Shown: one piece after another, positions 1 through 64,000 of the stretch
How positions within the stretch are numbered: the first letter of the stretch is position 1
Layout of the letters: every line of letters begins with the position of its first letter
Assembly: GCF_003351105.1 (NCBI RefSeq)
Contig: NZ_NKRG01000003.1
Location: forward strand, 157,586-221,585
Direction: 5' to 3'
DNA from: Thermosipho africanus Ob7
Lineage (GTDB): Bacteria; Thermotogota; Thermotogae; Thermotogales; Fervidobacteriaceae
Length of the DNA: 64,000 nt
Notes under the pieces: generated by a model
The model's database searches: none
What the model saw: only the letters and a program-made list of their open reading frames with translations
Told to the model about the DNA's origin: nothing
Translations under genes and position numbers: made by a program

Positions 1-2348
1 ATGTACAACTTATAGGTGCAATGGTTCTTCATGAGGGAAAAGTTGCAGAAATGAAAACAGGTGAAGGAAAAACTCTAGTTGCAACTATGCCAGTTGTATT
101 AAATGCACTACTTGGAAAAGGCGTTCACCTTGTAACTGTAAACGATTATCTTGCAAAAAGAGACGCCATGTGGATGGGACCTATATATCTTGCTTTGGGA
201 CTTAGAGTAGGTGTTATAAATACACAAAACAAGTCATATGAAGTTATTTGGAAAAATGAAGAACTTGCAAAAAAGGCGTTAAATGAAAATTTGAGTGTTT
301 GGCCTCAAGGTTTTAATGGAGAATTTCTTGAAGATGAAGCCAAAAATAAAGAAGCAGTAGAAGCTTATCAGGTTGAATTGAAGGAAATCAGCAGAAAAGA
401 AGCATATGAGTGTGATATAACATACGGAACAAATACAGAGTTTGGGTTTGACTACTTAAGAGACAATCTTGTAATAGACCTGGAAGATAGAGTTCAAAGA
501 GGACATTTTTATGCAATAGTGGACGAAGTAGATAGCATCCTTATAGACGAGGCAAGAACTCCTTTAATAATAAGTGGTCCATCAAAAACAAAAGCTTCAG
601 ATTATATTCGCTTCAATCAAATTGCTAAAAAACTCGTAAAAGACAAGCATTTTACTATAGACGAGCAGAAAAAATCTGTAATATTAACAGACGAAGGTAT
701 AGAATATATAGAAAAACTTTTAAATATAGAAAATCTCTATGATCCTGAACACGTGAATAAAATGTATTTCTTATTAAATGCTTTAAAAGCACATTACCTG
801 TTTAAAAAAGATGTAGATTATATTATTCATAACGGTGAGATTGTAATAGTAGACGAATTCACAGGTAGACTTCTTCCAGGAAGAAGATACAGTGGAGGAC
901 TTCACCAAGCTATTGAAGCAAAAGAAGGAGTTAAAATCAAAGAAGAGTCGGTTACTTATGCAACTATAACATACCAGAATTACTTTAGAATGTATGAAAA
1001 ACTTTCCGGTATGACAGGAACTGCTAAAACAGAGGAAGAAGAATTTAAACAAATATACGGTATGGAAGTAGTTGTTATCCCAACTCACAAACCAATGATC
1101 AGAATAGATAGAGACGATTTAATTTACAGAACAGAAGACGAAAAATTTGAGGCAGTAGTAAAAGAAATAAAAAAACGCTATGAAAAAGGGCAACCTGTTT
1201 TAGTAGGTACAACATCCATTGAAAAAAGCGAAAGATTGAGTAAAATGCTAAGCAAAGAAAAAATACCTCACAACGTTTTAAATGCAAAACATCATGAAAA
1301 GGAAGCTCAAATCGTTGCATTAGCTGGTCAAAAAGGTTCAGTTACAATTGCAACTAATATGGCTGGTAGGGGGACAGACATTAAATTAGGCCCCGGTGTA
1401 AAGGAATTAGGCGGGTTACTTATAATTGGAACTGAAAGACATGAAAGTAGAAGGATAGACAACCAACTTAGAGGTAGAGCTGGAAGACAAGGTGACCCAG
1501 GTGAATCTATATTCTTCTTGTCCTTAGAAGATGATATTATAAGAATATTTGGTGGAGAAAAACTTGAAAAAATAATGAATCTAGTAAAAATTGAAAAAGG
1601 TGAGCCAATATATCATCCTATGCTTACAAAATTAATAGAAAGGGTCCAAAAAAAGGTTGAAAGTATAAATTTTGGAATAAGAAAAAATTTACTTCAAATG
1701 GATACTGTTTTGGATACACAAAGACGAGCAATATATAGCTATAGAGAATATCTACTTTCAGGAAATATCGATGAACACTTCAACGATGCAATAGATGATT
1801 TTATTGAAAGAAGGCTCGAAGAATTTTGTGAAAAAGGCGTTTGTAATGTAGAAGAAATAAAAGAATCTTTAAAAATATTAAATATTAGCCTTGATAAACT
1901 GCCTGATACTAGAAATGAACTTAAAGAATATCTAAAAAATCTTTTAATGGAAAAATTTGAAAATAAAAAGAAAGAATTGGGAGAAGATTTCCCAAAAATT
2001 GGAAAGTTCATAGCATTGCGTGTAATAGATGAGAATTGGAGGCAGTACCTTGAAGAAGTTGAACACGTAAAAGAAGCAGTAAGCCTTAGAGCGTATGGAC
2101 AAAAAGATCCAATCTTGGAATTTAAAAAGGAAACATTTAGAATGTTTGATGAGATGATGGCTAAAATATTTGAGCAAACTATAATTTATACTTTAAACAT
2201 TAGAAAAATCACTGATGAAGCCGAAAAAGAGTCAGAAAACGAGCTGAAAAAAATAAATACCCAACACGATGAATTTACACTTGTAAACAGAAAAGAGAGA
2301 AGAGTTGCAGAAAAGAAAGGAAAAAAGAAATTAAAGGTCAAGAGGTGA
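1..2348 (+). CDS. secA: Preprotein translocase ATPase SecA (5' truncated by window edge)
   Basis: SecA is the cytosolic motor that drives unfolded preproteins through SecYEG using ATP. The reading frame is open from base 3, so the true start lies upstream; 781 residues are visible and roughly 80-100 N-terminal residues are missing. The sequence shows Walker A (TGEGKT), the DEAD-like [13 protein letters not shown], the helicase motifs [14 protein letters not shown] and [13 protein letters not shown], then the helical scaffold/wing region. NBD1 carries an acidic, Lys-rich insertion (VWPQGFNG...EVELKEIS region) of the kind seen in Thermotogae. The C-terminus ends in a basic Lys tail and has no CxCxSGxxxxxCC zinc motif, so a SecB/zinc-binding tail is absent. 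The next gene starts 4 bases after the stop, suggesting co-transcription. Identification is very secure. Confidence 0.98.
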
Positions 2349-2352
2349 AATA

Positions 2353-3072
2353 ATGAAAATCCAGGGAATTATTTTTACAACTAATGAAGTACCTAGAAAA
2401 CTTTATAAGCTAAAAAGTGGAAAAGTACGTGAGTTAAAAAAATCTGGACCTGTAATATTGAACCCTGGTGATTATATAGCAATTGCCGAATATTTACTGG
2501 AAATTCCTCTTTTTGGCGATGTCTCTGCTATCGAAGAATCGGAAATTGAAGAGGTAGAATTATCAGATGAATTTGAAAATATTTTAAAAAGATTAATAGA
2601 ATTAAGAAAGAATAAAAATGCTGAAGAAAATTTCTCTTTAGAAGACTTCGTAATTGACGAGGAGAATATTGATAACGTAATAGAAGAAGTAGAAACGCTT
2701 TTGTCACTTACTTCAGATAATCTACCCGATGATGAAGAAGCAGCTATAAATCTAATTGAATCAATAGATGATTCAAAAATGATTACAAAAGTAAATTATA
2801 TAAAAAGTTTTTTCAAAAAATTCCCAGACTCAAAACTTGGCGGAGAGCTTATATTGGATACTGCAAAGAAAGTTTATTCCACACTTGGAGATAGATATAT
2901 AGCAAAACTACTTTGCAAGAAAATAATTTTACATTATTCAGATGATTTAAATTTATGCCTCAATGCACTAAATTTATTAGCACTTGTTTACAAAGAAGAA
3001 GGAAATGTAATGTGGCTTACTTATTCGGAAATTGCCAAGCATGTTGAGGTGATGTTAAATGAAAACAAATGA
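2353..3072 (+). CDS. Hypothetical protein with cNMP-binding-like N-terminus and helical repeat C-terminus
   Basis: The protein has 239 residues and no assigned function. Residues about 1-65 (YKLKSGKVRELKKSG, NPGDYIAIAEYLL, PLFGDVSAIEE) read like a reduced cyclic-nucleotide-binding or cupin-like beta roll. A very acidic linker follows (about residues 65-145). The C-terminal 90 residues are helical with TPR-like spacing (FPDSKLGGELILDTAKKVY, LNALNLLALVYKEEGN). There is no signal peptide or membrane segment. It starts 4 bases after secA, and its last 14 bases overlap the next gene, another cNMP-binding-like protein, so the two are probably translated together. The pairing suggests one split or interacting sensor unit; that is inference. 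The ATG start is preceded by an AGAGGTGAAAT ribosome site. Confidence 0.8.
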   Translation: MKIQGIIFTTNEVPRKLYKLKSGKVRELKKSGPVILNPGDYIAIAEYLLEIPLFGDVSAIEESEIEEVELSDEFENILKRLIELRKNKNAEENFSLEDFVIDEENIDNVIEEVETLLSLTSDNLPDDEEAAINLIESIDDSKMITKVNYIKSFFKKFPDSKLGGELILDTAKKVYSTLGDRYIAKLLCKKIILHYSDDLNLCLNALNLLALVYKEEGNVMWLTYSEIAKHVEVMLNENK

Positions 3073-3376
3073 GATAAAAAAAGGAGAAAAAATATTTGAG
3101 GAAGGTCAAGAGGCAAATTCAGTTTATTTAATAAAGTCTGGTGAAGTAGTAGTAAAATTTGGTCAATTAGAAGAAAAACTCGAAAAAAATGACGTTATTG
3201 GAATTGAGTCACTAATTAATGAAAATTATACAGAGAGTGCAATTGCTCATACAGATGTAAAATTAACCGAATTAACTCCCGAAGAGTTTAAAGAATTATA
3301 TAGTGGCACAGATGTTGAAAAAAAAGCTATTAAATCATTTACTAAAAGGACTATGAAGCTGCTTGGCTGGCTTTAA
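3059..3376 (+). CDS. Small stand-alone cyclic-nucleotide-binding-like domain protein
   Basis: This 105-residue protein is almost entirely one CRP/cNMP-binding beta roll. The early stretch (KKGEKIFEEGQEANSVYLIKSGEV) and the following GIESLI are typical of the fold. The phosphate-binding cassette (RxSSA type) is not visible, so it may bind another ligand or act by protein contacts. There is no DNA-binding helix-turn-helix, so it is not a complete CRP-type regulator. It overlaps the upstream gene by 14 bases, which argues for translational coupling. A 64-base gap follows before the methylmalonyl-CoA genes. Confidence 0.8.
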   Translation: MKTNEIKKGEKIFEEGQEANSVYLIKSGEVVVKFGQLEEKLEKNDVIGIESLINENYTESAIAHTDVKLTELTPEEFKELYSGTDVEKKAIKSFTKRTMKLLGWL

Positions 3377-3440
3377 TCGTAATTTTCTATATTTGATTAA
3401 CCACCTTGGCAATGTTAAAATTTTAGCGGAGGTGATGATT

Positions 3441-3848
3441 TTGAAATCAAATAAAATAGATCATATTGGCATAGCAGTAAAAAATGCCAAAGAAAGATTA
3501 AAACTTTACAAAGATTTTCTTGGGCTTGAAGTTAGTGGAGAAGAAGAACTACCAGAAAGAGGATTAAAAGTATACTTTGTAAAAATTGGTGAAACAAGAT
3601 TTGAACTGCTCGAACCTCTTAATGAAAATTCTGAAATTTCATCATTTTTAGAGAAAAAAGCTGAAGGAATTCACCATGTAGCTATTAATGTAACAGGCAT
3701 TGATGAAGCTGTAGAACTTGCCAAAAATCTTGGTTTTAAACCACTTTCAGATGAGCCAAAAAAAGGTGCTGGAGGAACCAAAGTACTGTTCTTACATCCA
3801 AAAACAACTGGTGGCGTGTTGTTAGAATTAGTTGAAGGAAATCACTAA
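3441..3848 (+). CDS. mce: Methylmalonyl-CoA epimerase
   Basis: The enzyme interconverts (S)- and (R)-methylmalonyl-CoA, linking the carboxylase and the B12 mutase. With the TTG start at 3441 the protein has 135 residues, the usual family length. The vicinal-oxygen-chelate fold is clear: DHIGIAV near the N-terminus and HHVAINV in the middle supply metal-binding histidines, and LLELVEG near the C-terminus supplies the glutamate. I chose TTG 3441 because GGAGG at 3428-3432 lies 8 bases upstream; an ATG at 3435 is too close, and the open frame back to 3363 adds a non-conserved tail. It heads the methylmalonyl module, 14 bases before the carboxyltransferase gene. Confidence 0.93.
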   Translation: MKSNKIDHIGIAVKNAKERLKLYKDFLGLEVSGEEELPERGLKVYFVKIGETRFELLEPLNENSEISSFLEKKAEGIHHVAINVTGIDEAVELAKNLGFKPLSDEPKKGAGGTKVLFLHPKTTGGVLLELVEGNH

Positions 3849-3862
3849 AAGGAGGAAAAACG

Positions 3863-5404
3863 ATGGAAGAATTAATAAAAAAACTTAAAGAATTAGAAGA
3901 AAACATTGAACTTGGCGGAGGAGAAAAACAAATTGAAAAGCAACATAAAGCAGGAAAATTAACTGCAAGAGAAAGGATTGCTCTTCTATTTGACGAAGGA
4001 ACTTTTGAAGAAATTGATAAATTTGTAAAACATAGAAACACTAACTTTGGACTTGATAAAAAAGAATTACCAGCAGATGGAGTAATTGTTGGAATTGGAA
4101 AAATTAATGGAAGACCTGTTGCAGCATTTTCTCAGGATTTCACAGTAATGGGTGGCTCTTTAGGAGAAATGCATGCAAAAAAAATCGTTAAAATAATGGA
4201 TCTTGCAATGAAACTTGGCATACCAATTATAGGAATTAACGATTCAGGTGGCGCAAGAATACAAGAAGGCGTTGATGCCTTGTACGGTTATGGTGAAATA
4301 TTCTTTAGAAATACCCTTGCTTCAGGTGTAATACCTCAAATTACAATTATTGCCGGTCCCTGCGCTGGAGGTGCAGTCTATTCACCAGCAATTACTGATT
4401 TTGTAATAATGGTTGACAAAACTGCTCAAATGTTCATCACAGGCCCAAATGTAATTAAAGCAGTTACAGGCGAAGAAATAAGTAAAGAAGATCTTGGAGG
4501 AGCTTTCATTCACAATTCAAAAAGTGGAAATGCACACTTTGTAGCACAAAGCGATGAAGATGCAATCAATATTGCAAAAAAATTACTTTCATATATTCCT
4601 CAAAATAACATGGAAGAACCGTTATTAACATCTTCTACACAAGATTTAGATATTGATGACTCAATACTCAATATTGTTTCACCAGATTCTAAAAAAGGAT
4701 ACGATGTTAAAAATGTAATTAAAAAAATTGTGGATAATGGCGAATTCTTAGAAGTTCACGAACATTTTGCAAAGAATATAGTAGTAGGTTTTGCAAGGAT
4801 AAATGGTTATCCAGTAGGTATAATTGCAAATCAACCAAATGTATTTGCAGGTGTTCTTGACATTGATTCTTCAGACAAAGCTGCAAGATTTATAAGATTC
4901 TTAGATGCATTTAATATTCCTATTGTCACATTTGTAGACACTCCAGGATATCTTCCTGGCACAAAACAAGAACACGGTGGAATAATACGTCACGGAGCTA
5001 AATTACTTTATGCCTATAGTGAAGCAACTGTTCCAAAAATAACAATAATATTAAGGAAAGCCTTCGGTGGAGCATATATAGCAATGGGAAGTAAACACCT
5101 TGGTGCAGACTTTGTTGCAGCTTGGCCAACAGCCGAAATTGCAGTTATGGGACCTGAAGGTGCTGCAAATATTATTTTTAAACGCGACATCGAAATTTCT
5201 GAAAATCCTGAAGAAACCAGAAAACAAAAGATTGAAGAATATAAAAATGCATTTTCAAACCCATATGTGGCTGCTTCAAGAGGTTATATTGACGCAGTAA
5301 TTGATCCAAGACAAACTAGAAGATTTATTGCTCAATCTCTAGAATACGGAAAAACAAAAGTTGAACCAAGGCCAAAGAAAAAGCATGGAAATATACCATT
5401 ATGA
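3863..5404 (+). CDS. mmdA: Acyl-CoA carboxyltransferase (methylmalonyl-CoA decarboxylase alpha / propionyl-CoA carboxylase beta)
   Basis: This subunit moves the carboxyl group between methylmalonyl-CoA/propionyl-CoA and biotin. The 513-residue length and the crotonase-like duplicated carboxyltransferase fold match the family. Visible signatures are NDSGGARIQEGVDALYGYGE, GPCAGGAVYSPA, DTPGYLPG, GGAYIAMGSK and MGPEGAAN. It has a strong AAAGGAGG ribosome site. The following OadG-like membrane subunit and biotin carrier suggest a sodium-pumping methylmalonyl-CoA decarboxylase rather than a soluble propionyl-CoA carboxylase. No biotin carboxylase gene is adjacent, which also favours the decarboxylase, but the direction in vivo cannot be read from sequence. 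Confidence 0.95.
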   Translation: MEELIKKLKELEENIELGGGEKQIEKQHKAGKLTARERIALLFDEGTFEEIDKFVKHRNTNFGLDKKELPADGVIVGIGKINGRPVAAFSQDFTVMGGSLGEMHAKKIVKIMDLAMKLGIPIIGINDSGGARIQEGVDALYGYGEIFFRNTLASGVIPQITIIAGPCAGGAVYSPAITDFVIMVDKTAQMFITGPNVIKAVTGEEISKEDLGGAFIHNSKSGNAHFVAQSDEDAINIAKKLLSYIPQNNMEEPLLTSSTQDLDIDDSILNIVSPDSKKGYDVKNVIKKIVDNGEFLEVHEHFAKNIVVGFARINGYPVGIIANQPNVFAGVLDIDSSDKAARFIRFLDAFNIPIVTFVDTPGYLPGTKQEHGGIIRHGAKLLYAYSEATVPKITIILRKAFGGAYIAMGSKHLGADFVAAWPTAEIAVMGPEGAANIIFKRDIEISENPEETRKQKIEEYKNAFSNPYVAASRGYIDAVIDPRQTRRFIAQSLEYGKTKVEPRPKKKHGNIPL

Positions 5405-5414
5405 GGTGAAATAA

Positions 5415-5762
5415 ATGCAAATGTTTATAATTACCTTCATAGGTCTAGTAACGGTATTTTTAATATTTTTTATCCTATATTTCGTTTTCTTGCTTTTTGG
5501 ATTTTTTTCAAAAAAAGCTTCCATGAAACTACCTAAAAAAATTCACTCTCAAGAAGTAACAAACGAAAAAAATATTCTACTTGAGAGTGAAGAAAGTGAA
5601 GAAGAAATCGCAGCTGTCATGGCTGCTATATACGCGTTAATGGGGAGTAATATAAGAATAATATCTGTATCAAAGAAAAACAGAAAAAGAGAATGGACCT
5701 TCTGGAAAAAAACTGGATGGAGAGGTGTAAAAGGATGGTCAGAAAGTTCAAGGTTAGAGTAA
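5415..5762 (+). CDS. oadG: Sodium-pump decarboxylase gamma subunit, OadG-like
   Basis: This is a 115-residue protein with one N-terminal membrane segment (about residues 4-32) followed by a polar, charged cytosolic tail. The stretch EEEIAAVMAAIYALMG near the middle is typical of OadG/MmdD-type gamma/delta subunits, which assemble the carboxyltransferase with the membrane pump. The C-terminal Trp/Arg-rich end (KREWTFWKKTGWRG) also fits the family. It lies 10 bases after mmdA, and its last 28 bases overlap the biotin carrier gene in another frame. The partner beta subunit (OadB-type, many membrane helices) is not in this window and must be elsewhere if the pump is complete. Confidence 0.85.
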   Translation: MQMFIITFIGLVTVFLIFFILYFVFLLFGFFSKKASMKLPKKIHSQEVTNEKNILLESEESEEEIAAVMAAIYALMGSNIRIISVSKKNRKREWTFWKKTGWRGVKGWSESSRLE

Positions 5763-6142
5763 ACGGAAAAGAATACACAGTAGAAGTTGAAGAATTAGGT
5801 GGCGCTCAATCGATACAGAGTGTTCCAACCCCTGAGCCAGTTGTCGAAAATGAAACAAAGTCAATACAAACTCAATCAACTGTTGAAGAAAAAACTGCTC
5901 CAAAACAAGAAGTAGCAAGCCCATCTTCTGGAGCAAAAATTGTTGCTCCAATGTCAGGAATAGTATTAAAAGTTTTAGTTTCAGCCGGGCAAAAAATTAA
6001 TTCAGGTGATAAAGTAGCCATTTTAGAAGCTATGAAAATGGAAAATGAAATTATTTCTGAATTTTCAGGAACTGTTAAAAATGTATTGGTTAAAGAAGGA
6101 GACAACGTAGATACAGGTCAAGTATTAATTGAACTTGAATAG
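5735..6142 (+). CDS. Biotin carboxyl carrier protein of the decarboxylase
   Basis: The 135-residue protein carries biotin between the carboxyltransferase and the pump. The N-terminal segment ([19 protein letters not shown]) is the usual dimer/anchor strand region. A Pro/Gln/Thr-rich flexible linker follows (about residues 27-65), then a lipoyl/biotinyl domain ending with the biotinylation motif EAMKMENE; the lysine of AMKM is the attachment site. The ATG at 5735 is chosen over upstream starts because of the ribosome site GAGGTGTAAAAGG and because conserved sequence begins there. The gene overlaps oadG by 28 bases in another frame; this is an ordinary overlap, not a frameshift. Confidence 0.93.
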
Positions 6143-6153
6143 GGGGAGAAAAA

Positions 6154-6552
6154 ATGGAAAAAAAGATAAGAGTATTAATTGCTAAACCAGGGCTTGATGG
6201 TCATGATAGAGGAGCTAAAGTTGTCTCAAAAGCTTTGAGAGATGCTGGTATGGAAGTAATATATACAGGTCTTAGACAAACTCCCGAACAAATAGTCAAA
6301 GCTGCAATCCAAGAAGATGTTGATGTTATAGGACTTTCAATACTTTCTGGGGCACATATGAGTATTTGCAAAAAAGTATTAGATCTTATGAAAGAAAATG
6401 ATATAGAAAATATTCCTGTATTTGTCGGTGGAATAATTCCAGAAGATGATGCAAGAGAACTAAAAAAAATGGGAATAAAAGAGGTTTTTGGACCTGGAAC
6501 ACCTCTTTCAACAATTGTTGAAAAAATAAAAGGACTTTTTGCGGAGGTATAG
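6154..6552 (+). CDS. Methylmalonyl-CoA mutase, cobalamin-binding small subunit
   Basis: The 132-residue protein is the stand-alone B12-binding domain of methylmalonyl-CoA mutase. It shows the base-off cobalamin motif GLDGHDRG (lower-ligand His), the following SILSGAHM segment and a GG near the nucleotide-loop pocket (FVGGIIP). In organisms that split the enzyme, this subunit pairs with a separate large catalytic subunit. No large subunit is present in the window. The ribosome site is a G-run (TAGGGGGAG). It sits between the biotin carrier and meaB, so its role in propionyl-CoA/succinyl-CoA interconversion is well supported. Thermosipho is known for cobalamin biosynthesis, which is consistent. 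Confidence 0.93.
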
Positions 6553-6554
6553 AA

Positions 6555-7430
6555 TTGAAAGAATTAATTGAAAAATTAAAACAAAAAGATCAAAAAGCAC
6601 TGGCAAAACTTATAACGTATGTTGAAAACAATGAAGATACATCTTTTATAGAAGAATTGCCATCTTCAGGGTCAAAAATTATTGGAATTACTGGAAGTCC
6701 TGGCGCAGGAAAAAGCTCACTTGTCGATGCTATTATTACAAAGCTAAGAGAGACTGGTAAAACTGTAGGTATTATTGCAATCGACCCTTCCAGCCCTTTC
6801 ACGGGCGGTGCATTCTTAGGTGATAGAATAAGAATGAAAAAGCATTTTCTGGACGATGGAGTTTTTATCAGAAGCATGGGTAGTGGTAATAGTCTTGGCG
6901 GGCTTAATGAGAGTATATTTGATGTAATAAAATTAATGGATGCATTTGGTTTTGATTATATACTTATAGAAACTGTTGGGGCAGGGCAAAGCGAAATTGA
7001 CATTGTATTTGCATCGGATGTGGTAATATTGGTTTTATCTCCAGGAAATGGTGATGAAATTCAACTATTAAAGGCTGGTATAATGGAAATCGGTGATATT
7101 TATGTTATAAATAAAGCAGATTTAGATGGTGCAAATTCTCTAAAAGTACAATTGGAATATACATTATCATTTTCCAATGTTAAAAAACCTATCATAGAAA
7201 CTATTGCAACTTCTGGAGTAGGAGTAGAAAAATTAGTTGAGAGTATAAACGATTGTTTTAATAATTTTTCAAAAAATGGAGAATTAAAAAAACGTCTAAA
7301 TAGAAGGATAAAAAAACATGCTGAAACAATTGTTTTAAAGAAAGTCAAACATATTATCAATAGCAAAGAAACCAAGAGTGTATCATCATTAGTAGAAGAA
7401 ACAATAAAAAGTTTGTGTAATATGGTATAA
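6555..7430 (+). CDS. meaB: MeaB/ArgK-type G3E GTPase, methylmalonyl-CoA mutase chaperone
   Basis: MeaB gates cofactor loading and protects the B12 mutase. The 291-residue protein has Walker A GSPGAGKSS, DPSSPFTGGAFLGDRIRM, ETVGAGQSE (the G3E switch region) and NKADLDG for guanine recognition. It begins at a TTG (6555), 7 bases after GGAGG and 2 bases after the mutase subunit stop, consistent with tight coupling. It is slightly shorter than many family members (about 310-330), with a short C-terminal dimerisation arm. The older annotation as an LAO/AO transport ATPase is misleading here. A promoter for the following gene overlaps its stop codon. Confidence 0.94.
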   Translation: MKELIEKLKQKDQKALAKLITYVENNEDTSFIEELPSSGSKIIGITGSPGAGKSSLVDAIITKLRETGKTVGIIAIDPSSPFTGGAFLGDRIRMKKHFLDDGVFIRSMGSGNSLGGLNESIFDVIKLMDAFGFDYILIETVGAGQSEIDIVFASDVVILVLSPGNGDEIQLLKAGIMEIGDIYVINKADLDGANSLKVQLEYTLSFSNVKKPIIETIATSGVGVEKLVESINDCFNNFSKNGELKKRLNRRIKKHAETIVLKKVKHIINSKETKSVSSLVEETIKSLCNMV

Positions 7431-7431
7431 T
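7423..7431 (+). promoter_or_regulatory. Extended -10 promoter at the end of meaB
   Basis: TGGTATAAT, an extended -10 element, covers the meaB stop codon and would start a transcript at about 7438, giving the TPR gene at 7463 a leader of about 25 bases made almost entirely of the G-rich ribosome site. No clear -35 is visible, as expected for an extended -10 promoter. Confidence 0.5.
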
Positions 7432-7442
7432 TGCTTAAAAAC

Positions 7443-7457
7443 GGGGGATAGGGGGAG
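7443..7457 (+). promoter_or_regulatory. Double G-run ribosome-binding region, possible sRNA target
   Basis: The leader of the TPR gene carries two G5 runs separated by ATA (7443-7455) and then AG. Its 13 bases 7443-7455 are the exact reverse complement of 58855-58867, the C-rich part of a candidate small RNA upstream of dnaB. The second G run acts as the Shine-Dalgarno for the ATG at 7463. Confidence 0.5.
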
Positions 7458-7462
7458 TTTCT

Positions 7463-8155
7463 ATGAAAAAAGTTGCTCTTATTTTTTTGATTCTTTTATC
7501 TAGTGTATTTTTCTCAAATAGTCTTGAAGAAAATTTTATAAAAGCAAGGAATTTTCATGACATTGACCTAATAAAAGATGTTATATCAACTGCAAAAAAA
7601 GAACAAAATAATGTTATTTACGCAGAAGCCTTGATGGAATACGCTCTATGGGGAGATTCTGAAGATAAAGAAAAGTTGTATACTGAAGCACTTGAAGTGA
7701 TTAAAAAAGAAATTGAAAAAGATCCAAATAACGGTAGAGCATATTATGTTGCAGGCGCTATAGTTGGAAGGTTGGCTCAGTATAAAGGAATCGTTCAAAG
7801 TCTTTTTATGTTAAATGATTTTGACAACTACATTGAAAAGGCTATTGAAATTCTTGATGATAACTTTTATAAAGGACTTGCATTAATTGCAATGGGAATG
7901 AGGTTTAGAGATGTTCCATGGCCTTTGAGAAGCTATAAAAAAGCAGAAAAATATTTGCTTGATGCCTTGGAAATTCTTCCAAATTACCCAAATATACATC
8001 TAGAACTTGGGAAGTTATACGAAAAAATGGGAAAGGTTGAAGAGGCAAAAAAAGAGTATGAAATAGTTATAAATTCAAATGCTCATCCACTGTTAAATGC
8101 TACACATGAAGAAGCAAAAGAAGAAGCAAGGCAACTTTTGCAAAATTTAAAGTGA
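7463..8155 (+). CDS. Secreted TPR-repeat protein
   Basis: The protein has 230 residues with a cleavable-looking signal peptide (KK, then about 13 hydrophobic residues, then FFSNS). The rest is helical repeats. At least two TPR-like units are readable: PNNGRAYYVAGAIVGRLAQYKG and the C-terminal HLELGKLYEKMGKVEEAKKEY. No catalytic motif is visible, so it is probably a periplasmic scaffold. It has its own promoter inside the end of meaB and an unusual double G-run ribosome site. The next gene, phoH, starts 9 bases downstream. Confidence 0.85.
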   Translation: MKKVALIFLILLSSVFFSNSLEENFIKARNFHDIDLIKDVISTAKKEQNNVIYAEALMEYALWGDSEDKEKLYTEALEVIKKEIEKDPNNGRAYYVAGAIVGRLAQYKGIVQSLFMLNDFDNYIEKAIEILDDNFYKGLALIAMGMRFRDVPWPLRSYKKAEKYLLDALEILPNYPNIHLELGKLYEKMGKVEEAKKEYEIVINSNAHPLLNATHEEAKEEARQLLQNLK

Positions 8156-8164
8156 GGTGCTTAC

Positions 8165-9112
8165 GTGTTAAAAAAGATATCTATTCCAAAAGACGTATTT
8201 GTCGTTGAAGTGTTTGGGCAATACGATAATAGACTGAGATACTTGAAAAAGAAATTCGGACTTGAAATTAGTTTAAGAGGAAATGATATTTTCATTCGAG
8301 GTGATGACGAAAAGAAAATTGAAATTGTAGAAAGTATAATAAAAGAGATGATTAATATTACACGTGATGGTCATTTGTTAGATAAGCATGAATTTGAATA
8401 CCTTGTTTCTGAAAAAGAAGAGGAAACTCAAGAAGAAGCTCTTTCAAATGTTGTTACAAAAACTATTGCTCGAGGCAGGGTAAAACCAAAAACAAAGGGG
8501 CAAAAGGCCTATATTGATGCGGTAGAAAAAAATGATATAGTATTTGTAATTGGACCTGCTGGGACTGGAAAGACGTACCTCGCCTCTGCACTTGCTGTAG
8601 ATTATTTAAGAAGTGGAAAAGTTAGTAGAATAATATTAACACGTCCTGCAGTTGAAGCAGGGGAAAAGCTTGGTTTTTTACCAGGTGATCTTTCTGAAAA
8701 AGTTGATCCTTATCTAAGGCCACTATTTGATTCATTAATGGATATGTTGCCACTCGAAAAGTTTATATCTTATAGAGAAAAAAATATAATAGAAATCGCA
8801 CCTCTTGCATATATGAGAGGCAGAACTTTAAATAATGCATTTATAATACTTGATGAAGCTCAGAATACAACTTATGAACAAATGAAAATGTTTCTAACAA
8901 GAATTGGCTTTAATTCAAAGGCGATTATAACGGGAGACATAACACAGATTGATATTAAAGAAAATTCAGGACTTGTAATGGCAGAAAAAATTCTTAAAGG
9001 AATTGAAGGTATTGGTTTTGTCTATCTTAGCGAAGCAGACGTTGTTAGACATCCTCTTGTAAAAAAAATAATAAAAGCTTATGAAGTTTATGAAAAAGGG
9101 GTAAAAGAGTGA
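8165..9112 (+). CDS. PhoH-like ATPase
   Basis: The 315-residue PhoH/YbeZ family protein is a P-loop ATPase related to helicase cores and linked to RNA metabolism. It has an N-terminal KH-like region (about residues 1-75), Walker A GPAGTGKTYLA, Walker B FIILDEAQN and the sensor region IITGDITQID. The GTG start at 8165 follows GAGGTG. It is followed without a gap by the 7TM-HD phosphodiesterase gene (4-base overlap) and ybeY; the phoH-HD-ybeY order is a widely conserved cluster connected to ribosome maturation and second-messenger control. Its biochemical activity is not settled in the family. Confidence 0.93.
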   Translation: MLKKISIPKDVFVVEVFGQYDNRLRYLKKKFGLEISLRGNDIFIRGDDEKKIEIVESIIKEMINITRDGHLLDKHEFEYLVSEKEEETQEEALSNVVTKTIARGRVKPKTKGQKAYIDAVEKNDIVFVIGPAGTGKTYLASALAVDYLRSGKVSRIILTRPAVEAGEKLGFLPGDLSEKVDPYLRPLFDSLMDMLPLEKFISYREKNIIEIAPLAYMRGRTLNNAFIILDEAQNTTYEQMKMFLTRIGFNSKAIITGDITQIDIKENSGLVMAEKILKGIEGIGFVYLSEADVVRHPLVKKIIKAYEVYEKGVKE

Positions 9113-10488
9113 AAAAAATACCGTTAAAAAACTTTGATGGTGTAATTGTTTCTTTTATTACTGTTGCTTTATTAAATTTTTTTGATTTTAATATTATAAA
9201 AGCAATTTACGAACTTATTTTTTTAATTATTATTTGGTATTTAGTAATAGAAAAAGTGTTTGAAGAAGTCTTTTATTTTAAATTACACAAAATATACAAA
9301 AATACTTTTTATTTCCTTTTTATTTTTGGAGTATTTATAACTTATATTTCAATTAAGCGCTTTGATTTAACACTTTCTCCTTTTCTAATATCTTCTTTGC
9401 TTCTAACGCTATTAACTTCTTATATAGTTGGGTTTTCAGCAGGAATACTGCAAAGTATTTTAATAGCTTTCCATATAAATGATTTTTATAGCGCTATATA
9501 CATGATATCTCAAATATTATTAATGAACTATTTGATAAGGAATATAAACAGAAGAATAGAGATTGCTAAATCTGCCGTTTTCACCTCTTTGCTATCGTTT
9601 GCATTACTTCTTGATCAAATCCCTCTAAAACCTTTATATTTAAATATCTACGACATTTCCTATGGAGTTCTAAATCCTTTCATTTCAACTATAATAATAC
9701 TTGGTACACTACCATATATAGAATATTTTACAAGAATATACTCGAATATCGGGCTTTCAGAACTTGCAAACATGAATCATCCACTTTTAAAAAGACTGTC
9801 TCTTCAAGCACCTGGAACATATTATCACAGTATTATGGTAGCAACCCTTGCTGAAGCAGCAGCAGAAAGGATTGGTGCTAATTCAACTTTTGCACGTGTT
9901 GCCTCATATTTTCATGACATAGGTAAAATGATAAGGCCTTATTTCTTTGTAGAAAATATTCCAGACAATCAAGAAAATCCTCATGATAGCATAAGTCCTT
10001 TCTTAAGTCATCTTATTCTAGAAGACCATGTTAAATCAGGTATAGAATTAGCAAGAAAATATAGACTTCCTCTAACGATAGAATTTATAATACCGCAGCA
10101 TCACGGTACAAGAGTACAAAAATATTTTTATCATAAAGCAAAAGAACTTGAAGAAAATGTATCTGAAGATTCATTTAGATATCCTGGTCCAAAACCTCAA
10201 TTCAAAGAAGCTGGAATAATAATGCTTGCCGATAGTGTTGAAGCTGCATTAAAGAGTTTAAATTCTTCAAATTATCAGAGAATAAAAGACTTGGTAGAAA
10301 ATATTGTTTCATCTATTTACAACGAAAGGCAATTAGATGAATCTGGGTTAAATCTAAAAGAATTGGAATTGATAATAGATGAATTTATAAAAGTTATTGT
10401 AAACATAACAAAAGCAAGAATAGAGTATCCTAAAGAAGAGATAAAAAAGGTGGTGCAGGCAAATGGTGACAACAAACAAACAAATTGA
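9109..10488 (+). CDS. 7TM-HD family membrane phosphodiesterase (PgpH-like, short form)
   Basis: The C-terminal HD domain resembles PgpH, which hydrolyses cyclic di-AMP. The N-terminal 210 residues are strongly hydrophobic, with about six or seven membrane segments, followed by the conserved [19 protein letters not shown] and the HD signature SYFHDIGKM, then PQHHGT and ADSVEAA, which supply further metal/phosphate contacts. At 459 residues it is much shorter than typical PgpH (about 700), because the large extracytoplasmic 7TMR-HDED sensor domain is missing. The GTG start overlaps the phoH stop by 4 bases and its end overlaps ybeY by 26 bases. Cyclic di-AMP specificity is inferred from family. 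Confidence 0.9.
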
Positions 10489-10867
10489 AGAAGGATACTT
10501 AAAATATATGGATGAAATTCTAAAAACCGAGATTGGCAAAGATGTTAATGTAAATTTAGTCTTTATTGATAAAGGAGAAATTGAAAGATTAAACAACCAG
10601 TATAGAAATATAAATGCTCCAACGGATGTACTAACTTTTGTATACGGAGATGATGATTTATATGCAGAAATATTCGTATGTGAAGATGTTATAAAAGAAA
10701 ATGCCGAGAAATTTTATAATACCTTTGAAAAGGAATTACTTACAGTTTTAATACACGCAGCATTGCATGTAGCAGGCTATGACCATGAATATGATACAAC
10801 CAATGCAAAAGAAATGTTTCAAAAACAAGAAGAGTACTTAAAAAAATATGATGTGGATAACAATTAG
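10463..10867 (+). CDS. ybeY: Endoribonuclease YbeY
   Basis: YbeY is a zinc-dependent endoribonuclease acting in 16S rRNA 3' processing and ribosome quality control. The 134-residue protein has the family metal motif as [11 protein letters not shown] and the upstream [14 protein letters not shown], where the usual TDVLSFP is slightly varied. It overlaps the preceding 7TM-HD gene by 26 bases and the following transporter gene by 20 bases, so the block is translated as a unit. Confidence 0.94.
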
Positions 10868-11681
10868 AATTATTTTGCTAGGTTTTGAAAGAATATTTGG
10901 AAAAATCTTAACTAAAAATTCTTCCCCAATTATATCTGCATGGGGATTTTTCGGTTTTTCAACTTTAATGTTTTTGCCTTTTATAAACTATCTCAGTTTT
11001 GATATAATAAAAGTATCTTTAATAAGTGGAACGATCTATTCTTTTTCTTTTTTCTTATATATGTATGCACTATCAAAAGAAGATGTTTCAGTTGTTGCAC
11101 CACTTTATAATATTAACGCTATATTTTTAATTTTCATTAGCTTTTTGTTTTTAAGTGAAAAAATTACCATACAAAAAATTGTTGGTAGCATTTTAATGAT
11201 ATACGGTGTTTCATATCTAAAAAAAGAAAAATCAATCTCAAGTTCATACAAAAATATATTAAAAAGTAAAGGCGCACTTGCTATGATTATTTCTTCCCTA
11301 CTCATGGCCATAGGTAGAGTCGTCGATGGGTTTCTTACCACATCATTTAACAAACTTGGCTATTCCCTTGGAGTTTATTTAATAATTACGATATACTTTT
11401 TTACTGTAAGCCTTTTATCACATAAAAATGTAAAGGTACATATAGACTATACAAAGAAAAATATAATATATCTATTATTAGGTGGTTTTTGTAATGCATA
11501 TGCATATTTTGCGCTGCTCATGGCCTTCAAATACATGGATGTTAGCATTGCAGAACCTGTATCAATGATTTCAGCATTAGTTTCTGTACTATTTTCTTAC
11601 ATTTTCTTTAAAGAAAAAATTAAAGTGAGAATATTTGGAACAATTTTATTAATCTCAGGGGCATTTGTAATATACCTTTAG
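10848..11681 (+). CDS. DMT/EamA-family membrane transporter
   Basis: The 277-residue protein has about ten hydrophobic segments arranged as two EamA halves; each half ends with a family-type helix pair ([16 protein letters not shown] and [15 protein letters not shown]). Members export or import small metabolites such as amino acids or nucleosides; the substrate cannot be told from sequence. The start at 10848 overlaps ybeY by 20 bases. The next gene follows after a 3-base gap. Confidence 0.88.
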
Positions 11682-11696
11682 GAGGTGAAAAATATA
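11681..11696 (+). promoter_or_regulatory. Ribosome site that favours an ATA start for the DUF554 gene
   Basis: GGAGGTG at 11681-11687 is a full Shine-Dalgarno. The only standard start nearby, GTG 11685, lies inside it and has no ribosome site of its own. The ATA at 11694-11696 is spaced correctly (6 bases after GGAGGTG) and aligns with the usual first residue of DUF554 proteins. Confidence 0.45.
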
Positions 11697-12359
11697 CTTA
11701 CTCCTGTTGTAAATGCAATAGCAGTTGTCATAGGAAGTTTAATTGGAATGATCCTAAAAAAAGGATTTCCGGAAAATATTAGAAAAATTCTATTTTTGGC
11801 AGTCGGGCTAAGCACAATTGGTATGGCTATAAATATGATAATAAAGGCCAATAACTTTTTAATAGTGTTAGGATCTATGGTTATTGGTGGAATAATAGGA
11901 GAATTAATAAATATAGAAGATAAATTAAAAAAAATTGGCGATAGTATTAAAGAAGGGGATTTTTCAACAGGTTTTGTAGCATCTTCAATTCTTTTTTTAG
12001 TAGGACCGCTAACAATTGTAGGATCAATTACCGCAGGTCTTACCAAAGATGGTTCTTTGATTTATATGAAATCACTACTTGATGGAATTTCTTCAATAGT
12101 TCTCTCATCAATATACGGACTTGGGGTTATGTTATCTGCTATTTCGGTATTATTGGTTCAAGGTACTATAGTGCTTCTTTCTTCAAAACTTTCTTTTTTG
12201 ACAAATCCTTTGTATTTAAATGATTTAGTTGCAGTAGGTGGAGTAATGGTACTTGGTATAGGATTAAAGATACTTGATATAAAGGATACAAAAGTTGGAA
12301 ATTTTCTTCCAGCACTTTTTATATCACCAATATTAAGTTTTTTAACTAGCTTATTTTAG
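11685..12359 (+). CDS. DUF554 family membrane protein
   Basis: This is a polytopic membrane protein of the YdfK/DUF554 family, with about seven hydrophobic segments and Gly-rich repeats (IGSLIGMILKKG, GGIIGELINIED, SILFLVGPLTIVGS). Function is unknown in the family. With the nominal GTG the protein has 224 residues, but that GTG is part of the Shine-Dalgarno. A start at the ATA codon 11694 would give 221 residues beginning LTPVVNAIAVV after the initiator, which matches the normal family N-terminus. The next ATG (codon 22) would delete the first membrane helix. It follows the DMT transporter by 3 bases. Confidence 0.88.
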   Translation: MKNILTPVVNAIAVVIGSLIGMILKKGFPENIRKILFLAVGLSTIGMAINMIIKANNFLIVLGSMVIGGIIGELINIEDKLKKIGDSIKEGDFSTGFVASSILFLVGPLTIVGSITAGLTKDGSLIYMKSLLDGISSIVLSSIYGLGVMLSAISVLLVQGTIVLLSSKLSFLTNPLYLNDLVAVGGVMVLGIGLKILDIKDTKVGNFLPALFISPILSFLTSLF

Positions 12360-12369
12360 GGGGGAAATT

Positions 12370-13158
12370 ATGAAAATAAACATAGTTGGAATTGGAAAGG
12401 TAACTACTGCTATTTTATTCAATTTAAAAGATAAAGTAGATATTGGGTACATAGTTTCAAGGGACTTAAACAAGGCAAAAAAACTTTCTGATGAACTTGG
12501 AAAAGGCATTCCAGTAACATACAATGACAATTTTAAATTTGAAGATATAGTACTTGTAGGTTTAAACGACTCAACTTTACCAGATTCTGTTGACCTAATT
12601 AAAAATTTTGTTTCTGAAGGTAACACTGTAATCCATTTTAGCGGATTCCATCCCTCAACAATATTTCCAAAAGAGTGGAATCCAGCATCGATGCATCCTA
12701 ATTGCCCTGTTTTAGGTAAAGAAACAAGTTTTAAAGATATTGTATTTGGAATTGAGGGAAATACAAAAATTACAAAAGAAATAGTAAACTTACTTGGTGG
12801 AAAATATTTTGAAATACCTTCTGAGTCAAAAGTTCTCTATCATCTTTCTGCTGTTTTAATGAGCAACTTTCCACTTGCACTTGTATATCTTGCAGAAAAA
12901 TTTTATAAAAACGCAAATTTACCACATGAAATGTTCCTTGAAGTTATGGAAAGTCTTCTAAAAACAACAATTGAAAATGTTAAAAAAAATGGGACCTTAA
13001 ACTCTATAACTGGTCCCATTTACAGAGAGGATGTTGATATTGTAAACGTTGAAATGGAAATATTTTGTAGTACTTTTCCTGAGTTATGCAATCTTTTTGA
13101 TGGATTTATTCAGATCATACTCTCAATGAAAGAAGAAAAGGAATCTGAAAGTTCTTGA
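12370..13158 (+). CDS. DUF2520 / Rossmann-fold oxidoreductase-like protein
   Basis: The 262-residue protein has an N-terminal NAD(P)-binding fold (VGIGKVTTAILFNL, shaped like the GxGxxG of ProC and F420-dependent reductases) and a C-terminal all-helical DUF2520 domain. GFHPSTIFPKEW and ASMHPNCPVLG are characteristic of this family, whose substrate is unknown. The ribosome site is AGGGGGGAA. Its last 49 bases overlap the end of the convergent phosphohexomutase gene, and an inverted repeat inside its coding region (12987-13021) looks like that neighbour's terminator. Confidence 0.85.
   Translation: MKINIVGIGKVTTAILFNLKDKVDIGYIVSRDLNKAKKLSDELGKGIPVTYNDNFKFEDIVLVGLNDSTLPDSVDLIKNFVSEGNTVIHFSGFHPSTIFPKEWNPASMHPNCPVLGKETSFKDIVFGIEGNTKITKEIVNLLGGKYFEIPSESKVLYHLSAVLMSNFPLALVYLAEKFYKNANLPHEMFLEVMESLLKTTIENVKKNGTLNSITGPIYREDVDIVNVEMEIFCSTFPELCNLFDGFIQIILSMKEEKESESS
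12981..13021 (-). terminator. Intrinsic terminator of the phosphohexomutase gene, inside the convergent CDS
   Basis: Read on the minus strand, a perfect 10-bp stem (AAATGGGACC / GGTCCCATTT, arms 13012-13021 and 12987-12996) with a 15-base loop runs straight into a T tract (plus-strand A run 12982-12989). It lies about 90 bases beyond the phosphohexomutase stop and entirely within the coding region of the DUF2520 gene. Confidence 0.75.
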
Positions 13159-14540
13159 AGTCTTTTTTCAGCATATTCTCTATTATCTGAGTGAACCATA
13201 ACATAAGCTTTTAGTTTTGGTTCAGTTCCAGATGGTCTAACAAAAATAGATGCATCTTCAAATTCTAACTTTATAGTTTCATTAGGTTCAATATCTTTGT
13301 ATCCCTTTGAATAATCTACTATATTAGCATCAAATGGGATATTCCCTGCTTTAATTTTTTCATAAAGTTTTTTTGCAATTGAAAGTTCTTTGAATTTAAA
13401 ATTCAACAATTTTTCAAAATAATATCCATATTTTTCATACAAATGATTCAATCTTTCAATTAAATCATAGTGTTTTGCAACAGATGCAATCAAAGCAGAA
13501 CCTATTACTGCATCTTTGTCTCGTGCTATATCACCTGTAAGATATCCACAACTTTCCTCAAAACCAAATAAAAATTTATATCTACTTTTTTCTGCAAGAT
13601 CTCCAATAAATTTAAACCCTGTCGGAGTCTCAAATAGCTTTACTCCTTTTTCATCACATATTGGCTTTACCATATTAGTAGTAACAATAGTTTTTACAAT
13701 CATCGATGATTCATCTGCATCTTTTAATAAATAATCTGCTATTAAAACTCCTACTTGATTTCCAGTAAGTCTTTTACCTTTCCAAACAACCCCCACTCTA
13801 TCACAATCTGGATCAGTAGCTATTGCTAAATCTGCACCGTACTGTTTTTGATATTTATATAACAACACCAACGCTTCATCATCCTCAGGATTTGGTGTAG
13901 TAACCGTTGGAAAATTACCATCTGGAACCATTTGTTCTTCTACTTTAATAACTTCTGCTCCCAATTTTTCTAAAACTTTAACTACAGGGAATGCACCTGT
14001 ACCATGAAGAGGAGTATAAAGTACCTTAAGACCACTCAAATCTGTAGAAATTAATTCTACTACTTTATCAATATAAACATTTAAAATATTATCTCCAACA
14101 AATTCATAATTTTCTGATAAATTTATTGGTAAATTCCAAGCGTTTTCTACATACCTTGATAATACATTAGTTACACTTGGTACTGCCTGAACTCCGTTTG
14201 AAGTATAAACTTTGTAACCATTATATTCTGGTGGATTATGACTTGCTGTAATTACAACTCCCATGTCATATTTTAGATATCTAACTGCAAACGATAAAAC
14301 AGGTGTTGGTACAGGTCTATCAAAAATTTTAACTTCGTGATTATCCGCAGAAAAAACTTGAGCTGCTAATTCTGCAAATTTTCTTGAATTGTTTCGAGTA
14401 TCGTATGCTATTATAACTTTGTTAAGATTATTATCTTTCATGTAATTTGAAACACCCTTACTTGCAACCATAACAGTTTTCTCATCAAATTCTCCCTCTC
14501 TCATAACTCCACGTATTCCACCAGTACCAAACAATATCAC
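13110..14540 (-). CDS. Phosphoglucomutase/phosphomannomutase (alpha-D-phosphohexomutase family)
   Basis: The enzyme interconverts hexose 1- and 6-phosphates. The 476-residue protein has the catalytic phosphoserine loop TASHNPPEYNG, the magnesium loop DPDCDRVG, the sugar-binding loop FGFEESCGYL and the phosphate-binding loop RPSGTEPKLK, in the usual four-domain order. The start is a GTG at 14540 behind GGGGGAGAA. It converges on the DUF2520 gene with a 49-base overlap of coding sequence. Whether glucose, mannose or glucosamine phosphate is preferred cannot be decided; FEESCG is common to the PGM/PMM group rather than GlmM. Confidence 0.93.
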   Translation of the reverse strand: MILFGTGGIRGVMREGEFDEKTVMVASKGVSNYMKDNNLNKVIIAYDTRNNSRKFAELAAQVFSADNHEVKIFDRPVPTPVLSFAVRYLKYDMGVVITASHNPPEYNGYKVYTSNGVQAVPSVTNVLSRYVENAWNLPINLSENYEFVGDNILNVYIDKVVELISTDLSGLKVLYTPLHGTGAFPVVKVLEKLGAEVIKVEEQMVPDGNFPTVTTPNPEDDEALVLLYKYQKQYGADLAIATDPDCDRVGVVWKGKRLTGNQVGVLIADYLLKDADESSMIVKTIVTTNMVKPICDEKGVKLFETPTGFKFIGDLAEKSRYKFLFGFEESCGYLTGDIARDKDAVIGSALIASVAKHYDLIERLNHLYEKYGYYFEKLLNFKFKELSIAKKLYEKIKAGNIPFDANIVDYSKGYKDIEPNETIKLEFEDASIFVRPSGTEPKLKAYVMVHSDNREYAEKRLQELSDSFSSFIESMI

Positions 14541-14689
14541 TATCTTCTCCCCCTTTCGTTATTCTATTTATTTATTATACATTATACATGACTACTTTCA
14601 AATAACAACTTTCCATACGTACGGTATCAATATCAAATTTGTTACATTAAAGTTACCCTTTTTTCACACAAAAAATAGCAAAATGGTTA

Positions 14690-14695
14690 TATAAT
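14690..14695 (+). promoter_or_regulatory. -10 box of the polyamine operon
   Basis: TATAAT at 14690-14695 lies 60 bases upstream of the XRE-cupin gene. No good -35 at standard spacing is visible; TTCACA at 14663-14668 is 21 bases away. The predicted start falls at about 14702, at the edge of a direct repeat that could be an operator. Confidence 0.5.
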
Positions 14696-14702
14696 ATGTT
14701 CT

Positions 14703-14738
14703 GTATCATAGACATATTTTGTTCAGTATTATAGACAT
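14703..14738 (+). repeat. Direct repeat, candidate operator for the XRE-cupin regulator
   Basis: GTATCATAGACAT (14703-14715) and GTATTATAGACAT (14726-14738) match at 12 of 13 positions with a 23-base period, about two helical turns. They sit between the -10 box and the regulator start, where binding would block transcription. Confidence 0.5.
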
Positions 14739-14754
14739 CACATGGGGTGGGATA

Positions 14755-15288
14755 TTGAAATTAGGTAAGAAAATAAAGACTTTACGCATTGCAAGGGGGT
14801 ACACGCAAGAAGAGCTAGCAGACAGATGTGATCTTTCAAGGAGCTTTATTTCTCAACTCGAAAATGATCAAGTATCACCTTCAATAGACACTTTAGAAAG
14901 GATTTTAAGAGTTTTAGGTAGCGATTTAAAAACTTTCTTTTCTACAGATAAAAGACAAGAAAAGATAGTTTTTAAAGCAAGCGAAAGAGTTCCAATGTAC
15001 CTGGATGAATACGGAATAAAAGGATATATACTCATGGACAATATCGAAGATAAATCGATTGACCCGAAACTTATTGAATTAGCACCAGGTGCTGAGACAG
15101 AAGAAGAAGATCCACATGAAGGCGATGAATTTGGATACGTAATAAGTGGGAAGTTGGAATTAATTTTAGATGGAAAAGTATATAAAGTAAATCAAGGCGA
15201 CTGTTTTTACTACTGTTCAGATAGGAAACATAAAATAAGAAATCCATATGAAAAGAGCGTAAAATTTCTCTGGATAGATATTGAATAA
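14755..15288 (+). CDS. XRE-family transcriptional regulator with C-terminal cupin sensor
   Basis: The 177-residue protein joins an N-terminal helix-turn-helix of the Cro/CI type (about residues 5-60: QEELADRCDLSRSFISQLEN, SIDTLERIL) to a cupin ligand-binding domain (DPHEGDEFGYVISGKLEL, GDCFYYCSDRKHKIRN). This architecture is common in regulators of amine and polyamine metabolism such as PuuR. I prefer the TTG at 14755, where conserved sequence begins; the frame stays open to a TTG at 14721 or upstream without a ribosome site. It lies 27 bases before speD, so autoregulation with control of the spermidine genes is likely but unproven. Confidence 0.88.
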   Translation: MKLGKKIKTLRIARGYTQEELADRCDLSRSFISQLENDQVSPSIDTLERILRVLGSDLKTFFSTDKRQEKIVFKASERVPMYLDEYGIKGYILMDNIEDKSIDPKLIELAPGAETEEEDPHEGDEFGYVISGKLELILDGKVYKVNQGDCFYYCSDRKHKIRNPYEKSVKFLWIDIE

Positions 15289-15315
15289 AAAATCTTTAAA
15301 AGGGGAGGGATTGTT

Positions 15316-15708
15316 ATGAAAAGCTTAGGAAGACATATCATAGCAGAATTTTATGACTGTGACAAGGAAATTCTTGACAATGTTGAAAAAATTGAGCAAT
15401 CAATGAAAAATGCAGCGTATGAAACTGGTGCTACGCTAGTTAACTCCTCATTCCATAGATTCCTCCCTTACGGAGTAAGTGGAGTAGTAGTTATATCAGA
15501 ATCTCATTTAACAATCCATACATGGCCTGAATACGGTTACGCCGCTGTAGATTTGTTTACATGTGGAGATGATGTAGATCCATGGAAGGCTTTTACATAT
15601 CTTAAAGAAGTTTTGAAATCCCAAAGAGTACATGTTGTAGAACATTTAAGGGGGAAATACGACGAAATAGGAATTCCAGAAAATTCCCCGCATAAAATGG
15701 AGGTGTAA
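15316..15708 (+). CDS. speD: S-adenosylmethionine decarboxylase proenzyme
   Basis: The enzyme makes decarboxylated SAM, the aminopropyl donor for spermidine. The 130-residue protein is the short prokaryotic class (SpeH type). The self-cleavage site is visible in [12 protein letters not shown]: cleavage before the serine of ESHLT generates the pyruvoyl group. The His of the TIHTWPE stretch and the later FTCGDD cysteine are the usual processing/catalytic residues. The gene lies between the XRE-cupin regulator and speE with only 2 bases to speE. Confidence 0.96.
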
Positions 15709-15710
15709 GT

Positions 15711-16610
15711 ATGTCCGAAAAAAAAATAATCGATGGAATGCAATATGGCTTTGTACCTAATAGACATCTCTGGTACTTTGAATATTACACTCCAGGTAAT
15801 TGTGGTATTTTCATGAAAATGAATAAACATCTTTATAGTGCACAAAGTAAATATCAAAGAATAGATATTTTCGAAACGGATTTCTTTGGTAGAGTCTTTT
15901 CATTAGATGGAATTACAATGACTACAGAAAAGGATGACTTTTTCTACCACGAAATGCTAGTTCATGTACCAATGTTCATGCATCCAAACCCAAAAAAGGT
16001 ATTAGTAATTGGTGGCGGTGACGGTGGAAGTGTAAGAGAAGTATTGAAACACAAAAGTGTAGAAAAAGTTATAATGTGTGAAATTGACGAAATGGTTGTC
16101 GAAGCAGCAAAAAAATATCTTCCTGTCACAGCTTCAAAATTGGATGACCCAAGGGTAGAACTTGTCTTTGAAGATGGTTCTCAATTTGTAAGGAATTTTA
16201 AAAATGAATTTGATGTAATTATAATTGATTCAACAGATCCAACAGCAGGTGAAGGAGGGCACCTATTTACTGAAGATTTTTACAAAGCATGTTTTGATGC
16301 TCTCAAGGAAAATGGTACTTTTTCTGCTGAATCAGAAGATTGGTTATATGATGGTGCATGGTTAAGACTTGCATATTCTAGAATAAAGAAAGTATTCCCT
16401 GTTACAAAACTATACCTTGGATTTATGCCAACTTATCCAAGTGGTATGTGGGGTTACACATTTGCATCAAAAGGAGTTGATCCTATTAAAGATTTTGATC
16501 CTGAAAAAGTTAAGAACTTTGGCGAAGAATTAAAATATTACAACGAAGAAATTCATAAAGCTGCATTTGCCTTGCCAACTTTCTTAAAAAAGGAATTAGA
16601 GAATTTATAA
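15711..16610 (+). CDS. speE: Spermidine synthase / polyamine aminopropyltransferase
   Basis: This enzyme transfers aminopropyl from decarboxylated SAM to an amine acceptor. The 299-residue protein has the SAM-like nucleotide-binding loop VIGGGDGGSVREVL, the acidic CEIDEMVVEAA and the catalytic IIDSTDPTAGEGGHL. The N-terminal beta domain (about residues 1-70) is typical of thermophile enzymes. Putrescine is the standard acceptor, but related thermophiles may use agmatine; no ornithine or arginine decarboxylase is in the window to decide. It follows speD by 2 bases and ends in a hairpin terminator. Confidence 0.95.
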   Translation: MSEKKIIDGMQYGFVPNRHLWYFEYYTPGNCGIFMKMNKHLYSAQSKYQRIDIFETDFFGRVFSLDGITMTTEKDDFFYHEMLVHVPMFMHPNPKKVLVIGGGDGGSVREVLKHKSVEKVIMCEIDEMVVEAAKKYLPVTASKLDDPRVELVFEDGSQFVRNFKNEFDVIIIDSTDPTAGEGGHLFTEDFYKACFDALKENGTFSAESEDWLYDGAWLRLAYSRIKKVFPVTKLYLGFMPTYPSGMWGYTFASKGVDPIKDFDPEKVKNFGEELKYYNEEIHKAAFALPTFLKKELENL

Positions 16611-16636
16611 TGTATAAATCAATTTAATAATTTGTT

Positions 16637-16664
16637 GGATGGACAAGTCGTCCATCCATTTTTA
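16637..16664 (+). terminator. Intrinsic terminator after speE
   Basis: GGATGGAC (16637-16644), loop AAGTC, GTCCATCC (16650-16657), then ATTTTTATT. It lies between speE and potD, both on the plus strand, so potDABC is either read through at reduced level or has a separate weak promoter. Confidence 0.75.
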
Positions 16665-16695
16665 TTGAAAAAATATAGTGAAGGAGGTTGAAAAA

Positions 16696-17718
16696 ATGAA
16701 AAAATTTTGGATTACTTTAATATTAATTGCCGTCGTCGTAGTTGTTACATTTGTTGCTATTCCTAAAAAGAAAGTACTTTACATATACAACTGGGAAGAA
16801 TATATTCCAGAAGAGGTAATTAAATCTTTTGAAGAAAAATACAATTGTAAAGTGGTTTACGATTCTTTTGCTTCGAATGAAGAAATGTATGCAAAAATCA
16901 AAGCTGGTGGTGGGGGATACGATATAGTTTTCCCATCGGGAGATCACGTATCAATAATGAAAAAAGAAGGTTTGTTATTAAAATTAGATCTTTCAAAAAT
17001 ACCTAATTTTAAATATCTAGACAAAGAAATCCTTTCAAAAACAATTTATGATCCAAATCACGAATATAGCGTACCATACATGCTAGGATCAACAGGAATT
17101 GCTGTTAACAAAAAATATGTTAAAGATTATGAACATTCATGGGCTATATTTGAAGATGAAAGATTGAAAGGAAAAATGACACTTCTTGACGATATGAGAG
17201 AAGTATTTGGTGGAGCATTAAAATATCTAGGGTATTCTGTTAATACAACAAATCCTAAAGAAATAGAAGAAGCAAAACAATTGATACTTAAATGGAAAAA
17301 AAATATTGTAAAATTTGATGCATCTTCATATGCAAATGGAATAGTGAATGGTGAATACTGGGTAGTTCATGGATACGGTGAAGATATATTCCAGAGAGTT
17401 CCAGAAGGTGAAGAAGATAATTTTGATTTCTTTATTCCAAAAGAAGGTGGAACTTTATGGATCGATAACATGGTTATACTCAAAGATGCAAAAAATGTTG
17501 ACCTTGCATACAAATTTATAAATCACATTCTTGATCCTAAAAATGCTGCAATAATTGCCGAATTTTTAGGACTTCCTTCACCAAATACAGAAGCAAGAAA
17601 ATATATTACAAGTGAACCTATTTATACTTTAGAAGATCTCAAAAACTGTGAATTTATAAATGATTTAGGCGATGCAATAGAATTATATAACAAAGCATGG
17701 CAAGAAATAATTATGTAA
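16696..17718 (+). CDS. potD: Spermidine/putrescine ABC transporter substrate-binding protein
   Basis: The 340-residue extracytoplasmic receptor captures polyamines. It has an N-terminal hydrophobic segment (about residues 4-22) with no lipobox cysteine, so it is probably held by an uncleaved anchor or released. Family features include YIYNWEEYIPEEV, GGGYDIVFPSGD, PYMLGSTGIAVN and the C-terminal GLPSPNTEA. The ATG at 16696 is chosen, 7 bases after AAGGAGGT; an upstream in-frame GTG at 16678 precedes the ribosome site. It heads the potDABC block. Confidence 0.94.
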   Translation: MKKFWITLILIAVVVVVTFVAIPKKKVLYIYNWEEYIPEEVIKSFEEKYNCKVVYDSFASNEEMYAKIKAGGGGYDIVFPSGDHVSIMKKEGLLLKLDLSKIPNFKYLDKEILSKTIYDPNHEYSVPYMLGSTGIAVNKKYVKDYEHSWAIFEDERLKGKMTLLDDMREVFGGALKYLGYSVNTTNPKEIEEAKQLILKWKKNIVKFDASSYANGIVNGEYWVVHGYGEDIFQRVPEGEEDNFDFFIPKEGGTLWIDNMVILKDAKNVDLAYKFINHILDPKNAAIIAEFLGLPSPNTEARKYITSEPIYTLEDLKNCEFINDLGDAIELYNKAWQEIIM

Positions 17719-17733
17719 ATAAGGTGAAAAAGA

Positions 17734-18825
17734 ATGATAGGAAGTCACGTATCAATTAAAGGTATTAATAAATGGTTTGGAGATTTTCAAGTATTAAAAA
17801 ATGTTAACCTTGAAGTCAAGAAGGGAGAATTTTTCTCCCTTCTTGGTCCTTCAGGTTGTGGTAAAACAACTCTTTTGAGAATAATAGCAGGTCTTGAAAA
17901 CGCTGATGAAGGAGATATAAAATTTGACAATGTTTCTATTCTTTCTATACCTCCTCATAAAAGACCTGTAAATACAATTTTCCAAAACTATGCACTCTTT
18001 CCACATTTAAACGTATTTGAAAATATTGCCTTTTCACTGAGGTTAAAAAAATATTCAGAAAATGAAATTAAAGAAAAAGTTGAAAAATTACTAAATTTAA
18101 TTAGATTGGAAGAACATGCATATAAAAAACCTAACCAACTCTCAGGTGGTCAAAGACAAAGAGTAGCCATTGCAAGAGCTCTTGCAAATGAACCAAAAGT
18201 TCTCTTACTTGACGAACCTGTAAGTGCACTTGATGCTAAACTTAGACAGGAATTATTGATTGAGCTTGACAATCTTCACGATCAAGTTGGAATAACTTTC
18301 ATATATGTAACTCACGATCAGGCAGAAGCAATAAGCATTTCTGACCATGTTGCTGTAATGAATGAAGGAAAAATAGTGCAATATGGTACACCATATGAAA
18401 TTTATGAAAGTCCCGCCGATAAATTTGTTGCAACATTTATTGGTGAGACAAACTTAATGAAAGCTATTGTTTTAGAAATTAATGAAGAATTGCTAAAGAT
18501 CGAAGCACCCGGTATAGGAGAATTCTATTGTTATAAAGATAAAGAAGTAAAGGAAAAAAATCAAATACTTCTCACCTTACGGCCTGAAAAGATTAAAATT
18601 TCTAAAAAGCCTTTAACCGGTAAAAATGTATTTCACGGAATTATTGAAGAAGAAATTTACATGGGATATCAAACAAGATACTTTGTAAAACTTGACAATG
18701 GTTTTATTTTAAGAGTATACAAACAACATGTAAATTATCTTCTCGATGAACCTATTTTGACTTGGAAAGACGAAGTATTTGTTAGCTGGGATCCAAACGA
18801 CAGTTTTATTGTTGAGGTGAACTAA
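17734..18825 (+). CDS. potA: Spermidine/putrescine ABC transporter ATP-binding protein
   Basis: The 363-residue ATPase powers polyamine uptake. It has Walker A GPSGCGKTT, the signature LSGGQRQRVAIARAL, Walker B LLLDEPVSALD and the switch histidine in VTHDQAEA. Residues beyond about 240 form a TOBE regulatory domain (LTLRPEKIKI). It lies 15 bases after potD and 2 bases before potB. Confidence 0.95.
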   Translation: MIGSHVSIKGINKWFGDFQVLKNVNLEVKKGEFFSLLGPSGCGKTTLLRIIAGLENADEGDIKFDNVSILSIPPHKRPVNTIFQNYALFPHLNVFENIAFSLRLKKYSENEIKEKVEKLLNLIRLEEHAYKKPNQLSGGQRQRVAIARALANEPKVLLLDEPVSALDAKLRQELLIELDNLHDQVGITFIYVTHDQAEAISISDHVAVMNEGKIVQYGTPYEIYESPADKFVATFIGETNLMKAIVLEINEELLKIEAPGIGEFYCYKDKEVKEKNQILLTLRPEKIKISKKPLTGKNVFHGIIEEEIYMGYQTRYFVKLDNGFILRVYKQHVNYLLDEPILTWKDEVFVSWDPNDSFIVEVN

Positions 18826-18827
18826 TT

Positions 18828-19643
18828 GTGAAATACGTTTCTGGGTACAGTATATGGTTAGTTCTTTTTTTCATAGTTCCCGTTTTAATAGTCCTCAGCT
18901 TTAGTTTTATGGAAAAATCCACATATGGCGGTGTGGAATTCTCCTTTTCTTTAGAAGGTTATAAGTCACTTTTTTCCATAGGCTACTTAAAAATTTTATG
19001 GCGAAGCATATGGATCTCACTTGTTGCAACCTTACTAACAATTTTATTAGCACTTCCTGTTGCATACTACATTGCAAATAGTAAAATAAAAGACTTATTA
19101 CTTTTACTAGTTGTAATCCCATTTTGGACAAATTCACTAATAAGAATCTATGCATGGATATTTGTTTTAGGAAATAACGGTATCATTAATCAACTTTTAA
19201 GAAAAATAGGGTTAGTAAATGACTACATACAGTTTCTTTATAATCCTTATGCAGTAATTCTAGTTATAGTCTATACTTATTTGCCGTATGCAATTATTCC
19301 ACTTTTTGCTTCTATAGATAGGCTTGAAAAATCTATATTGGAAGCTGCTTTTGACCTAGGTTGCAACAAAACTAAGGCTTTTTTCAAGGTTTTAATTCCT
19401 AATATTAAGAGTGGACTTATTACTGCTACCTTATTTGTTTTCATACCCGCTCTTGGCTCTTATGCCATTCCAGATCTTGTTGGAGGAGTAAACTCAAAAA
19501 TGATAGGAAATGAAATTGTACGGCAGCTAACTGTAGCAAAAAATTGGCCTGCAGCCTCTGCAATCTCTTCTATATTAACTCTTGCAACACTAATTGGCGT
19601 ATTACTATTTGTAAAATCCACTCAAAAGGAAGTGCATACATGA
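18828..19643 (+). CDS. potB: Spermidine/putrescine ABC transporter permease PotB
   Basis: This inner-membrane permease has 271 residues and six predicted membrane segments. The cytoplasmic coupling loop reads ILEAAFDLGCNKTKAFFKVLIPN, the EAA-type motif that docks to PotA. The GTG start at 18828 follows GAGGTG in the end of potA. Its stop overlaps the potC start by 4 bases (ATGA). Confidence 0.94.
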   Translation: MKYVSGYSIWLVLFFIVPVLIVLSFSFMEKSTYGGVEFSFSLEGYKSLFSIGYLKILWRSIWISLVATLLTILLALPVAYYIANSKIKDLLLLLVVIPFWTNSLIRIYAWIFVLGNNGIINQLLRKIGLVNDYIQFLYNPYAVILVIVYTYLPYAIIPLFASIDRLEKSILEAAFDLGCNKTKAFFKVLIPNIKSGLITATLFVFIPALGSYAIPDLVGGVNSKMIGNEIVRQLTVAKNWPAASAISSILTLATLIGVLLFVKSTQKEVHT

Positions 19644-20410
19644 AACCTGGAGCACTATCAAAAACAATTACAATTTTTACTTTTGTATTCTTCTATGTAC
19701 CAATCTTTATAGTTATTCTATTTTCTTTTAACAACTCTAAGTCTCCAATATGGACAGGTTTTAGCTTGCACTGGTATAAAGAACTCTTCTTTGATTCGTA
19801 CGATGTATGGAGAGCATTTTTTAATTCTATATTAGTTGCTGTTAGCTCAAGTTTAGTAGCAACGGCTCTTGGAACTTTAGCTGCAATTGGACTTTATTGG
19901 GAAAAGTTTAGAGGTAAAAATACAATTTGGATTATTTCTTATCTTCCTCTAATAATTCCAGATATAATAATAGGTGTTTCTCTACTTATATTTTTTGTTA
20001 TGATAAAGATTCGTCTTAGTTTGCTTACAATCTTTATTGCACATACTACTTTTTCTCTTTCATATGCTATGATGATTGTTTATTCAAGACTTCAAGACTT
20101 TGAATACAGCATTGTTGAAGCTGCATACGATTTGGGAGCTACAAAAAGTGTTGCATTGTATAAAGTAATAATTCCTGTGGCATTCCCTGGAATTTTAGCA
20201 GCATTTTTCATGTCTTTTACTTTGTCGATTGACGATTTTGTTATAACATTCTTTGTTGCAGGGCCTGGTTCTACAACATTACCTCTTAAAATATATTCAA
20301 TGATAAGATTTGGAATTTCACCAACAATTAACGCTATATCTACATTGCTCCTTGTTGGAACAATTGCAATTAGTCTAACAATGAAAAAATACTTAAAGTA
20401 TATTTTTTAA
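19640..20410 (+). CDS. potC: Spermidine/putrescine ABC transporter permease PotC
   Basis: This second permease has 256 residues and six membrane segments, with EAA loop IVEAAYDLGATKSVALYKVIIP. I take the ATG at 19640, which overlaps the potB stop as ATGA; the frame is open further upstream through potB but that sequence is not conserved. Its last 18 bases overlap the end of the convergent rsmD gene. Confidence 0.94.
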   Translation: MKPGALSKTITIFTFVFFYVPIFIVILFSFNNSKSPIWTGFSLHWYKELFFDSYDVWRAFFNSILVAVSSSLVATALGTLAAIGLYWEKFRGKNTIWIISYLPLIIPDIIIGVSLLIFFVMIKIRLSLLTIFIAHTTFSLSYAMMIVYSRLQDFEYSIVEAAYDLGATKSVALYKVIIPVAFPGILAAFFMSFTLSIDDFVITFFVAGPGSTTLPLKIYSMIRFGISPTINAISTLLLVGTIAISLTMKKYLKYIF

Positions 20411-20932
20411 CTTAAATAAATCAATCAATACATCCCCATATTTTTTTGAAGATAGCACCTCCAAATAATCAGGAGGTGTTAATTTTTCTTTTTTAGAATG
20501 CTCAACAATAAGAATGCTATCTTCTTTTAGCACATTACCAACAAAGTTTAGTAATTCATTAACTATTCCAAGGTTAAAAGGTGGATCCATAAATACAATG
20601 TCAAATTTCTCCTTTGCACTTTTTAAAAATATCCTCGCATCTTTTTTTATTACTTTTATATTATCTTTCACATTTAAATTTTTTGCATTTTTTTCAATTG
20701 TCTTTATAGATCTTATTGAAACATCCACAAAAAATACATTGCTTGCTCCATTACTCAAAAATTCAAACCCCACCACTCCACTACCTGCACAAAGTTCAAG
20801 AACTTTTTTTCCTTTTAAATCAAGCATACTTACAAGCGCCAACCTTACTTTCCCTGGAGTGTACCTTGTATTTGCATTTGGAACCAGTTCAATTTTTCTA
20901 CCTTTTAATTCTCCGGATTCAATATATAACAA
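20393..20932 (-). CDS. rsmD: 16S rRNA (guanine-N2)-methyltransferase RsmD
   Basis: RsmD methylates G966 of 16S rRNA with SAM. The protein shows ESGELKGRKI, the SAM loop LELCAGSGVVGFEFLSNGA and the catalytic FMDPPF (NPPY-type) motif. The TTG start at 20932 gives 179 residues and aligns GELKGRK with the normal N-terminus; it sits 6 bases after GGGGTG. The GTG at 20941 is inside that ribosome site. The gene converges on potC with an 18-base overlap and is divergent from the peptide transporter operon. Confidence 0.92.
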   Translation of the reverse strand: MLYIESGELKGRKIELVPNANTRYTPGKVRLALVSMLDLKGKKVLELCAGSGVVGFEFLSNGASNVFFVDVSIRSIKTIEKNAKNLNVKDNIKVIKKDARIFLKSAKEKFDIVFMDPPFNLGIVNELLNFVGNVLKEDSILIVEHSKKEKLTPPDYLEVLSSKKYGDVLIDLFKLKNIL

Positions 20933-20985
20933 GCAAATCACCCCTTTGCACTTATATATTTTATCAAAATTATTATTGTATTAAT

Positions 20986-21015
20986 TTGACTTATCTGTTT
21001 CATTTTTTGTATAAT
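20986..21015 (+). promoter_or_regulatory. Sigma-A-type promoter of the peptide transporter operon
   Basis: TTGACT (20986-20991) and TATAAT (21010-21015) are separated by 18 bases. Transcription would start at about 21022, leaving a leader of about 57 bases before the binding-protein gene at 21079. Confidence 0.75.
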
Positions 21016-21078
21016 AATAGTTGTCTTGTTACAAAAAGGTATTTTTTATTACACTTTCATAAAGGAGGGGGTCGTTTT

Positions 21079-22902
21079 ATGAAGCGTTTGTTCGTATTCG
21101 TAACTATTTTGTTATCATTATTTTTGTTTGCTGAAACAGTAGTTAACTATGCATTACTAGAAGATATCACCACCACAAATATTTGGAACTTACTTGGATC
21201 AGGTTCATCAGCTTGGAATTTTTATATCCAACTCTGGAAATATCCATCACTCCTTGGAATGAATAAAGATGGAATGTTAATCCCATCCGCAGCAGCTGAA
21301 ATCCCAGAAATTGTTGAAGAAAATGGAATGTATACAGTAACTGTAAAACTAAGAAAAGACTTAAGATGGAGCGACGGCTCACCATTTACCGCAGACGATG
21401 TTGTTTTCACATACAATACCATACAAGAAATGCAAATTCCTGGAGGAAACTGGACCGGTGCATATGAACCTAAGAAAGTTGAAAAAATAGATCCATGGAC
21501 AGTAAAATTCTACTTTGAAGAAAAGAAAACAATGACAATTTACTACGACACACTTATGACAGCTATCGTCTCCAAAAACTTTTGGCAACCATATGTAGAA
21601 AAAGCAAAAGAACAAGAAAATCCTGTTAATTGGCTATTAAGCCAAGAAGTAGTAGATCCAGGAATCACTGCATTAAATCTTGGAAAAATCGAAAAAGGTG
21701 CATTCGTTGAAGTAAAAAGAGAAGTTGATAAAGATTTCTACTGGGCTCAAGGTGAAAAAAGTATTTTCTATGAAAATGGAGGATTTGTCATTGAAAATCC
21801 AAATTCTGGTTATAAATGGACAAGTGTAAATCCATCTCCAGAAGGCAATGTAAAGCTAACTGTCGAAAATGGACCTTACGTAGATAAAATAATCTACAGG
21901 ATCTATGGAAATAAGTCAGTAGCACTTCAAGCACTCCAAAAAGGTGATGTTGATTTTGTTTTAAATCCAAATGGATTAACATCAGGTGAATTTGAATCAT
22001 TAAAAGGTGTACCTGGAATAAAACTTACAGTTAATCCTTCACTAGGCTTTAGATATTTAGCATTTAACTTAAGGAAATTCCCATTCAATATTAAAGAATT
22101 CAGACAAGCAATCGCAGCATTAATAGATAGAGATTATATCTGTAATAGGGTATTGCAAGGAAAAGCAATTCCACTTGCAACTCCTGTTCCACCTGCAAAT
22201 ACATTCTGGTATAACTCTGACGTCAAAACAATAGGCGAGGGACTTTCAAGAGGAGAAAGATATCAACTTGCAATAGAACTTTTGAAAAAAGCTGGATTTA
22301 GCTGGGACCAAGAACCAATTCTTGATTTAAATAACACCGCAAACCCAGTAGTCAAAAAAGGTAAAGGCTTGAAGGGGCCAGATGGAAATTATGTTCCAGA
22401 TCTTGAACTTCTCTCTCCATCAGGAGAATACGATCCTATGAGAGCAACCACTGCTATTTACATAGAACAATGGGCAAAAGATTTAGGAATTCCAATCGAC
22501 GTAAAACTTACAGACTTTAATGAAATAGTTACAAGGGCATTTGATGAAGTTGATTTTGATATGTACATGTTGGGTTGGGGTATAGGAAGAGTTCCAACAT
22601 ATTTCAAGAGTTTCTGGGCATCAGATCAAATGGCACCAGAAGGATTCAATACTCCAGGATACAACAATCCAGAATTTGATGCTCTTGTTGAAGAATTTGA
22701 AATGGCAGACAGCTTTGATGAAGCAGTTGAAGCTATTAAGGCTGCACAAGAACTTCTAGCAGAAGATCTTCCTTACATTATTCTCTTTACAACTCCAATA
22801 TATGAAGCATACAGAGATAGCATAGCATTCCCATACACAGACATTCTTGATGGTATTCAAAATTACAATGGATTCCCAGAAAATGTTATGAAAGTAAAAT
22901 AA
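21079..22902 (+). CDS. Peptide/oligosaccharide-type ABC transporter substrate-binding protein (family 5)
   Basis: This secreted receptor of 607 residues has a signal peptide (about residues 1-18, ending LFLFAE, no lipobox). The body is a family-5 solute-binding protein: KLRKDLRWSDGSPFTADDVVFTYN is the classic signature, and FNLRKFPFNIKEFRQAIAALID is the usual hinge segment. In Thermotogales many such proteins bind oligosaccharides rather than peptides, so the substrate is open. The ATG at 21079 follows AAAGGAGGGGG; upstream open frame is not coding. It is the first gene of a five-gene importer operon, and a strong hairpin follows it. Confidence 0.93.
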   Translation: MKRLFVFVTILLSLFLFAETVVNYALLEDITTTNIWNLLGSGSSAWNFYIQLWKYPSLLGMNKDGMLIPSAAAEIPEIVEENGMYTVTVKLRKDLRWSDGSPFTADDVVFTYNTIQEMQIPGGNWTGAYEPKKVEKIDPWTVKFYFEEKKTMTIYYDTLMTAIVSKNFWQPYVEKAKEQENPVNWLLSQEVVDPGITALNLGKIEKGAFVEVKREVDKDFYWAQGEKSIFYENGGFVIENPNSGYKWTSVNPSPEGNVKLTVENGPYVDKIIYRIYGNKSVALQALQKGDVDFVLNPNGLTSGEFESLKGVPGIKLTVNPSLGFRYLAFNLRKFPFNIKEFRQAIAALIDRDYICNRVLQGKAIPLATPVPPANTFWYNSDVKTIGEGLSRGERYQLAIELLKKAGFSWDQEPILDLNNTANPVVKKGKGLKGPDGNYVPDLELLSPSGEYDPMRATTAIYIEQWAKDLGIPIDVKLTDFNEIVTRAFDEVDFDMYMLGWGIGRVPTYFKSFWASDQMAPEGFNTPGYNNPEFDALVEEFEMADSFDEAVEAIKAAQELLAEDLPYIILFTTPIYEAYRDSIAFPYTDILDGIQNYNGFPENVMKVK

Positions 22903-22909
22903 TTTCTTG

Positions 22910-22935
22910 CCCCCTCGTTCGAGGGGGGCTATTTT
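22910..22935 (+). terminator. Hairpin after the binding-protein gene (partial terminator)
   Basis: CCCCCTCG (22910-22917), loop TT, CGAGGGGG (22920-22927), followed by a short T-containing tract. It separates the highly expressed receptor from the permease genes, so it probably attenuates readthrough or protects the receptor mRNA 3' end. Confidence 0.65.
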
Positions 22936-22955
22936 AACAAAAAGGAGAGGTGAAA

Positions 22956-24389
22956 ATGAAGACAAAACTTTCGATACAGCTTACAGTAGGAATATTGTTC
23001 ATAATTACGTTGTTTTTTTCATCTAAAATTGCTTTTGGATTAATTCTTCCACTTTTAGGAGTTATAATCACTGCATCTAACACAAAAAAAATCCATCACT
23101 ATGTATTTTTAATTATTACCTTAGTTCTTTACTTTTCAGCCTTTTTTAATTTCAAGTATTTATTCATTTTCAGCCCAAGATTCAATTATTTACTTTCAAT
23201 AGTATTGTACTTATTTTCACTTCCACTACCTGGACTATTCAAATTTATTAGAAATAGACTATATCAAATGCTAATATTACTCATTATATATGTTACAGTT
23301 GTTTTCTTTATATTCCTTGCTATGCCCGGAGATTACACTTCGAAATTTTTGGACCCAAAAATAATGAAACAACCTGAAATGATGGAAAAAATAAAAAGAT
23401 TATTTGGTGTTGATGACCCGTGGTATGTAAAATATGCAAAACATATGAGAAATTTCTTTAATCTTGAACTTGGAATTTCTTTTTCTGAATATCCGAAAAG
23501 AGTCGAAGATATAATTGCAGAAAGACTTCCAAGAACAGTTTTTCTATTTTTAATGACAACTTTATCTTCATATATTTTGGGATACAATCTTGGAAAAAGA
23601 ATAGCTTGGAAAAGGGGAGGTATTTCAGATAAAGTCGCAACATTTGTCGGAATTGTATTTTGGACAATATTTACACCATTCTTTATGTTAATTATGATAT
23701 GGTTATTTGGTGTCGTATTAGGTATTTTCCCATTAAGCGGTTTTATAGAACCATCAAAATGGCTAAATGTAAGCTTCTCAACTCAAGATGTATTTATACG
23801 ATTATTGCTAAGTGCTTTTGTTTTAGTAGCATTCTGGGTAGTTGGTATAATCGTTGCTTCATTCATGAAAACGAAAAAAGCTAAAAATATATCAGTACTT
23901 TCTATATCGCTTTCGGGAATTATATTAGTAGTATTATATTGGTTCTTTAATGGATATGGCTATTATGCACTCGATATTATATACCACGTTGTTCTTCCGG
24001 TTATATCTCTTACCATTCTTGGTTTTGCAGGAAGCATGTTAGTGATGAGGGATACAATGCTTGAAATTATAAAGGAAGATTATATTACAACTGCAAAAGC
24101 AAAAGGCCTTCCAGACAAAATTGTAAGAGACAAGCATGCAGCAAGAACCGCACTTTTACCACTCGTTACAAGCTTTGTATTATCTCTCGCCTCAACAGTA
24201 AGTGGTGGTGTTATCACTGAAACTATGTTTTCTTGGAAGGGTATGGGACTTACTCTCTTAAATGCAACACTTGTTCAAGATACCCCACTTGCTATGGGCT
24301 GCCTTACCTTTACAGGCGTGTTTATTTTAGTTGCTCATTTGGTAGCCGATATTTTATACGCAATCCTAGATCCTAGAATCAGATATTGA
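22956..24389 (+). CDS. ABC transporter permease, DppB/OppB type with N-terminal membrane extension
   Basis: The 477-residue permease is longer than the usual 310-340. The canonical DppB start (RLYQMLILLIIYVTVVFFIF then LAMPGD) only begins at about residue 106. Before it lie about four extra hydrophobic segments. The core has the EAA loop DYITTAKAKGLPDKIVRDKHA and the C-terminal segment ETMFSWKGMGLTLLNA typical of the family. The ATG at 22956 is preferred over the GTG at 22950, which is inside the ribosome site. It follows the receptor gene and precedes the DppC-type permease by 13 bases. Confidence 0.9.
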   Translation: MKTKLSIQLTVGILFIITLFFSSKIAFGLILPLLGVIITASNTKKIHHYVFLIITLVLYFSAFFNFKYLFIFSPRFNYLLSIVLYLFSLPLPGLFKFIRNRLYQMLILLIIYVTVVFFIFLAMPGDYTSKFLDPKIMKQPEMMEKIKRLFGVDDPWYVKYAKHMRNFFNLELGISFSEYPKRVEDIIAERLPRTVFLFLMTTLSSYILGYNLGKRIAWKRGGISDKVATFVGIVFWTIFTPFFMLIMIWLFGVVLGIFPLSGFIEPSKWLNVSFSTQDVFIRLLLSAFVLVAFWVVGIIVASFMKTKKAKNISVLSISLSGIILVVLYWFFNGYGYYALDIIYHVVLPVISLTILGFAGSMLVMRDTMLEIIKEDYITTAKAKGLPDKIVRDKHAARTALLPLVTSFVLSLASTVSGGVITETMFSWKGMGLTLLNATLVQDTPLAMGCLTFTGVFILVAHLVADILYAILDPRIRY

Positions 24390-24402
24390 AGGGGTGAAGC
24401 AA

Positions 24403-26931
24403 ATGGCAAATGAATCAATCACCAAAATAAAAATAAAATTATTTTTGAAGAATTTTAAAAAGAATTGGGAACTATTTAAAGAAAATAAAATGGGAGTTTT
24501 TGGTTTAAGCATTATTATAATATTTGGGCTTTTTGCAATTTCCTACCCAATTGCCTGGCAATTTGTTGACCATAGTATATATAATCCAGTTACTGGGACA
24601 GATCCTAGAATACATGATATATCATACATTTCAAAATACATGTCACCACAAAATGTTATAAAAGGAATAGAAATTCCTCCATCAATAATATTTACATATT
24701 CTTTCTTGGATCAAGGGGAAGAATTTAAAAAACAGATAGAACAAAAAATAGATCAGGCACAAAGAAAATTCGTAAATTTAGATTATGCACAAGCTTTTAG
24801 GCATGTACTTGATTCAATTGTTGATAATTACTTTCCTATGAAAGAAAGAATAAGATTTCAAACACAAGTAAATCAATTAGCTGAACATGATCTAATAACA
24901 ATAAAACCTATTGCACAAGTTATCGAAATAGGTGACAGAAAAAAATTCTCACTAACTTCATTTAAAAAATTGCTTGAGAATATAGATATAGCAACTCTGG
25001 CAAGTGCATTATCACCTTATAAGGACGAAAAAGAAATTTCAACTATTTCACTATGGATTAAAATTGCTTCCGGAAAGGATAAAAGAGAACTCTTTATAGA
25101 ACTACTCAACAAAGAATATTCTAATGAAGAGATCAAAGAAGCACAAAATAAAATTTACAAAGCTATTTCTACACTTGCAAAAGAAAACATAATCGATGTT
25201 CAAGTATCCGTTTCAAATCAATCTGATCTTGAATCAACAATAGAATTTGAAAAAATCCCCACATTTGATCTTGCTAAAGCAACTGTATTCAATACTTTAG
25301 TTGATATTCTTACATTATCAAAAATTAACAATAATTATGATGAAACAATTAAAATGCTTAAAAGTTCAAAATATGAAAACCTATTAGATTTTGCAATTTC
25401 AAAAATTCCTGACCTCAGTGTTACAGAAAATAAAGAATCAAATAAAAACAGAATAACAAAATATTTTGAAGAACTTTCAAAAGAATTTTCAAAATTAGGC
25501 TTAGAATTTAATTTAAAAGAACCAGCAAAACTTCTTGATAATCTTTCTGGGATAAACCTTGCGATTATAACCTTTGATCTTTCGCCAAGTATTAAAGCAA
25601 AATTAGAAGATAATCTTTTTGATTATCCACAAATACTTGAAAGCTTTAGGAAAAAACAAGAAAATCTATTTAAAATTGTTGCAAATTCAAGAGCCTACAT
25701 GTTATCAGTTGTAAGTAAAATAACCAATATTCAATTAAACAGTATCGATATTCCAAAAATATATTTGTCATTAGACTTTACAAAACTTATTCCTGCATTG
25801 GATGACCCAATGATAAACCTTCTAGCACTTGCAACTTATAACGCAAAACACTTTGATCTTATAGTTGAAAATTTAGAAAGTGCTGGTGATGCTAATTATA
25901 GAAGAATAGATATTGTTGAAAAATTAAAGAATCATTCACCTGTAACAAACCATATAAAGTTATTAACCAATAGTGAAGATAAGATAATATCAAAAACTAT
26001 TCTTTCACAAATCATAAAAGAATATACAAATAATCTATCTGAAAATAGTAGGAAATACTGGGAAGAAAAATATTCAGATATTTTGACTTCAAGCAATGAC
26101 TTAAAAGAAGCATTGAATTATCTAAATCAACCGCTTAATTTATCTGAAAAAGAAGCAAAAGAGCTAGTTGTAAGCATTTATAACGATCTTGCTCTTGCAT
26201 CCAAATTAGGCATACAACATCCTTTACCACCAAACAGATGGCATATACTTGGTACAGATCCAGGTGGTAGAGATATATTCATGCAACTTTGGAGAAGTAC
26301 CCCAAGTGAATTTATGCTCGGTTTCTTGGCAGCAATCATTACCGTAACTATAGGTACCATTATTGGAACAACTGCTGCTTATTATGGCGGTCTTATAGAT
26401 ACTTTTTTCATGAGACTTGCAGATTTAATGTTGTTATTCCCCGGTATCGCATTCTTAATAGTACTTTCAGGATTTTTCAAACTTAATCTTTTCTGGTTAG
26501 CTCTTATTCTAGGTCTTTTAGGTGGTTTTGGAGGAATTACATTGGTTATAAAAGCTCAGGCACTTACAATTAAAGTAAAACCTTACATAGAAGCTGCAAA
26601 AGTTGCCGGAGCTTCAAACAGATATATTATCTTTAACCATATAATTCCTAATGTTATGCCTCTTTCTTTTCTATACATGATGTTTAATGTCACAGGAGCA
26701 GTTTTTTCAGAAGCTTCTTTAAGCTTCTTTGGACTTCTAAGAATAAGAATTAGTTGGGGTATTATGATAAATACTGCTTGGACTTCTGGTTATCTTTCAT
26801 CTGGTAATATAGGTTCATACTGGTGGTTATGGGTTCCAGCCGGTTTAATAATCACAATATTCTGTTCAGGATTTTATTTCTTGGGTAGAGGTCTGGAAGA
26901 AATTGTAAATCCAAGACTTAGAAAGAGGTGA
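24403..26931 (+). CDS. ABC transporter permease, DppC/OppC type with very large extracytoplasmic insertion
   Basis: At 842 residues this is more than twice the usual DppC length. The N-terminus has the normal first membrane helix (about residues 28-50). The usual HPLGTDxxGRD motif only appears at about residue 605 as HPLPP...LGTDPGGRDIF, followed by five normal membrane helices and the EAA loop EAAKVAGASNRYIIFNHIIPN. The roughly 550 residues between are mostly charged and helical, without obvious membrane segments, and by topology face outside. No known domain was recognised. The reading frame is uninterrupted. The ATG at 24403 is used; the GTG at 24394 lies in the ribosome site. It overlaps the ATPase ribosome site downstream. 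Confidence 0.9.
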   Translation: MANESITKIKIKLFLKNFKKNWELFKENKMGVFGLSIIIIFGLFAISYPIAWQFVDHSIYNPVTGTDPRIHDISYISKYMSPQNVIKGIEIPPSIIFTYSFLDQGEEFKKQIEQKIDQAQRKFVNLDYAQAFRHVLDSIVDNYFPMKERIRFQTQVNQLAEHDLITIKPIAQVIEIGDRKKFSLTSFKKLLENIDIATLASALSPYKDEKEISTISLWIKIASGKDKRELFIELLNKEYSNEEIKEAQNKIYKAISTLAKENIIDVQVSVSNQSDLESTIEFEKIPTFDLAKATVFNTLVDILTLSKINNNYDETIKMLKSSKYENLLDFAISKIPDLSVTENKESNKNRITKYFEELSKEFSKLGLEFNLKEPAKLLDNLSGINLAIITFDLSPSIKAKLEDNLFDYPQILESFRKKQENLFKIVANSRAYMLSVVSKITNIQLNSIDIPKIYLSLDFTKLIPALDDPMINLLALATYNAKHFDLIVENLESAGDANYRRIDIVEKLKNHSPVTNHIKLLTNSEDKIISKTILSQIIKEYTNNLSENSRKYWEEKYSDILTSSNDLKEALNYLNQPLNLSEKEAKELVVSIYNDLALASKLGIQHPLPPNRWHILGTDPGGRDIFMQLWRSTPSEFMLGFLAAIITVTIGTIIGTTAAYYGGLIDTFFMRLADLMLLFPGIAFLIVLSGFFKLNLFWLALILGLLGGFGGITLVIKAQALTIKVKPYIEAAKVAGASNRYIIFNHIIPNVMPLSFLYMMFNVTGAVFSEASLSFFGLLRIRISWGIMINTAWTSGYLSSGNIGSYWWLWVPAGLIITIFCSGFYFLGRGLEEIVNPRLRKR

Positions 26932-26936
26932 TTTAC

Positions 26937-27944
26937 GTGGCATTATTAGAAGTTAAAGATTTAAAAATGCACTATAAAACAAAAATGGGATATGTAAAAG
27001 CGGTTGATGGAATCAGTTTTACTTTAGATAGAGGAGAAAGTTTAGGAATAGTTGGTGAATCTGGTTGTGGAAAAACTTCCGTTTCTATGACAATGTTAAG
27101 ACTCCTTCCAGAAAATGGAGAATTCAGAGGTGGTAATGTCTTCTTTGAAGATGATAACGGAAAAAAGGTAGACTTAGTTTCTTTACCAGAAAATGAAATG
27201 AGAAAATATAGATGGAAAGGTCTTGCGATGGTTTTTCAAGCTGCAATGAATTCATTAAACCCTGTATACAAAGTAGGCGATCAAATTGTTGAAGCTATAT
27301 TAACACATTATCCAGAAAAAACAATAGATGAAGCCAAAGAAAAAGTAGCAGAATTGTTTGAACTGGTAGGTCTTGATCCAAAAAGAATGGAACAATATCC
27401 ACATCAATATAGTGGTGGAATGAAGCAAAGAGCAGTAATTGCACTTGCCTTATCTTGTGATCCAAAAGTAATAATTGCAGATGAACCAACAACTGCATTG
27501 GACGTTATCGTACAAGATAAAATATTGAAAGAAATGAAAAAAATTCAAGAAAAACTTAATATGGCAATGATTTATATTTCTCATGATATAGCCGTAATTG
27601 CGGAAGTTAGTGATAAAATAGCCGTTATGTATGCAGGAAAATTTGTAGAGCTTGCAGATTCAATTACAATTTTTAAAAATCCAATGCACCCTTACACCTT
27701 CTTATTGATGAACGCATTTCCAAGTACTATTGGAGAAAAGAAAAAACTTCTAACTATTCCAGGAGAACCCCCAAACCTTTTAAATCCTCCAAAAGGATGT
27801 AGATTTGCTCCAAGATGTCCCTTTGCAACGGAAAAATGTAAAGAAGAAGAACCAGAGTACAGGGAAATTGAAGAAGGTCATTATGTTGCATGTTGGTATC
27901 CATTAACAAAAGAGGTGAGAGATAATGCAAAAAACAATCTATAA
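26937..27944 (+). CDS. Peptide-type ABC transporter ATP-binding protein, DppD-like
   Basis: The 335-residue ATPase has Walker A GESGCGKTS, signature YSGGMKQRAVIALAL, Walker B IIADEPTTALD and the oligopeptide/dipeptide C-terminal extension with its four-cysteine pattern (CRFAPRCPF...EKC...C). That cysteine region binds an iron-sulfur cluster in some family members. The GTG at 26937 is preferred over the one at 26928, which overlaps the ribosome site and the permease stop. It overlaps the DppF-like gene by 20 bases. Confidence 0.94.
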   Translation: MALLEVKDLKMHYKTKMGYVKAVDGISFTLDRGESLGIVGESGCGKTSVSMTMLRLLPENGEFRGGNVFFEDDNGKKVDLVSLPENEMRKYRWKGLAMVFQAAMNSLNPVYKVGDQIVEAILTHYPEKTIDEAKEKVAELFELVGLDPKRMEQYPHQYSGGMKQRAVIALALSCDPKVIIADEPTTALDVIVQDKILKEMKKIQEKLNMAMIYISHDIAVIAEVSDKIAVMYAGKFVELADSITIFKNPMHPYTFLLMNAFPSTIGEKKKLLTIPGEPPNLLNPPKGCRFAPRCPFATEKCKEEEPEYREIEEGHYVACWYPLTKEVRDNAKNNL

Positions 27945-28926
27945 AACTGATACAATTTTAAAAATTGAGAATTTAAAAAAGTATTTTGCTGCAGATAGAG
28001 GCCTTTTTTCTCGTGTAAAACATTTTGTTCATGCAGTTGATGATGTATCTTTTGAAATAAAAAGAGGAAAATCACTTGGGCTTGTTGGTGAATCTGGGTG
28101 TGGAAAAACTACAACTGGAAAAGTTATAGTTGGTCTTGAAAAACCAACCGACGGAAAAGTCTATATTGATGGAAAAGAAATTAGTGAATATGAATCAAAG
28201 CTTGAATATCATAAAAAGGTACAAATGATTTTCCAGGATCCGTATGAATCACTAAATCCAAGAATGACTATTTTTGATATTATTGCTGAACCACTTAACA
28301 TTCACAACATTGGAAACTTAAAAGAAAGAGAAGAAAAAGTTTTAAAATTGCTTCAAGATGTTGGCCTTACACCACCTTCAAGTTTTCTATGGAGATATCC
28401 ACATGAGCTCTCAGGAGGACAAAGGCAAAGAGTAGCAATAGCTAGGGCTTTGGTACTTAACCCAACATTTATAGTAGCAGATGAACCAACTTCAATGCTT
28501 GACGTGTCTGTTAGGACAGGAGTTATGAACCTTTTAATGGAGCTGCAAGAAAAATACAACATGAGCTATTTGTATATCACTCACGATTTTGCAGTGGCAA
28601 GATACATGTGTGATAAAATTGCTGTAATGTATCTAGGAAAAATAGTAGAATATGCTGAAACAGAAGAGTTACTCTTTAATCCAATGCATCCATATACAAG
28701 AGCACTCCTTACAGCAGTGCCAGTACCTGATCCAGAACATAAAAAAGATGAACCAAATATAATTGGTAGCGTTAGCAAACCAATAAATCCACCTCCTCGC
28801 TGTAGATTCTACGATAGATGTCCATTCAGGACGGAAAAATGTAAAAATGAACCACACCCTCAATTAAAAGATATAGGAAACAACCATTATGTTGCATGCT
28901 ACTTGGTACAAGAAGGAAAAATATAA
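27925..28926 (+). CDS. Peptide-type ABC transporter ATP-binding protein, DppF-like
   Basis: The 333-residue partner ATPase has Walker A GESGCGKTTTGK, signature LSGGQRQRVAIARAL, Walker B FIVADEPTSMLD and the C-terminal cysteine motif CRFYDRCPFRTEKC. Together with the DppD-like protein it forms the heterodimeric motor. It is the last gene of the operon and is followed 7 bases later by a strong terminator. Confidence 0.94.
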   Translation: MQKTIYKTDTILKIENLKKYFAADRGLFSRVKHFVHAVDDVSFEIKRGKSLGLVGESGCGKTTTGKVIVGLEKPTDGKVYIDGKEISEYESKLEYHKKVQMIFQDPYESLNPRMTIFDIIAEPLNIHNIGNLKEREEKVLKLLQDVGLTPPSSFLWRYPHELSGGQRQRVAIARALVLNPTFIVADEPTSMLDVSVRTGVMNLLMELQEKYNMSYLYITHDFAVARYMCDKIAVMYLGKIVEYAETEELLFNPMHPYTRALLTAVPVPDPEHKKDEPNIIGSVSKPINPPPRCRFYDRCPFRTEKCKNEPHPQLKDIGNNHYVACYLVQEGKI

Positions 28927-28933
28927 AGTTTAC

Positions 28934-28965
28934 AAGGTCCTAGTTAAAAACTAGGACCTTTTTTT
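28934..28965 (+). terminator. Terminator of the peptide transporter operon
   Basis: A perfect 12-bp stem (AAGGTCCTAGTT 28934-28945, loop AAA, AACTAGGACCTT 28949-28960) ends in a T7 tract. Confidence 0.92.
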
Positions 28966-29038
28966 GATTATAAAAAAGCATAAAAAAGGATTCAAGTGAT
29001 ATGAATAACTCATTATTTTATTTTAGCTTTTTTTAAAA

Positions 29039-29067
29039 TTGAAAGCCATATTCCCATATGTTAAAAT
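29039..29067 (+). promoter_or_regulatory. Sigma-A-type promoter of the DUF1015 gene
   Basis: TTGAAA (29039-29044), 17-base spacer, TAAAAT (29062-29067); the gene starts at 29101 behind AAAGGGGGT. Confidence 0.7.
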
Positions 29068-29100
29068 GATTTTGAAAAAAATTACAAAGGGGGTAGAAAA

Positions 29101-30339
29101 ATGGTAGTAAGACCATTTAGAGGATTAAGACCAAGAAAAGATATGATAGATAAAGTTGCTGCAAAACCATACGACGTAGTTTCAACTGAAGAAGCCAGAA
29201 AAGAAGCTGAAAGAAATCCTTATACATTTTACAAAGTTACAAGACCAGAAATAAACTTTGATGGAGAAGTCGACACACACTCAGATGAAGTAATACTAAA
29301 AGGTAAAGAAGTTTTAGAAAACTTTCAAAAAGAAGGAGTTATGATTCTTGAAGACAAACCAGCTATATATGTTTATAAAGAAGAATGGAAAGGATATTCA
29401 CAGATAGGTATATATGCAACCTTCTCAACTCAAGAATACAGAGAAGGAAAGATCAAAAAACATGAACTTACTAGAAAAGATAAAGAAGACGAAAGAGCAA
29501 GACACGTTAAATTAATGCAAGCTCATACTGGACCAGTATTTCTAATGTACCGTTCAAGACCAGAAATTGATCAATTAATCATTAAACACACTACAAAAGA
29601 GCCAGAATATGATTACACCGATGAAAGTGGAATACACCACACTTTATGGGTAGTAAAAGACGAAAATGAAATAAAAGAAATCGTTGATGCTTTCAAAAGT
29701 GTAGATGCTTTCTATATAGCAGATGGTCACCATAGAGCTGCAGCTGCTGCAAGAGCTGCTGAAGAACTTGCAAAAGAAAATCCAAATCACACCGGAGAAG
29801 AAGAATACAACTTCTTCCTAGCCGTATTATTTCCACACAGCCAACTTCACATTCTTGACTATAACAGAGTAGTTAAAGATTTAAACGGAAATTCCAAAGA
29901 AGAATTTTTAAAGAAAATTTCAGCAAAATTTGATATCGAAGATGCTCCAAACTCTCCATTCAAGCCTGAAAAGAAACATGAATTTGGAATGTATCTAGAT
30001 GGAAAATGGTACAAGCTAAGTGTAAAGGAAGGAACATTTGATAAAAATGATGTAGTATCTTCCTTAGATGTCGCCATCTTGCAAAATAATCTTTTAAATC
30101 CAATTCTTGGAATTGAAAATCCAAGAACTGATAAAAGAATTAATTTCGTTGGGGGTATTAAAGGAGTTGAAGAGCTCCAAAGACTTGTTGACAGTGGAGA
30201 ATATACAGTTGCATTTGCTCTTTATCCAACATCGATAGAAGAACTGCTTCAAGTAGCTGATGAAGGAAAAATAATGCCACCAAAATCAACGTGGTTTGAA
30301 CCAAAACTAAAGAGTGGTATAATAGTTCATCTTATGTAA
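29101..30339 (+). CDS. DUF1015 family protein
   Basis: The 412-residue cytosolic protein belongs to the DUF1015 family. Conserved marks are RPFRGLRP at the N-terminus, AAKPYDVVSTEEAR, ARHVKLMQAHTGPVFLMY and the motif ADGHHRAAAA (about residues 206-215). The GHHR motif resembles the nucleotide-handling motif of the ParB/SerK superfamily, so a free-serine-kinase-like or related phosphotransfer activity is possible; this is inference by fold resemblance only. The gene stands alone between its own promoter and a bidirectional terminator. The acidic, Lys-rich composition is typical of a thermophile. Confidence 0.88.
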   Translation: MVVRPFRGLRPRKDMIDKVAAKPYDVVSTEEARKEAERNPYTFYKVTRPEINFDGEVDTHSDEVILKGKEVLENFQKEGVMILEDKPAIYVYKEEWKGYSQIGIYATFSTQEYREGKIKKHELTRKDKEDERARHVKLMQAHTGPVFLMYRSRPEIDQLIIKHTTKEPEYDYTDESGIHHTLWVVKDENEIKEIVDAFKSVDAFYIADGHHRAAAAARAAEELAKENPNHTGEEEYNFFLAVLFPHSQLHILDYNRVVKDLNGNSKEEFLKKISAKFDIEDAPNSPFKPEKKHEFGMYLDGKWYKLSVKEGTFDKNDVVSSLDVAILQNNLLNPILGIENPRTDKRINFVGGIKGVEELQRLVDSGEYTVAFALYPTSIEELLQVADEGKIMPPKSTWFEPKLKSGIIVHLM

Positions 30340-30341
30340 AC

Positions 30342-30370
30342 AAAATGGAGCGCAAAATGCGCTCCATTTT
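30342..30370. terminator. Bidirectional terminator between DUF1015 gene and the fliS operon
   Basis: AAAATGGAGCGC (30342-30353), loop AAAAT, GCGCTCCATTTT (30359-30370), flanked by A on one side and T on the other. It can end transcription of the DUF1015 gene on the plus strand and of the small membrane protein on the minus strand. Confidence 0.9.
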
Positions 30371-30375
30371 TTACT

Positions 30376-30576
30376 CTACACAAAAAATGCTGTCAATCCA
30401 GAAAGTCCAAATAAAATTCCGCTCAAAATCAAAAATCTTATCCCTAATTTATTACTTTCTTTTGTCTTTTTCTCATTTTCTCTTCTCATCGCTCTAAGTC
30501 CTATCTCAAAAAATATTATTGAAATTAAAAAAACAATTGTTGCCCCCACAAAAAACAAGTTGGATAATAACTTCAT
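30376..30576 (-). CDS. Small two-helix membrane protein
   Basis: The 66-residue protein has two hydrophobic segments (about residues 5-27 and 47-65) joined by a very basic, charged loop (RAMRRENEKKTKESNK). The ribosome site AAAAAGGAGTGAAGACAT before the ATG is strong, and the gene ends directly at a bidirectional terminator, so it is a real gene. It is the last gene after fliS. No family was recognised. Confidence 0.75.
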   Translation of the reverse strand: MKLLSNLFFVGATIVFLISIIFFEIGLRAMRRENEKKTKESNKLGIRFLILSGILFGLSGLTAFFV

Positions 30577-30592
30577 ATGTCTTCACTCCTTT

Positions 30593-31003
30593 TTACAGAC
30601 TCACATTTAATCTTGGCCTATTTGGATCAGGAACTTTACTTGCAGTGTTACCAACATTTTTCATTGCCTCTCTCCATGTTTCAAGAAGCTCACTTAAATA
30701 ACCTCTTACCTCTCTAATCTTTTCAACATCTTTCTTCGTATTTGCTTCAACAAGAGTTTTAAACATATAGGTATACAATGCTCTTAAATTCTTTGCAATT
30801 TCTCCACCTTTTTCCAGGTCCAAAGACAGGTTTAACTCAGTAATAATATCCTGACATTTTTGAATTTCTTCATTTGCTTTTACATACTCTCTATTATTAA
30901 CATCTCTTTCTGCCATATCCAAAAGTTCTACTGCTCTTTGGTACAACATCTCTATTAGTTTTGCTGGACTTGCAGTTTTTACCATTTGTTCTGTATAATC
31001 CAT
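30593..31003 (-). CDS. fliS: Flagellar export chaperone FliS
   Basis: FliS binds flagellin in the cytosol and prevents premature polymerisation. The 136-residue helical protein begins with the family pattern YTEQMVKTASPAKLIEMLYQ, followed by a four-helix bundle with LNLSLDLEKGGEIAKNLRALY and an N-x-K-like middle region. It lies 15 bases after a hypothetical gene that may also be flagellar. The client flagellin gene begins at 63459 in this same window. Confidence 0.94.
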   Translation of the reverse strand: MDYTEQMVKTASPAKLIEMLYQRAVELLDMAERDVNNREYVKANEEIQKCQDIITELNLSLDLEKGGEIAKNLRALYTYMFKTLVEANTKKDVEKIREVRGYLSELLETWREAMKNVGNTASKVPDPNRPRLNVSL

Positions 31004-31017
31004 TGTTTCACCTTCCT

Positions 31018-31617
31018 TTAATTATTCTGTTTTAATACATTTAATACATTCATAAAATAATTTCTATAATATTCCAATACAAGCGGAATTTTTTCCTCAA
31101 GAAGATCGGATAATTCCATTAAATCCCTAGTTTCTAAAGCTGTAACAAAGTCTGTGAGTATTTCGGTAATCTTTTTTTCATCAATATTATTTTCAAAATC
31201 AGATGGTGCATATCCCGTCATTTTTATAGAATTAACTCTTAAATTTTCCATAGCTGAGATTCCTTCTGCCAAATCTTTAATATTATTAAACCCTTCACTT
31301 TCTCCAACTAGAACATTAGAAGAAACTTTCTCAAGAAGTTTTTCTATGTTAGAAATATAATCTACCACATCCGCTAATGTTGATAAAAAAAACTCTTGTA
31401 ATGGGACAAATTGAACGCTTATTTCTAAATCTTCATCTAAAATTGCATCTCTAAGTTCATCAATTCTATTTATTGGTACATCTTTATCATTAATCTTTAC
31501 TTCTTTTAATACCATTCCTTTATATTTTTTTACAATTTCATCTAAAAGTTCTCCAAAATTTTTGTATTTTGAAGATTCAAATGTTTCTAAATTCCCATTA
31601 ACATTTAGCTTAACCAT
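31018..31617 (-). CDS. Hypothetical protein next to fliS, beta-grasp-like N-terminus
   Basis: This 199-residue protein has no recognised family. Residues 1-75 (VKLNVNGNLETFESSKY, KEVKINDKDVPINRIDEL, DLEISVQFVPL) have the strand/helix rhythm of a small ThiS/MoaD-like beta-grasp fold. The remaining 120 residues are alpha-helical and acidic (EFFLSTLADVVDYISNIEKL). The ATG at 31617 follows AAGGAG by 8 bases; an upstream GTG is within the NUDIX gene end. Position immediately before fliS suggests a flagellar or flagellin-chaperone role, but that is contextual inference. Confidence 0.75.
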   Translation of the reverse strand: MVKLNVNGNLETFESSKYKNFGELLDEIVKKYKGMVLKEVKINDKDVPINRIDELRDAILDEDLEISVQFVPLQEFFLSTLADVVDYISNIEKLLEKVSSNVLVGESEGFNNIKDLAEGISAMENLRVNSIKMTGYAPSDFENNIDEKKITEILTDFVTALETRDLMELSDLLEEKIPLVLEYYRNYFMNVLNVLKQNN

Positions 31618-32152
31618 TATTTTCACTCCTTAATATAAAATATGCTTTAAAAATACCGGCTATAGTTTTAGCATCTGTAATTTCACCACTTATACATTTC
31701 TGCAAAACAGTATTAAAATCCTCTATTTCAACATCAATTATTTCATCCTCGTCTGGATTTGACTGACCACTTTCAAGATTCCTTGCAAGATAAAGGTGTA
31801 TAACTTCATTTGAAAATCCAGGGGTTGTGTGAATATATCCCAAATAAAGGTAATCTTTTGCATCAAAACCGGTTTCTTCTTTTAATTCTCTTTTGGCACA
31901 TTCTAATGGATCTTCATCTTTAAAATCAAATTTTCCTGCCGGAATTTCCAAAAGCTGCTTACCAATAGGGTATCTAAATTGTTTTACAAGCACAACTTTA
32001 TTATCGTCCAAAATTGGAACAACTGCAACTGCACCTGGATGTAAAACATATTCTCTAAAACTTTTTCTACCATTTTCTAACATCACTTCATCCTTTTTTA
32101 CATGTAATAGCAAACCTTTAAATATCTCTTTACTACTAATCTTCTTTTCCAT
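31610..32152 (-). CDS. NUDIX hydrolase, ADP-ribose pyrophosphatase type
   Basis: The 180-residue protein hydrolyses a nucleoside diphosphate linked to X, most likely ADP-ribose. The NUDIX box is clear: AGKFDFKDEDPLECAKRELKEETGF. The upstream VVLVKQFRYPIGKQLLEIPAG and the downstream TTPGFSNEVIHLYLA are typical of the NudF/ADPRase subfamily. It overlaps the following hypothetical gene by 8 bases. A -10 box (plus-strand ATTATA at 32187-32192) lies 35 bases upstream, just beyond the tRNA terminator. Confidence 0.93.
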   Translation of the reverse strand: MEKKISSKEIFKGLLLHVKKDEVMLENGRKSFREYVLHPGAVAVVPILDDNKVVLVKQFRYPIGKQLLEIPAGKFDFKDEDPLECAKRELKEETGFDAKDYLYLGYIHTTPGFSNEVIHLYLARNLESGQSNPDEDEIIDVEIEDFNTVLQKCISGEITDAKTIAGIFKAYFILRSENNG

Positions 32153-32186
32153 ATTTATTCCTCCATTTTTTTATTGTTCAAAAACA

Positions 32187-32192
32187 ATTATA
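32187..32192 (-). promoter_or_regulatory. -10 box for the NUDIX-fliS operon
   Basis: TATAAT on the minus strand, 35 bases before the NUDIX start and just downstream of the tRNA-Ser terminator. A -35 box would fall inside the terminator hairpin and is not convincing. Confidence 0.4.
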
Positions 32193-32202
32193 CTACAAAA
32201 AT

Positions 32203-32225
32203 AAAAAGGCAGGAAAACCTGCCTT
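32203..32225 (-). terminator. Terminator of tRNA-Ser
   Basis: On the minus strand AAAGGCAGG, loop TTTT, CCTGCCTTTTT gives a 9-bp stem and T tract immediately after the tRNA CCA end. Confidence 0.88.
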
Positions 32226-32231
32226 TGTATT

Positions 32232-32321
32232 TGGCGGAGGCGGTGGGACTCGAACCCACAAGGGCATTGCTGCCCACCGGTTTTCGAGACCGGCCCCTTA
32301 GCCAGTTCGGTGCACGCCTCC
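32232..32321 (-). tRNA. tRNA-Ser (anticodon CGA)
   Basis: The 90-base gene folds as a type II tRNA with a long variable arm. The acceptor stem pairs GGAGGCG with CGCCTCC, the discriminator is G (as in serine tRNAs) and the 3' CCA is encoded. The anticodon stem CCGGT/ACCGG encloses the loop CTCGAAA, giving anticodon CGA for UCG codons. The T arm contains the GTTCGAGTC consensus. It is the only tRNA in the window. Confidence 0.95.
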
Positions 32322-32436
32322 TTGCATCAATTATATTACCATAATTATATAAAAAATTCAATTCTAAAGAAATCAAATTGTAAATTTAATTTAGAACTTT
32401 TTTTCAAAAATCAAGTCTATATATTTGGTAGTTTAA

Positions 32437-32457
32437 TTCCGACAAAATTTGTCTGAA
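32437..32457. promoter_or_regulatory. Palindromic operator candidate upstream of the redox operon
   Basis: A 21-base inverted repeat, TTCnGACAAA-A-TTTGTCnGAA, with perfect arms except one position each side. Its centre is about 63 bases upstream of the predicted transcription start for the disulfide oxidoreductase gene, a position suited to an activator. Confidence 0.5.
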
Positions 32458-32473
32458 AATGTTACATTAAGTT

Positions 32474-32503
32474 TAGACTAATTTCAATAATATGGTGTAT
32501 AAT
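32474..32503 (+). promoter_or_regulatory. Promoter of the PDO-trxB-grx operon
   Basis: TAGACT (32474-32479), 18-base spacer, TATAAT (32498-32503). The first gene starts at 32558 behind TTTGGAGGTG. Confidence 0.6.
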
Positions 32504-32557
32504 AAGGTTGTACCCAAGACGGGAAAATAATAAAAATTTTTTTGGAGGTGTTTATTT

Positions 32558-33220
32558 ATGGCACTTTTATCAGCAAAAGATAGGGAATATTTAACAGACT
32601 TATTCTCAAAGGAACTTGAAAACAAGGTAAAGCTCATTTATTTTGGAGATTCAAAAGAAAACTGTGAGTACTGTGATCTTGAAGAGCAAATCTTAGATGA
32701 ACTTAAAGAACTTTCTGACAAAATCATTATTGAAAAGTACAACGTTAAAGAAAATGCAGATTTGGCAGAAAAATACGAAGTTGAGATGACTCCTGCTCTT
32801 ATTCTTACACTAGAGGATGGAGAAGATAAAGGTGTAAGATTCTACGGAATTCCATCAGGTCACGAATTTGGTACTTTAGTGCAGGATATAGTTACTTTTG
32901 GAAAAGGTGCAAAACCAGAACTTTCACCAGATACAATTGAAAAACTAAAAGCAATTGACAAACCAGTTAAAATAAGTGTTTTTGTAACTCCAACTTGTCC
33001 ATACTGTCCACGTGCAGTTCTCACAGCACATAACTTTGCACTTGTTAATCCACTTATCAAAGCAGAAATGATCGAAGCAAACGAATTCTTTGACTTAAGT
33101 AACGAATTTGGAGTTTCTTCAGTTCCACACATTGTAATTAATAGAAATCCAAATACATTCTTCATAGGAGCATACCCAGAACCACAATATCTTGAAGAAG
33201 TCTTGAAAGCAATTAAATAA
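32558..33220 (+). CDS. Protein disulfide oxidoreductase (double thioredoxin fold, glutaredoxin-like)
   Basis: The 220-residue protein consists of two thioredoxin folds in tandem, as in the PDO proteins of thermophiles. The N-terminal unit has the active-site-like CEYC (about residue 30), and the C-terminal unit has CPYC in PTCPYCPRA, with cis-proline segments MTPALIL and SSVPHIVIN. PDO helps form or shuffle disulfides in cytosolic proteins of thermophiles. It lies 14 bases before trxB, its likely reductant, and is preceded by a promoter and a palindrome. Confidence 0.94.
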   Translation: MALLSAKDREYLTDLFSKELENKVKLIYFGDSKENCEYCDLEEQILDELKELSDKIIIEKYNVKENADLAEKYEVEMTPALILTLEDGEDKGVRFYGIPSGHEFGTLVQDIVTFGKGAKPELSPDTIEKLKAIDKPVKISVFVTPTCPYCPRAVLTAHNFALVNPLIKAEMIEANEFFDLSNEFGVSSVPHIVINRNPNTFFIGAYPEPQYLEEVLKAIK

Positions 33221-33234
33221 GGGGGTGAACTAAT

Positions 33235-34185
33235 ATGGTTCACTTTGACCTTGGTAATATATCTACAGGACCTAAAGATTACTACGATATTTTAATAATA
33301 GGTGGAGGGCCAGCTGGTTTAACAGCCGCTATATATGCAGGACGCGCAGGACTTTCCGCTGCCGTATTTGAAAAAGCACTTGAAGGCGGTGCTGTTACAC
33401 AGACACATGTTGTTGAAAATTGGCCAGGTTTTATACGTATCGAAGGTAGCGAATTAGGAGAAAAATTTGCAGAACATGCAAAGGCATTTGGAGCTGAAAT
33501 AATTACTGCAGAGGTATTAAAAATATCATACGACAATGAATATAAATATGTTGAATTAGACAATGGTAAAAAAGTCAAAGGTAAGGTATTAATATATGCA
33601 ACCGGAGCCGTCCCAAGAAAACTTGGAGTGCCTGGTGAAGAAGAATTTAGGGGAAGAGGTGTCACATACTGTGCAGCTTGCGATGGCTATCTCTTTTCAG
33701 GTAAAGATATTGTAGTTGTAGGTGGTGGAGATAGCGCATGTGACGAAGCACACTTTTTAGCAAAGATGGTAAAAAGTATAACAATGGTTCAAAATCTTCC
33801 TTACCTTACAGCTGCAAAAGTTCTCCAAGATAGATTGTTAGAAAACAAAAATGTAAAAGTTATTTTAAATTCACTTGTAAAAGAAATTAGAGGTAAAGAT
33901 AAAGTTGAAGAGGTTGTTGTAGTCAATAATGAAACTGGCGAAGAAACAGTTATTAAGGCAGAAGGTGTATTCATTTACGTTGGTCTTGTGCCAAAAAGCG
34001 ATCTTCTAAAAGGCATTGTTGATATAAATGAATACGGTTACATAAAAACAGACGAAAACATGGAAACTAATGTACCAGGAATATACGCAGTTGGTGACGT
34101 AAGAGAAAAGAATCTTAGACAAATTGTTACTGCTGCCGCAGATGGCGCAATTGCAGTAGAACATGCCGCTAAAAAATATTTCTAA
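33235..34185 (+). CDS. trxB: Thioredoxin reductase
   Basis: The 316-residue FAD/NAD(P)H enzyme has an N-terminal FAD loop IGGGPAGLTAAIYAGRAG, the redox motif CAACDG, the second dinucleotide loop VVGGGDSACDEA and the C-terminal GIYAVGDVRE. It passes electrons to PDO and the glutaredoxin-like protein in the same operon. The pyridine loop lacks the usual HRRxxxR arginine cluster, so NADH or another donor may be preferred; this is inference. Confidence 0.95.
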   Translation: MVHFDLGNISTGPKDYYDILIIGGGPAGLTAAIYAGRAGLSAAVFEKALEGGAVTQTHVVENWPGFIRIEGSELGEKFAEHAKAFGAEIITAEVLKISYDNEYKYVELDNGKKVKGKVLIYATGAVPRKLGVPGEEEFRGRGVTYCAACDGYLFSGKDIVVVGGGDSACDEAHFLAKMVKSITMVQNLPYLTAAKVLQDRLLENKNVKVILNSLVKEIRGKDKVEEVVVVNNETGEETVIKAEGVFIYVGLVPKSDLLKGIVDINEYGYIKTDENMETNVPGIYAVGDVREKNLRQIVTAAADGAIAVEHAAKKYF

Positions 34186-34200
34186 TTGGAGGTGGCAGAT

Positions 34201-34443
34201 ATGCAACACGTAAAGATAGTTGTTTACACAACTCCAACTTGCCCTTATTGTAAAAAAGCAAAAAATTACTTTAAACAACTTGGCTTAAAATTCAAAGAAT
34301 ACGATGTATCAAAAGATCAAAAAGCGGCAGAAAGAATGTATAAAAAGAGTGGACAATTGGGTGTACCGGTCATTGAAATCGGGAATCAGATAGTAGTCGG
34401 ATTTGACAAAGCTAAAATTGATAGGTTACTAGGTATAAATTGA
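34201..34443 (+). CDS. Glutaredoxin/NrdH-like redoxin
   Basis: The 80-residue protein has the redox motif CPYC in TPTCPYCKKAKNYFKQLGL, the cis-Pro loop LGVPVIEIGNQIVVGFD and a short C-terminal helix. In bacteria without glutathione such proteins are reduced by thioredoxin reductase, which matches trxB 15 bases upstream. The ATG at 34201 follows GGAGGTGG by 7 bases; upstream in-frame codons belong to the ribosome site. A strong terminator follows. Confidence 0.93.
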   Translation: MQHVKIVVYTTPTCPYCKKAKNYFKQLGLKFKEYDVSKDQKAAERMYKKSGQLGVPVIEIGNQIVVGFDKAKIDRLLGIN

Positions 34444-34445
34444 TC

Positions 34446-34471
34446 AAGGCAGGTGTAACACCTGCCTTTTT
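34446..34471 (+). terminator. Terminator of the PDO-trxB-grx operon
   Basis: AAGGCAGGTG (34446-34455), loop TAA, CACCTGCCTT (34459-34468), then T tract. Later genes of the redox cluster need readthrough or their own promoter. Confidence 0.88.
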
Positions 34472-34492
34472 AAAATTAAAGAGGTGATATAT

Positions 34493-34579
34493 ATGGCTTT
34501 TAAATTTAAGTTTAGCTGCCCTTTAATTAAATTTTTTAAAAAACTCGGGATGAAAAAATTAAAAGTGAAAAGGGGTTAA
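34493..34579 (+). CDS. Possible 28-residue basic small protein
   Basis: A 28-codon frame begins at ATG 34493, 5 bases after GAGGTGATAT, and stops at TAA 34577, 3 bases before the next gene. The product is highly basic, with many Lys/Phe and one Cys (AFKFKFSCPLIKFFKKLG, then a KKLKVKRG end), so it could be an amphipathic membrane-binding peptide or simply a leader for translational coupling. The ribosome site and exact fit between terminator and next gene are the only support; no homologue was recognised. Confidence 0.4.
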   Translation: MAFKFKFSCPLIKFFKKLGMKKLKVKRG

Positions 34580-34582
34580 AAT

Positions 34583-35251
34583 ATGAAAAAATTTATCTTT
34601 ATCTTTTTAGTATTAGCTACTATGATTTCTTTTTCGTATGATTATACCATGTATGATTTAGGAATTGCACACAAAATTTCAGTGATTGAAGACAAACCAT
34701 TAATAATATACTTTTCTTCACCAAGTTGTGTCTATTGTAAAAAATTTGAATCAGAAGTACTTTCTGATGAAAAATTTCAAGAACTTTTAAAATTATACTA
34801 CACCTTTGTAAAAGTTGAACCGAACAACAATAAAACAATATTTCTTGAAAACGAATATACTAACAATGAACTTTTTGGAGCATTCGGTGTAAGAGGAACT
34901 CCTACATTTGTCTTTTGGTACAAAGATGCTGGTATAACAATGGTACCTGGATTTATGCCTCTTGAAGATTTTCTAAACGCTTTAAATTACATACTCAAAT
35001 ACATATACGAAGACTATAGAGAAGACTTTCAAACCTTTCTTGATAACAAAGAATCATTCAATCCTAAAACAAAGGTTATAAACATATCAAATACTGATGC
35101 TGATTTTGTATTAGCACACGACAAAAATGCAAAAAAATATACAAGCGATCAAAAAATTGAAAAAAGTACTGTTTACCTAGTTTATTCTAAAGAAGATTTA
35201 GAAAAATTAAAACAATCAGGCGTCTTTAGAATTCTTTTTGTAAATGAGTAG
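34583..35251 (+). CDS. Secreted thioredoxin-fold protein
   Basis: The 222-residue protein has a signal peptide (KKFIFIFLVLATMISFSY) and a thioredoxin domain with CVYC in SPSCVYCKKFESEVL and the cis-Pro loop VRGTPTFVFWYKD. The remaining C-terminal 70 residues are a charged extension. It is probably a periplasmic disulfide reductant that receives electrons from the CcdA-type membrane protein encoded 11 bases downstream, a common pairing. Confidence 0.88.
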   Translation: MKKFIFIFLVLATMISFSYDYTMYDLGIAHKISVIEDKPLIIYFSSPSCVYCKKFESEVLSDEKFQELLKLYYTFVKVEPNNNKTIFLENEYTNNELFGAFGVRGTPTFVFWYKDAGITMVPGFMPLEDFLNALNYILKYIYEDYREDFQTFLDNKESFNPKTKVINISNTDADFVLAHDKNAKKYTSDQKIEKSTVYLVYSKEDLEKLKQSGVFRILFVNE

Positions 35252-35262
35252 GTGGTTAATAT

Positions 35263-35901
35263 ATGTTTTATAAAGACGTAAGTATATGGATCGCTTTTTT
35301 ACATGGGATATTATCATTTTTTAGCCCATGTGTTTTACCTTTAATACCTGCCTTTTTAGGTGTTTTATTTACCGCAAAGAATAAATTTTTAAAGCTTTTT
35401 GGATTTTTCATTGGCTTTTCAGTATTTTTTTCAATTATTGGTATTTTTTCTTCTGTATTTGGAATTTTCTTTTCAAAATACGGAACAGTTATAAATTATA
35501 TTTTAGGTACAATTATCATTGTAATGGGAATACTATATATGTCTAATAAAGAAATAGTAAAACCAAAGAAAATTAATGTCTGGAATTTTAAAGGTGGTAG
35601 TCTTTTAACTGGAATACTTATGGGAGCAGCTATAGGCTTAATTTGGATTCCTTGTAGCAGTCCAATCTTAGGATCAATCTTGACTATAGCAACAACCGTC
35701 AATCCGTATAAAGGTGGGGTTCTTTTATTTGTATACTCCTTAGGAATTTCTTTACCTTTTTTGACAATTGGCGCACCAATATCCAAATTACTTACAGGTG
35801 GTTTTGGAACACCTAAATGGGAAAAGATTTTAAAAATATTTGGTGGAGTTTTTTTAATAATTCTTGGTATTTTGATAATATCTGGAAAAATGGTGGTATA
35901 A
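35263..35901 (+). CDS. ccdA: CcdA/DsbD-type thiol-disulfide transmembrane transporter
   Basis: The 212-residue membrane protein has six hydrophobic segments. The two redox cysteines sit in the family positions SPCVLPLIPAFLG (helix 1) and IPCSSPILGSILT (helix 4). It carries reducing power from cytosolic thioredoxin across the membrane to the secreted thioredoxin-fold partner encoded just upstream. Cytochrome c maturation is not implied, as no cytochrome genes are near. Confidence 0.92.
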   Translation: MFYKDVSIWIAFLHGILSFFSPCVLPLIPAFLGVLFTAKNKFLKLFGFFIGFSVFFSIIGIFSSVFGIFFSKYGTVINYILGTIIIVMGILYMSNKEIVKPKKINVWNFKGGSLLTGILMGAAIGLIWIPCSSPILGSILTIATTVNPYKGGVLLFVYSLGISLPFLTIGAPISKLLTGGFGTPKWEKILKIFGGVFLIILGILIISGKMVV

Positions 35902-35926
35902 TATTTTTTGAAAGGAGTGAAACTCT

Positions 35927-36352
35927 ATGCCAAATGCATCAATGAACTGGTATTCTGGAATGCTGTTCTACAGCAAAACTACTTCAGGACATGATTTAAT
36001 TCTCGATGCAAATGATACTGTCGGTGGCAAAGATGCAGGTGCAAGACCTAAAGAACTTATTCTATACTCTCTTATGGGCTGTACCGGAATGGATGTTGTA
36101 TCTTTGCTAAGGAAAATGAGAGTAATAGACTCTCTTGAATCGTTTAGAATGGAAGTAGATTTTGAAGTAGCACAAGAACATCCAAAGGTATACACTAAAA
36201 TACACTTAAAATATATTTTTAAATTCAATGGTGAACCTCCAAAAGACAAAGTTGAAAAAGCCGTAAATCTCTCACAGGAAAGATATTGTGCAGTTTCAGC
36301 AATGCTCAAACAAGTTGTACCAGAATTTTCTCATGAGATAATTTACGAATAA
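35927..36352 (+). CDS. OsmC/Ohr family protein
   Basis: The 141-residue protein is a peroxiredoxin-like OsmC family member that reduces organic hydroperoxides using a cysteine pair. The N-terminal half has [10 protein letters not shown] and [26 protein letters not shown], whose Cys (about residue 47) is the usual active residue. The second family cysteine appears as [10 protein letters not shown] (about residue 124). The redox neighbours fit a peroxide-detoxification role. glgX starts one base after its stop. Confidence 0.9.
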
Positions 36353-36353
36353 T

Positions 36354-38540
36354 ATGGCTGATTATCCTTTGCAATATAATAATCCTGATTCAAGTGTTAA
36401 ATTAAAAACAAAAAGAGGATATCCAAGATTAGGTGCAACCCCGGACGACACCGGGGTTAATTTTGCTGTTTTTTCACGTCATGCAGAAAAAGTAGTATTA
36501 GAATTATATCAAAACTACTATGATGCAACACCTTCACATAGATTTGAACTTGATCCTAACTACAACAAAACGGGAGACATATGGCATATATATGTATATG
36601 GGGTTGGTCATGGTCAATACTATGGTTGGCGAGTATACGGACCATATGATCCAGAAAATGGAAAAAGATTTAACCACCACAAGTTATTGGTTGATCCATA
36701 TGCAAAAGCTATATCCAGCTCCTTTGATTGGGATTCTTCTTCTGTATACGGTTACGATATAAATTCTCCATTAAGAGATCTTTCTTTCTCTAAAGAAGAT
36801 TCGGCAGTTAGTCCAACAAAATCAATTGTAATAGATGATTCAAAATATGATTGGGAAGGCGACAAACAACTTCATATTCCATGGGAAGATACTATAATAT
36901 ACGAAATGCATGTAAGACTCTTTACAATTAGTCCCACTTCAAAGGTAAAATTTCCTGGAACATTTTTGGGAATAATCGAGAAACTAGATCACTTAAAAGA
37001 ATTGGGTGTAACAACCATTGAATTAATGCCTATTTTTGAATTTAACGTTAATTCAATAGATAGGATAAATCCAATCACTGGCGAAAGACTTAAGGATATA
37101 TGGGGGTATAATCCTCTCGGCTTTTTTGCGGTTACTGGAAACTATTCTGTTGGTCTTAAATTAGGTGAACAGGTATTCTTATTTAAAGATTTTGTTAAAG
37201 AACTTCACAAAAATGGTTTTGAAGTGATCTTGGATGTAGTATATAACCATACGGGTGAAGGAAATGAGTTAGGCCCCACATTAAATTTTAGGGGATTTGA
37301 TAATGAAATTTACTATATGCTTGATCCTAATAACAAAAGATACTATCTTAATTATTCAGGATGTGGAAATACCCTAAATTGTAATCACCCAGTTGTTAAA
37401 GAACTTATTATCGACAGTTTAAGATATTGGGCAACTGAAATGCATGTAGATGGTTTTAGATTTGATTTGGCAGCTGTTTTGGGGCGGACACCAGATGGAA
37501 GATGGATTGGAGATTTTTCACTCCTTAAAGATATTGCCGAAGATCCCATATTGCATGGTTTAAAACTAATTGCAGAAGGTTGGGATGCTGCCGGTGGTTA
37601 CTTTTTAGGAGAATTTCCAGAAGGTTGGGCTGAATGGAACGGACAATATAGAGACACGGTAAGAAAATTTGTAAGGGGCGATGAAGGAGTATTAGTAGAA
37701 CTTGCAAAAAGAATTACTGGTAGTCAAGACCTTTACGGTAAAAAAAGACCTCACGCAAGTATAAATTTTATCACATGCCATGATGGATTTACAATGAGGG
37801 ATTTGGTAAGTTATAACCATAAGCATAACGAAGAAAATGGTGAAAATAATAGAGACGGTGCTGATGAAAATTTCAGCTATAACTATGGAGTTGAAGGTGA
37901 AACTGATGATCCTAAAATTAACGAAATAAGAAAAAGACAAGTAAAAAACTTTATAACCATCCTTATGGTATCACACGGAACTCCCATGATATTAATGGGT
38001 GATGAAATTTATCGAACACAATATGGAAACAACAATGCATATTGTCAAGATAATGAAAAAACTTGGCTTGATTGGACTCTTAAAGAAAAACATCAGGACA
38101 TATTTAGATTTTTCAAAAAAATGATTGAATTTAGAAAAAAACATCATGCATTAAGAAGAAAACATTTCTTCACCGGTAGAGATCTTACAGGAGATGGTAT
38201 AGCAGACATATCCTGGCATGGTGTAAAACCTTTCCAACCTGATTGGGGATATCATTCACACTCAATAGCTTTCATGATAAGTGGTAGCGACTTTTTGTGT
38301 AAAGATGCAAAAGAAGATAATGACATATTTGTCATTCTAAATCAATGGAGAGAACCATTAACTTTTACGCTTCCAATTTTACACGGAAAGACATGGTATA
38401 GAGTTGTAGATACAGCTAAACCTTCACCCTACGATTTTCTAGACTCGCCCGAGCAAGTTGGATTTGTTTATACAGCAGAACCAAGAAGCTCCGTGGTTTT
38501 AATAAGTATGCCTCACCATGGAAGCGATTTTCCCGTATAA
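36354..38540 (+). CDS. glgX: Glycogen debranching enzyme GlgX (isoamylase type)
   Basis: The 728-residue GH13 enzyme cleaves alpha-1,6 branches in glycogen or maltodextrins. It has an N-terminal CBM48-like domain (GVNFAVFSRHAEKVVLELY), the GH13 blocks DVVYNHTGEG, GFRFDLAAVLG (Asp nucleophile), AEGWDAAGGY (Glu acid/base) and FITCHDGFTMRDLVSYN, and the GlgX-typical HNEENGENNRDGADENFSYN. It follows the osmC gene by one base with only a weak ribosome site, suggesting coupled translation. Its 3' end overlaps the convergent SDR gene by 28 bases. Confidence 0.95.
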   Translation: MADYPLQYNNPDSSVKLKTKRGYPRLGATPDDTGVNFAVFSRHAEKVVLELYQNYYDATPSHRFELDPNYNKTGDIWHIYVYGVGHGQYYGWRVYGPYDPENGKRFNHHKLLVDPYAKAISSSFDWDSSSVYGYDINSPLRDLSFSKEDSAVSPTKSIVIDDSKYDWEGDKQLHIPWEDTIIYEMHVRLFTISPTSKVKFPGTFLGIIEKLDHLKELGVTTIELMPIFEFNVNSIDRINPITGERLKDIWGYNPLGFFAVTGNYSVGLKLGEQVFLFKDFVKELHKNGFEVILDVVYNHTGEGNELGPTLNFRGFDNEIYYMLDPNNKRYYLNYSGCGNTLNCNHPVVKELIIDSLRYWATEMHVDGFRFDLAAVLGRTPDGRWIGDFSLLKDIAEDPILHGLKLIAEGWDAAGGYFLGEFPEGWAEWNGQYRDTVRKFVRGDEGVLVELAKRITGSQDLYGKKRPHASINFITCHDGFTMRDLVSYNHKHNEENGENNRDGADENFSYNYGVEGETDDPKINEIRKRQVKNFITILMVSHGTPMILMGDEIYRTQYGNNNAYCQDNEKTWLDWTLKEKHQDIFRFFKKMIEFRKKHHALRRKHFFTGRDLTGDGIADISWHGVKPFQPDWGYHSHSIAFMISGSDFLCKDAKEDNDIFVILNQWREPLTFTLPILHGKTWYRVVDTAKPSPYDFLDSPEQVGFVYTAEPRSSVVLISMPHHGSDFPV

Positions 38541-39163
38541 TCCAAAAAGACTCCACTTTCTTCTACATTTTCAATAATATCCATAATTCCCTTTGCAGAT
38601 TCTTCAGGCATTACAGGAGCTTCTTTTCCTCCCATATCTGTCTTTACCCATCCAGGATGTACAGATATGACTTTAATGTCCTTAAGCTTACTTGATAGTA
38701 ACTTTGTAACCATATTTAAAGCAGCCTTTGAAACTGAATAAGAGTAACTTGTAGTACCCACCAAAAGAGCTATTGAACCAAGAATTGAACTAATATTTAT
38801 AATTTTCCCACCACTTTTTAATTTACCGGATTTATATAGTCGTTGGCTCAAAAATAATGGTCCTAAAGTATTTACCTTAAATGTATTTAGAAAATAATCA
38901 TATTCAAGGTTTTCAAAACTATCTTTATACAAAACGCCTGCATTATTAATCAAAGCATCAACTTCTACTGAAAGTGTTTCAACAAATTTTTCAATTGAAT
39001 CTTTATCAAGCAAATCAAGAAAATAGACACTAACCCTATTATTATCAACTTTTATCATTTCTGGTTTTCTAGTAGCAGCTATAACCAAATGTCCTCTTTT
39101 TAAAGCTTCCTGTAATAATGCATATCCTATACCTCTATTCGCCCCTGTTATTAGAATATTCAC
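38513..39163 (-). CDS. Short-chain dehydrogenase/reductase
   Basis: The 216-residue SDR has the NAD(P) loop TGANRGIGYALL, the NNAGVL segment and the catalytic Tyr/Lys as YSVSKAALNM after the Ser of NISSILGS. Substrate is unknown. It starts within the last bases of the L,D-transpeptidase gene (4-base overlap), and its end overlaps glgX by 28 bases on the other strand. Confidence 0.93.
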   Translation of the reverse strand: MNILITGANRGIGYALLQEALKRGHLVIAATRKPEMIKVDNNRVSVYFLDLLDKDSIEKFVETLSVEVDALINNAGVLYKDSFENLEYDYFLNTFKVNTLGPLFLSQRLYKSGKLKSGGKIINISSILGSIALLVGTTSYSYSVSKAALNMVTKLLSSKLKDIKVISVHPGWVKTDMGGKEAPVMPEESAKGIMDIIENVEESGVFLDYTGKSLPW

Positions 39164-40398
39164 GAGCTTTCACCTTCCTTATTTCTTATTTTCTTTTTGA
39201 ATGATAAAAATTCTGGTATTTGTGAAATATCTTCAGGAAAATCTTCAAAACTTTTTATTACTAAAACTGGGCTTCCCAAGTCCACAAATGCATCCAATGC
39301 TTCTACGTCAAAGTTAAACATTCTTACACACCCATGAGATATTCTTCTTCCAATTTCCCAAGGCTTAGTTGTTCCATGAATACCGTAGGTTGGATTTGAA
39401 AGTTGCAAAAAACGAGTACCTAAACCATTAATTGGGGAACGTGGTGGAATATACTCCCCGTACCAATATAATGCTGGATCAATTTGTTTATTCAAAATCC
39501 AGTATATTCCAGGAGGCATAGAATCACTTCTACCTATTGCTACCGGAAAAACTTTTACAAGTTTTCCTGCATAGTAAACAGCTAATCTCGATGTTGAAAG
39601 ATTAACAACAATGCTAGTCAAACCTTCGGTAAATTGTACTGTCCCAATCTTTAATTTCATACCAGAATAAATCTTATCAGGATTTTCAAGGTTATTAATT
39701 ATTTGTAAATCTGCTGTTCTCACACCATATTTTTTTGCAATTTCCCACAATGTTTCACCTTTTTGAACAATATGGGTGGCAATTATACTTGACACATACG
39801 GAGTAAAATCCCCTCGTAAATACGTAGTAAAACCATTTAAAGTAAATAAATCATACGAAATTGTTTTGATTTTTCCACTTGGCAGTTTTATTTTTAGCGA
39901 AAGTACATTTTTTAATTCATTTCTCTTTTCTTTCGTATATAATACATATCCTTTACTTGTTTTAAACAAAATCATATTTTTTCCATCAATCGTGCCAGAA
40001 ATAAGCTGATAATCTGTAGAAACTTTCACATTTAAAGATAAATCTTCAGGATTAGTTACTACTTTAATTGAAATATTCTTCTTATATTGGTACAGATCTA
40101 ATATAGGGCCCGATATTGTACCAAATACAGTCTGACCAAGTTTATTTTTACCAACTATTATTGGTATAACCCATCTAAAAAGTCCATCATCAAATTCATA
40201 TAAGTCATTACCTTTATATTTTGCTCTGATAAAACCTGTTGGCCCATAAAGATAAACTTTTGGTTTTTGAGATGCATCATAATAGGGTTTAACAATCAAG
40301 GTAACCCCTGTCGATGTAACTGTATCTACTTCTACTAAATGAGCTGCATGTAACAAAATGACAACAAAAATGAGTGAGATTGTTATTATTTTTTTCAT
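39160..40398 (-). CDS. Secreted L,D-transpeptidase with LysM domain
   Basis: This 412-residue envelope enzyme forms or remodels peptidoglycan cross-links. Order: signal peptide (residues 1-18, ISLIFVVILLHAAH), a beta-rich N-terminal region, a LysM peptidoglycan-binding domain at about residues 207-253 (VQKGETLWEIAKKYGVR), then a YkuD catalytic domain with HGTTKP and the active-site block ISHGCVRM (Cys). A TATAAT box lies only 6 bases before the ATG, so the mRNA may be leaderless. It precedes the SDR gene. Confidence 0.92.
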   Translation of the reverse strand: MKKIITISLIFVVILLHAAHLVEVDTVTSTGVTLIVKPYYDASQKPKVYLYGPTGFIRAKYKGNDLYEFDDGLFRWVIPIIVGKNKLGQTVFGTISGPILDLYQYKKNISIKVVTNPEDLSLNVKVSTDYQLISGTIDGKNMILFKTSKGYVLYTKEKRNELKNVLSLKIKLPSGKIKTISYDLFTLNGFTTYLRGDFTPYVSSIIATHIVQKGETLWEIAKKYGVRTADLQIINNLENPDKIYSGMKLKIGTVQFTEGLTSIVVNLSTSRLAVYYAGKLVKVFPVAIGRSDSMPPGIYWILNKQIDPALYWYGEYIPPRSPINGLGTRFLQLSNPTYGIHGTTKPWEIGRRISHGCVRMFNFDVEALDAFVDLGSPVLVIKSFEDFPEDISQIPEFLSFKKKIRNKEGESS

Positions 40399-40404
40399 AT
40401 CTTA

Positions 40405-40413
40405 ATTATATCA
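40405..40413 (-). promoter_or_regulatory. Extended -10 promoter of the L,D-transpeptidase gene
   Basis: TGATATAAT on the minus strand with only TAAGAT between the hexamer and the ATG at 40398. Transcription would begin at or next to the start codon. No Shine-Dalgarno is present. Confidence 0.55.
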
Positions 40414-40543
40414 TACCTTTCCGCCATTTTAGTTAACATTTGTATTTAAATTGTTCTTAATTTGTTTTCTTATATAAACAATTGTAAATCTATTTTATAT
40501 TATAATTACTCTGCAATAACAAAATTAAATGGAGGTAGAAACT

Positions 40544-41077
40544 ATGAAAAATAGATTATTATTCACCCTTTTATTAATTCTAAGTGCAGGTATACTATTT
40601 GGTAATCTATACACTGATGCATATAATTATACATATAAAGTTGCTAAATACTACGGAGTAAATGATGAGAGAGCAAAAGTAATTGCACAAACAGTTGCAG
40701 AAGAATATGAAAAATTTCCACAAGTCCCTTATCAAATATTTGTGGCAGTTATAGTCTCAGAAAGTGGATTTAAAAATTTGTATGGTGATAGTGGTCACGC
40801 GGTTGGTTACTGCCAATTACACGAATCTGCAACAGACTATGTTGCACTATTTTTCCCGGAAATAAAACATATTCTTTCAAAAATATCACACGATGATCTA
40901 ATTAAATTCCCAGCTCTTCAAATTAGGATAGCCTATAGATACTTATACCTCATTATGAAAAACATTACAAATTACAATATAATAAAGGCTCTAAACTTTT
41001 GGAACAACAGTGATAAATATTATCTTAGAGTGTTTGATACATTAGTGTTTATTAACAGCATTGCTATGAAAAATTAA
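40544..41077 (+). CDS. Secreted lytic transglycosylase-like (SLT) protein
   Basis: The 177-residue protein has a signal peptide (residues 1-20, LLFTLLLILSAGILFG) and a compact lysozyme-like SLT domain. The catalytic Glu is in VIVSESGFKN, followed by GHAVGYCQLHESA, where most SLT proteins have GxMQ. The C-terminal AIRYLYLIM-type helix and FWNNSDKY region complete the fold. The ATG at 40544 follows GGAGGT. TATAAT at 40501-40506 may be its -10 box. It may cut peptidoglycan together with the divergent L,D-transpeptidase. The stop codon overlaps the stop of the convergent gene. Confidence 0.85.
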   Translation: MKNRLLFTLLLILSAGILFGNLYTDAYNYTYKVAKYYGVNDERAKVIAQTVAEEYEKFPQVPYQIFVAVIVSESGFKNLYGDSGHAVGYCQLHESATDYVALFFPEIKHILSKISHDDLIKFPALQIRIAYRYLYLIMKNITNYNIIKALNFWNNSDKYYLRVFDTLVFINSIAMKN

Positions 41078-42147
41078 TCTCTATCCTCATCATATTCAAT
41101 ATGTATTGTTTGTGTGTTATGAGATAATAAAATTACATAGTCTTGCTTTTTTTCAACAACTTCAGCATTTGTTTTTAAATTATTAATATTTCTTCCATTT
41201 ATTCTTATTTTATATTCACCTCTTCCTTTCAAATACAACGTAGCCGAAATTTTTCTTCTATTTGCAAATGCAACTGAGCTATCTATACTCCATTTATACC
41301 AATTTTCCCACGACGGGCCAAGAAAAATCTCCGTTTCTTCATCAACATCTTTGATTATTGTAGTATCTATTGGAACTTCTTTTCCCGATAAACTCGACCA
41401 AATTTGAACTTGACCAGAAGGAATCTGTTTTTGAGATTTAACATATACAACTCTTTGACATGGCTGCCAATCGACTGAATTATATCCATTTATAGATACA
41501 TAATTGTAATCTTTTCTTTCAACCGAAAATTTATCCATAAGGATTGTTTTTCTATTTTTTAAATCCTTCATATTTCCAAGAGTAAAGATCTTTTTGCCTT
41601 GCATATTGTAGACTTCTTTTTCATAAAGCATAGCACGGGTTGATGTAGTATAATAGCTACTTTCTGGCTCTGAAACTACTATTACAAAACCCTCTTCAAT
41701 ATCAGCATATAATTTTAGAAATTGATACATTTCATTTTCTTTCAATATATAGAAAAACTGGAAACCACCATCAATCGTAAATGTTGCTGTAGAAGGACTT
41801 GAATCTATAAATATTCTTCTGATTTCATTGTTTTCTTGAACTATTTCAAAAAGCCTATCATTAATAAATTTATATTTTTTGCCATCCTTACTAATAAAAA
41901 TTCCATCTCTTAGTTCACAATCTTTTAATACAAAATCTTCATCTTCAACAAGTTTAACTTTTTCAACATATTCATATGTTTTAACATACCAAGATGATTC
42001 CACACCCAAAACTTCCCAGGTTGAAGGTATAACTTCTCCGTTTTTTATTTGTTTTACTAACACCCCATAATTTGGATAAATGAGTACAACTTCAGAAAAT
42101 AAAAATAATGGCAATACGAAAAAAAACCACAAAAAAATTTTTTTCAT
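41074..42147 (-). CDS. Secreted beta-rich hypothetical protein, DUF4139-like
   Basis: The 357-residue protein begins with a clear signal peptide (KKIFLWFFFVLPLFLFSE). The remainder is beta-strand rich. Segments such as STRAMLYEKEVYNM, PSGQVQIWSSLSGKEVPID and EETEIFLGPSWENWYKWSIDSS loosely resemble the DUF4139 domain, but the match is weak. The ATG at 42147 is chosen for the signal peptide; the open frame upstream lies in the rhomboid gene. It is the last gene of the amrS-apbE-ybaB-rhomboid operon and overlaps the rhomboid gene by 4 bases. Confidence 0.78.
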   Translation of the reverse strand: MKKIFLWFFFVLPLFLFSEVVLIYPNYGVLVKQIKNGEVIPSTWEVLGVESSWYVKTYEYVEKVKLVEDEDFVLKDCELRDGIFISKDGKKYKFINDRLFEIVQENNEIRRIFIDSSPSTATFTIDGGFQFFYILKENEMYQFLKLYADIEEGFVIVVSEPESSYYTTSTRAMLYEKEVYNMQGKKIFTLGNMKDLKNRKTILMDKFSVERKDYNYVSINGYNSVDWQPCQRVVYVKSQKQIPSGQVQIWSSLSGKEVPIDTTIIKDVDEETEIFLGPSWENWYKWSIDSSVAFANRRKISATLYLKGRGEYKIRINGRNINNLKTNAEVVEKKQDYVILLSHNTQTIHIEYDEDRD

Positions 42148-42815
42148 CCTATCACTCCCCAAATTATGAGAGAAATATATGATACAACAACAAGCAAAAT
42201 TAAAATCCACATTATAACTTTCCAAATTTTTCTTACCTTCCAGGAATAATCATACAGTGGGATCATATATCCCAATAACATTCCAGTTAAAAAGCCACCA
42301 ATATGTGCTGCGTTATTAATATTAGTTCCCGGCATAATACCAAAAATAATATTAATAACGATCATTGGCAAAAGTGCACTCCCAGTAATAGGCTTTAGTG
42401 AATAAGGAGTATCTTTTCTAAAACCTGCAGCAAATAAAACACCAATTAGACCAAATATTGCCCCACTGGCTCCCACGGAAAATGAGTTATAATAAAAAAT
42501 TTGAGTTGCTAAATTTCCTACAATTCCACTTAAAAAATAAAACGTCAAAAATTTTTCAGTTCCATACACATTTTCTACAATTCTACCAAGAAAAAACAGT
42601 GCGTACATATTAAATATTAAATGAATAAAACCTCCATGAACAAACATGGAGGTTACTATTCTAAACCATTGTCCATGTGAAACAAGAGGCCCATATTGTG
42701 CTCCAAACATAAGATATAACACAGCCTCATTTGGAATAAAAAACTTAAATATCTCGATTAGAAAAAGTATAAATACGTTGACAAATATAAGATAATAAAA
42801 GCTTTCTCTTTTCAA
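42144..42815 (-). CDS. Rhomboid-family intramembrane serine protease
   Basis: The 223-residue membrane protein has six hydrophobic segments. The catalytic serine is in GASGAIFGLIG and the histidine in NAAHIGGFLTGMLLGY, with the conserved FVHGGFIHLIFNMYAL in the first loop region. It would cleave membrane-anchored substrates within the bilayer. It lies 9 bases after the ybaB gene. Confidence 0.94.
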   Translation of the reverse strand: MKRESFYYLIFVNVFILFLIEIFKFFIPNEAVLYLMFGAQYGPLVSHGQWFRIVTSMFVHGGFIHLIFNMYALFFLGRIVENVYGTEKFLTFYFLSGIVGNLATQIFYYNSFSVGASGAIFGLIGVLFAAGFRKDTPYSLKPITGSALLPMIVINIIFGIMPGTNINNAAHIGGFLTGMLLGYMIPLYDYSWKVRKIWKVIMWILILLVVVSYISLIIWGVIG

Positions 42816-42824
42816 AATTTCACC

Positions 42825-43166
42825 TCAAAAACCAAATGGTAACAAGTTTTGAGTTACTTTTGCCATTTCCTCTTCCCTTATCTTTTCTATCTTTTCCATT
42901 AACTCATTAATACCAGCTGTTAATAAATCCTTCAATGTTTCACCATCGCTTAATAAATCCTCATCGATTTCAATATCTTTAACTTTTCTATCAGCTGTTG
43001 CTAAAATTTTAATGGCCCCACCACCAACACTAACTTCTACCTCTACATTTGAAAATCCTTCTTCAACTTCCTGAAGTTTTTTTTGCATCTCTTCCTGAAG
43101 TTTTTGTAGTTGATTCATAGACTTACCTGAAAGATTCTTTCCACCAAAACTTTTTAACTTCTTCAT
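42825..43166 (-). CDS. YbaB/EbfC family nucleoid-associated protein
   Basis: The 113-residue DNA-binding protein has the family helix [19 protein letters not shown], the strand block [12 protein letters not shown] and [14 protein letters not shown]. An extra basic N-terminus ([14 protein letters not shown]) is present. In most bacteria ybaB sits with dnaX and recR; here it is between apbE and a rhomboid gene. Confidence 0.93.
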
Positions 43167-43178
43167 CAGACAACCTCC

Positions 43179-44246
43179 TTAATATGTTTTTTCATAATAT
43201 TCAAAGCCGTCGGTTTTTAAATATTCAAATTCAGGCGTAACCAAAAATACTTCAGAATCATACTTTGGAATAATAGTCCTTGTATAAATCCAATTTTTCT
43301 TGCCTAACACAAAAGCTGCAGTCGAAAATACATCAGCCTTTATTGCATCATCAGATATAACCGTTGCACTAATGGCACTATCTGCAGGATATCCTGTTTT
43401 ACTGTCTATTAGGTGGTGATATCTTTTCCCATCAACGATAAAATATCTTTCATAATCTCCACTTGTCGCTACTGCACCACTTTTCAAATATATATAGTCT
43501 ATACTATCGTTACCCCTTGGGTTTCTTATACCTATAATCCAATATTCTTTGCCAAATTTTGGCCCAAGTATCCTTATATCTCCACCTGCTTCAATAAAAC
43601 CTGTACAATTTGGATCTGCTTGTTTTGCAATTTGATAAGCCCTCTCAAGTGCATATCCTTTTACAATTCCTCCCAGATCAAACCAAACTCCGTTTGTTTT
43701 CACAGCCTTCTTTTTATAATCAATTTCTACAAGCTTTGCACCTGAAAGTTTCAAAGCTTCTTCTATATCTTCTTTTCTAGGAACTACTAAACTACTAGCC
43801 TCTTTTTCAGAGAATTTTGAAAATCCCCATAAATTAATTACTCTTCCAAGAGTTGGGTCAAATGCAAAATTTGTCTTTTTTGCATATTGAAGTGAGAGAT
43901 CCAAAATTGCAAAAGTTTCATCATCAACTTCTACCCAATCATTACTATGATTTATTTTGTAAATAATAGACTCTTCATTGTACGCATCAAATTTTTTGGT
44001 TATTCTATCAAGCTCATTAAATATTTCTTTTGATAAAACAGATGGATTTACACTAGTAGATATTCTAAGTTGAACATAAGTCCCCAGAGAAAAAGTCTCA
44101 AAAGTTTCATACTTCATGTTTGGCTTAAAAAATACCGCAACAATAAGAATGATTGCAACAATTACTACAATTAATACTGTAGATATCAAAGATAATTTTG
44201 TTAATTTATTTATGTCACCACTACTTTTCTTCCGCATACTTTGCAA
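43179..44246 (-). CDS. apbE: FAD:protein FMN transferase ApbE
   Basis: ApbE attaches FMN to Thr/Ser of flavoproteins such as RnfG/NqrC. The 355-residue protein has a single membrane anchor (about residues 18-42), then the ApbE domain with SLGTYVQLRI, GGIVKGYALERA, GFIEAGGDIRILG and ISATVISDDAIKADVFSTAAF, where the Thr/Asp metal pair sits. The start is uncertain: TTG 44246 or ATG 44237, both inside the end of amrS. A membrane-facing target is expected; none is encoded nearby. Confidence 0.93.
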   Translation of the reverse strand: MQSMRKKSSGDINKLTKLSLISTVLIVVIVAIILIVAVFFKPNMKYETFETFSLGTYVQLRISTSVNPSVLSKEIFNELDRITKKFDAYNEESIIYKINHSNDWVEVDDETFAILDLSLQYAKKTNFAFDPTLGRVINLWGFSKFSEKEASSLVVPRKEDIEEALKLSGAKLVEIDYKKKAVKTNGVWFDLGGIVKGYALERAYQIAKQADPNCTGFIEAGGDIRILGPKFGKEYWIIGIRNPRGNDSIDYIYLKSGAVATSGDYERYFIVDGKRYHHLIDSKTGYPADSAISATVISDDAIKADVFSTAAFVLGKKNWIYTRTIIPKYDSEVFLVTPEFEYLKTDGFEYYEKTY

Positions 44247-45193
44247 TATCCTCCTTCTGTAATGTTTTTTATATCAACATTATAACCTTCTCTGTAAATC
44301 AATTGTGTTCCGCAATCTGGGCAAAAAGTACTTTCATATCTTGGCTCAAAGACATTACCAATATAAACAAAATTTAAATACTCTTTTGCAATACTATATA
44401 ATTTTTCCAAGGTTTCAATAGGTGTCGGCGGTATTTCATATTTATACGCCGGAAAATACCTTGAAAGATGTAAAGGTATATCTTTATCAATTTTTGCTAA
44501 ATCTTTAAATTCTTGAATTAGTTCTTTTTCGTCATCATTTTTCGTAGGTATAACAAGTGTGGTAACCTCAACATGAACTCCACGATTCTTTGCAGTTTCT
44601 ATAACCTTTAAAACGTGACTATAACTTCCTCCCATTTCCTTATAAAACTCTTCATTACTCCCTTTTAAATCAATATTCATAGCATCAATACTCTGAAGTA
44701 AAACATTTAGTGGTTCAAATTCAATATACCCATTTGTAACAAGAACATTGTATAATCCTTCTTTATGTGCTATTCTAGACGTATCAAGAACAAATTCATA
44801 GCTTACTATAGGTTCATTGTAAGTATATGCAATTCCATTTGAGTTTCTTGTTTTTGCTATTTCCACAATTTGCGAAGGTGTAACAGTTTTAACAGCAGGC
44901 TTTACTTGAGAGATTTCCCAATTTTGACAAAAACCACATGAGAAATTACAACCCCATGAACCTATAGATAAAATTTTACTCCCTGGTCTAAAATGAAATA
45001 AAGGCTTTTTTTCTATTGGATCCATTGCAATTGATGAAATCTCGCCATAATTTATTGTATAGAGTATTCCATTTTCATTTTTTCTTGTTTTGCAAAATCC
45101 AATTTGTCCATCAGATAAAAAACAATGTCTAGGGCAAAGTCTACAAACAATCCCTTTATCCCCTTCATCAAAAAAAGTTGCCATTTTCTTCAT
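44210..45193 (-). CDS. amrS: AmmeMemoRadiSam-system radical SAM enzyme AmrS
   Basis: The 327-residue protein is a radical SAM enzyme of the AmrS type, formerly labelled as pyruvate formate-lyase activating-like. The N-terminal CRLCPRHCFLSDGQIGFCKTR, the cluster motif CNFSCGFCQNW and IAYTYNEPIVSYE are diagnostic. A C-terminal zinc ribbon is formed by CPDCG and CKVCGRK. The usual partners (Memo-like and AMMECR1 proteins) are not in this window. It overlaps apbE by about 30 bases and heads a five-gene operon. Its reaction is not established. Confidence 0.92.
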   Translation of the reverse strand: MKKMATFFDEGDKGIVCRLCPRHCFLSDGQIGFCKTRKNENGILYTINYGEISSIAMDPIEKKPLFHFRPGSKILSIGSWGCNFSCGFCQNWEISQVKPAVKTVTPSQIVEIAKTRNSNGIAYTYNEPIVSYEFVLDTSRIAHKEGLYNVLVTNGYIEFEPLNVLLQSIDAMNIDLKGSNEEFYKEMGGSYSHVLKVIETAKNRGVHVEVTTLVIPTKNDDEKELIQEFKDLAKIDKDIPLHLSRYFPAYKYEIPPTPIETLEKLYSIAKEYLNFVYIGNVFEPRYESTFCPDCGTQLIYREGYNVDIKNITEGGYCKVCGRKVVVT

Positions 45194-45230
45194 ATTAACA
45201 CCACCCTGAGATAATTATAACATATCTTCA

Positions 45231-45259
45231 AAAAAAATAGGCCGATTTTGGCCTATTTT
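45231..45259 (-). terminator. Terminator overlapping the GNAT stop codon
   Basis: On the minus strand AAAATAGGCC, loop AAAATC, GGCCTATTTTTTT. The first arm contains the TAG stop (45253-45255) of the acetyltransferase gene, so the dnaN operon ends at its last codon. Confidence 0.85.
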
Positions 45260-45747
45260 AAATCTTCTATTGCTCTCCAATAATCTTCATAAAGCATTGA
45301 AAATCTCAACACATCCCAATACTTTCCTTTGAAAAACTTTGCCTGACGTTCCATCCCTTCCTGTAAAAATCCACATTTCTTTAATACAGAAATAGTATCT
45401 TTTTTATATTCGACCACCTTTGAATAAACTCTATTTAAATTCAAAACTTCAAAAGCATATTTTAACATCAACCTTACAACTTTAACTTCAACATCATTTT
45501 CAATAGCTTCATCCCAAAAAATCCTTATACAAGCACTTCTATTAACCCAATCTATGTTGTAAAATTGTGCAATTCCAGCACTATCCCCTTTAAATTCAAT
45601 TTGAAAGGTTAGTGTGTTAACTTCATCTTTAAACAAATCAAAATTTACCTCTTCAGCAGAAAAATCTTTAAATTTCATATCTAAAAAATTTTTTAATTCC
45701 TCGTCAGAAATTCTTGTTAACTTTAAAGTCTTTTCATTACTTTCCAT
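45253..45747 (-). CDS. GNAT family N-acetyltransferase
   Basis: The 164-residue protein has the GNAT fold of the RimJ/RimL or SpeG-like group: AGIAQFYNIDWVNRSACIRIFWDE, VVRLMLKYAFEVLNLNRVYSKVVEYKKDTISVLKKCGF. The acceptor is unknown. It overlaps the ABC ATPase gene by 11 bases and ends directly in a terminator. Confidence 0.9.
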   Translation of the reverse strand: MESNEKTLKLTRISDEELKNFLDMKFKDFSAEEVNFDLFKDEVNTLTFQIEFKGDSAGIAQFYNIDWVNRSACIRIFWDEAIENDVEVKVVRLMLKYAFEVLNLNRVYSKVVEYKKDTISVLKKCGFLQEGMERQAKFFKGKYWDVLRFSMLYEDYWRAIEDLK

Positions 45748-46504
45748 TCTCTAATCCTCCCAAATATTCTCTAATCCCAACACTTCTGATATGAACTATA
45801 TCTTCAAAATTTTTTAAATCTTCTATTCTCACAAGTTTTGTTTCTTTATCCTTTGCAAGGGTAACATAAACAAATCTTTCATACTTCATCCAAAAATCTT
45901 CAACTGATCCAAAGAATACCTTTACACCTTTGTTTAATATTAACACTTTATCACAAATTTTTTCGATCTCCTCATCATCATGGGTCACATACAATATTGT
46001 TTTTTTATTCATCTTTAATTCTTTTATCCTATTTAAAATCAGTTTTTTTGATTCTGCGTCAAGACCACTAGTTGGTTCATCAAGAAGAACTATATCAGGA
46101 TCAATCAAGAGTGCTATCGCCATCGATAACCTTTGCTGCAAGCCCTTTGACAGCTCCATGGGTCTTTTCTTTAAATGTGATGATAGCTGAAAATATTCTA
46201 TTTCTTCATCTATCTTTTCCTTGCTAACATTACGTATACTTGCAAAGTAGCCAATATTTTCCTCAAGTGTTAATTCAGGGATAAGAACTGGTTTTTCAGG
46301 AATATAAGATATCAAATTAGAATTGAGTTTTATTTTACCACGTGTTGGCCTTATTATTCCAGCAACCATTTTCAAAATCGTACTTTTCCCACAACCGTTC
46401 CTACCAATAATCCCAATAACCTCTCCATCCAAAGCTGAAAAGTTAATATCTTTGACAACCCAATCTTTTTTGTATCTTTTACTTACACTAAAAAGCTCTA
46501 TCAT
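45737..46504 (-). CDS. ABC transporter ATP-binding protein (orphan)
   Basis: The 255-residue ATPase has Walker A GRNGCGKST, signature LSKGLQQRLSMAIALL, Walker B IVLLDEPTSGLD and switch His in VTHDDEE. The C-terminal region after about residue 200 is small. No permease gene is adjacent, so the partner must be elsewhere. It is of the CcmA/drug-export type rather than an importer. It starts 4 bases before the end of the prepilin gene. Confidence 0.93.
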   Translation of the reverse strand: MIELFSVSKRYKKDWVVKDINFSALDGEVIGIIGRNGCGKSTILKMVAGIIRPTRGKIKLNSNLISYIPEKPVLIPELTLEENIGYFASIRNVSKEKIDEEIEYFQLSSHLKKRPMELSKGLQQRLSMAIALLIDPDIVLLDEPTSGLDAESKKLILNRIKELKMNKKTILYVTHDDEEIEKICDKVLILNKGVKVFFGSVEDFWMKYERFVYVTLAKDKETKLVRIEDLKNFEDIVHIRSVGIREYLGGLENGK

Positions 46505-46917
46505 TGCAAATTAACCTCCACGTACAATTCGCCGTCATCGTTTTGTTTTACTGCAGGATATGCACTTTTTACAAGTATCGGATCAATATCATTATTAGTA
46601 TACTTTATCAGATATTTTTTATCTTTATCATCATAAACTACCTGATATCCTTTTGTAGATAAATCAACATTAATAAATCCTTTATTGTAAAGTTCAAAAA
46701 GTATATTTTTTCCTGACAATGCTGTAGGATTAAACTCGTCAGGATATAAAAGTAAAGCCTGTTCAAGAGCACTATCAACATTCCTTAAATTCATTGCAAC
46801 TTGAGTTGCCTTGGCTTTGGCCACAGATCTTAAAGCAACTGGAGTTGCAACAGATAGTAATGCAGAAATAACAGCTAAAACAATCAAAAGTTCTATTAAA
46901 GTAAAGCCTTTTTTCAC
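46501..46917 (-). CDS. Type IV prepilin-like protein
   Basis: The 138-residue protein has a class III signal: KKG followed by FTLIELLIVLAVISALLSVATP, with prepilin peptidase cleavage expected after the glycine and methylation of the Phe. The conserved Glu5 of the mature protein is present. The small C-terminal domain ends in beta strands. It may be a pilin, a type II secretion pseudopilin or a competence pilin. It lies 15 bases after dnaN. Confidence 0.92.
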   Translation of the reverse strand: MKKGFTLIELLIVLAVISALLSVATPVALRSVAKAKATQVAMNLRNVDSALEQALLLYPDEFNPTALSGKNILFELYNKGFINVDLSTKGYQVVYDDKDKKYLIKYTNNDIDPILVKSAYPAVKQNDDGELYVEVNLQ

Positions 46918-46931
46918 TTTTTAACTCCTCC

Positions 46932-48035
46932 TTATGCCCTAACAGGCAAAACTATATATAGATATTCCCCAACATTTTTAGAATTTATCTGCATTGGACT
47001 AAGTTCATCAACAAAGTTAAAAACAACTTCTTCTTCCTCAATCTTTTTAACCGCTTCATTTAAAAACCTTGGATTGAAATTAATTGTAATGTCCTCTCCT
47101 TCTTTTTCAATAGGAATTTCTTCTATTACTTCTCCATATTCGGGGCTTTGACTACTGAGTTCCAATGTATCATCCAAAACTTTTAACTGAACTTTGTCTG
47201 TTCCCCTCTTTGCAATGATCATTGTTCTTTTTAAACTCTCCAAAAATTGATCTTTATTAAAAACTATCCTAGATTTAAATGCTTTTGGAAGCACGCGCTT
47301 ATAATCAGGGAATACTTCCTCTACAACCCTCATTATAACTGTTACATCTCCGGCATTAACAGCAAGTTTTTTGTGATCAAAATTTATGGTCAAAACTGGT
47401 TCATCTGTTTCCTTAATTAGGTTTTCTAATTCTTTCATACTCTTTAATGACAAAATAAAATCAATATCTGAATTAACTGTAATTTTCTGCTCAACAAGAG
47501 CAAGTCTATAACCATCACTTGCAACAAGTCGCAAATAATTATCTTTTAATTCCCAGTACACCCCATTAAGCGCCCTCATAGCACTTTCAGTAGATGCACA
47601 AAAGATTACTCGATCAATCATTTCTTGCAAAATAGAAGTTTCAATCTCAAATTTTATACCGGTGTTTTCTAATTCAATACTTGGAAATTTTTCTGGTTCA
47701 GAATAAGTTGCTATATTAAAAGAGCTCTTTCCACTTTTAATATTTAATTTACCATTGTCATAATTCAAGATAATTTGATCATTATCAACATTTTTTACAA
47801 TTTCTTCCAAAAGTTTTGCATCAACCGCAAATTGTCCTGAACCTTCCACTTCAGGTACATTAAGTTTTGAAACAACAAATGTCTGCATATCAGTAGAATA
47901 AATATTTAAAGAATTATCTTCAACTTTAAACAACAAACATTGTAAAATAGGATCCACTGTCTTTGAACCCACTGCTTGGGCGGCAACAGAAATCTTTTTT
48001 TCAAGTTCGGACCTCTGTATAGCAAGTTTTAACAT
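46932..48035 (-). CDS. dnaN: DNA polymerase III beta subunit (sliding clamp)
   Basis: The 367-residue clamp consists of three homologous domains. ASDGYRLALVEQKI, a typical clamp marker, and the C-terminal YLYIVLPVRA are visible, as is PEKFPSIELE. The ATG at 48035 follows GAGGAGGGATTTG; the longer frame adds five residues upstream of the ribosome site. It is the first gene of a minus-strand operon with a prepilin, an ABC ATPase and a GNAT enzyme. Its promoter is part of a palindrome shared with the divergent operon. Confidence 0.96.
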   Translation of the reverse strand: MLKLAIQRSELEKKISVAAQAVGSKTVDPILQCLLFKVEDNSLNIYSTDMQTFVVSKLNVPEVEGSGQFAVDAKLLEEIVKNVDNDQIILNYDNGKLNIKSGKSSFNIATYSEPEKFPSIELENTGIKFEIETSILQEMIDRVIFCASTESAMRALNGVYWELKDNYLRLVASDGYRLALVEQKITVNSDIDFILSLKSMKELENLIKETDEPVLTINFDHKKLAVNAGDVTVIMRVVEEVFPDYKRVLPKAFKSRIVFNKDQFLESLKRTMIIAKRGTDKVQLKVLDDTLELSSQSPEYGEVIEEIPIEKEGEDITINFNPRFLNEAVKKIEEEEVVFNFVDELSPMQINSKNVGEYLYIVLPVRA

Positions 48036-48068
48036 CAAATCCCTCCTCACAATTTTCTTTCTTAAATT

Positions 48069-48093
48069 ATTTTAACACAAATTATGTTAAAAT
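48069..48093. promoter_or_regulatory. Palindromic divergent promoter region, dnaN / folE2 operon
   Basis: ATTTTAACA (48069-48077) and TGTTAAAAT (48085-48093) form an inverted repeat around CAAATTA. Each arm is an extended -10 (TGTTAAAAT), pointing outward. The minus-strand one lies 34 bases before dnaN. A second plus-strand -10, TATAAT at 48134-48139, is nearer to the downstream gene. Confidence 0.55.
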
Positions 48094-48172
48094 AAAAAAG
48101 GAAAGTTAACTAATAAAAATCGCCAAGATGTTATATAATTGTGTTGAAATAAACAAAAATAGAGGTGAGATT

Positions 48173-48382
48173 ATGCAAAGATTTTACCTAATTCTTGCAA
48201 CCATTTTTGCCTTTTTGTTTTTGCTGACATTTTTTCATTTAAAAAGTTTAGATAATAGACTTGAATATTTACAAAAATTAAATAAAGCATATGAAATGTA
48301 CGTAAATAAAGATCTTAGGTTTAAAGAATATATAGAAAACAACAATTTAGATGAATTAAAATATCTATTAGAAAGGAAGTAG
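48173..48382 (+). CDS. Small membrane-anchored hypothetical protein
   Basis: The 69-residue protein has one N-terminal membrane segment (about residues 4-22, FYLILATIFAFLFLLTFF) and a charged helical tail (DNRLEYLQKLNKAYEM). The ATG at 48173 follows AGAGGTGAG. It is the first gene before folE2, 2 bases apart. No family was recognised; the topology resembles small septal or regulatory membrane peptides, but that is only a resemblance. Confidence 0.72.
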   Translation: MQRFYLILATIFAFLFLLTFFHLKSLDNRLEYLQKLNKAYEMYVNKDLRFKEYIENNNLDELKYLLERK

Positions 48383-48384
48383 TT

Positions 48385-49164
48385 ATGAGAGACGTTCAAA
48401 GCGAAAGAGATGAAAGAAATGTACCATTAAAACACGTAGGTATTAAAAACTTAAAATATCCCGTTGTCGTTTTAGACAAAAAAAATAAAAATCAACATAC
48501 TATAGCTGAAATAAATATGTATGTTGACCTTCCAAAAGATTTTCGTGGCACACACATGAGCAGATTCTTAGAAGTATTAAACAAATTTCACCTTAAAATC
48601 GATCCAAAAAACATAAAGGCAATTTTAGATGATCTAAAAAAGACACTTAAAGCCCAAAGCGCTTCTATAGAAATAATGTTTCCTTACTTTCTACAAAAAA
48701 AGGCCCCGGTAACAAAAATTGAAAGCTACATGGAATACAAATGTGGATTTAAGGCATATGATACAAACGAGGAATGTGAATTCTACATCGTTGTAGAAGT
48801 CCCCATTCAAACACTTTGCCCATGCTCAAAAGAAATAAGTAAATATAATGCCCACAATCAGAGGGCTCTTGCAAGAATTGAAGTTGAAACAAGTGAACTT
48901 ATTTGGTTTGAAGACTTGATAGAATTAGCAGAAAGTTCTGCAAGTGTGCCGCTATTTACCCTTCTCAAGAGACCTGACGAAAAATATGTTACTGAAAAAG
49001 CATATGAAAATCCAAAATTTGTAGAAGATGTCGCAAGGGATATCGCGCTCTCATTAAAAGAAAATAAGAAAATTAGATGGTTTAAAGTCGAAGTTGAAAG
49101 TTTTGAATCTATTCATAATCACAATGCTTATGCTTGTGTGGATTCAGATACAATGGAGGTGTAA
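48385..49164 (+). CDS. folE2: GTP cyclohydrolase IB (FolE2/MptA type)
   Basis: FolE2 converts GTP to dihydroneopterin triphosphate for folate or related pterin cofactors. The 259-residue protein shows VQSERDERNVPLKHVGIK at the N-terminus, FRGTHMSRF, the metal Cys region VPIQTLCPCSKEISKYNAHNQR and the closing ESIHNHNAYA. It starts 2 bases after the small membrane gene; its stop lies 2 bases before the L7Ae-like start. Confidence 0.95.
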   Translation: MRDVQSERDERNVPLKHVGIKNLKYPVVVLDKKNKNQHTIAEINMYVDLPKDFRGTHMSRFLEVLNKFHLKIDPKNIKAILDDLKKTLKAQSASIEIMFPYFLQKKAPVTKIESYMEYKCGFKAYDTNEECEFYIVVEVPIQTLCPCSKEISKYNAHNQRALARIEVETSELIWFEDLIELAESSASVPLFTLLKRPDEKYVTEKAYENPKFVEDVARDIALSLKENKKIRWFKVEVESFESIHNHNAYACVDSDTMEV

Positions 49165-49166
49165 GA

Positions 49167-49484
49167 ATGAACGAACAAAAAATACTCACGCTCCTTGGAT
49201 TTGCATCAAAAGCAAAAAAATTAGTATATGGGAAAGATAATATAAGGGATTATATAAAAAACCCAAAACTAAAAAATAAGCTAATAATCATAGCAAAAGA
49301 CACAGGAGAAAGAGTAAAAAAAGATATTAAAATAAGATGCGATATTTCAAATGTTCCTTTAATTGAATTTTCCGATAAAAAAACTATATCAAAAGCAACA
49401 GGTATGGAAAATGTTGCGGTAATTGGAATAATCGATGAAAATATGGTCAAAAGCATTTTAGAGTTTTATTCCAAGGGGGGATAA
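49167..49484 (+). CDS. L7Ae/L30e family RNA-binding protein (YlxQ-like)
   Basis: The 105-residue protein has the L7Ae fold: LLGFASKAKKLVYGKDNI, KNKLIIIAKDTGERVKKDI and the nucleic-acid loop VAVIGIIDENM. Such proteins bind kink-turns in RNA, often in ribosome-associated contexts (YlxQ). Here it is next to folE2 rather than nusA-infB. The ATG at 49167 follows GGAGGTGTAAGA. Confidence 0.88.
   Translation: MNEQKILTLLGFASKAKKLVYGKDNIRDYIKNPKLKNKLIIIAKDTGERVKKDIKIRCDISNVPLIEFSDKKTISKATGMENVAVIGIIDENMVKSILEFYSKGG
49471..49483 (+). promoter_or_regulatory. G-run ribosome site of the GNAT gene, second sRNA match
   Basis: CCAAGGGGGGATA precedes the ATG at 49486 and is the exact reverse complement of 58860-58872, the other half of the C-rich tail of the candidate small RNA. 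It overlaps the end of the L7Ae gene. Confidence 0.45.
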
Positions 49485-49485
49485 G

Positions 49486-50334
49486 ATGAATCTCAAAATA
49501 CTTACGTTAAATGAGTATTCTTTAATCGATTTTGTAAACTTAGTTAACAAAGTTTTCGAAGACTATACTGTACCAGTAAATTGGAACGTAATAAATTTTC
49601 AGCTTGACGCAAGGGAAAATTCTATTTCACTTGAAGATAGTTTTATTTTTTTCAAAGGTGAAAAACCCGTAGGATTTATTGTAAACAGTATTAGAAGAGA
49701 CCGTGCAAGAATAGATGCAATGGGAGTTGTAAAAGAAGAAAGAGGTACAGGTACAGCCTCATTTATCTTGGAGCACGCAACAAATTATCTAAAATGGAAA
49801 GGTATCAAAAAAATCCTACTGGAAGTTATAACTAAAGACAAAAGAGCGTATAGATTTTATGAAAAGCATGGATTTAGAGAAAAAAGAAAATTACATTTGC
49901 TTGTAAACAAAGATTTAAAAACTGAAAGTATTGAATATAGAGCAATAAAAGTTGAACCAAGGTACGTCTATACTTTATCACTAAATCTTGAAATCTCCGG
50001 CAGAACCACTAATTGGCAAAGAGAACCAATTACTTTATTATTAGCCGATGGAAGATACAATTATGTAAAGCTAGTTCACAACGGAAAAGAAGGATATTTG
50101 GTATGGGGTAAAAACGAGGATAATAGCACATACATAGTAGATTTGGGAACTAAACATAATGATGAATGGGAAATTTTTGCAAAAATTGCTGTTGACAACC
50201 TTGTAAGAGAAACAAATTGTAAAATAATTTCTGCAACTTCCGTTCCGGAAAATGACCCCCTTTATTCTGCACTAAAAAATACCGGTTTTACAAGCTTAAT
50301 TGAGCAATCAGAAATGTATAAAAACATACATTAA
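49486..50334 (+). CDS. GNAT acetyltransferase with C-terminal extra domain
   Basis: The 282-residue protein has an N-terminal GNAT domain (residues about 1-150): GVVKEERGTGTASFILEHATNY is the acetyl-CoA loop, and KRAYRFYEKHGFREK is the family C-terminal part. The C-terminal 130 residues (RTTNWQREPITLLLADGRYNY region) may be a second, degenerate GNAT-like half. Substrate is unknown. The start follows an unusual G6 ribosome site. It sits between the L7Ae-like gene and the M32 peptidase, with 13 bases to the latter. Confidence 0.88.
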   Translation: MNLKILTLNEYSLIDFVNLVNKVFEDYTVPVNWNVINFQLDARENSISLEDSFIFFKGEKPVGFIVNSIRRDRARIDAMGVVKEERGTGTASFILEHATNYLKWKGIKKILLEVITKDKRAYRFYEKHGFREKRKLHLLVNKDLKTESIEYRAIKVEPRYVYTLSLNLEISGRTTNWQREPITLLLADGRYNYVKLVHNGKEGYLVWGKNEDNSTYIVDLGTKHNDEWEIFAKIAVDNLVRETNCKIISATSVPENDPLYSALKNTGFTSLIEQSEMYKNIH

Positions 50335-50347
50335 TTGGAGGGATTAT

Positions 50348-51817
50348 ATGCAAGAGTTAAAAAATCATCTTAAAAAACTTTCAAAATTTGAAAGTGCACT
50401 TTCGCTTCTTCATTGGGATATGGAAACCTACATGCCACCAAATGCAGTAGAAAAGAGAGCACAAATAATTGGTGAAATATCAGGCTATGTCTTTGAACAA
50501 TTTATATCAGAAAAAACTCAAGAGCTAATTGAAAAAGCCCAGCCTAATGATGTAGAGTCACAAGCCATATTAAGGTTGGTAAAAAAAGAATACGAAAGAA
50601 TGAAAAAAATTCCAAAAGAGCTTTTTGTAGAACTTCAAATAGAAACTTCAAAGGCTCAACAAGCATGGCAAAATGCAAAAAAAGAAAAAGATTTCAACTT
50701 ATTTAAACCCAACTTAAAAAAAGTTGTAGAACTTGAAAAAAAAGTTATAGAAGTCCTTGGATATGAAGAAAATAAATATGATACACTCCTCGACCAATAT
50801 GAACCTGGCTTAAAAACAAAACAGCTTAATGAAATTATCCCCCCACTTAGAAGTTTCCTTGTTGAATTCCTAGAAAAACTAAGTCAAGGAAAAGAGCCAA
50901 ATACTGAAATTTTAGAGGGCGAATACGATGAAAATTTGCAAAAAAGATTTTCAGAAGAACTTTTAAAAGCTCTAAATTATGATTTTAATTCTGCAAGACT
51001 TGATGTTTCAGCTCACCCATTTACAATTTCAATATCTCACAATGATGTTAGGATCACAACAAGATTTGATAGATTTGATATAAAAAATTCTATATTTAGT
51101 ACAATTCACGAGTGTGGCCATGCGTTATACGAACTTGGAATTCCAGAAGAATATAGAGAACTTCCAATTGGTGATGGTGCTTCAATGGGAATACATGAAA
51201 GTCAATCAAGATTTTGGGAGAATATTGTCGGGCGAAGTTTTGAATTTTGGAAATTTATGTATCCAAAATTTGTAAAATATTTCCCCAGATTTGAGAAAAT
51301 TGATATAAAAGATTTCTGGAGAGCAATAAACAAGGTAGAAAGATCACTAATAAGAACTGAAGCTGATGAGGTAACATACAACCTTCATATTATGATAAGG
51401 TTTGAGATAGAAGAAGCATTAATTAACGACAGAATAAATGTCGATGAACTACCTTTAATTTGGAATGAAAAGATGAAAGAATATTTAGGTATCTCACCTA
51501 AAAATGACAGCGAAGGAGTACTCCAAGACGTTCATTGGGCACACGGCTCATTTGGATATTTCCCATCGTACATGCTGGGAAATCTTTATGCAGCACAAAT
51601 ATTTAAACAAATGAAAAAAGATATTCCAGACTTTTACCAAAAAGTTGAAAATGGAGAATTTAAACCCATTTTAAACTGGCTCAGAAAAAAAATTCATTCG
51701 AAGGGAAAGGTATATCAGCCAATGGAATTAATAAAGATGGTAACTGGCGAAACACTTAATCCACAGTATTTCATAGACTATGTAAGCGAAAAATACAAAG
51801 AAGTTTATATGCTTTAA
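50348..51817 (+). CDS. Thermostable carboxypeptidase, M32 (Taq) family
   Basis: The 489-residue zinc metallopeptidase removes C-terminal residues. The HExxH motif is STIHECGHALYE, with further family blocks LHWDMETYMPP, DGASMGIHESQSRFWEN and GSFGYFPSYMLGNLYAAQ. The ATG at 50348 follows TTGGAGGG; the extra upstream frame belongs to the GNAT gene end. It is the last gene of the folE2 operon and is followed at once by a strong terminator shared with asnS. Confidence 0.95.
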   Translation: MQELKNHLKKLSKFESALSLLHWDMETYMPPNAVEKRAQIIGEISGYVFEQFISEKTQELIEKAQPNDVESQAILRLVKKEYERMKKIPKELFVELQIETSKAQQAWQNAKKEKDFNLFKPNLKKVVELEKKVIEVLGYEENKYDTLLDQYEPGLKTKQLNEIIPPLRSFLVEFLEKLSQGKEPNTEILEGEYDENLQKRFSEELLKALNYDFNSARLDVSAHPFTISISHNDVRITTRFDRFDIKNSIFSTIHECGHALYELGIPEEYRELPIGDGASMGIHESQSRFWENIVGRSFEFWKFMYPKFVKYFPRFEKIDIKDFWRAINKVERSLIRTEADEVTYNLHIMIRFEIEEALINDRINVDELPLIWNEKMKEYLGISPKNDSEGVLQDVHWAHGSFGYFPSYMLGNLYAAQIFKQMKKDIPDFYQKVENGEFKPILNWLRKKIHSKGKVYQPMELIKMVTGETLNPQYFIDYVSEKYKEVYML

Positions 51818-51822
51818 TGGTA

Positions 51823-51852
51823 AAATTAAAGGGGGATTTCCCCCTTTAATTT
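51823..51852. terminator. Bidirectional terminator between M32 peptidase and asnS
   Basis: A 13-bp stem: AAATTAAAGGGGG (51823-51835), loop ATTT, CCCCCTTTAATTT (51840-51852). It overlaps the asnS stop codon (51851-51853). Confidence 0.85.
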
Positions 51853-53146
51853 ATGGATGCACCCTATATAAAGTTCTAGGAAATGCTATAGCCTCTCTAA
51901 TATGTTCAAGACCAGCTATCCATGCAATTGTCCTTTCAACACCAAGTCCAAACCCACTGTGAGGAACCGATCCAAACTTTCTTAAATCTAAATACCAATC
52001 GTATGATTCAACAGGAAGGTTAAATTCTTTCAATCTTTCAACCAAAAGATCGTAATCATGAATTCTTTGTGAAGCACCTATTATTTCACCATATCCTTCA
52101 GGCGCTATCAAATCATCGCACAATACAACATCTGGGTTATCCGGATCTGGCTGCATGTAAAATGCTTTTGCCTTTCTTGGATAATGTGTTACAAATACAG
52201 GTTTATCAAATTGCTTTGCTATCTCCGTTTCCTCATCTCCACCAAAATCGTCTCCCCACTCAATATCGTATCCTTTCTTTTGGAGCATTTTAACAGCCTC
52301 TGTATAAGTAATCCTTGGGAAAGGTGGTTCAATCTTTTCAAGTTTTGAAATGTCTCTATTTAAAGCTTCAAGATGCTCTCTTGCATTTTCAAGAACGTAT
52401 TTTACTATATAGCTAACAAGATTTTCCTGCAATTTAAGATTATCCTCATGCTCAAAATATGCAACCTCGGCTTCATTCATCCAAAATTCTATAAGGTGTC
52501 TTCTTGTCTTTGACTTTTCAGCCCTAAATGTTGGCCCTAAATTAAATACTCTTCCAAGAGCCATACATGCAGCCTCTAAATAAAGCTGCCCAGTTTGTGC
52601 AAGATATACCTTTCCATAGTCAAAATAATCTATCTCAAAAAGGTTACCTGCAGATTCACCGATTGCACCAGTGAAAATAGGTGTATCAACCTGAACAAAA
52701 TCATTTTCCCAATAGAATTTTCTAATAGCTTTTAAAACTGCATCCCTTATATTTAAAATATGCATCTGCCTTCTAGAGCGGAGCCATAAGTGTCTGTGTT
52801 CCATCAGATAATCAATACTATGATCAGGCTTATTAATTGGAAAATCCTCAGTTGGAATTTGAACTGGAATTACCTCTTTTGCATGAATCTCTACTCCACC
52901 TGGTGCCCTCTCTTCACTTTTCACCGTTCCTCTAACAATCAGAGATGATTCCATTCTAAGTTTTCTTGCATTTTTAAAAGTTTCTTCATCAACTGAAGAT
53001 GCTTCAACAACCACTTGTACTATTCCTGTACCATCCCTCATATTAATAAATGCAATTTTTCCACTACTTCTACTTCTCCAAACCCAACCTCTAAGCTCCA
53101 CTTCTTTTCCAATATGATCCTTCAGATTTTTAATGTATACCCACAC
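51851..53146 (-). CDS. asnS: Asparaginyl-tRNA synthetase
   Basis: This class IIb synthetase has 431 residues. It has an N-terminal OB-fold anticodon domain (VELRGWVWRSRSSGKIAFINMRDG), then the catalytic domain with motif 2 FNLGPTFRAEKSKTRRHLIEFWMNEAE and motif 3 GFGLGVERTIAWIAG. The lack of an inserted bacterial AspRS domain and the LAQTGQLYLEAA motif support AsnRS. The GTG at 53146 is chosen because GGAGGTGG lies in front of it; the earlier GTG at 53155 is in the ribosome site. Confidence 0.95.
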   Translation of the reverse strand: MWVYIKNLKDHIGKEVELRGWVWRSRSSGKIAFINMRDGTGIVQVVVEASSVDEETFKNARKLRMESSLIVRGTVKSEERAPGGVEIHAKEVIPVQIPTEDFPINKPDHSIDYLMEHRHLWLRSRRQMHILNIRDAVLKAIRKFYWENDFVQVDTPIFTGAIGESAGNLFEIDYFDYGKVYLAQTGQLYLEAACMALGRVFNLGPTFRAEKSKTRRHLIEFWMNEAEVAYFEHEDNLKLQENLVSYIVKYVLENAREHLEALNRDISKLEKIEPPFPRITYTEAVKMLQKKGYDIEWGDDFGGDEETEIAKQFDKPVFVTHYPRKAKAFYMQPDPDNPDVVLCDDLIAPEGYGEIIGASQRIHDYDLLVERLKEFNLPVESYDWYLDLRKFGSVPHSGFGLGVERTIAWIAGLEHIREAIAFPRTLYRVHP

Positions 53147-53170
53147 AAAATCCACCTCCCATTATTTTTC

Positions 53171-53905
53171 TCACCAAGGCCTTCTTCCAAGTGCGTTCTC
53201 ATATCCATCCAATATATCTTTAGCAAATCTTAAAATCTCTGGATCATTTGAAAAAACTAAAAGTCCTGATTCAACAAACGGCTGATTTATATGTATTTCT
53301 TTCTCGTCTGAAAGCTTAACAATTGAATTTTTTAGAATTTTCTTTCTTATACTTTCCACATCAACATTTGTTATTTTCCAAGATAACTTTATACCATCTA
53401 TATATTTTCCAATCTCATTACTTAAAAATACACTTCCGTTATAGCCTAACTCACTTAATAAATTTTTTTTCACTTCACTGTCAACAACTATTGGATAAGT
53501 TGCATCCCTAGTGTTTAAAGACACAACAACTTCCTTATCAAGTATTGTACCATCAAATATTGGGATTATTCCAGCCGTTGCAAGTCCTCTTGCAAAAAGA
53601 GAATATACATGAGCTGTAATGAATGCAGAAACATTTACTCTATTTAAAGGATCTTTGTCATCCTTACTTAATGTATCTAAAGTACCAACGACATACGCAT
53701 CATATCCTTGCTGTTTTAAAAGATAACCTGCCGCAAGTCCTGCATCATACGAAAGAGTAAGATCACCAAGACTTCCAAGGCACAAAAGTGAAACATCTTT
53801 TAAAATATCATTTAAAGGTATTTTTGCAATGTTAGCCGGAAATAATGTCTGAAAAATGATTAGAAAGAGCAACATAAACACCATCTTCATCATTCGATGG
53901 CGCAA
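53171..53905 (-). CDS. Secreted, degenerate GH3-like hypothetical protein
   Basis: The 244-residue protein has an N-terminal signal peptide ([17 protein letters not shown]). The remainder faintly resembles the TIM barrel of GH3 hydrolases: LAAGYLLKQQGYDAYVVG, RVNVSAFITAHVYSLFARGL, ATAGIIPIFDG in place of the KHFPGHG motif, and SELGYNGSVFLSN. The catalytic Asp segment is not present, so enzymatic activity is doubtful. The TTG at 53905 lies 9 bases after AAAAGGAGG, within the end of the HAD gene (74-base overlap); ATG 53893 is an alternative. It precedes asnS by 24 bases. Confidence 0.7.
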   Translation of the reverse strand: MRHRMMKMVFMLLFLIIFQTLFPANIAKIPLNDILKDVSLLCLGSLGDLTLSYDAGLAAGYLLKQQGYDAYVVGTLDTLSKDDKDPLNRVNVSAFITAHVYSLFARGLATAGIIPIFDGTILDKEVVVSLNTRDATYPIVVDSEVKKNLLSELGYNGSVFLSNEIGKYIDGIKLSWKITNVDVESIRKKILKNSIVKLSDEKEIHINQPFVESGLLVFSNDPEILRFAKDILDGYENALGRRPW

Positions 53906-54635
53906 TATAATCTGCCTCCTTTTTAAGTTCTTCAACAGCGTTTTCTACTGCCACTGAAAAATCAGCTATTTTAAACATTCCAATATCGTTGTGATTATCA
54001 CCAAAAACCACTATCTTTTGATCTCTGCAGTTTAACTTATCTATTAAATACTTTAAGGCTTCAGCCTTATTTACATTTTTTGGAACTATATCTAAAAATA
54101 TATTCATGCTTTTAAATATATCAACGTTTAAATTCATTTTATCAAGTTCATCCTTAACATTATCTAGTACTTTTTCATCTGCAATGGAAAGAATTTTGGT
54201 GGGAAGTTTTTCCTTTGATAGTTTTACTAGATCTTCTACTATAAAATATTCTACATCTGCATGTCTAGCATAAGACTTTATATATTCATTATCCTCTTCT
54301 CCATATAATTTATCATCAACATATATTTGTCTATGTAAAGATTTTCCTCTTAAAAAATCTATTATTTTCTTCGTTGAGTCAAAATCCACGCTTTTTTCAA
54401 ATACCACACCTTTTTCAGGTATCCATACCATTCCACCATTGTATGCAATAACTGGAAAATCTTTTCCAAAAAATTTCTTCAAAAACTTTTTTACCGAAAC
54501 AAGCATTCTACCACTTGCAAATATTACTGTATGGCCATTTCTTTCGAGACTTTTAATCGCATCTACTGTTTCTTGAGAAACTGTATAATCACTCTTTAAA
54601 AGTGTTCCATCTATATCGAAAACAAATACCATCAT
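53832..54635 (-). CDS. HAD-superfamily hydrolase, Cof type
   Basis: The 267-residue phosphatase has the HAD motifs [15 protein letters not shown] (nucleophile Asp), FASGRM, a Lys in the TKIL region and the acidic [13 protein letters not shown] type IIB cap lies between. Substrates are usually sugar phosphates or flavin mononucleotide. It overlaps mgsA by 4 bases, so the two are coupled; a link to methylglyoxal or triose-phosphate detoxification is speculative. Confidence 0.92.
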
Positions 54636-55018
54636 TTTCCTCCTTCAAGTTTTCTTTTTATCTCTAAAACTAACCCTTCTGCAGTAGCAAGATTTGTTGC
54701 AAGTGGAATATTGTGAACATCACATACCCTCAAAAGTGCTGAAACATCTGGTTCATGAGGTTGTGCGGTAAGCGGATCTCTTAAAAAGATAACAAAATCA
54801 ATCTCGCCATTCACTATAAGTGAACCAATTTGTAAATCTCCTCCGTACGGGCCTGACTCAAGCTTTGTAACTTTTAAGCCTATCTTTTGTTCAATAATCT
54901 TTCCAGTGCTCTTTGTGGCATAAAGGTTGCATTTCTCAAAGACATTTTTCCACTCTTTGACAAACATTGCTAGGTCAAGTTTTTTGTTATCATGGGCAAT
55001 TAAAGCTACATTTAGCAT
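54632..55018 (-). CDS. mgsA: Methylglyoxal synthase
   Basis: MgsA converts dihydroxyacetone phosphate to methylglyoxal, bypassing lower glycolysis when phosphate is short. The 128-residue protein shows [10 protein letters not shown] at the N-terminus, [11 protein letters not shown], the catalytic [12 protein letters not shown] and the [22 protein letters not shown] signature. The ATG at 55018 follows AGAGGTGAAAATT; the upstream GTG lies in the ribosome site. Its promoter is one arm of a 30-bp palindrome shared with the MFS gene. Confidence 0.95.
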
Positions 55019-55046
55019 AATTTTCACCTCTTTTTACTTATTTACA

Positions 55047-55076
55047 ATTATTATATCACAGCTGTGATATAATAAT
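55047..55076. promoter_or_regulatory. 30-bp perfect palindrome with back-to-back extended -10 promoters (mgsA / MFS)
   Basis: A perfect inverted repeat of 15-base arms centred between 55061 and 55062, core TCACAGCTGTGA. Each arm holds an outward extended -10 (TGATATAAT): plus strand 55065-55073, minus strand 55050-55058. The TATAAT hexamers are only 12 bases apart, so two polymerases cannot bind at once. The core also looks like an operator. Confidence 0.75.
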
Positions 55077-55102
55077 ATAGAATTTTTCAAAGGGGGGATT
55101 GT

Positions 55103-56353
55103 GTGAAAAACTATAAAAAGCTGTTCTTACTAGGTTTTGGGTTTTTCGGAATAAGTATTGTCTGGCCACTTTATAATGCTTATGTCCCTATCTTTTTAAA
55201 AGATTTTTCCCTTTCATCAACCAGCATCGGTTTTGTAATGACTATCGACAATATTTTTGCCATATTTATGTTGCCTCTTATCGGCGTATTAAGCGATCAA
55301 ACAAGAACAAGATTTGGAAGGCGTATGCCTTATATCCTTATTGGTGCGCCACTTGGTGCTATGTTTTTCTCCCTAATTCCATTTGCTAGAGAAATGCACC
55401 TTCTATGGTTTTTTATGTTAAATATTATCTTTATGAACTTTTTCATGGCCCTATTTAGATCTCCAGTTATAGCTCTCATGCCTGATATAACTCCACCAAA
55501 GTATAGAAGTCAAGCAAACGGTGTAATTAACTTCATGGGCGGGCTTGGCGCACTTCTTGCGTATTTTGCAGGAAAACCATTATACGACAAAAACTATGCT
55601 TTACCATTTTGGCTTGGTGCACTAATAATGTTAATTGCATTAATGCTTGTTGTAATATTTATAAAGGAAGATGAAAAGTACAAAATTAAAGAAGGAAAGA
55701 AAAAGAAAATAGACAATGTCTTTTCAAAAAGTTTTTCAGAGTTAAAAGTAAATCTAAAGGAAGTGTTTTTGTCAAAAGAAAAAAGTCTTTTGATGATTCT
55801 ACTTTCCATACTCTTTTGGTTTATTGGATATAACGCTCTTGAGACTTTCTTTACAAGTTATGCAAAGTTTAGAATAGGAATTAGTGAAAGCACAGGAGCA
55901 TTTATACTAGGCTTCTTCTCTCTAACATTTATGCTCTTTTCCATTCCTGCAGGTTTTATCGGAGCAAAGATAGGAAGAAAAAAGACTATGACCATTGGTC
56001 TTGCTATAGTAATACTTATCTCGATCTTATCAATTGCAAGCGTAAATATGATAAACAATACAAGTCTTGTAACTCGTTTATTATTTATCTATTTTGCACT
56101 TGGTGGAATAGGTTGGGGAATGGTTAATGTAAATTCACTTCCTACAGTAGTAGATATGACAACCGAAGAAAAACTGGGTGGTTACACCGGACTTTATTAC
56201 TTTTTCTCTATGAGTGCAAATATAATTGCACCTCCACTTGCAGGATTTTTTATAGACATCTTAGGATACGACTCGCTACTTTACTTTTCAATAGCATCAT
56301 TCTTTGTAGCAACCACTACTTTGCAATTTGTTAGAAGAGGCGATGTTAAATAG
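55103..56353 (+). CDS. MFS transporter, GPH/SLC45-like sugar symporter type
   Basis: The 416-residue protein has 12 predicted membrane segments. The loop LIGVLSDQTRTRFGRRMPYILIGAP is the MFS/GPH signature, repeated in the second half as GFIGAKIGRKKTMTIG. The overall pattern (MPDITPPKYRSQANGVINFMGGLGAL) fits sugar transporters of the SLC45/GPH group. The GTG start at 55103 follows AAAGGGGGGAT. It is divergent from mgsA through a palindromic promoter and converges on the glycosylase gene with an 8-base overlap. Confidence 0.88.
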   Translation: MKNYKKLFLLGFGFFGISIVWPLYNAYVPIFLKDFSLSSTSIGFVMTIDNIFAIFMLPLIGVLSDQTRTRFGRRMPYILIGAPLGAMFFSLIPFAREMHLLWFFMLNIIFMNFFMALFRSPVIALMPDITPPKYRSQANGVINFMGGLGALLAYFAGKPLYDKNYALPFWLGALIMLIALMLVVIFIKEDEKYKIKEGKKKKIDNVFSKSFSELKVNLKEVFLSKEKSLLMILLSILFWFIGYNALETFFTSYAKFRIGISESTGAFILGFFSLTFMLFSIPAGFIGAKIGRKKTMTIGLAIVILISILSIASVNMINNTSLVTRLLFIYFALGGIGWGMVNVNSLPTVVDMTTEEKLGGYTGLYYFFSMSANIIAPPLAGFFIDILGYDSLLYFSIASFFVATTTLQFVRRGDVK

Positions 56354-56981
56354 ATTTTTTACAATTATCGGAAATTTTACACTCACTGCAAATGGGATTT
56401 TTTCTACAAACCGCTTTTGAGTGTTCAACAATTAACCCGTGAAGTTCTTGGAACAATTTGACATCTTTAGGATAATTTTCGTAGAAAAGATTTTGAACAC
56501 TATCATAATCTGACAGGTTAATACCATACATTCGTTTTAAAAGTCTTTTTGTGTAAGCATCAACAACAAAAACTGGTATTTCAAGTGCATAGAGTAAAAT
56601 GGAATCGGCTGTTTCTTTGCCGATTCCATTTATTTTCAAAAGCTTTTCACGAAGATTTTCCAATCTTTTTATCTTAGAAAGGTCAAAATCATATTCTTTG
56701 AGAAATGAAAGTAAATTTTTTAAACGCCTTGCTTTTAAGTTATAAAACCCAGCCGGTTTAATTAACTCTGCTAAATAGTCAACTGGCAATTCATACAAAT
56801 ACTCAAGCAATTTTTCTTTAGTTTTATTTTTATAAATATTTTCAATTGCTCTTTCAACATTTTTCCAATTCGTATTTTGAGTTAAAACCGCAGTAACAAT
56901 TATTTCTTCAGAAGTTCCTGGCCACCACTTCCCAACACTACCGTATGCTTTTAATAATAATTTATACAAGTTTTTCAACAT
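56346..56981 (-). CDS. Endonuclease III-like DNA glycosylase lacking the catalytic lysine
   Basis: The 211-residue HhH-GPD protein excises damaged bases. It has the helix-hairpin-helix INGIGKETADSILLYAL, the catalytic Asp in FVVDAYTKR and a C-terminal iron-sulfur motif (CRKNPICSECKISDNC). The lysine found after GVGR in endonuclease III is Glu here, so lyase activity is unlikely and a monofunctional glycosylase, such as a MagIII-type alkyl-base enzyme, is more plausible. Its ATG overlaps the ridA stop by one base. Confidence 0.9.
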   Translation of the reverse strand: MLKNLYKLLLKAYGSVGKWWPGTSEEIIVTAVLTQNTNWKNVERAIENIYKNKTKEKLLEYLYELPVDYLAELIKPAGFYNLKARRLKNLLSFLKEYDFDLSKIKRLENLREKLLKINGIGKETADSILLYALEIPVFVVDAYTKRLLKRMYGINLSDYDSVQNLFYENYPKDVKLFQELHGLIVEHSKAVCRKNPICSECKISDNCKKSI

Positions 56982-57355
56982 TATACCTCCGCTACTGCCT
57001 CTATCTCTATATCCGAATCTTTTGGTAGCTTTGAAACTTCAACGACTGCTCTTGCAGGTTTGTGACCATTTAATAGCTTTTCATATATTTCATTAAATTC
57101 AGAAAATTTTGACATATCCCTTATATACACATTAACTTTAACCAACTTATCAAGGCTGCTTCCTGCTTCTTTTAATATATTATCCATATTTTTTATAATA
57201 ACTTCCGTTGCACGTTTTATATCCCCTTTTATCAATTCACCCGTTTCAACAACTATTGGGAGCTGTCCAGATACAAAAACAAAGCCATTACTTTTTACAG
57301 CTATTGAATAAGGTCCTACTGCCTTTGGTGCATTGCTTGGATTAATAAACTCCAT
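56981..57355 (-). CDS. ridA: RidA family enamine/imine deaminase
   Basis: RidA hydrolyses reactive 2-aminoacrylate and related enamines. The 124-residue protein has GPYSIAVKSNGFVFVSGQLPI, the substrate region RDMSKFSEFNEIYEK and the C-terminal PARAVVEVSKLPKDSDIEIEAVA with the conserved Arg. The ATG at 57355 follows GGGGAGGTGG; the frame stays open upstream without coding character. Its promoter is one arm of an imperfect palindrome. Confidence 0.94.
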   Translation of the reverse strand: MEFINPSNAPKAVGPYSIAVKSNGFVFVSGQLPIVVETGELIKGDIKRATEVIIKNMDNILKEAGSSLDKLVKVNVYIRDMSKFSEFNEIYEKLLNGHKPARAVVEVSKLPKDSDIEIEAVAEV

Positions 57356-57385
57356 TTTTCCACCTCCCCTAATTTTTCCAAGAAA

Positions 57386-57408
57386 ATTATAACACATAGT
57401 GATATAAT
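57386..57408. promoter_or_regulatory. Imperfect palindrome with back-to-back extended -10 promoters (ridA / TM0106 nuclease)
   Basis: ATTATAACAC and GTGATATAAT flank an ATA centre; arms match at 9 of 10 positions. The outward elements are TGTTATAAT on the minus strand (57386-57394) and TGATATAAT on the plus strand (57400-57408). The sequence closely resembles the mgsA/MFS palindrome. Confidence 0.65.
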
Positions 57409-57442
57409 TATCTTTGAAATATTTTTTAGATTGGAGGATATA

Positions 57443-58642
57443 ATGCAATTTTGCGTTTCAAAAATCAGAAGTCTGTTATTCTGCCCAAAAAAATTTCTTA
57501 ACGAATCAAAAGAAGAAGTTTTTCTTGATCCTTATCTTGAAAAAAAGACGAAAAAAGTAATTAAAACCGGTGGAAAAATTAAAAAGGGAGTTTTGTCTAC
57601 AAAACTTTTTAATTTTAAGCTTATTGCTTCAAATGTAGAAGTAATTTCTAATAACATTGAAATTTATATTATTTCTCATAGAAATGGTAAAAAACTCTAC
57701 CAATATCATTACATAGAATCTGCTGCATATGGGTATATTTTTTCAAAACACACAGAAAAGAAAATAAATGTTATTTTTAAAAGCAAATATTACAACGTAA
57801 CAATGCCCTGGGAAAAATATCTAAAAGATTTTATTGATATAGTTGAAGAATTAAAAAATTACAAAGAAATAAGCCCCAGAATAAATCCTGAATGTAAATT
57901 TTGTAAATATAACCTTGAATGTACAAATATTTTAATTAAAGAAAAAAATCTTTCACTGCTTCGTGGAATTGGTAGTGCAAAACTGGAAAAATTATTTGAG
58001 CATAACATTTATACATTAGATGATCTAATAAAAAACAAAGATGTAGTTGAGAATATATTTGGAGAAAAAGGGAAAAGATTAATACTGCAAGCAACCGCTT
58101 TTATTGAAAATAAGCCTATTTTAATCTCAAAGGTTGAAAAATTAAAAAACGGAATATTCTTAGATATTGAAAGCTACCATGATTTTCACTTTTTGTTTGG
58201 AATTTTAAAAGATAATGAATATATTCCATTTTTTTCATTTAAAAGGGAAGATGAAGAAAAAACTTTTCTGCAGCTAATAGACTTTTTAAAAAAACAAAAC
58301 GCTCCAATTTACCATTACTTTAATTATGAACCAATTCAAATCAAAAAGCTTGCTACAAAATACAAAGTGAAAAATAAAGTAAAATTTGAATTTATTGATA
58401 TATACAAAATAATATCCAGTAGTTTAGCAATACCAACAATTTCTTACTCGCTTAAAGTTCTGGCAAAATATTTTGGATTTAAGTGGAGAACAAATTTAAA
58501 TGGGAGCAGCGTCATACAAAAATTTGAAGAATACAAAAAATCAAAAGATAAAGCAATACTAAACGAAATATTAATGTATAACGAAGATGACGTTAGAGCA
58601 ACAAAACTATTATTTGATATTGTTAACCAATTTTCAAAATAG
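57443..58642 (+). CDS. TM0106-family RecB-like nuclease
   Basis: The 399-residue protein matches the TM0106/TIGR03491-type architecture. The N-terminus resembles RecB/Cas4 nucleases, with cysteine ligands in FCPKKF and the later PECKFCKYNLECTN (an iron-sulfur-type cluster). A helix-hairpin-helix follows at about residues 170-200 (LRGIGSAKLEKLFEHNI). The C-terminus is an RNase H-like exonuclease with GIFLDIES and EDDVRATKLLFDI. The N-terminal PD-(D/E)xK core looks reduced. The ATG at 57443 follows TTGGAGGATATA. Function is unknown; DNA repair is suggested by neighbours. Confidence 0.85.
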   Translation: MQFCVSKIRSLLFCPKKFLNESKEEVFLDPYLEKKTKKVIKTGGKIKKGVLSTKLFNFKLIASNVEVISNNIEIYIISHRNGKKLYQYHYIESAAYGYIFSKHTEKKINVIFKSKYYNVTMPWEKYLKDFIDIVEELKNYKEISPRINPECKFCKYNLECTNILIKEKNLSLLRGIGSAKLEKLFEHNIYTLDDLIKNKDVVENIFGEKGKRLILQATAFIENKPILISKVEKLKNGIFLDIESYHDFHFLFGILKDNEYIPFFSFKREDEEKTFLQLIDFLKKQNAPIYHYFNYEPIQIKKLATKYKVKNKVKFEFIDIYKIISSSLAIPTISYSLKVLAKYFGFKWRTNLNGSSVIQKFEEYKKSKDKAILNEILMYNEDDVRATKLLFDIVNQFSK

Positions 58643-58844
58643 TTTTTCTCTCTGATAAATATGTTAACGTATTTATTAATGAAGATAATAGGAGTTTTAT
58701 TGAATTTTTTATAAAAAACATGGAAAAATATCAGAATTTTAACATTTTAAGAAAACGCTTTATATTACTTAATCTTAACCTTTTTAACCTAATCTTTGTT
58801 TTTAATGTGTTGAGATGTAACAATTGCTATGTTATCTTATAAAC
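58643..58844. other. AT-rich noncoding stretch upstream of the candidate small RNA
   Basis: About 200 bases with no convincing ORF. They include GTTAACGTATTTATTAATG near the start and a possible promoter, TTGAGA (58810-58815) with TATCTT (58833-58838) at 17-base spacing, just before the small RNA. Confidence 0.5.
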
Positions 58845-58926
58845 AGAGCAGCGACCCCCTATCCCCCCTTGGAACCATTTTCCAAGAAATAGGCCCCAGA
58901 TTGAAAAATCTGGGGCTTTATTTTTA
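58845..58926 (+). ncRNA. Candidate small RNA with C-rich anti-Shine-Dalgarno tail and terminator
   Basis: The predicted transcript has an unpaired C-rich 5' tail (58855-58868, C5-TAT-C6), a small hairpin CTTGGAA/TTCCAAG (58868-58886) and a strong terminator. It ends before the dnaB promoter, so it is not a dnaB leader. The C-rich tail is perfectly complementary over 13 bases to the ribosome regions of the genes at 7463 and 49486. It contains no ORF that explains the sequence. No known RNA family was recognised. Confidence 0.45.
58893..58926 (+). terminator. Strong intrinsic terminator upstream of dnaB
   Basis: GCCCCAGATT (58893-58902), loop GAAA, AATCTGGGGC (58907-58916), then TTTATTTTTA. 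It is the only terminator seen between the TM0106 nuclease gene and dnaB. Confidence 0.9.
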
Positions 58927-58935
58927 TGGTATAAT
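58927..58935 (+). promoter_or_regulatory. Extended -10 promoter of dnaB
   Basis: TGGTATAAT directly follows the terminator T tract; the gene starts at 58961 behind AAAGGAGG, giving a leader of about 20 bases. No -35 box is visible. Confidence 0.6.
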
Positions 58936-58960
58936 CTTTTTCGAACAAAGGAGGAAAAGT

Positions 58961-60780
<1,820 letters not shown>

Positions 60781-60784
60781 TTTT

Positions 60785-63376
60785 ATGAAAAAATGTCTTC
60801 TTTCCGTTGCAATGATAGTAAAAGATGAAGCGCATAACATAAGAAGGGCTTTAGAAAGTATTAAAGATATTGCTGATGAAATTGTGGTAGTTGATACCGG
60901 CTCAACAGATAAAACTCCTGAAATAGTAAGAGAATACACTGATAAACTTTATTTTCATCCTTGGGAAGGAAATTTTTCAAAGGCAAGAAATCAGTCACTA
61001 AAATATCCAACTTGTGAATGGGTCCTCATATTTGACGCCGACGAAGAAGTCAAAGAAGACTTTAAAGGGATAAGAAATTTCTTAGAAAATCTCCCGAATG
61101 ATGTAAATACAGTATATCTGCCCACTTTAAGCTATCTTGACTGGGACTTTAAAAAAACTGAGATAGCCTCTACTCCAAGACTTTTTAGGAATGGTACAGT
61201 ATATTACAAAAATATAGTACATAATCAACCAGTATACAAAGGAAAAGTTATAAACGCTCCATTTACAGTATACCACTATGGATACATTTGGACAAGAAAA
61301 CTTCGTATGCAAAAATATAATAGAACAAGAACTCTAATATTAAAGCATCTTGAAAATAAAGATTTAAATCCTGTAGAAAAAATCTATTACCTAGTCCAAC
61401 TTTACAAAACTGAGAATATATCAAAATACAAAAATAGAAAAATAGAAGTTGGATGGAAAACACTAAAAGAGATAGAAAAAATAGGCCAAATTCCTGCAAT
61501 AGGTCTTGAATTTCTCTTTTTATTCGGAATGGATGCATTAAATAAAGAAAATCTAGAACTTGCAGAAAATTTATTTAACAAAGCAATAGAAGCTGTTCCA
61601 AAATATCCTGATCCTTATTACGGCCTAACAGGAGTTTACGAAAAAAAAGACGATCTTGAAAGCCAATATAAATATGCAAAACTATTTTTAGAAAAAATTG
61701 AGTATGCTGAAAAGCACCCTGAAGAATTTGAATGGACTGTTATAGGCTTTAAGCATAAAGGGGCTGCAAACGCAATCATTACAAAATACTTCCTAAAAAA
61801 TAAGGATAAAAAAAACTTTGAATATTATCTTAGAAAAACAATAGAATTTGCAAAAACAACGGGAGAAAATATTAAAAGACTAATCAATATTATTTTACAA
61901 GAACTCTTAAAAATAAACGACATTGATTTTCTAAAAAGCATAAAATCTTCCTACGAATATATCTTAAATGTTTTAGTTGAAAATAATATTAATATCGATA
62001 TTTGGAAAACCGCTTTTAAGTTTTTGGACAACAATATAAAGATAGATGTAAATCTTTTAGAAAAATTTGTACAAACTGATTTTCAAAACTTTGTTATAAA
62101 ATCCGAAAAACACGGTGGAGATTTTCTTCTAGAATTTATATTTAAAAATGATTTTGAAAACAATATAAAAACTTTGAATGAGGTATTGTTTTTATTTAAA
62201 TATTTTAACGGTTCAAAAGAAAAATTATTAAAACTACTTGCAAGTATTAGGAAGAATTTTCCAGATGACATACAAGGAATCATATATTCATTAATTGGTG
62301 ATATATATCTAAAACTTTCCAATTTTTCTGCGGCTATTTCATCATACAAAAAAGCTATTGAATTGAATAAAGATATTTCAAACTTTATTAAACCTGTACT
62401 TGATGATCTAAAAACAAGACTCGATCCAAATATAGATGGAGTTTTCGAAGAAATTTTAAACTATTACACAAAGCACAAAGAATTAATTTTAACTATTGAC
62501 ACTAATGAGGTTGAATTAAAATATCTTAACCTAATTTCAAGCACAGATTATGCAAAATATGCTGCTTCTATAAATTGCAATGATATTGATAGAAAACTAA
62601 GACTTTTAAACGAAATCAAAAACAAAGATGAATTCCCATTCTATTATTATAGACTTGCAAAAATTTACGAAGAAAAAGAAGATTTTGAAAAAGCATTTTC
62701 AATCCACATTAAAGCCTGTGAAGAAAATCATAAAATTGCAGACTTAAAACTCGGCATGTACGAATACGATGGCTTTTATCCTAACTCAACTTACACATTT
62801 ATGAAAAATTCAGATAAAATAGTGTGGTGTAGAAACATAAGTGAAAAACTTTCTGGATTTGGGATAATTCATCCAATAAGAATATGGAAAAAGACAGAAA
62901 ATTTTTACTATGCTTATCCATATCCTGCAAATGATGCAATAAAAATCGCTAGAAAAAGAAGAAAAAAACTAATTAAAGATTGGCCATTTAAAATTTCTGA
63001 TGAAATAATATTTAATTCACTAGCTGAATTGAATGAAAATAGTATATACATAATCGAAAATGAAGAGGTTCCAGAATACTTACTAAAAGAGCTCGAAATA
63101 AATAATTCAAAAGAAAGCAGTGCATTATTTTCAATAAATACAATTCATGTTGAACATGATTTTTCAAAAATAATACCATCACACATACAAAAAGGAGTAA
63201 TCATTTATTTTGAACCAAATTTTGATGATAAAGATGATATAGTTTTCTTTAACCCTGAATTTAGAATTATTAGAAATACAAGTCAAATTAAAAAGGAGTT
63301 ATCTAAATTTGATTTTAAAGTAGTAAAAATAAATGCAGTAAAAAATATAAGAATTTTGTTTTTTGAAAAAATCTAA
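60785..63376 (+). CDS. Family 2 glycosyltransferase with TPR repeats and novel C-terminal region
   Basis: The 863-residue protein begins with a GT2 domain (residues about 1-230): SVAMIVKDEAHNIRRALES, VVDTGSTDKTPEI and the metal motif LIFDADEE. A TPR region follows (about residues 240-640), with units such as NLFNKAIEAVPKYPDPYYGL and SAAISSYKKAIELNKD. The last about 200 residues have no recognised domain. Its stop codon forms part of the flagellin sigma-28 promoter, and the flagellin gene follows, so flagellin glycosylation is the likely role by context. Confidence 0.88.
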   Translation: MKKCLLSVAMIVKDEAHNIRRALESIKDIADEIVVVDTGSTDKTPEIVREYTDKLYFHPWEGNFSKARNQSLKYPTCEWVLIFDADEEVKEDFKGIRNFLENLPNDVNTVYLPTLSYLDWDFKKTEIASTPRLFRNGTVYYKNIVHNQPVYKGKVINAPFTVYHYGYIWTRKLRMQKYNRTRTLILKHLENKDLNPVEKIYYLVQLYKTENISKYKNRKIEVGWKTLKEIEKIGQIPAIGLEFLFLFGMDALNKENLELAENLFNKAIEAVPKYPDPYYGLTGVYEKKDDLESQYKYAKLFLEKIEYAEKHPEEFEWTVIGFKHKGAANAIITKYFLKNKDKKNFEYYLRKTIEFAKTTGENIKRLINIILQELLKINDIDFLKSIKSSYEYILNVLVENNINIDIWKTAFKFLDNNIKIDVNLLEKFVQTDFQNFVIKSEKHGGDFLLEFIFKNDFENNIKTLNEVLFLFKYFNGSKEKLLKLLASIRKNFPDDIQGIIYSLIGDIYLKLSNFSAAISSYKKAIELNKDISNFIKPVLDDLKTRLDPNIDGVFEEILNYYTKHKELILTIDTNEVELKYLNLISSTDYAKYAASINCNDIDRKLRLLNEIKNKDEFPFYYYRLAKIYEEKEDFEKAFSIHIKACEENHKIADLKLGMYEYDGFYPNSTYTFMKNSDKIVWCRNISEKLSGFGIIHPIRIWKKTENFYYAYPYPANDAIKIARKRRKKLIKDWPFKISDEIIFNSLAELNENSIYIIENEEVPEYLLKELEINNSKESSALFSINTIHVEHDFSKIIPSHIQKGVIIYFEPNFDDKDDIVFFNPEFRIIRNTSQIKKELSKFDFKVVKINAVKNIRILFFEKI

Positions 63377-63400
63377 AAAATTTTTTAACTCTTCCGATAA
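63374..63400 (+). promoter_or_regulatory. Sigma-28 (FliA) flagellin promoter
   Basis: TAAA (63374-63377), exactly 15 bases, TCCGATAA (63393-63400) matches the FliA consensus TAAA-N15-GCCGATAA at all but one position. The TAAA contains the stop codon of the glycosyltransferase gene. The flagellin ATG is 58 bases downstream. Confidence 0.85.
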
Positions 63401-63458
63401 TATAAATAGCTTAGAGTGCCTTGGACAAAAATAAAAACCACATGGAGGTGGAGAAGAT

Positions 63459-64000
63459 ATGAGAATTAATCATAACATAAGTGCATTAAACGCTTGGAGA
63501 AGTATTGGTCAAACCAATATGGCTATGAGCAAAACTCTTGAAAGACTTTCTTCCGGTCTCAGAATTAACAGAGCTGGTGACGATGCTGCTGGTCTTGCTA
63601 TCAGTGAAAAAATGAGAGGTCAAATTAAAGGTCTCAATATGGCTATTAAAAACTCTCAAGACGCTATTTCTTTGATTCAAACAGCAGAAGGTGCTTTAAC
63701 TGAAGTTCACTCAATTTTGCAAAGAATGAGAGAACTTTCTGTACAAGCTGCTAGTGATACAAACACTGATGTTGATAGAAATCAAATACAAGCAGAACTT
63801 GACCAATTAAGAGAAGAAATTGACAGAATTGCAAGAACAACAGAATTTAACACTAAGAAACTTCTTGATGGTAAACTCGAAAGCTTTAGATCCGAAGTCG
63901 ATGCTAAAGTCGTTACCGGTGGTAATATAAAATTAGAACTCAATACTCCTGTAAGTCCCACCGCCAAAGAAGGAACTTATGTTGTTGAAGTCGGACAATT
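63459..64000 (+). CDS. fliC: Flagellin (3' end beyond window)
   Basis: This is the filament protein; 180 N-terminal codons are present and the frame runs open to the window edge. The D0/D1 signature is clear: RINHNISALNAWRSIGQTN, ERLSSGLRINRAGDDAAGLAIS and the coiled-coil IQAELDQLREEIDRIARTTEFN followed by KKLLDG. The ATG follows ATGGAGGTGGAGAAG. A sigma-28 promoter lies upstream. FliS is encoded at 30593-31003, and a TPR glycosyltransferase precedes the gene. Confidence 0.96.
   Translation, partial: MRINHNISALNAWRSIGQTNMAMSKTLERLSSGLRINRAGDDAAGLAISEKMRGQIKGLNMAIKNSQDAISLIQTAEGALTEVHSILQRMRELSVQAASDTNTDVDRNQIQAELDQLREEIDRIARTTEFNTKKLLDGKLESFRSEVDAKVVTGGNIKLELNTPVSPTAKEGTYVVEVGQ

What the first reader, a model, noticed from the sequence alone, without database searches (positions are those of the whole stretch)
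58845..58926. Candidate trans-acting small RNA with a C-rich anti-Shine-Dalgarno tail upstream of dnaB
The interval holds a C-rich unpaired tail, a 7-bp hairpin and a strong terminator, yet contains no gene and is insulated from dnaB, whose extended -10 promoter follows the terminator. A plausible promoter (TTGAGA, 17 bases, TATCTT) sits directly upstream. C-rich tails that pair with G-rich ribosome sites are an established sRNA design in some Gram-positive bacteria (for example RsaE-like RNAs), but I know of no such RNA in Thermotogales. In an AT-rich genome a C5-TAT-C6 run is itself striking.
Basis: partly seen in the sequence, partly recalled or inferred. Interest (0 to 1): 0.8.

Follow-up and report, generated by a model that had tools for sequence, protein, structure and literature searches.

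The report
Thermotogota C-rich small RNA family
A C-rich sequence found in about two thirds of the searched genomes of the bacterial phylum Thermotogota is predicted to be the working end of a small RNA that would silence messenger RNAs by covering their ribosome-binding sites; no transcript has been measured here.

Summary
The interval has a promoter-like site, a C5-UAU-C6 core, a 7-bp hairpin and an intrinsic terminator, separate from dnaB. The core is not local: the exact 13-mer CCCCCTATCCCCC is in 69 of 103 Thermotogota genomes and near-exact in 5 more. Flanking genes change between clades, so this looks like a stand-alone gene and not a dnaB leader. In the two closest families 27 of 31 genomes carry two such RNAs: A (this one) and a paralogue B with three C-tracts. 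38 of 50 upstream regions have a (T/G)TAACA-type element next to the -35 box.

Most likely mechanism (inferred): the core pairs with G-rich Shine-Dalgarno (SD) sequences and blocks translation. In the same 64-kb window an acetyltransferase gene has a 15-nt perfect complement of A at its SD, and an exported TPR-protein gene a 13-nt one (19 pairs with B, one bulge).

Against: both long sites are intact only in the nearest relative; the SD co-evolution test was mixed; there are no expression data.

No Rfam family matches. It works like LhrC, RsaE, FsrA or sX13 but is not shown to belong to any of them.

The parts
58810..58838 (+). Promoter-like site of the small RNA: TTGAGA (58810-58815), 17-nt spacer, TATCTT (58833-58838)
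   Evidence: -35/-10 layout recurs in relatives (by eye)
58818..58834 (+). TAACA-N7-TGTTA inverted repeat inside the spacer; a (T/G)TAACA-type hexamer recurs at this place in many family members, probable regulator site
   Evidence: 85 hexamers of this type in 50 upstream regions against 24.5 in shuffles (largest of 200: 37); 38 of 50 regions have one 32-45 nt before the core (my count of the rows); motif chosen after inspection
58845..58926 (+). Predicted small RNA A, about 75-82 nt; 5' end inferred from the -10 box
   Evidence: Promoter position, terminator, conservation
58851..58872 (+). Conserved core GCGA-CCCCC-UAU-CCCCCC-UUGG, predicted seed
58868..58886 (+). 7-bp hairpin CUUGGAA/UUCCAAG
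   Evidence: predicted at 37 to 80 C
58891..58926 (+). Intrinsic terminator of the small RNA
58927..58961 (+). Separate extended -10 box (58927-58935) and SD (58947-58954) of dnaB
   Evidence: similar arrangement in Thermosipho-like relatives
58961..60298 (+). dnaB, neighbour only
49469..49483 (+). Predicted target site of RNA A: TTCCAAGGGGGGATA, 15-nt perfect complement, at the SD of a GNAT acetyltransferase gene (ATG 49486)
7443..7462 (+). Predicted target site of RNAs A and B: GGGGGATAGGGGG (13 nt) plus, for B, GTTTCT after a bulged A, at the SD of the gene at 7463
7463..8155 (+). Predicted target gene: TPR-repeat protein, 230 aa, with a signal-like N-terminus (my reading)
55090..55099 (+). 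Weaker predicted target site of A: AAGGGGGGAT (10 nt) at the SD of a transporter-like gene (GTG 55103; function is my reading of the ORF)

Best explanation
Window 58845-58926 is predicted to encode a stand-alone small RNA of a C-rich family whose core is found in 74 of 103 Thermotogota genomes searched, and it likely acts in trans by pairing its C5-UAU-C6 core with G-rich ribosome-binding sites and so blocking translation. Shown by sequence: the conserved core, the promoter-like and terminator layout, the changing gene neighbours, a paralogue B in the same genome, and two long complements exactly at SD sequences in the window. Inferred: transcription, accessibility of the core in the cell, pairing with mRNA, repression, help from Hfq (encoded in 98 of 103 genomes), and control by a regulator that reads (T/G)TAACA. 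A seed with eleven C would suit a thermophile: at 70 C the duplexes of A with its two best sites are predicted at -17.6 and -18.5 kcal/mol against about -5 for the 16S anti-SD on the same sites.
For: Core conservation: exact 13-mer in 69 of 103 genomes, near-exact in 5 more; genomes with either, by family: f1 20/20, f2 11/11, f3 8/14, f4 1/1, f5 1/1, f6 2/2, f7 0/3, f8 3/10, f9 15/17, f10 10/21, f11 3/3 (tally). Independent gene: in Thermosipho-like genomes before dnaB, in Fervidobacterium between rnfB-like and pelG-like ORFs, in f2 divergent from a ferredoxin-NADP-reductase-like pair, in G008 elsewhere again (gene names are my reading of the translations). A terminator-like stem plus T-run follows on the same strand in the members inspected by eye from f1-f6 and f8-f11. 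Paralogue B. Promoter element. Targets: the longest complement of A's first 45 nt in the window is 15 nt; 1 of 300 shuffled versions reached that, and 2 of 300 reached A's three matches of 12 nt or more; the two longest matches (15 and 13 nt) sit at SDs. Of 64 C5-NNN-C5 variants only TAT has a complement in the window. SDs of form AGGGGGGAT: 13 in the own genome, 0 in the backward control; more per genome with the core (9.0) than without (5.9), Mann-Whitney p 0.006. Homologues of the TPR gene in G003, G004, G006 and G008 keep complements of about 10-11 nt at the SD (by eye).
Against: No RNA data. The 15-nt site is intact in G001 but degraded in G002, G003 and G008; in 4 of 7 stretches fetched for it the gene was not found. 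The 13-nt site is intact only in G000 and G001; most of the other homologues of 30 inspected show only a G-rich SD. The ratio of AGGGGGGAT to AGGGGGGAA SDs does not depend on the core: 666:473 with, 170:118 without (p 0.77 on per-genome fractions); it differs within f10 (102:91 against 30:60, p 0.002) but not within f8 (p 0.46) or f9 (p 0.28), and f3 genomes without a detected core have as many AGGGGGGAT SDs as those with it. B alone does not clearly beat shuffles in the window (13 nt, p 0.07). A's third match of 12 nt or more is to the hairpin arm and not at an SD. SDs with six G are common anyway. Conservation of a stem at the core is weak. Duplex energies ignore the folding of each partner.
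Confidence: 0.7

Rival explanations
1. The RNA is real but its C-rich core mainly binds a protein (for example Rho, Hfq, a KH-domain or cold-shock protein) as a decoy or sponge; SD complements are a by-product of G-rich SDs.
For: The core is conserved as sequence more than as structure, in differing flanks; predicted target sites are not well conserved; G-rich SDs are common.
Against: The 15-nt match extends beyond the C-tract into UUGGAA, and B's match into AGAAAC, which binding of C by a protein would not explain.
Confidence: 0.15
2. The core pairs mainly with one abundant RNA (an rRNA region or another structured RNA) and not with mRNAs.
For: A fixed 13-nt core in two thirds of a phylum's genomes is more constant than a changing set of mRNA targets would need. 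Recalled, not tested: 23S rRNA contains GGGGAUA, a 7-nt complement.
Against: Neither pattern listing showed a recurrent non-mRNA partner, but these searches were not designed to cover structured RNAs and no rRNA was examined.
Confidence: 0.08
3. The interval is a DNA-level element (protein-binding or unusual-structure C/G tract), not an RNA gene.
For: A tract of this kind can be conserved as DNA.
Against: Terminator-like stem with T-run on the same strand downstream in the members inspected by eye from f1-f6 and f8-f11, while the part between varies by clade.
Confidence: 0.04
4. It is the leader or attenuator of dnaB.
For: It lies directly upstream of dnaB here and in 8 relatives.
Against: dnaB has its own -10 box after the terminator; the RNA lies elsewhere in Fervidobacterium and f2.
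Confidence: 0.03

Closest known systems
LhrC (Listeria), with RNAIII, RsaE, SprD and FsrA as its UCCC kin (PMC4132741, passages seen)
   Same: C-rich UCCC motifs, several copies per genome, covering of G-rich SDs
   Different: Long C5-UAU-C6 core shared by much of a phylum; no sequence-family match; two copies with different 3' parts; repression not shown here
sX13 (Xanthomonas) (PMC3771888, passages seen)
   Same: 4-5 C motifs against G-rich motifs near start codons
   Different: sX13 is 115 nt and shows its C motifs in three loops; here the core is predicted unpaired near the 5' end
cia-dependent csRNAs of Streptococcus (named in a passage of PMC4132741; regulator details recalled)
   Same: Several related copies in one genome; shared promoter element
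   Different: Element and spacing differ as far as recalled; regulator here unknown
6C RNA of Actinobacteria (listing only; details recalled)
   Same: Tracts of six C exposed for pairing
   Different: 6C is not among the ten Rfam matches listed at E up to 10 for 58640-59000

Membership tests
Any Rfam family (release 15) | Match at or above the curated gathering score | tested here: not met
   whole window: only a tRNA; 4 loci: L097, L099 and L101 with RNA B, and L098, not a B locus: none. Highest-scoring sub-threshold match in 58640-59000: Yfr10, 24.1 bits against 43 needed; lowest E-value 0.11, a betaproteobacterial family at 19.7 bits against 50
UCCC-type SD-blocking sRNAs (works like) | Accessible UCCC motif | tested here: met
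   UAUCCCCC unpaired in the predicted minimum-energy fold at 37, 60, 70 and 80 C; prediction only
UCCC-type SD-blocking sRNAs (works like) | Complement at the SD of target mRNAs | tested here: met
   15 nt at 49469 and 13 nt at 7443; both intact only in G000 and G001, shorter in some others
UCCC-type SD-blocking sRNAs (works like) | Measured repression of target translation | not testable with these tools
   Needs reporters or proteomics
LhrC/csRNA-like multicopy sets | Two or more related RNAs in one genome | tested here: met
   A-type and B-type both in 30 of 103 genomes (listings; tally)
LhrC/csRNA-like multicopy sets | Control by an OmpR-family regulator through spaced hexamer repeats | tested here: inconclusive
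   Hexamers enriched; 12 pairs spaced 10/11, 21/22 or 32/33 nt against 0.5 in shuffles (largest 6), but motif and spacings were chosen after inspection; layout differs from the repeats before pst genes
Hfq-dependent sRNAs | Hfq encoded in the host | tested here: met
   98 of 103 genomes; dependence itself not testable
cis leader of dnaB | Fixed position before dnaB | tested here: not met

The most novel reading that the evidence does not exclude
Thermotogota share an ancestral pair of C-rich regulatory RNAs, described in no paper that ten searches listed, whose near-invariant C5-UAU-C5/6 seed acts as a global anti-Shine-Dalgarno switch tuned for high temperature: a phylum-wide trans-acting sRNA system of thermophilic bacteria.
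Probability: 0.45. Interest if true: 0.88.

Novelty: new variant of a known kind. Interest (0 to 1): 0.74.

Why it matters
A review counting Rfam families lists only one distinct annotated sRNA for Thermotogae (PMC9029176, table passage). The Thermotoga maritima transcriptome study reports 12 (abstract) or 13 (results) putative ncRNAs without definable structure and argues for limited regulatory capacity (PMC3636130, passages). A small RNA whose seed is shared by much of the phylum would give a directly testable handle on post-transcriptional control in (hyper)thermophiles, where short seeds should melt, and it comes with concrete predicted targets and a shared promoter element to start from.

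Tried and rejected
Rejected: dnaB leader. Rejected as support: enrichment of exported proteins among genes with AGGGGGGAT SDs (22 of 85 against 7 of 40 for AGGGGGGAA, Fisher p 0.37, crude hydrophobicity rule). Rejected as support: dependence of the AGGGGGGAT:AGGGGGGAA ratio on the core over all genomes. Weak: cross-genome homologous pairs 17 among AGGGGGGAT genes against 1 among AGGGGGGAA genes, because the sets differ in size, some pairs are paralogous transporter proteins and SDs are inherited. Weak: a stem of CUAUC with a downstream GAUAG, total stem length 225 against 175 in shuffles over 51 RNAs, few individually unusual, none at all in four. Rejected: Rex operator (the T. maritima operator quoted in PMC8836258 differs). 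Not supported: phosphate regulon; several pst upstream regions carry adjacent TTAACATTT-type repeats, unlike these promoters. Uninformative: TTGANNNTAACA in the window, 2 matches against 1.6 expected; the pattern was mis-spaced and does not fit the RNA's own promoter. Rfam sub-threshold matches were taken as chance. Alignments A1 and A2 were too gapped in the hairpins for a covariation count, so none was made. The backward control is useless because the core is a mirror repeat; of its 20 matches in 17 genomes several are the other strand of the RNA genes.

Rows left out: the 90 AGGGGGGAT and 42 AGGGGGGAA hits are the listings without nested duplicates; one search then left out 5 and 2 with ORFs under 60 aa. 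One search used 50 representatives of 64 upstream regions (near-identical ones collapsed; eight loci dropped beforehand as duplicates or chance hits; L503 gave no match). One search masked 58601-59100. One search saw 30 loci, while 71 genomes had a homologue. Counts were typed from the tables.

Full report
What is there. The interval reads as a complete small transcription unit: -35 TTGAGA, 17-nt spacer, -10 TATCTT, a start expected near 58845, a C5-UAU-C6 core at 58855-58868, a 7-bp hairpin and a strong terminator ending near 58926, after which dnaB has its own extended -10 box and SD. The C-rich part is near the 5' end, so 'tail' is not apt. The predicted fold leaves the core unpaired at 37 to 80 C.

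Conservation. A DNA search with the 161-nt region found the same core block in 28 of 41 genomes including the own one. A pattern for the core plus TTGG with up to two mismatches hit 77 of 103 phylum genomes, some by chance; a second pattern for the paralogue hit 59 of 103. Counting only the exact 13-mer CCCCCTATCCCCC from both listings gives 69 of 103, with 5 further near-exact, against 0.001-0.06 expected per genome. All 20 genomes of the own family have it; by type, 18 of 20 have A and 20 of 20 have B; in f2 11 of 11 have A and 9 of 11 B; in f3 0 of 14 A and 8 of 14 B. Families f7 (0 of 3), most of f8 (3 of 10) and half of f10 (10 of 21) lack the core. Whether the core occurs outside the phylum was not searched systematically.

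Context. In the nine Thermosipho-like genomes the RNA sits between a nuclease-like ORF and dnaB; in Fervidobacterium between rnfB-like and pelG-like ORFs; in f2 divergent from a reductase-like gene pair (my reading of translations). RNA B lies near mnmE-like and rnhB-like genes in different clades (same caveat). Moving neighbours with a constant core and terminator are what a trans-acting RNA gene shows.

Anatomy of the family. RNA B reads C6-UAU-C5-UUGAGAUACA-C6-AC and then a terminator. Elsewhere the core is set in other clade-specific frames, for example inside an outer GAGUGC/GCACUC or GAGUGC/GCGCUC stem in g25 and g26. The UAU can pair with a nearby AUA in many members, but this is only modestly above shuffles. 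So the sequence of the core, not one fold, is the conserved property.

Promoter. (T/G)TAACA-type hexamers occur 85 times in 50 upstream regions against 24.5 in shuffles; 38 of the 50 have one 32-45 nt before the core, 12 do not (my count of the rows). Some further copies lie 22, 33 or 45 nt away. I chose the motif after looking, and members are related, so this is a lead. It does not match the Rex operator (PMC8836258, passages seen) or the repeat layout before pst genes.

Targets. SDs of the form AGGGGGGAT occur in 100 of 103 genomes. Inside the window the two longest complements of A's first 45 nt both fall on SDs: 15 nt before a GNAT acetyltransferase gene (49469) and 13 nt before a TPR-protein gene with a signal-like N-terminus (7443); 1 of 300 shuffled A sequences reaches 15 nt. 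With B of the same genome the second site forms 13 + 6 pairs around one bulged A. Predicted duplex energies at 70 C are -17.6 (A with the GNAT site), -18.5 (A with the TPR site), -21.5 (B with the TPR site) and -11.8 (A with the transporter-like site) kcal/mol, against -4.6 to -5.1 for a recalled 16S anti-SD on those sites and -3.9 for A on the dnaB SD; partner folding is not included. In G001 both long sites are intact. At the GNAT gene pairing is degraded in G002, G003 and G008. At the TPR gene G003, G004, G006 and G008 keep about 10-11 nt and most other homologues of 30 inspected only a G-rich SD.

Tests that did not help. Across 103 genomes the share of AGGGGGGAT among AGGGGGGAT plus AGGGGGGAA SDs does not depend on having the core (p 0.77), though the raw number of AGGGGGGAT SDs is higher with it (p 0.006) and the ratio differs within f10 (p 0.002), not within f8 or f9. 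Exported proteins are not significantly enriched.

Comparison. No Rfam family matches. By mode it resembles the UCCC-type RNAs that block SDs in low-GC bacteria, as described for LhrC, RsaE and FsrA (PMC4132741, passages), and sX13 (PMC3771888, passages). Membership in any of them is not shown. My ten literature searches listed, by title and start of abstract, no paper on such an RNA in Thermotogota; most listed papers were not opened, subscription journals are largely missing, and the T. maritima ncRNA table (PMC3636130, Table S5) could not be read, so B may already be an unnamed entry there.

Verdict. A conserved, very probably transcribed small RNA gene (my estimate about 0.93), most likely an anti-SD regulator (about 0.7), of a new family within a known kind of mechanism.

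Noticed in passing
L097 position 2001 (G000:C2:162768) and homologues L099, L100, L101, L505-L510, L543-L550: Paralogous RNA B with three C-tracts, near mnmE-like or rnhB-like genes; also present in f3 genomes where A was not found.
   Followed up: yes
L512-L531, regions upstream of pstS-like genes: Several carry adjacent TTAACATTTCTTAATATTT-type repeats at about 10-11 nt spacing, a candidate Pho box of Thermotogota.
   Followed up: partly
window about 51823-51852: Inverted repeat AAAGGGGG-ATTT-CCCCCTTT (seen in the printout); AAGGGGGAT in it is a 9-nt complement of RNA B.
   Followed up: no
genomes G048, G049, G050 (family f8): Four, three and three Hfq matches per genome, where nearly all other Thermotogota with Hfq have one.
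   Followed up: no
G059 and G065: Ten and six near-identical copies of AGGGGGGAAGGATTGAGGAAATG or a close variant, perhaps the start of a repeated mobile gene.
   Followed up: no
L504 (G036:C58:49744) and G020:C9:182258: A core-like ACCCCTATCCCCCCTTGT/C; for L504 no promoter-terminator layout was seen by eye, perhaps chance or within a gene.
   Followed up: partly
window 57374-57385 (-): A 12-nt complement of RNA A's hairpin arm a little upstream of the SD of the minus-strand gene ending at 56981.
   Followed up: no
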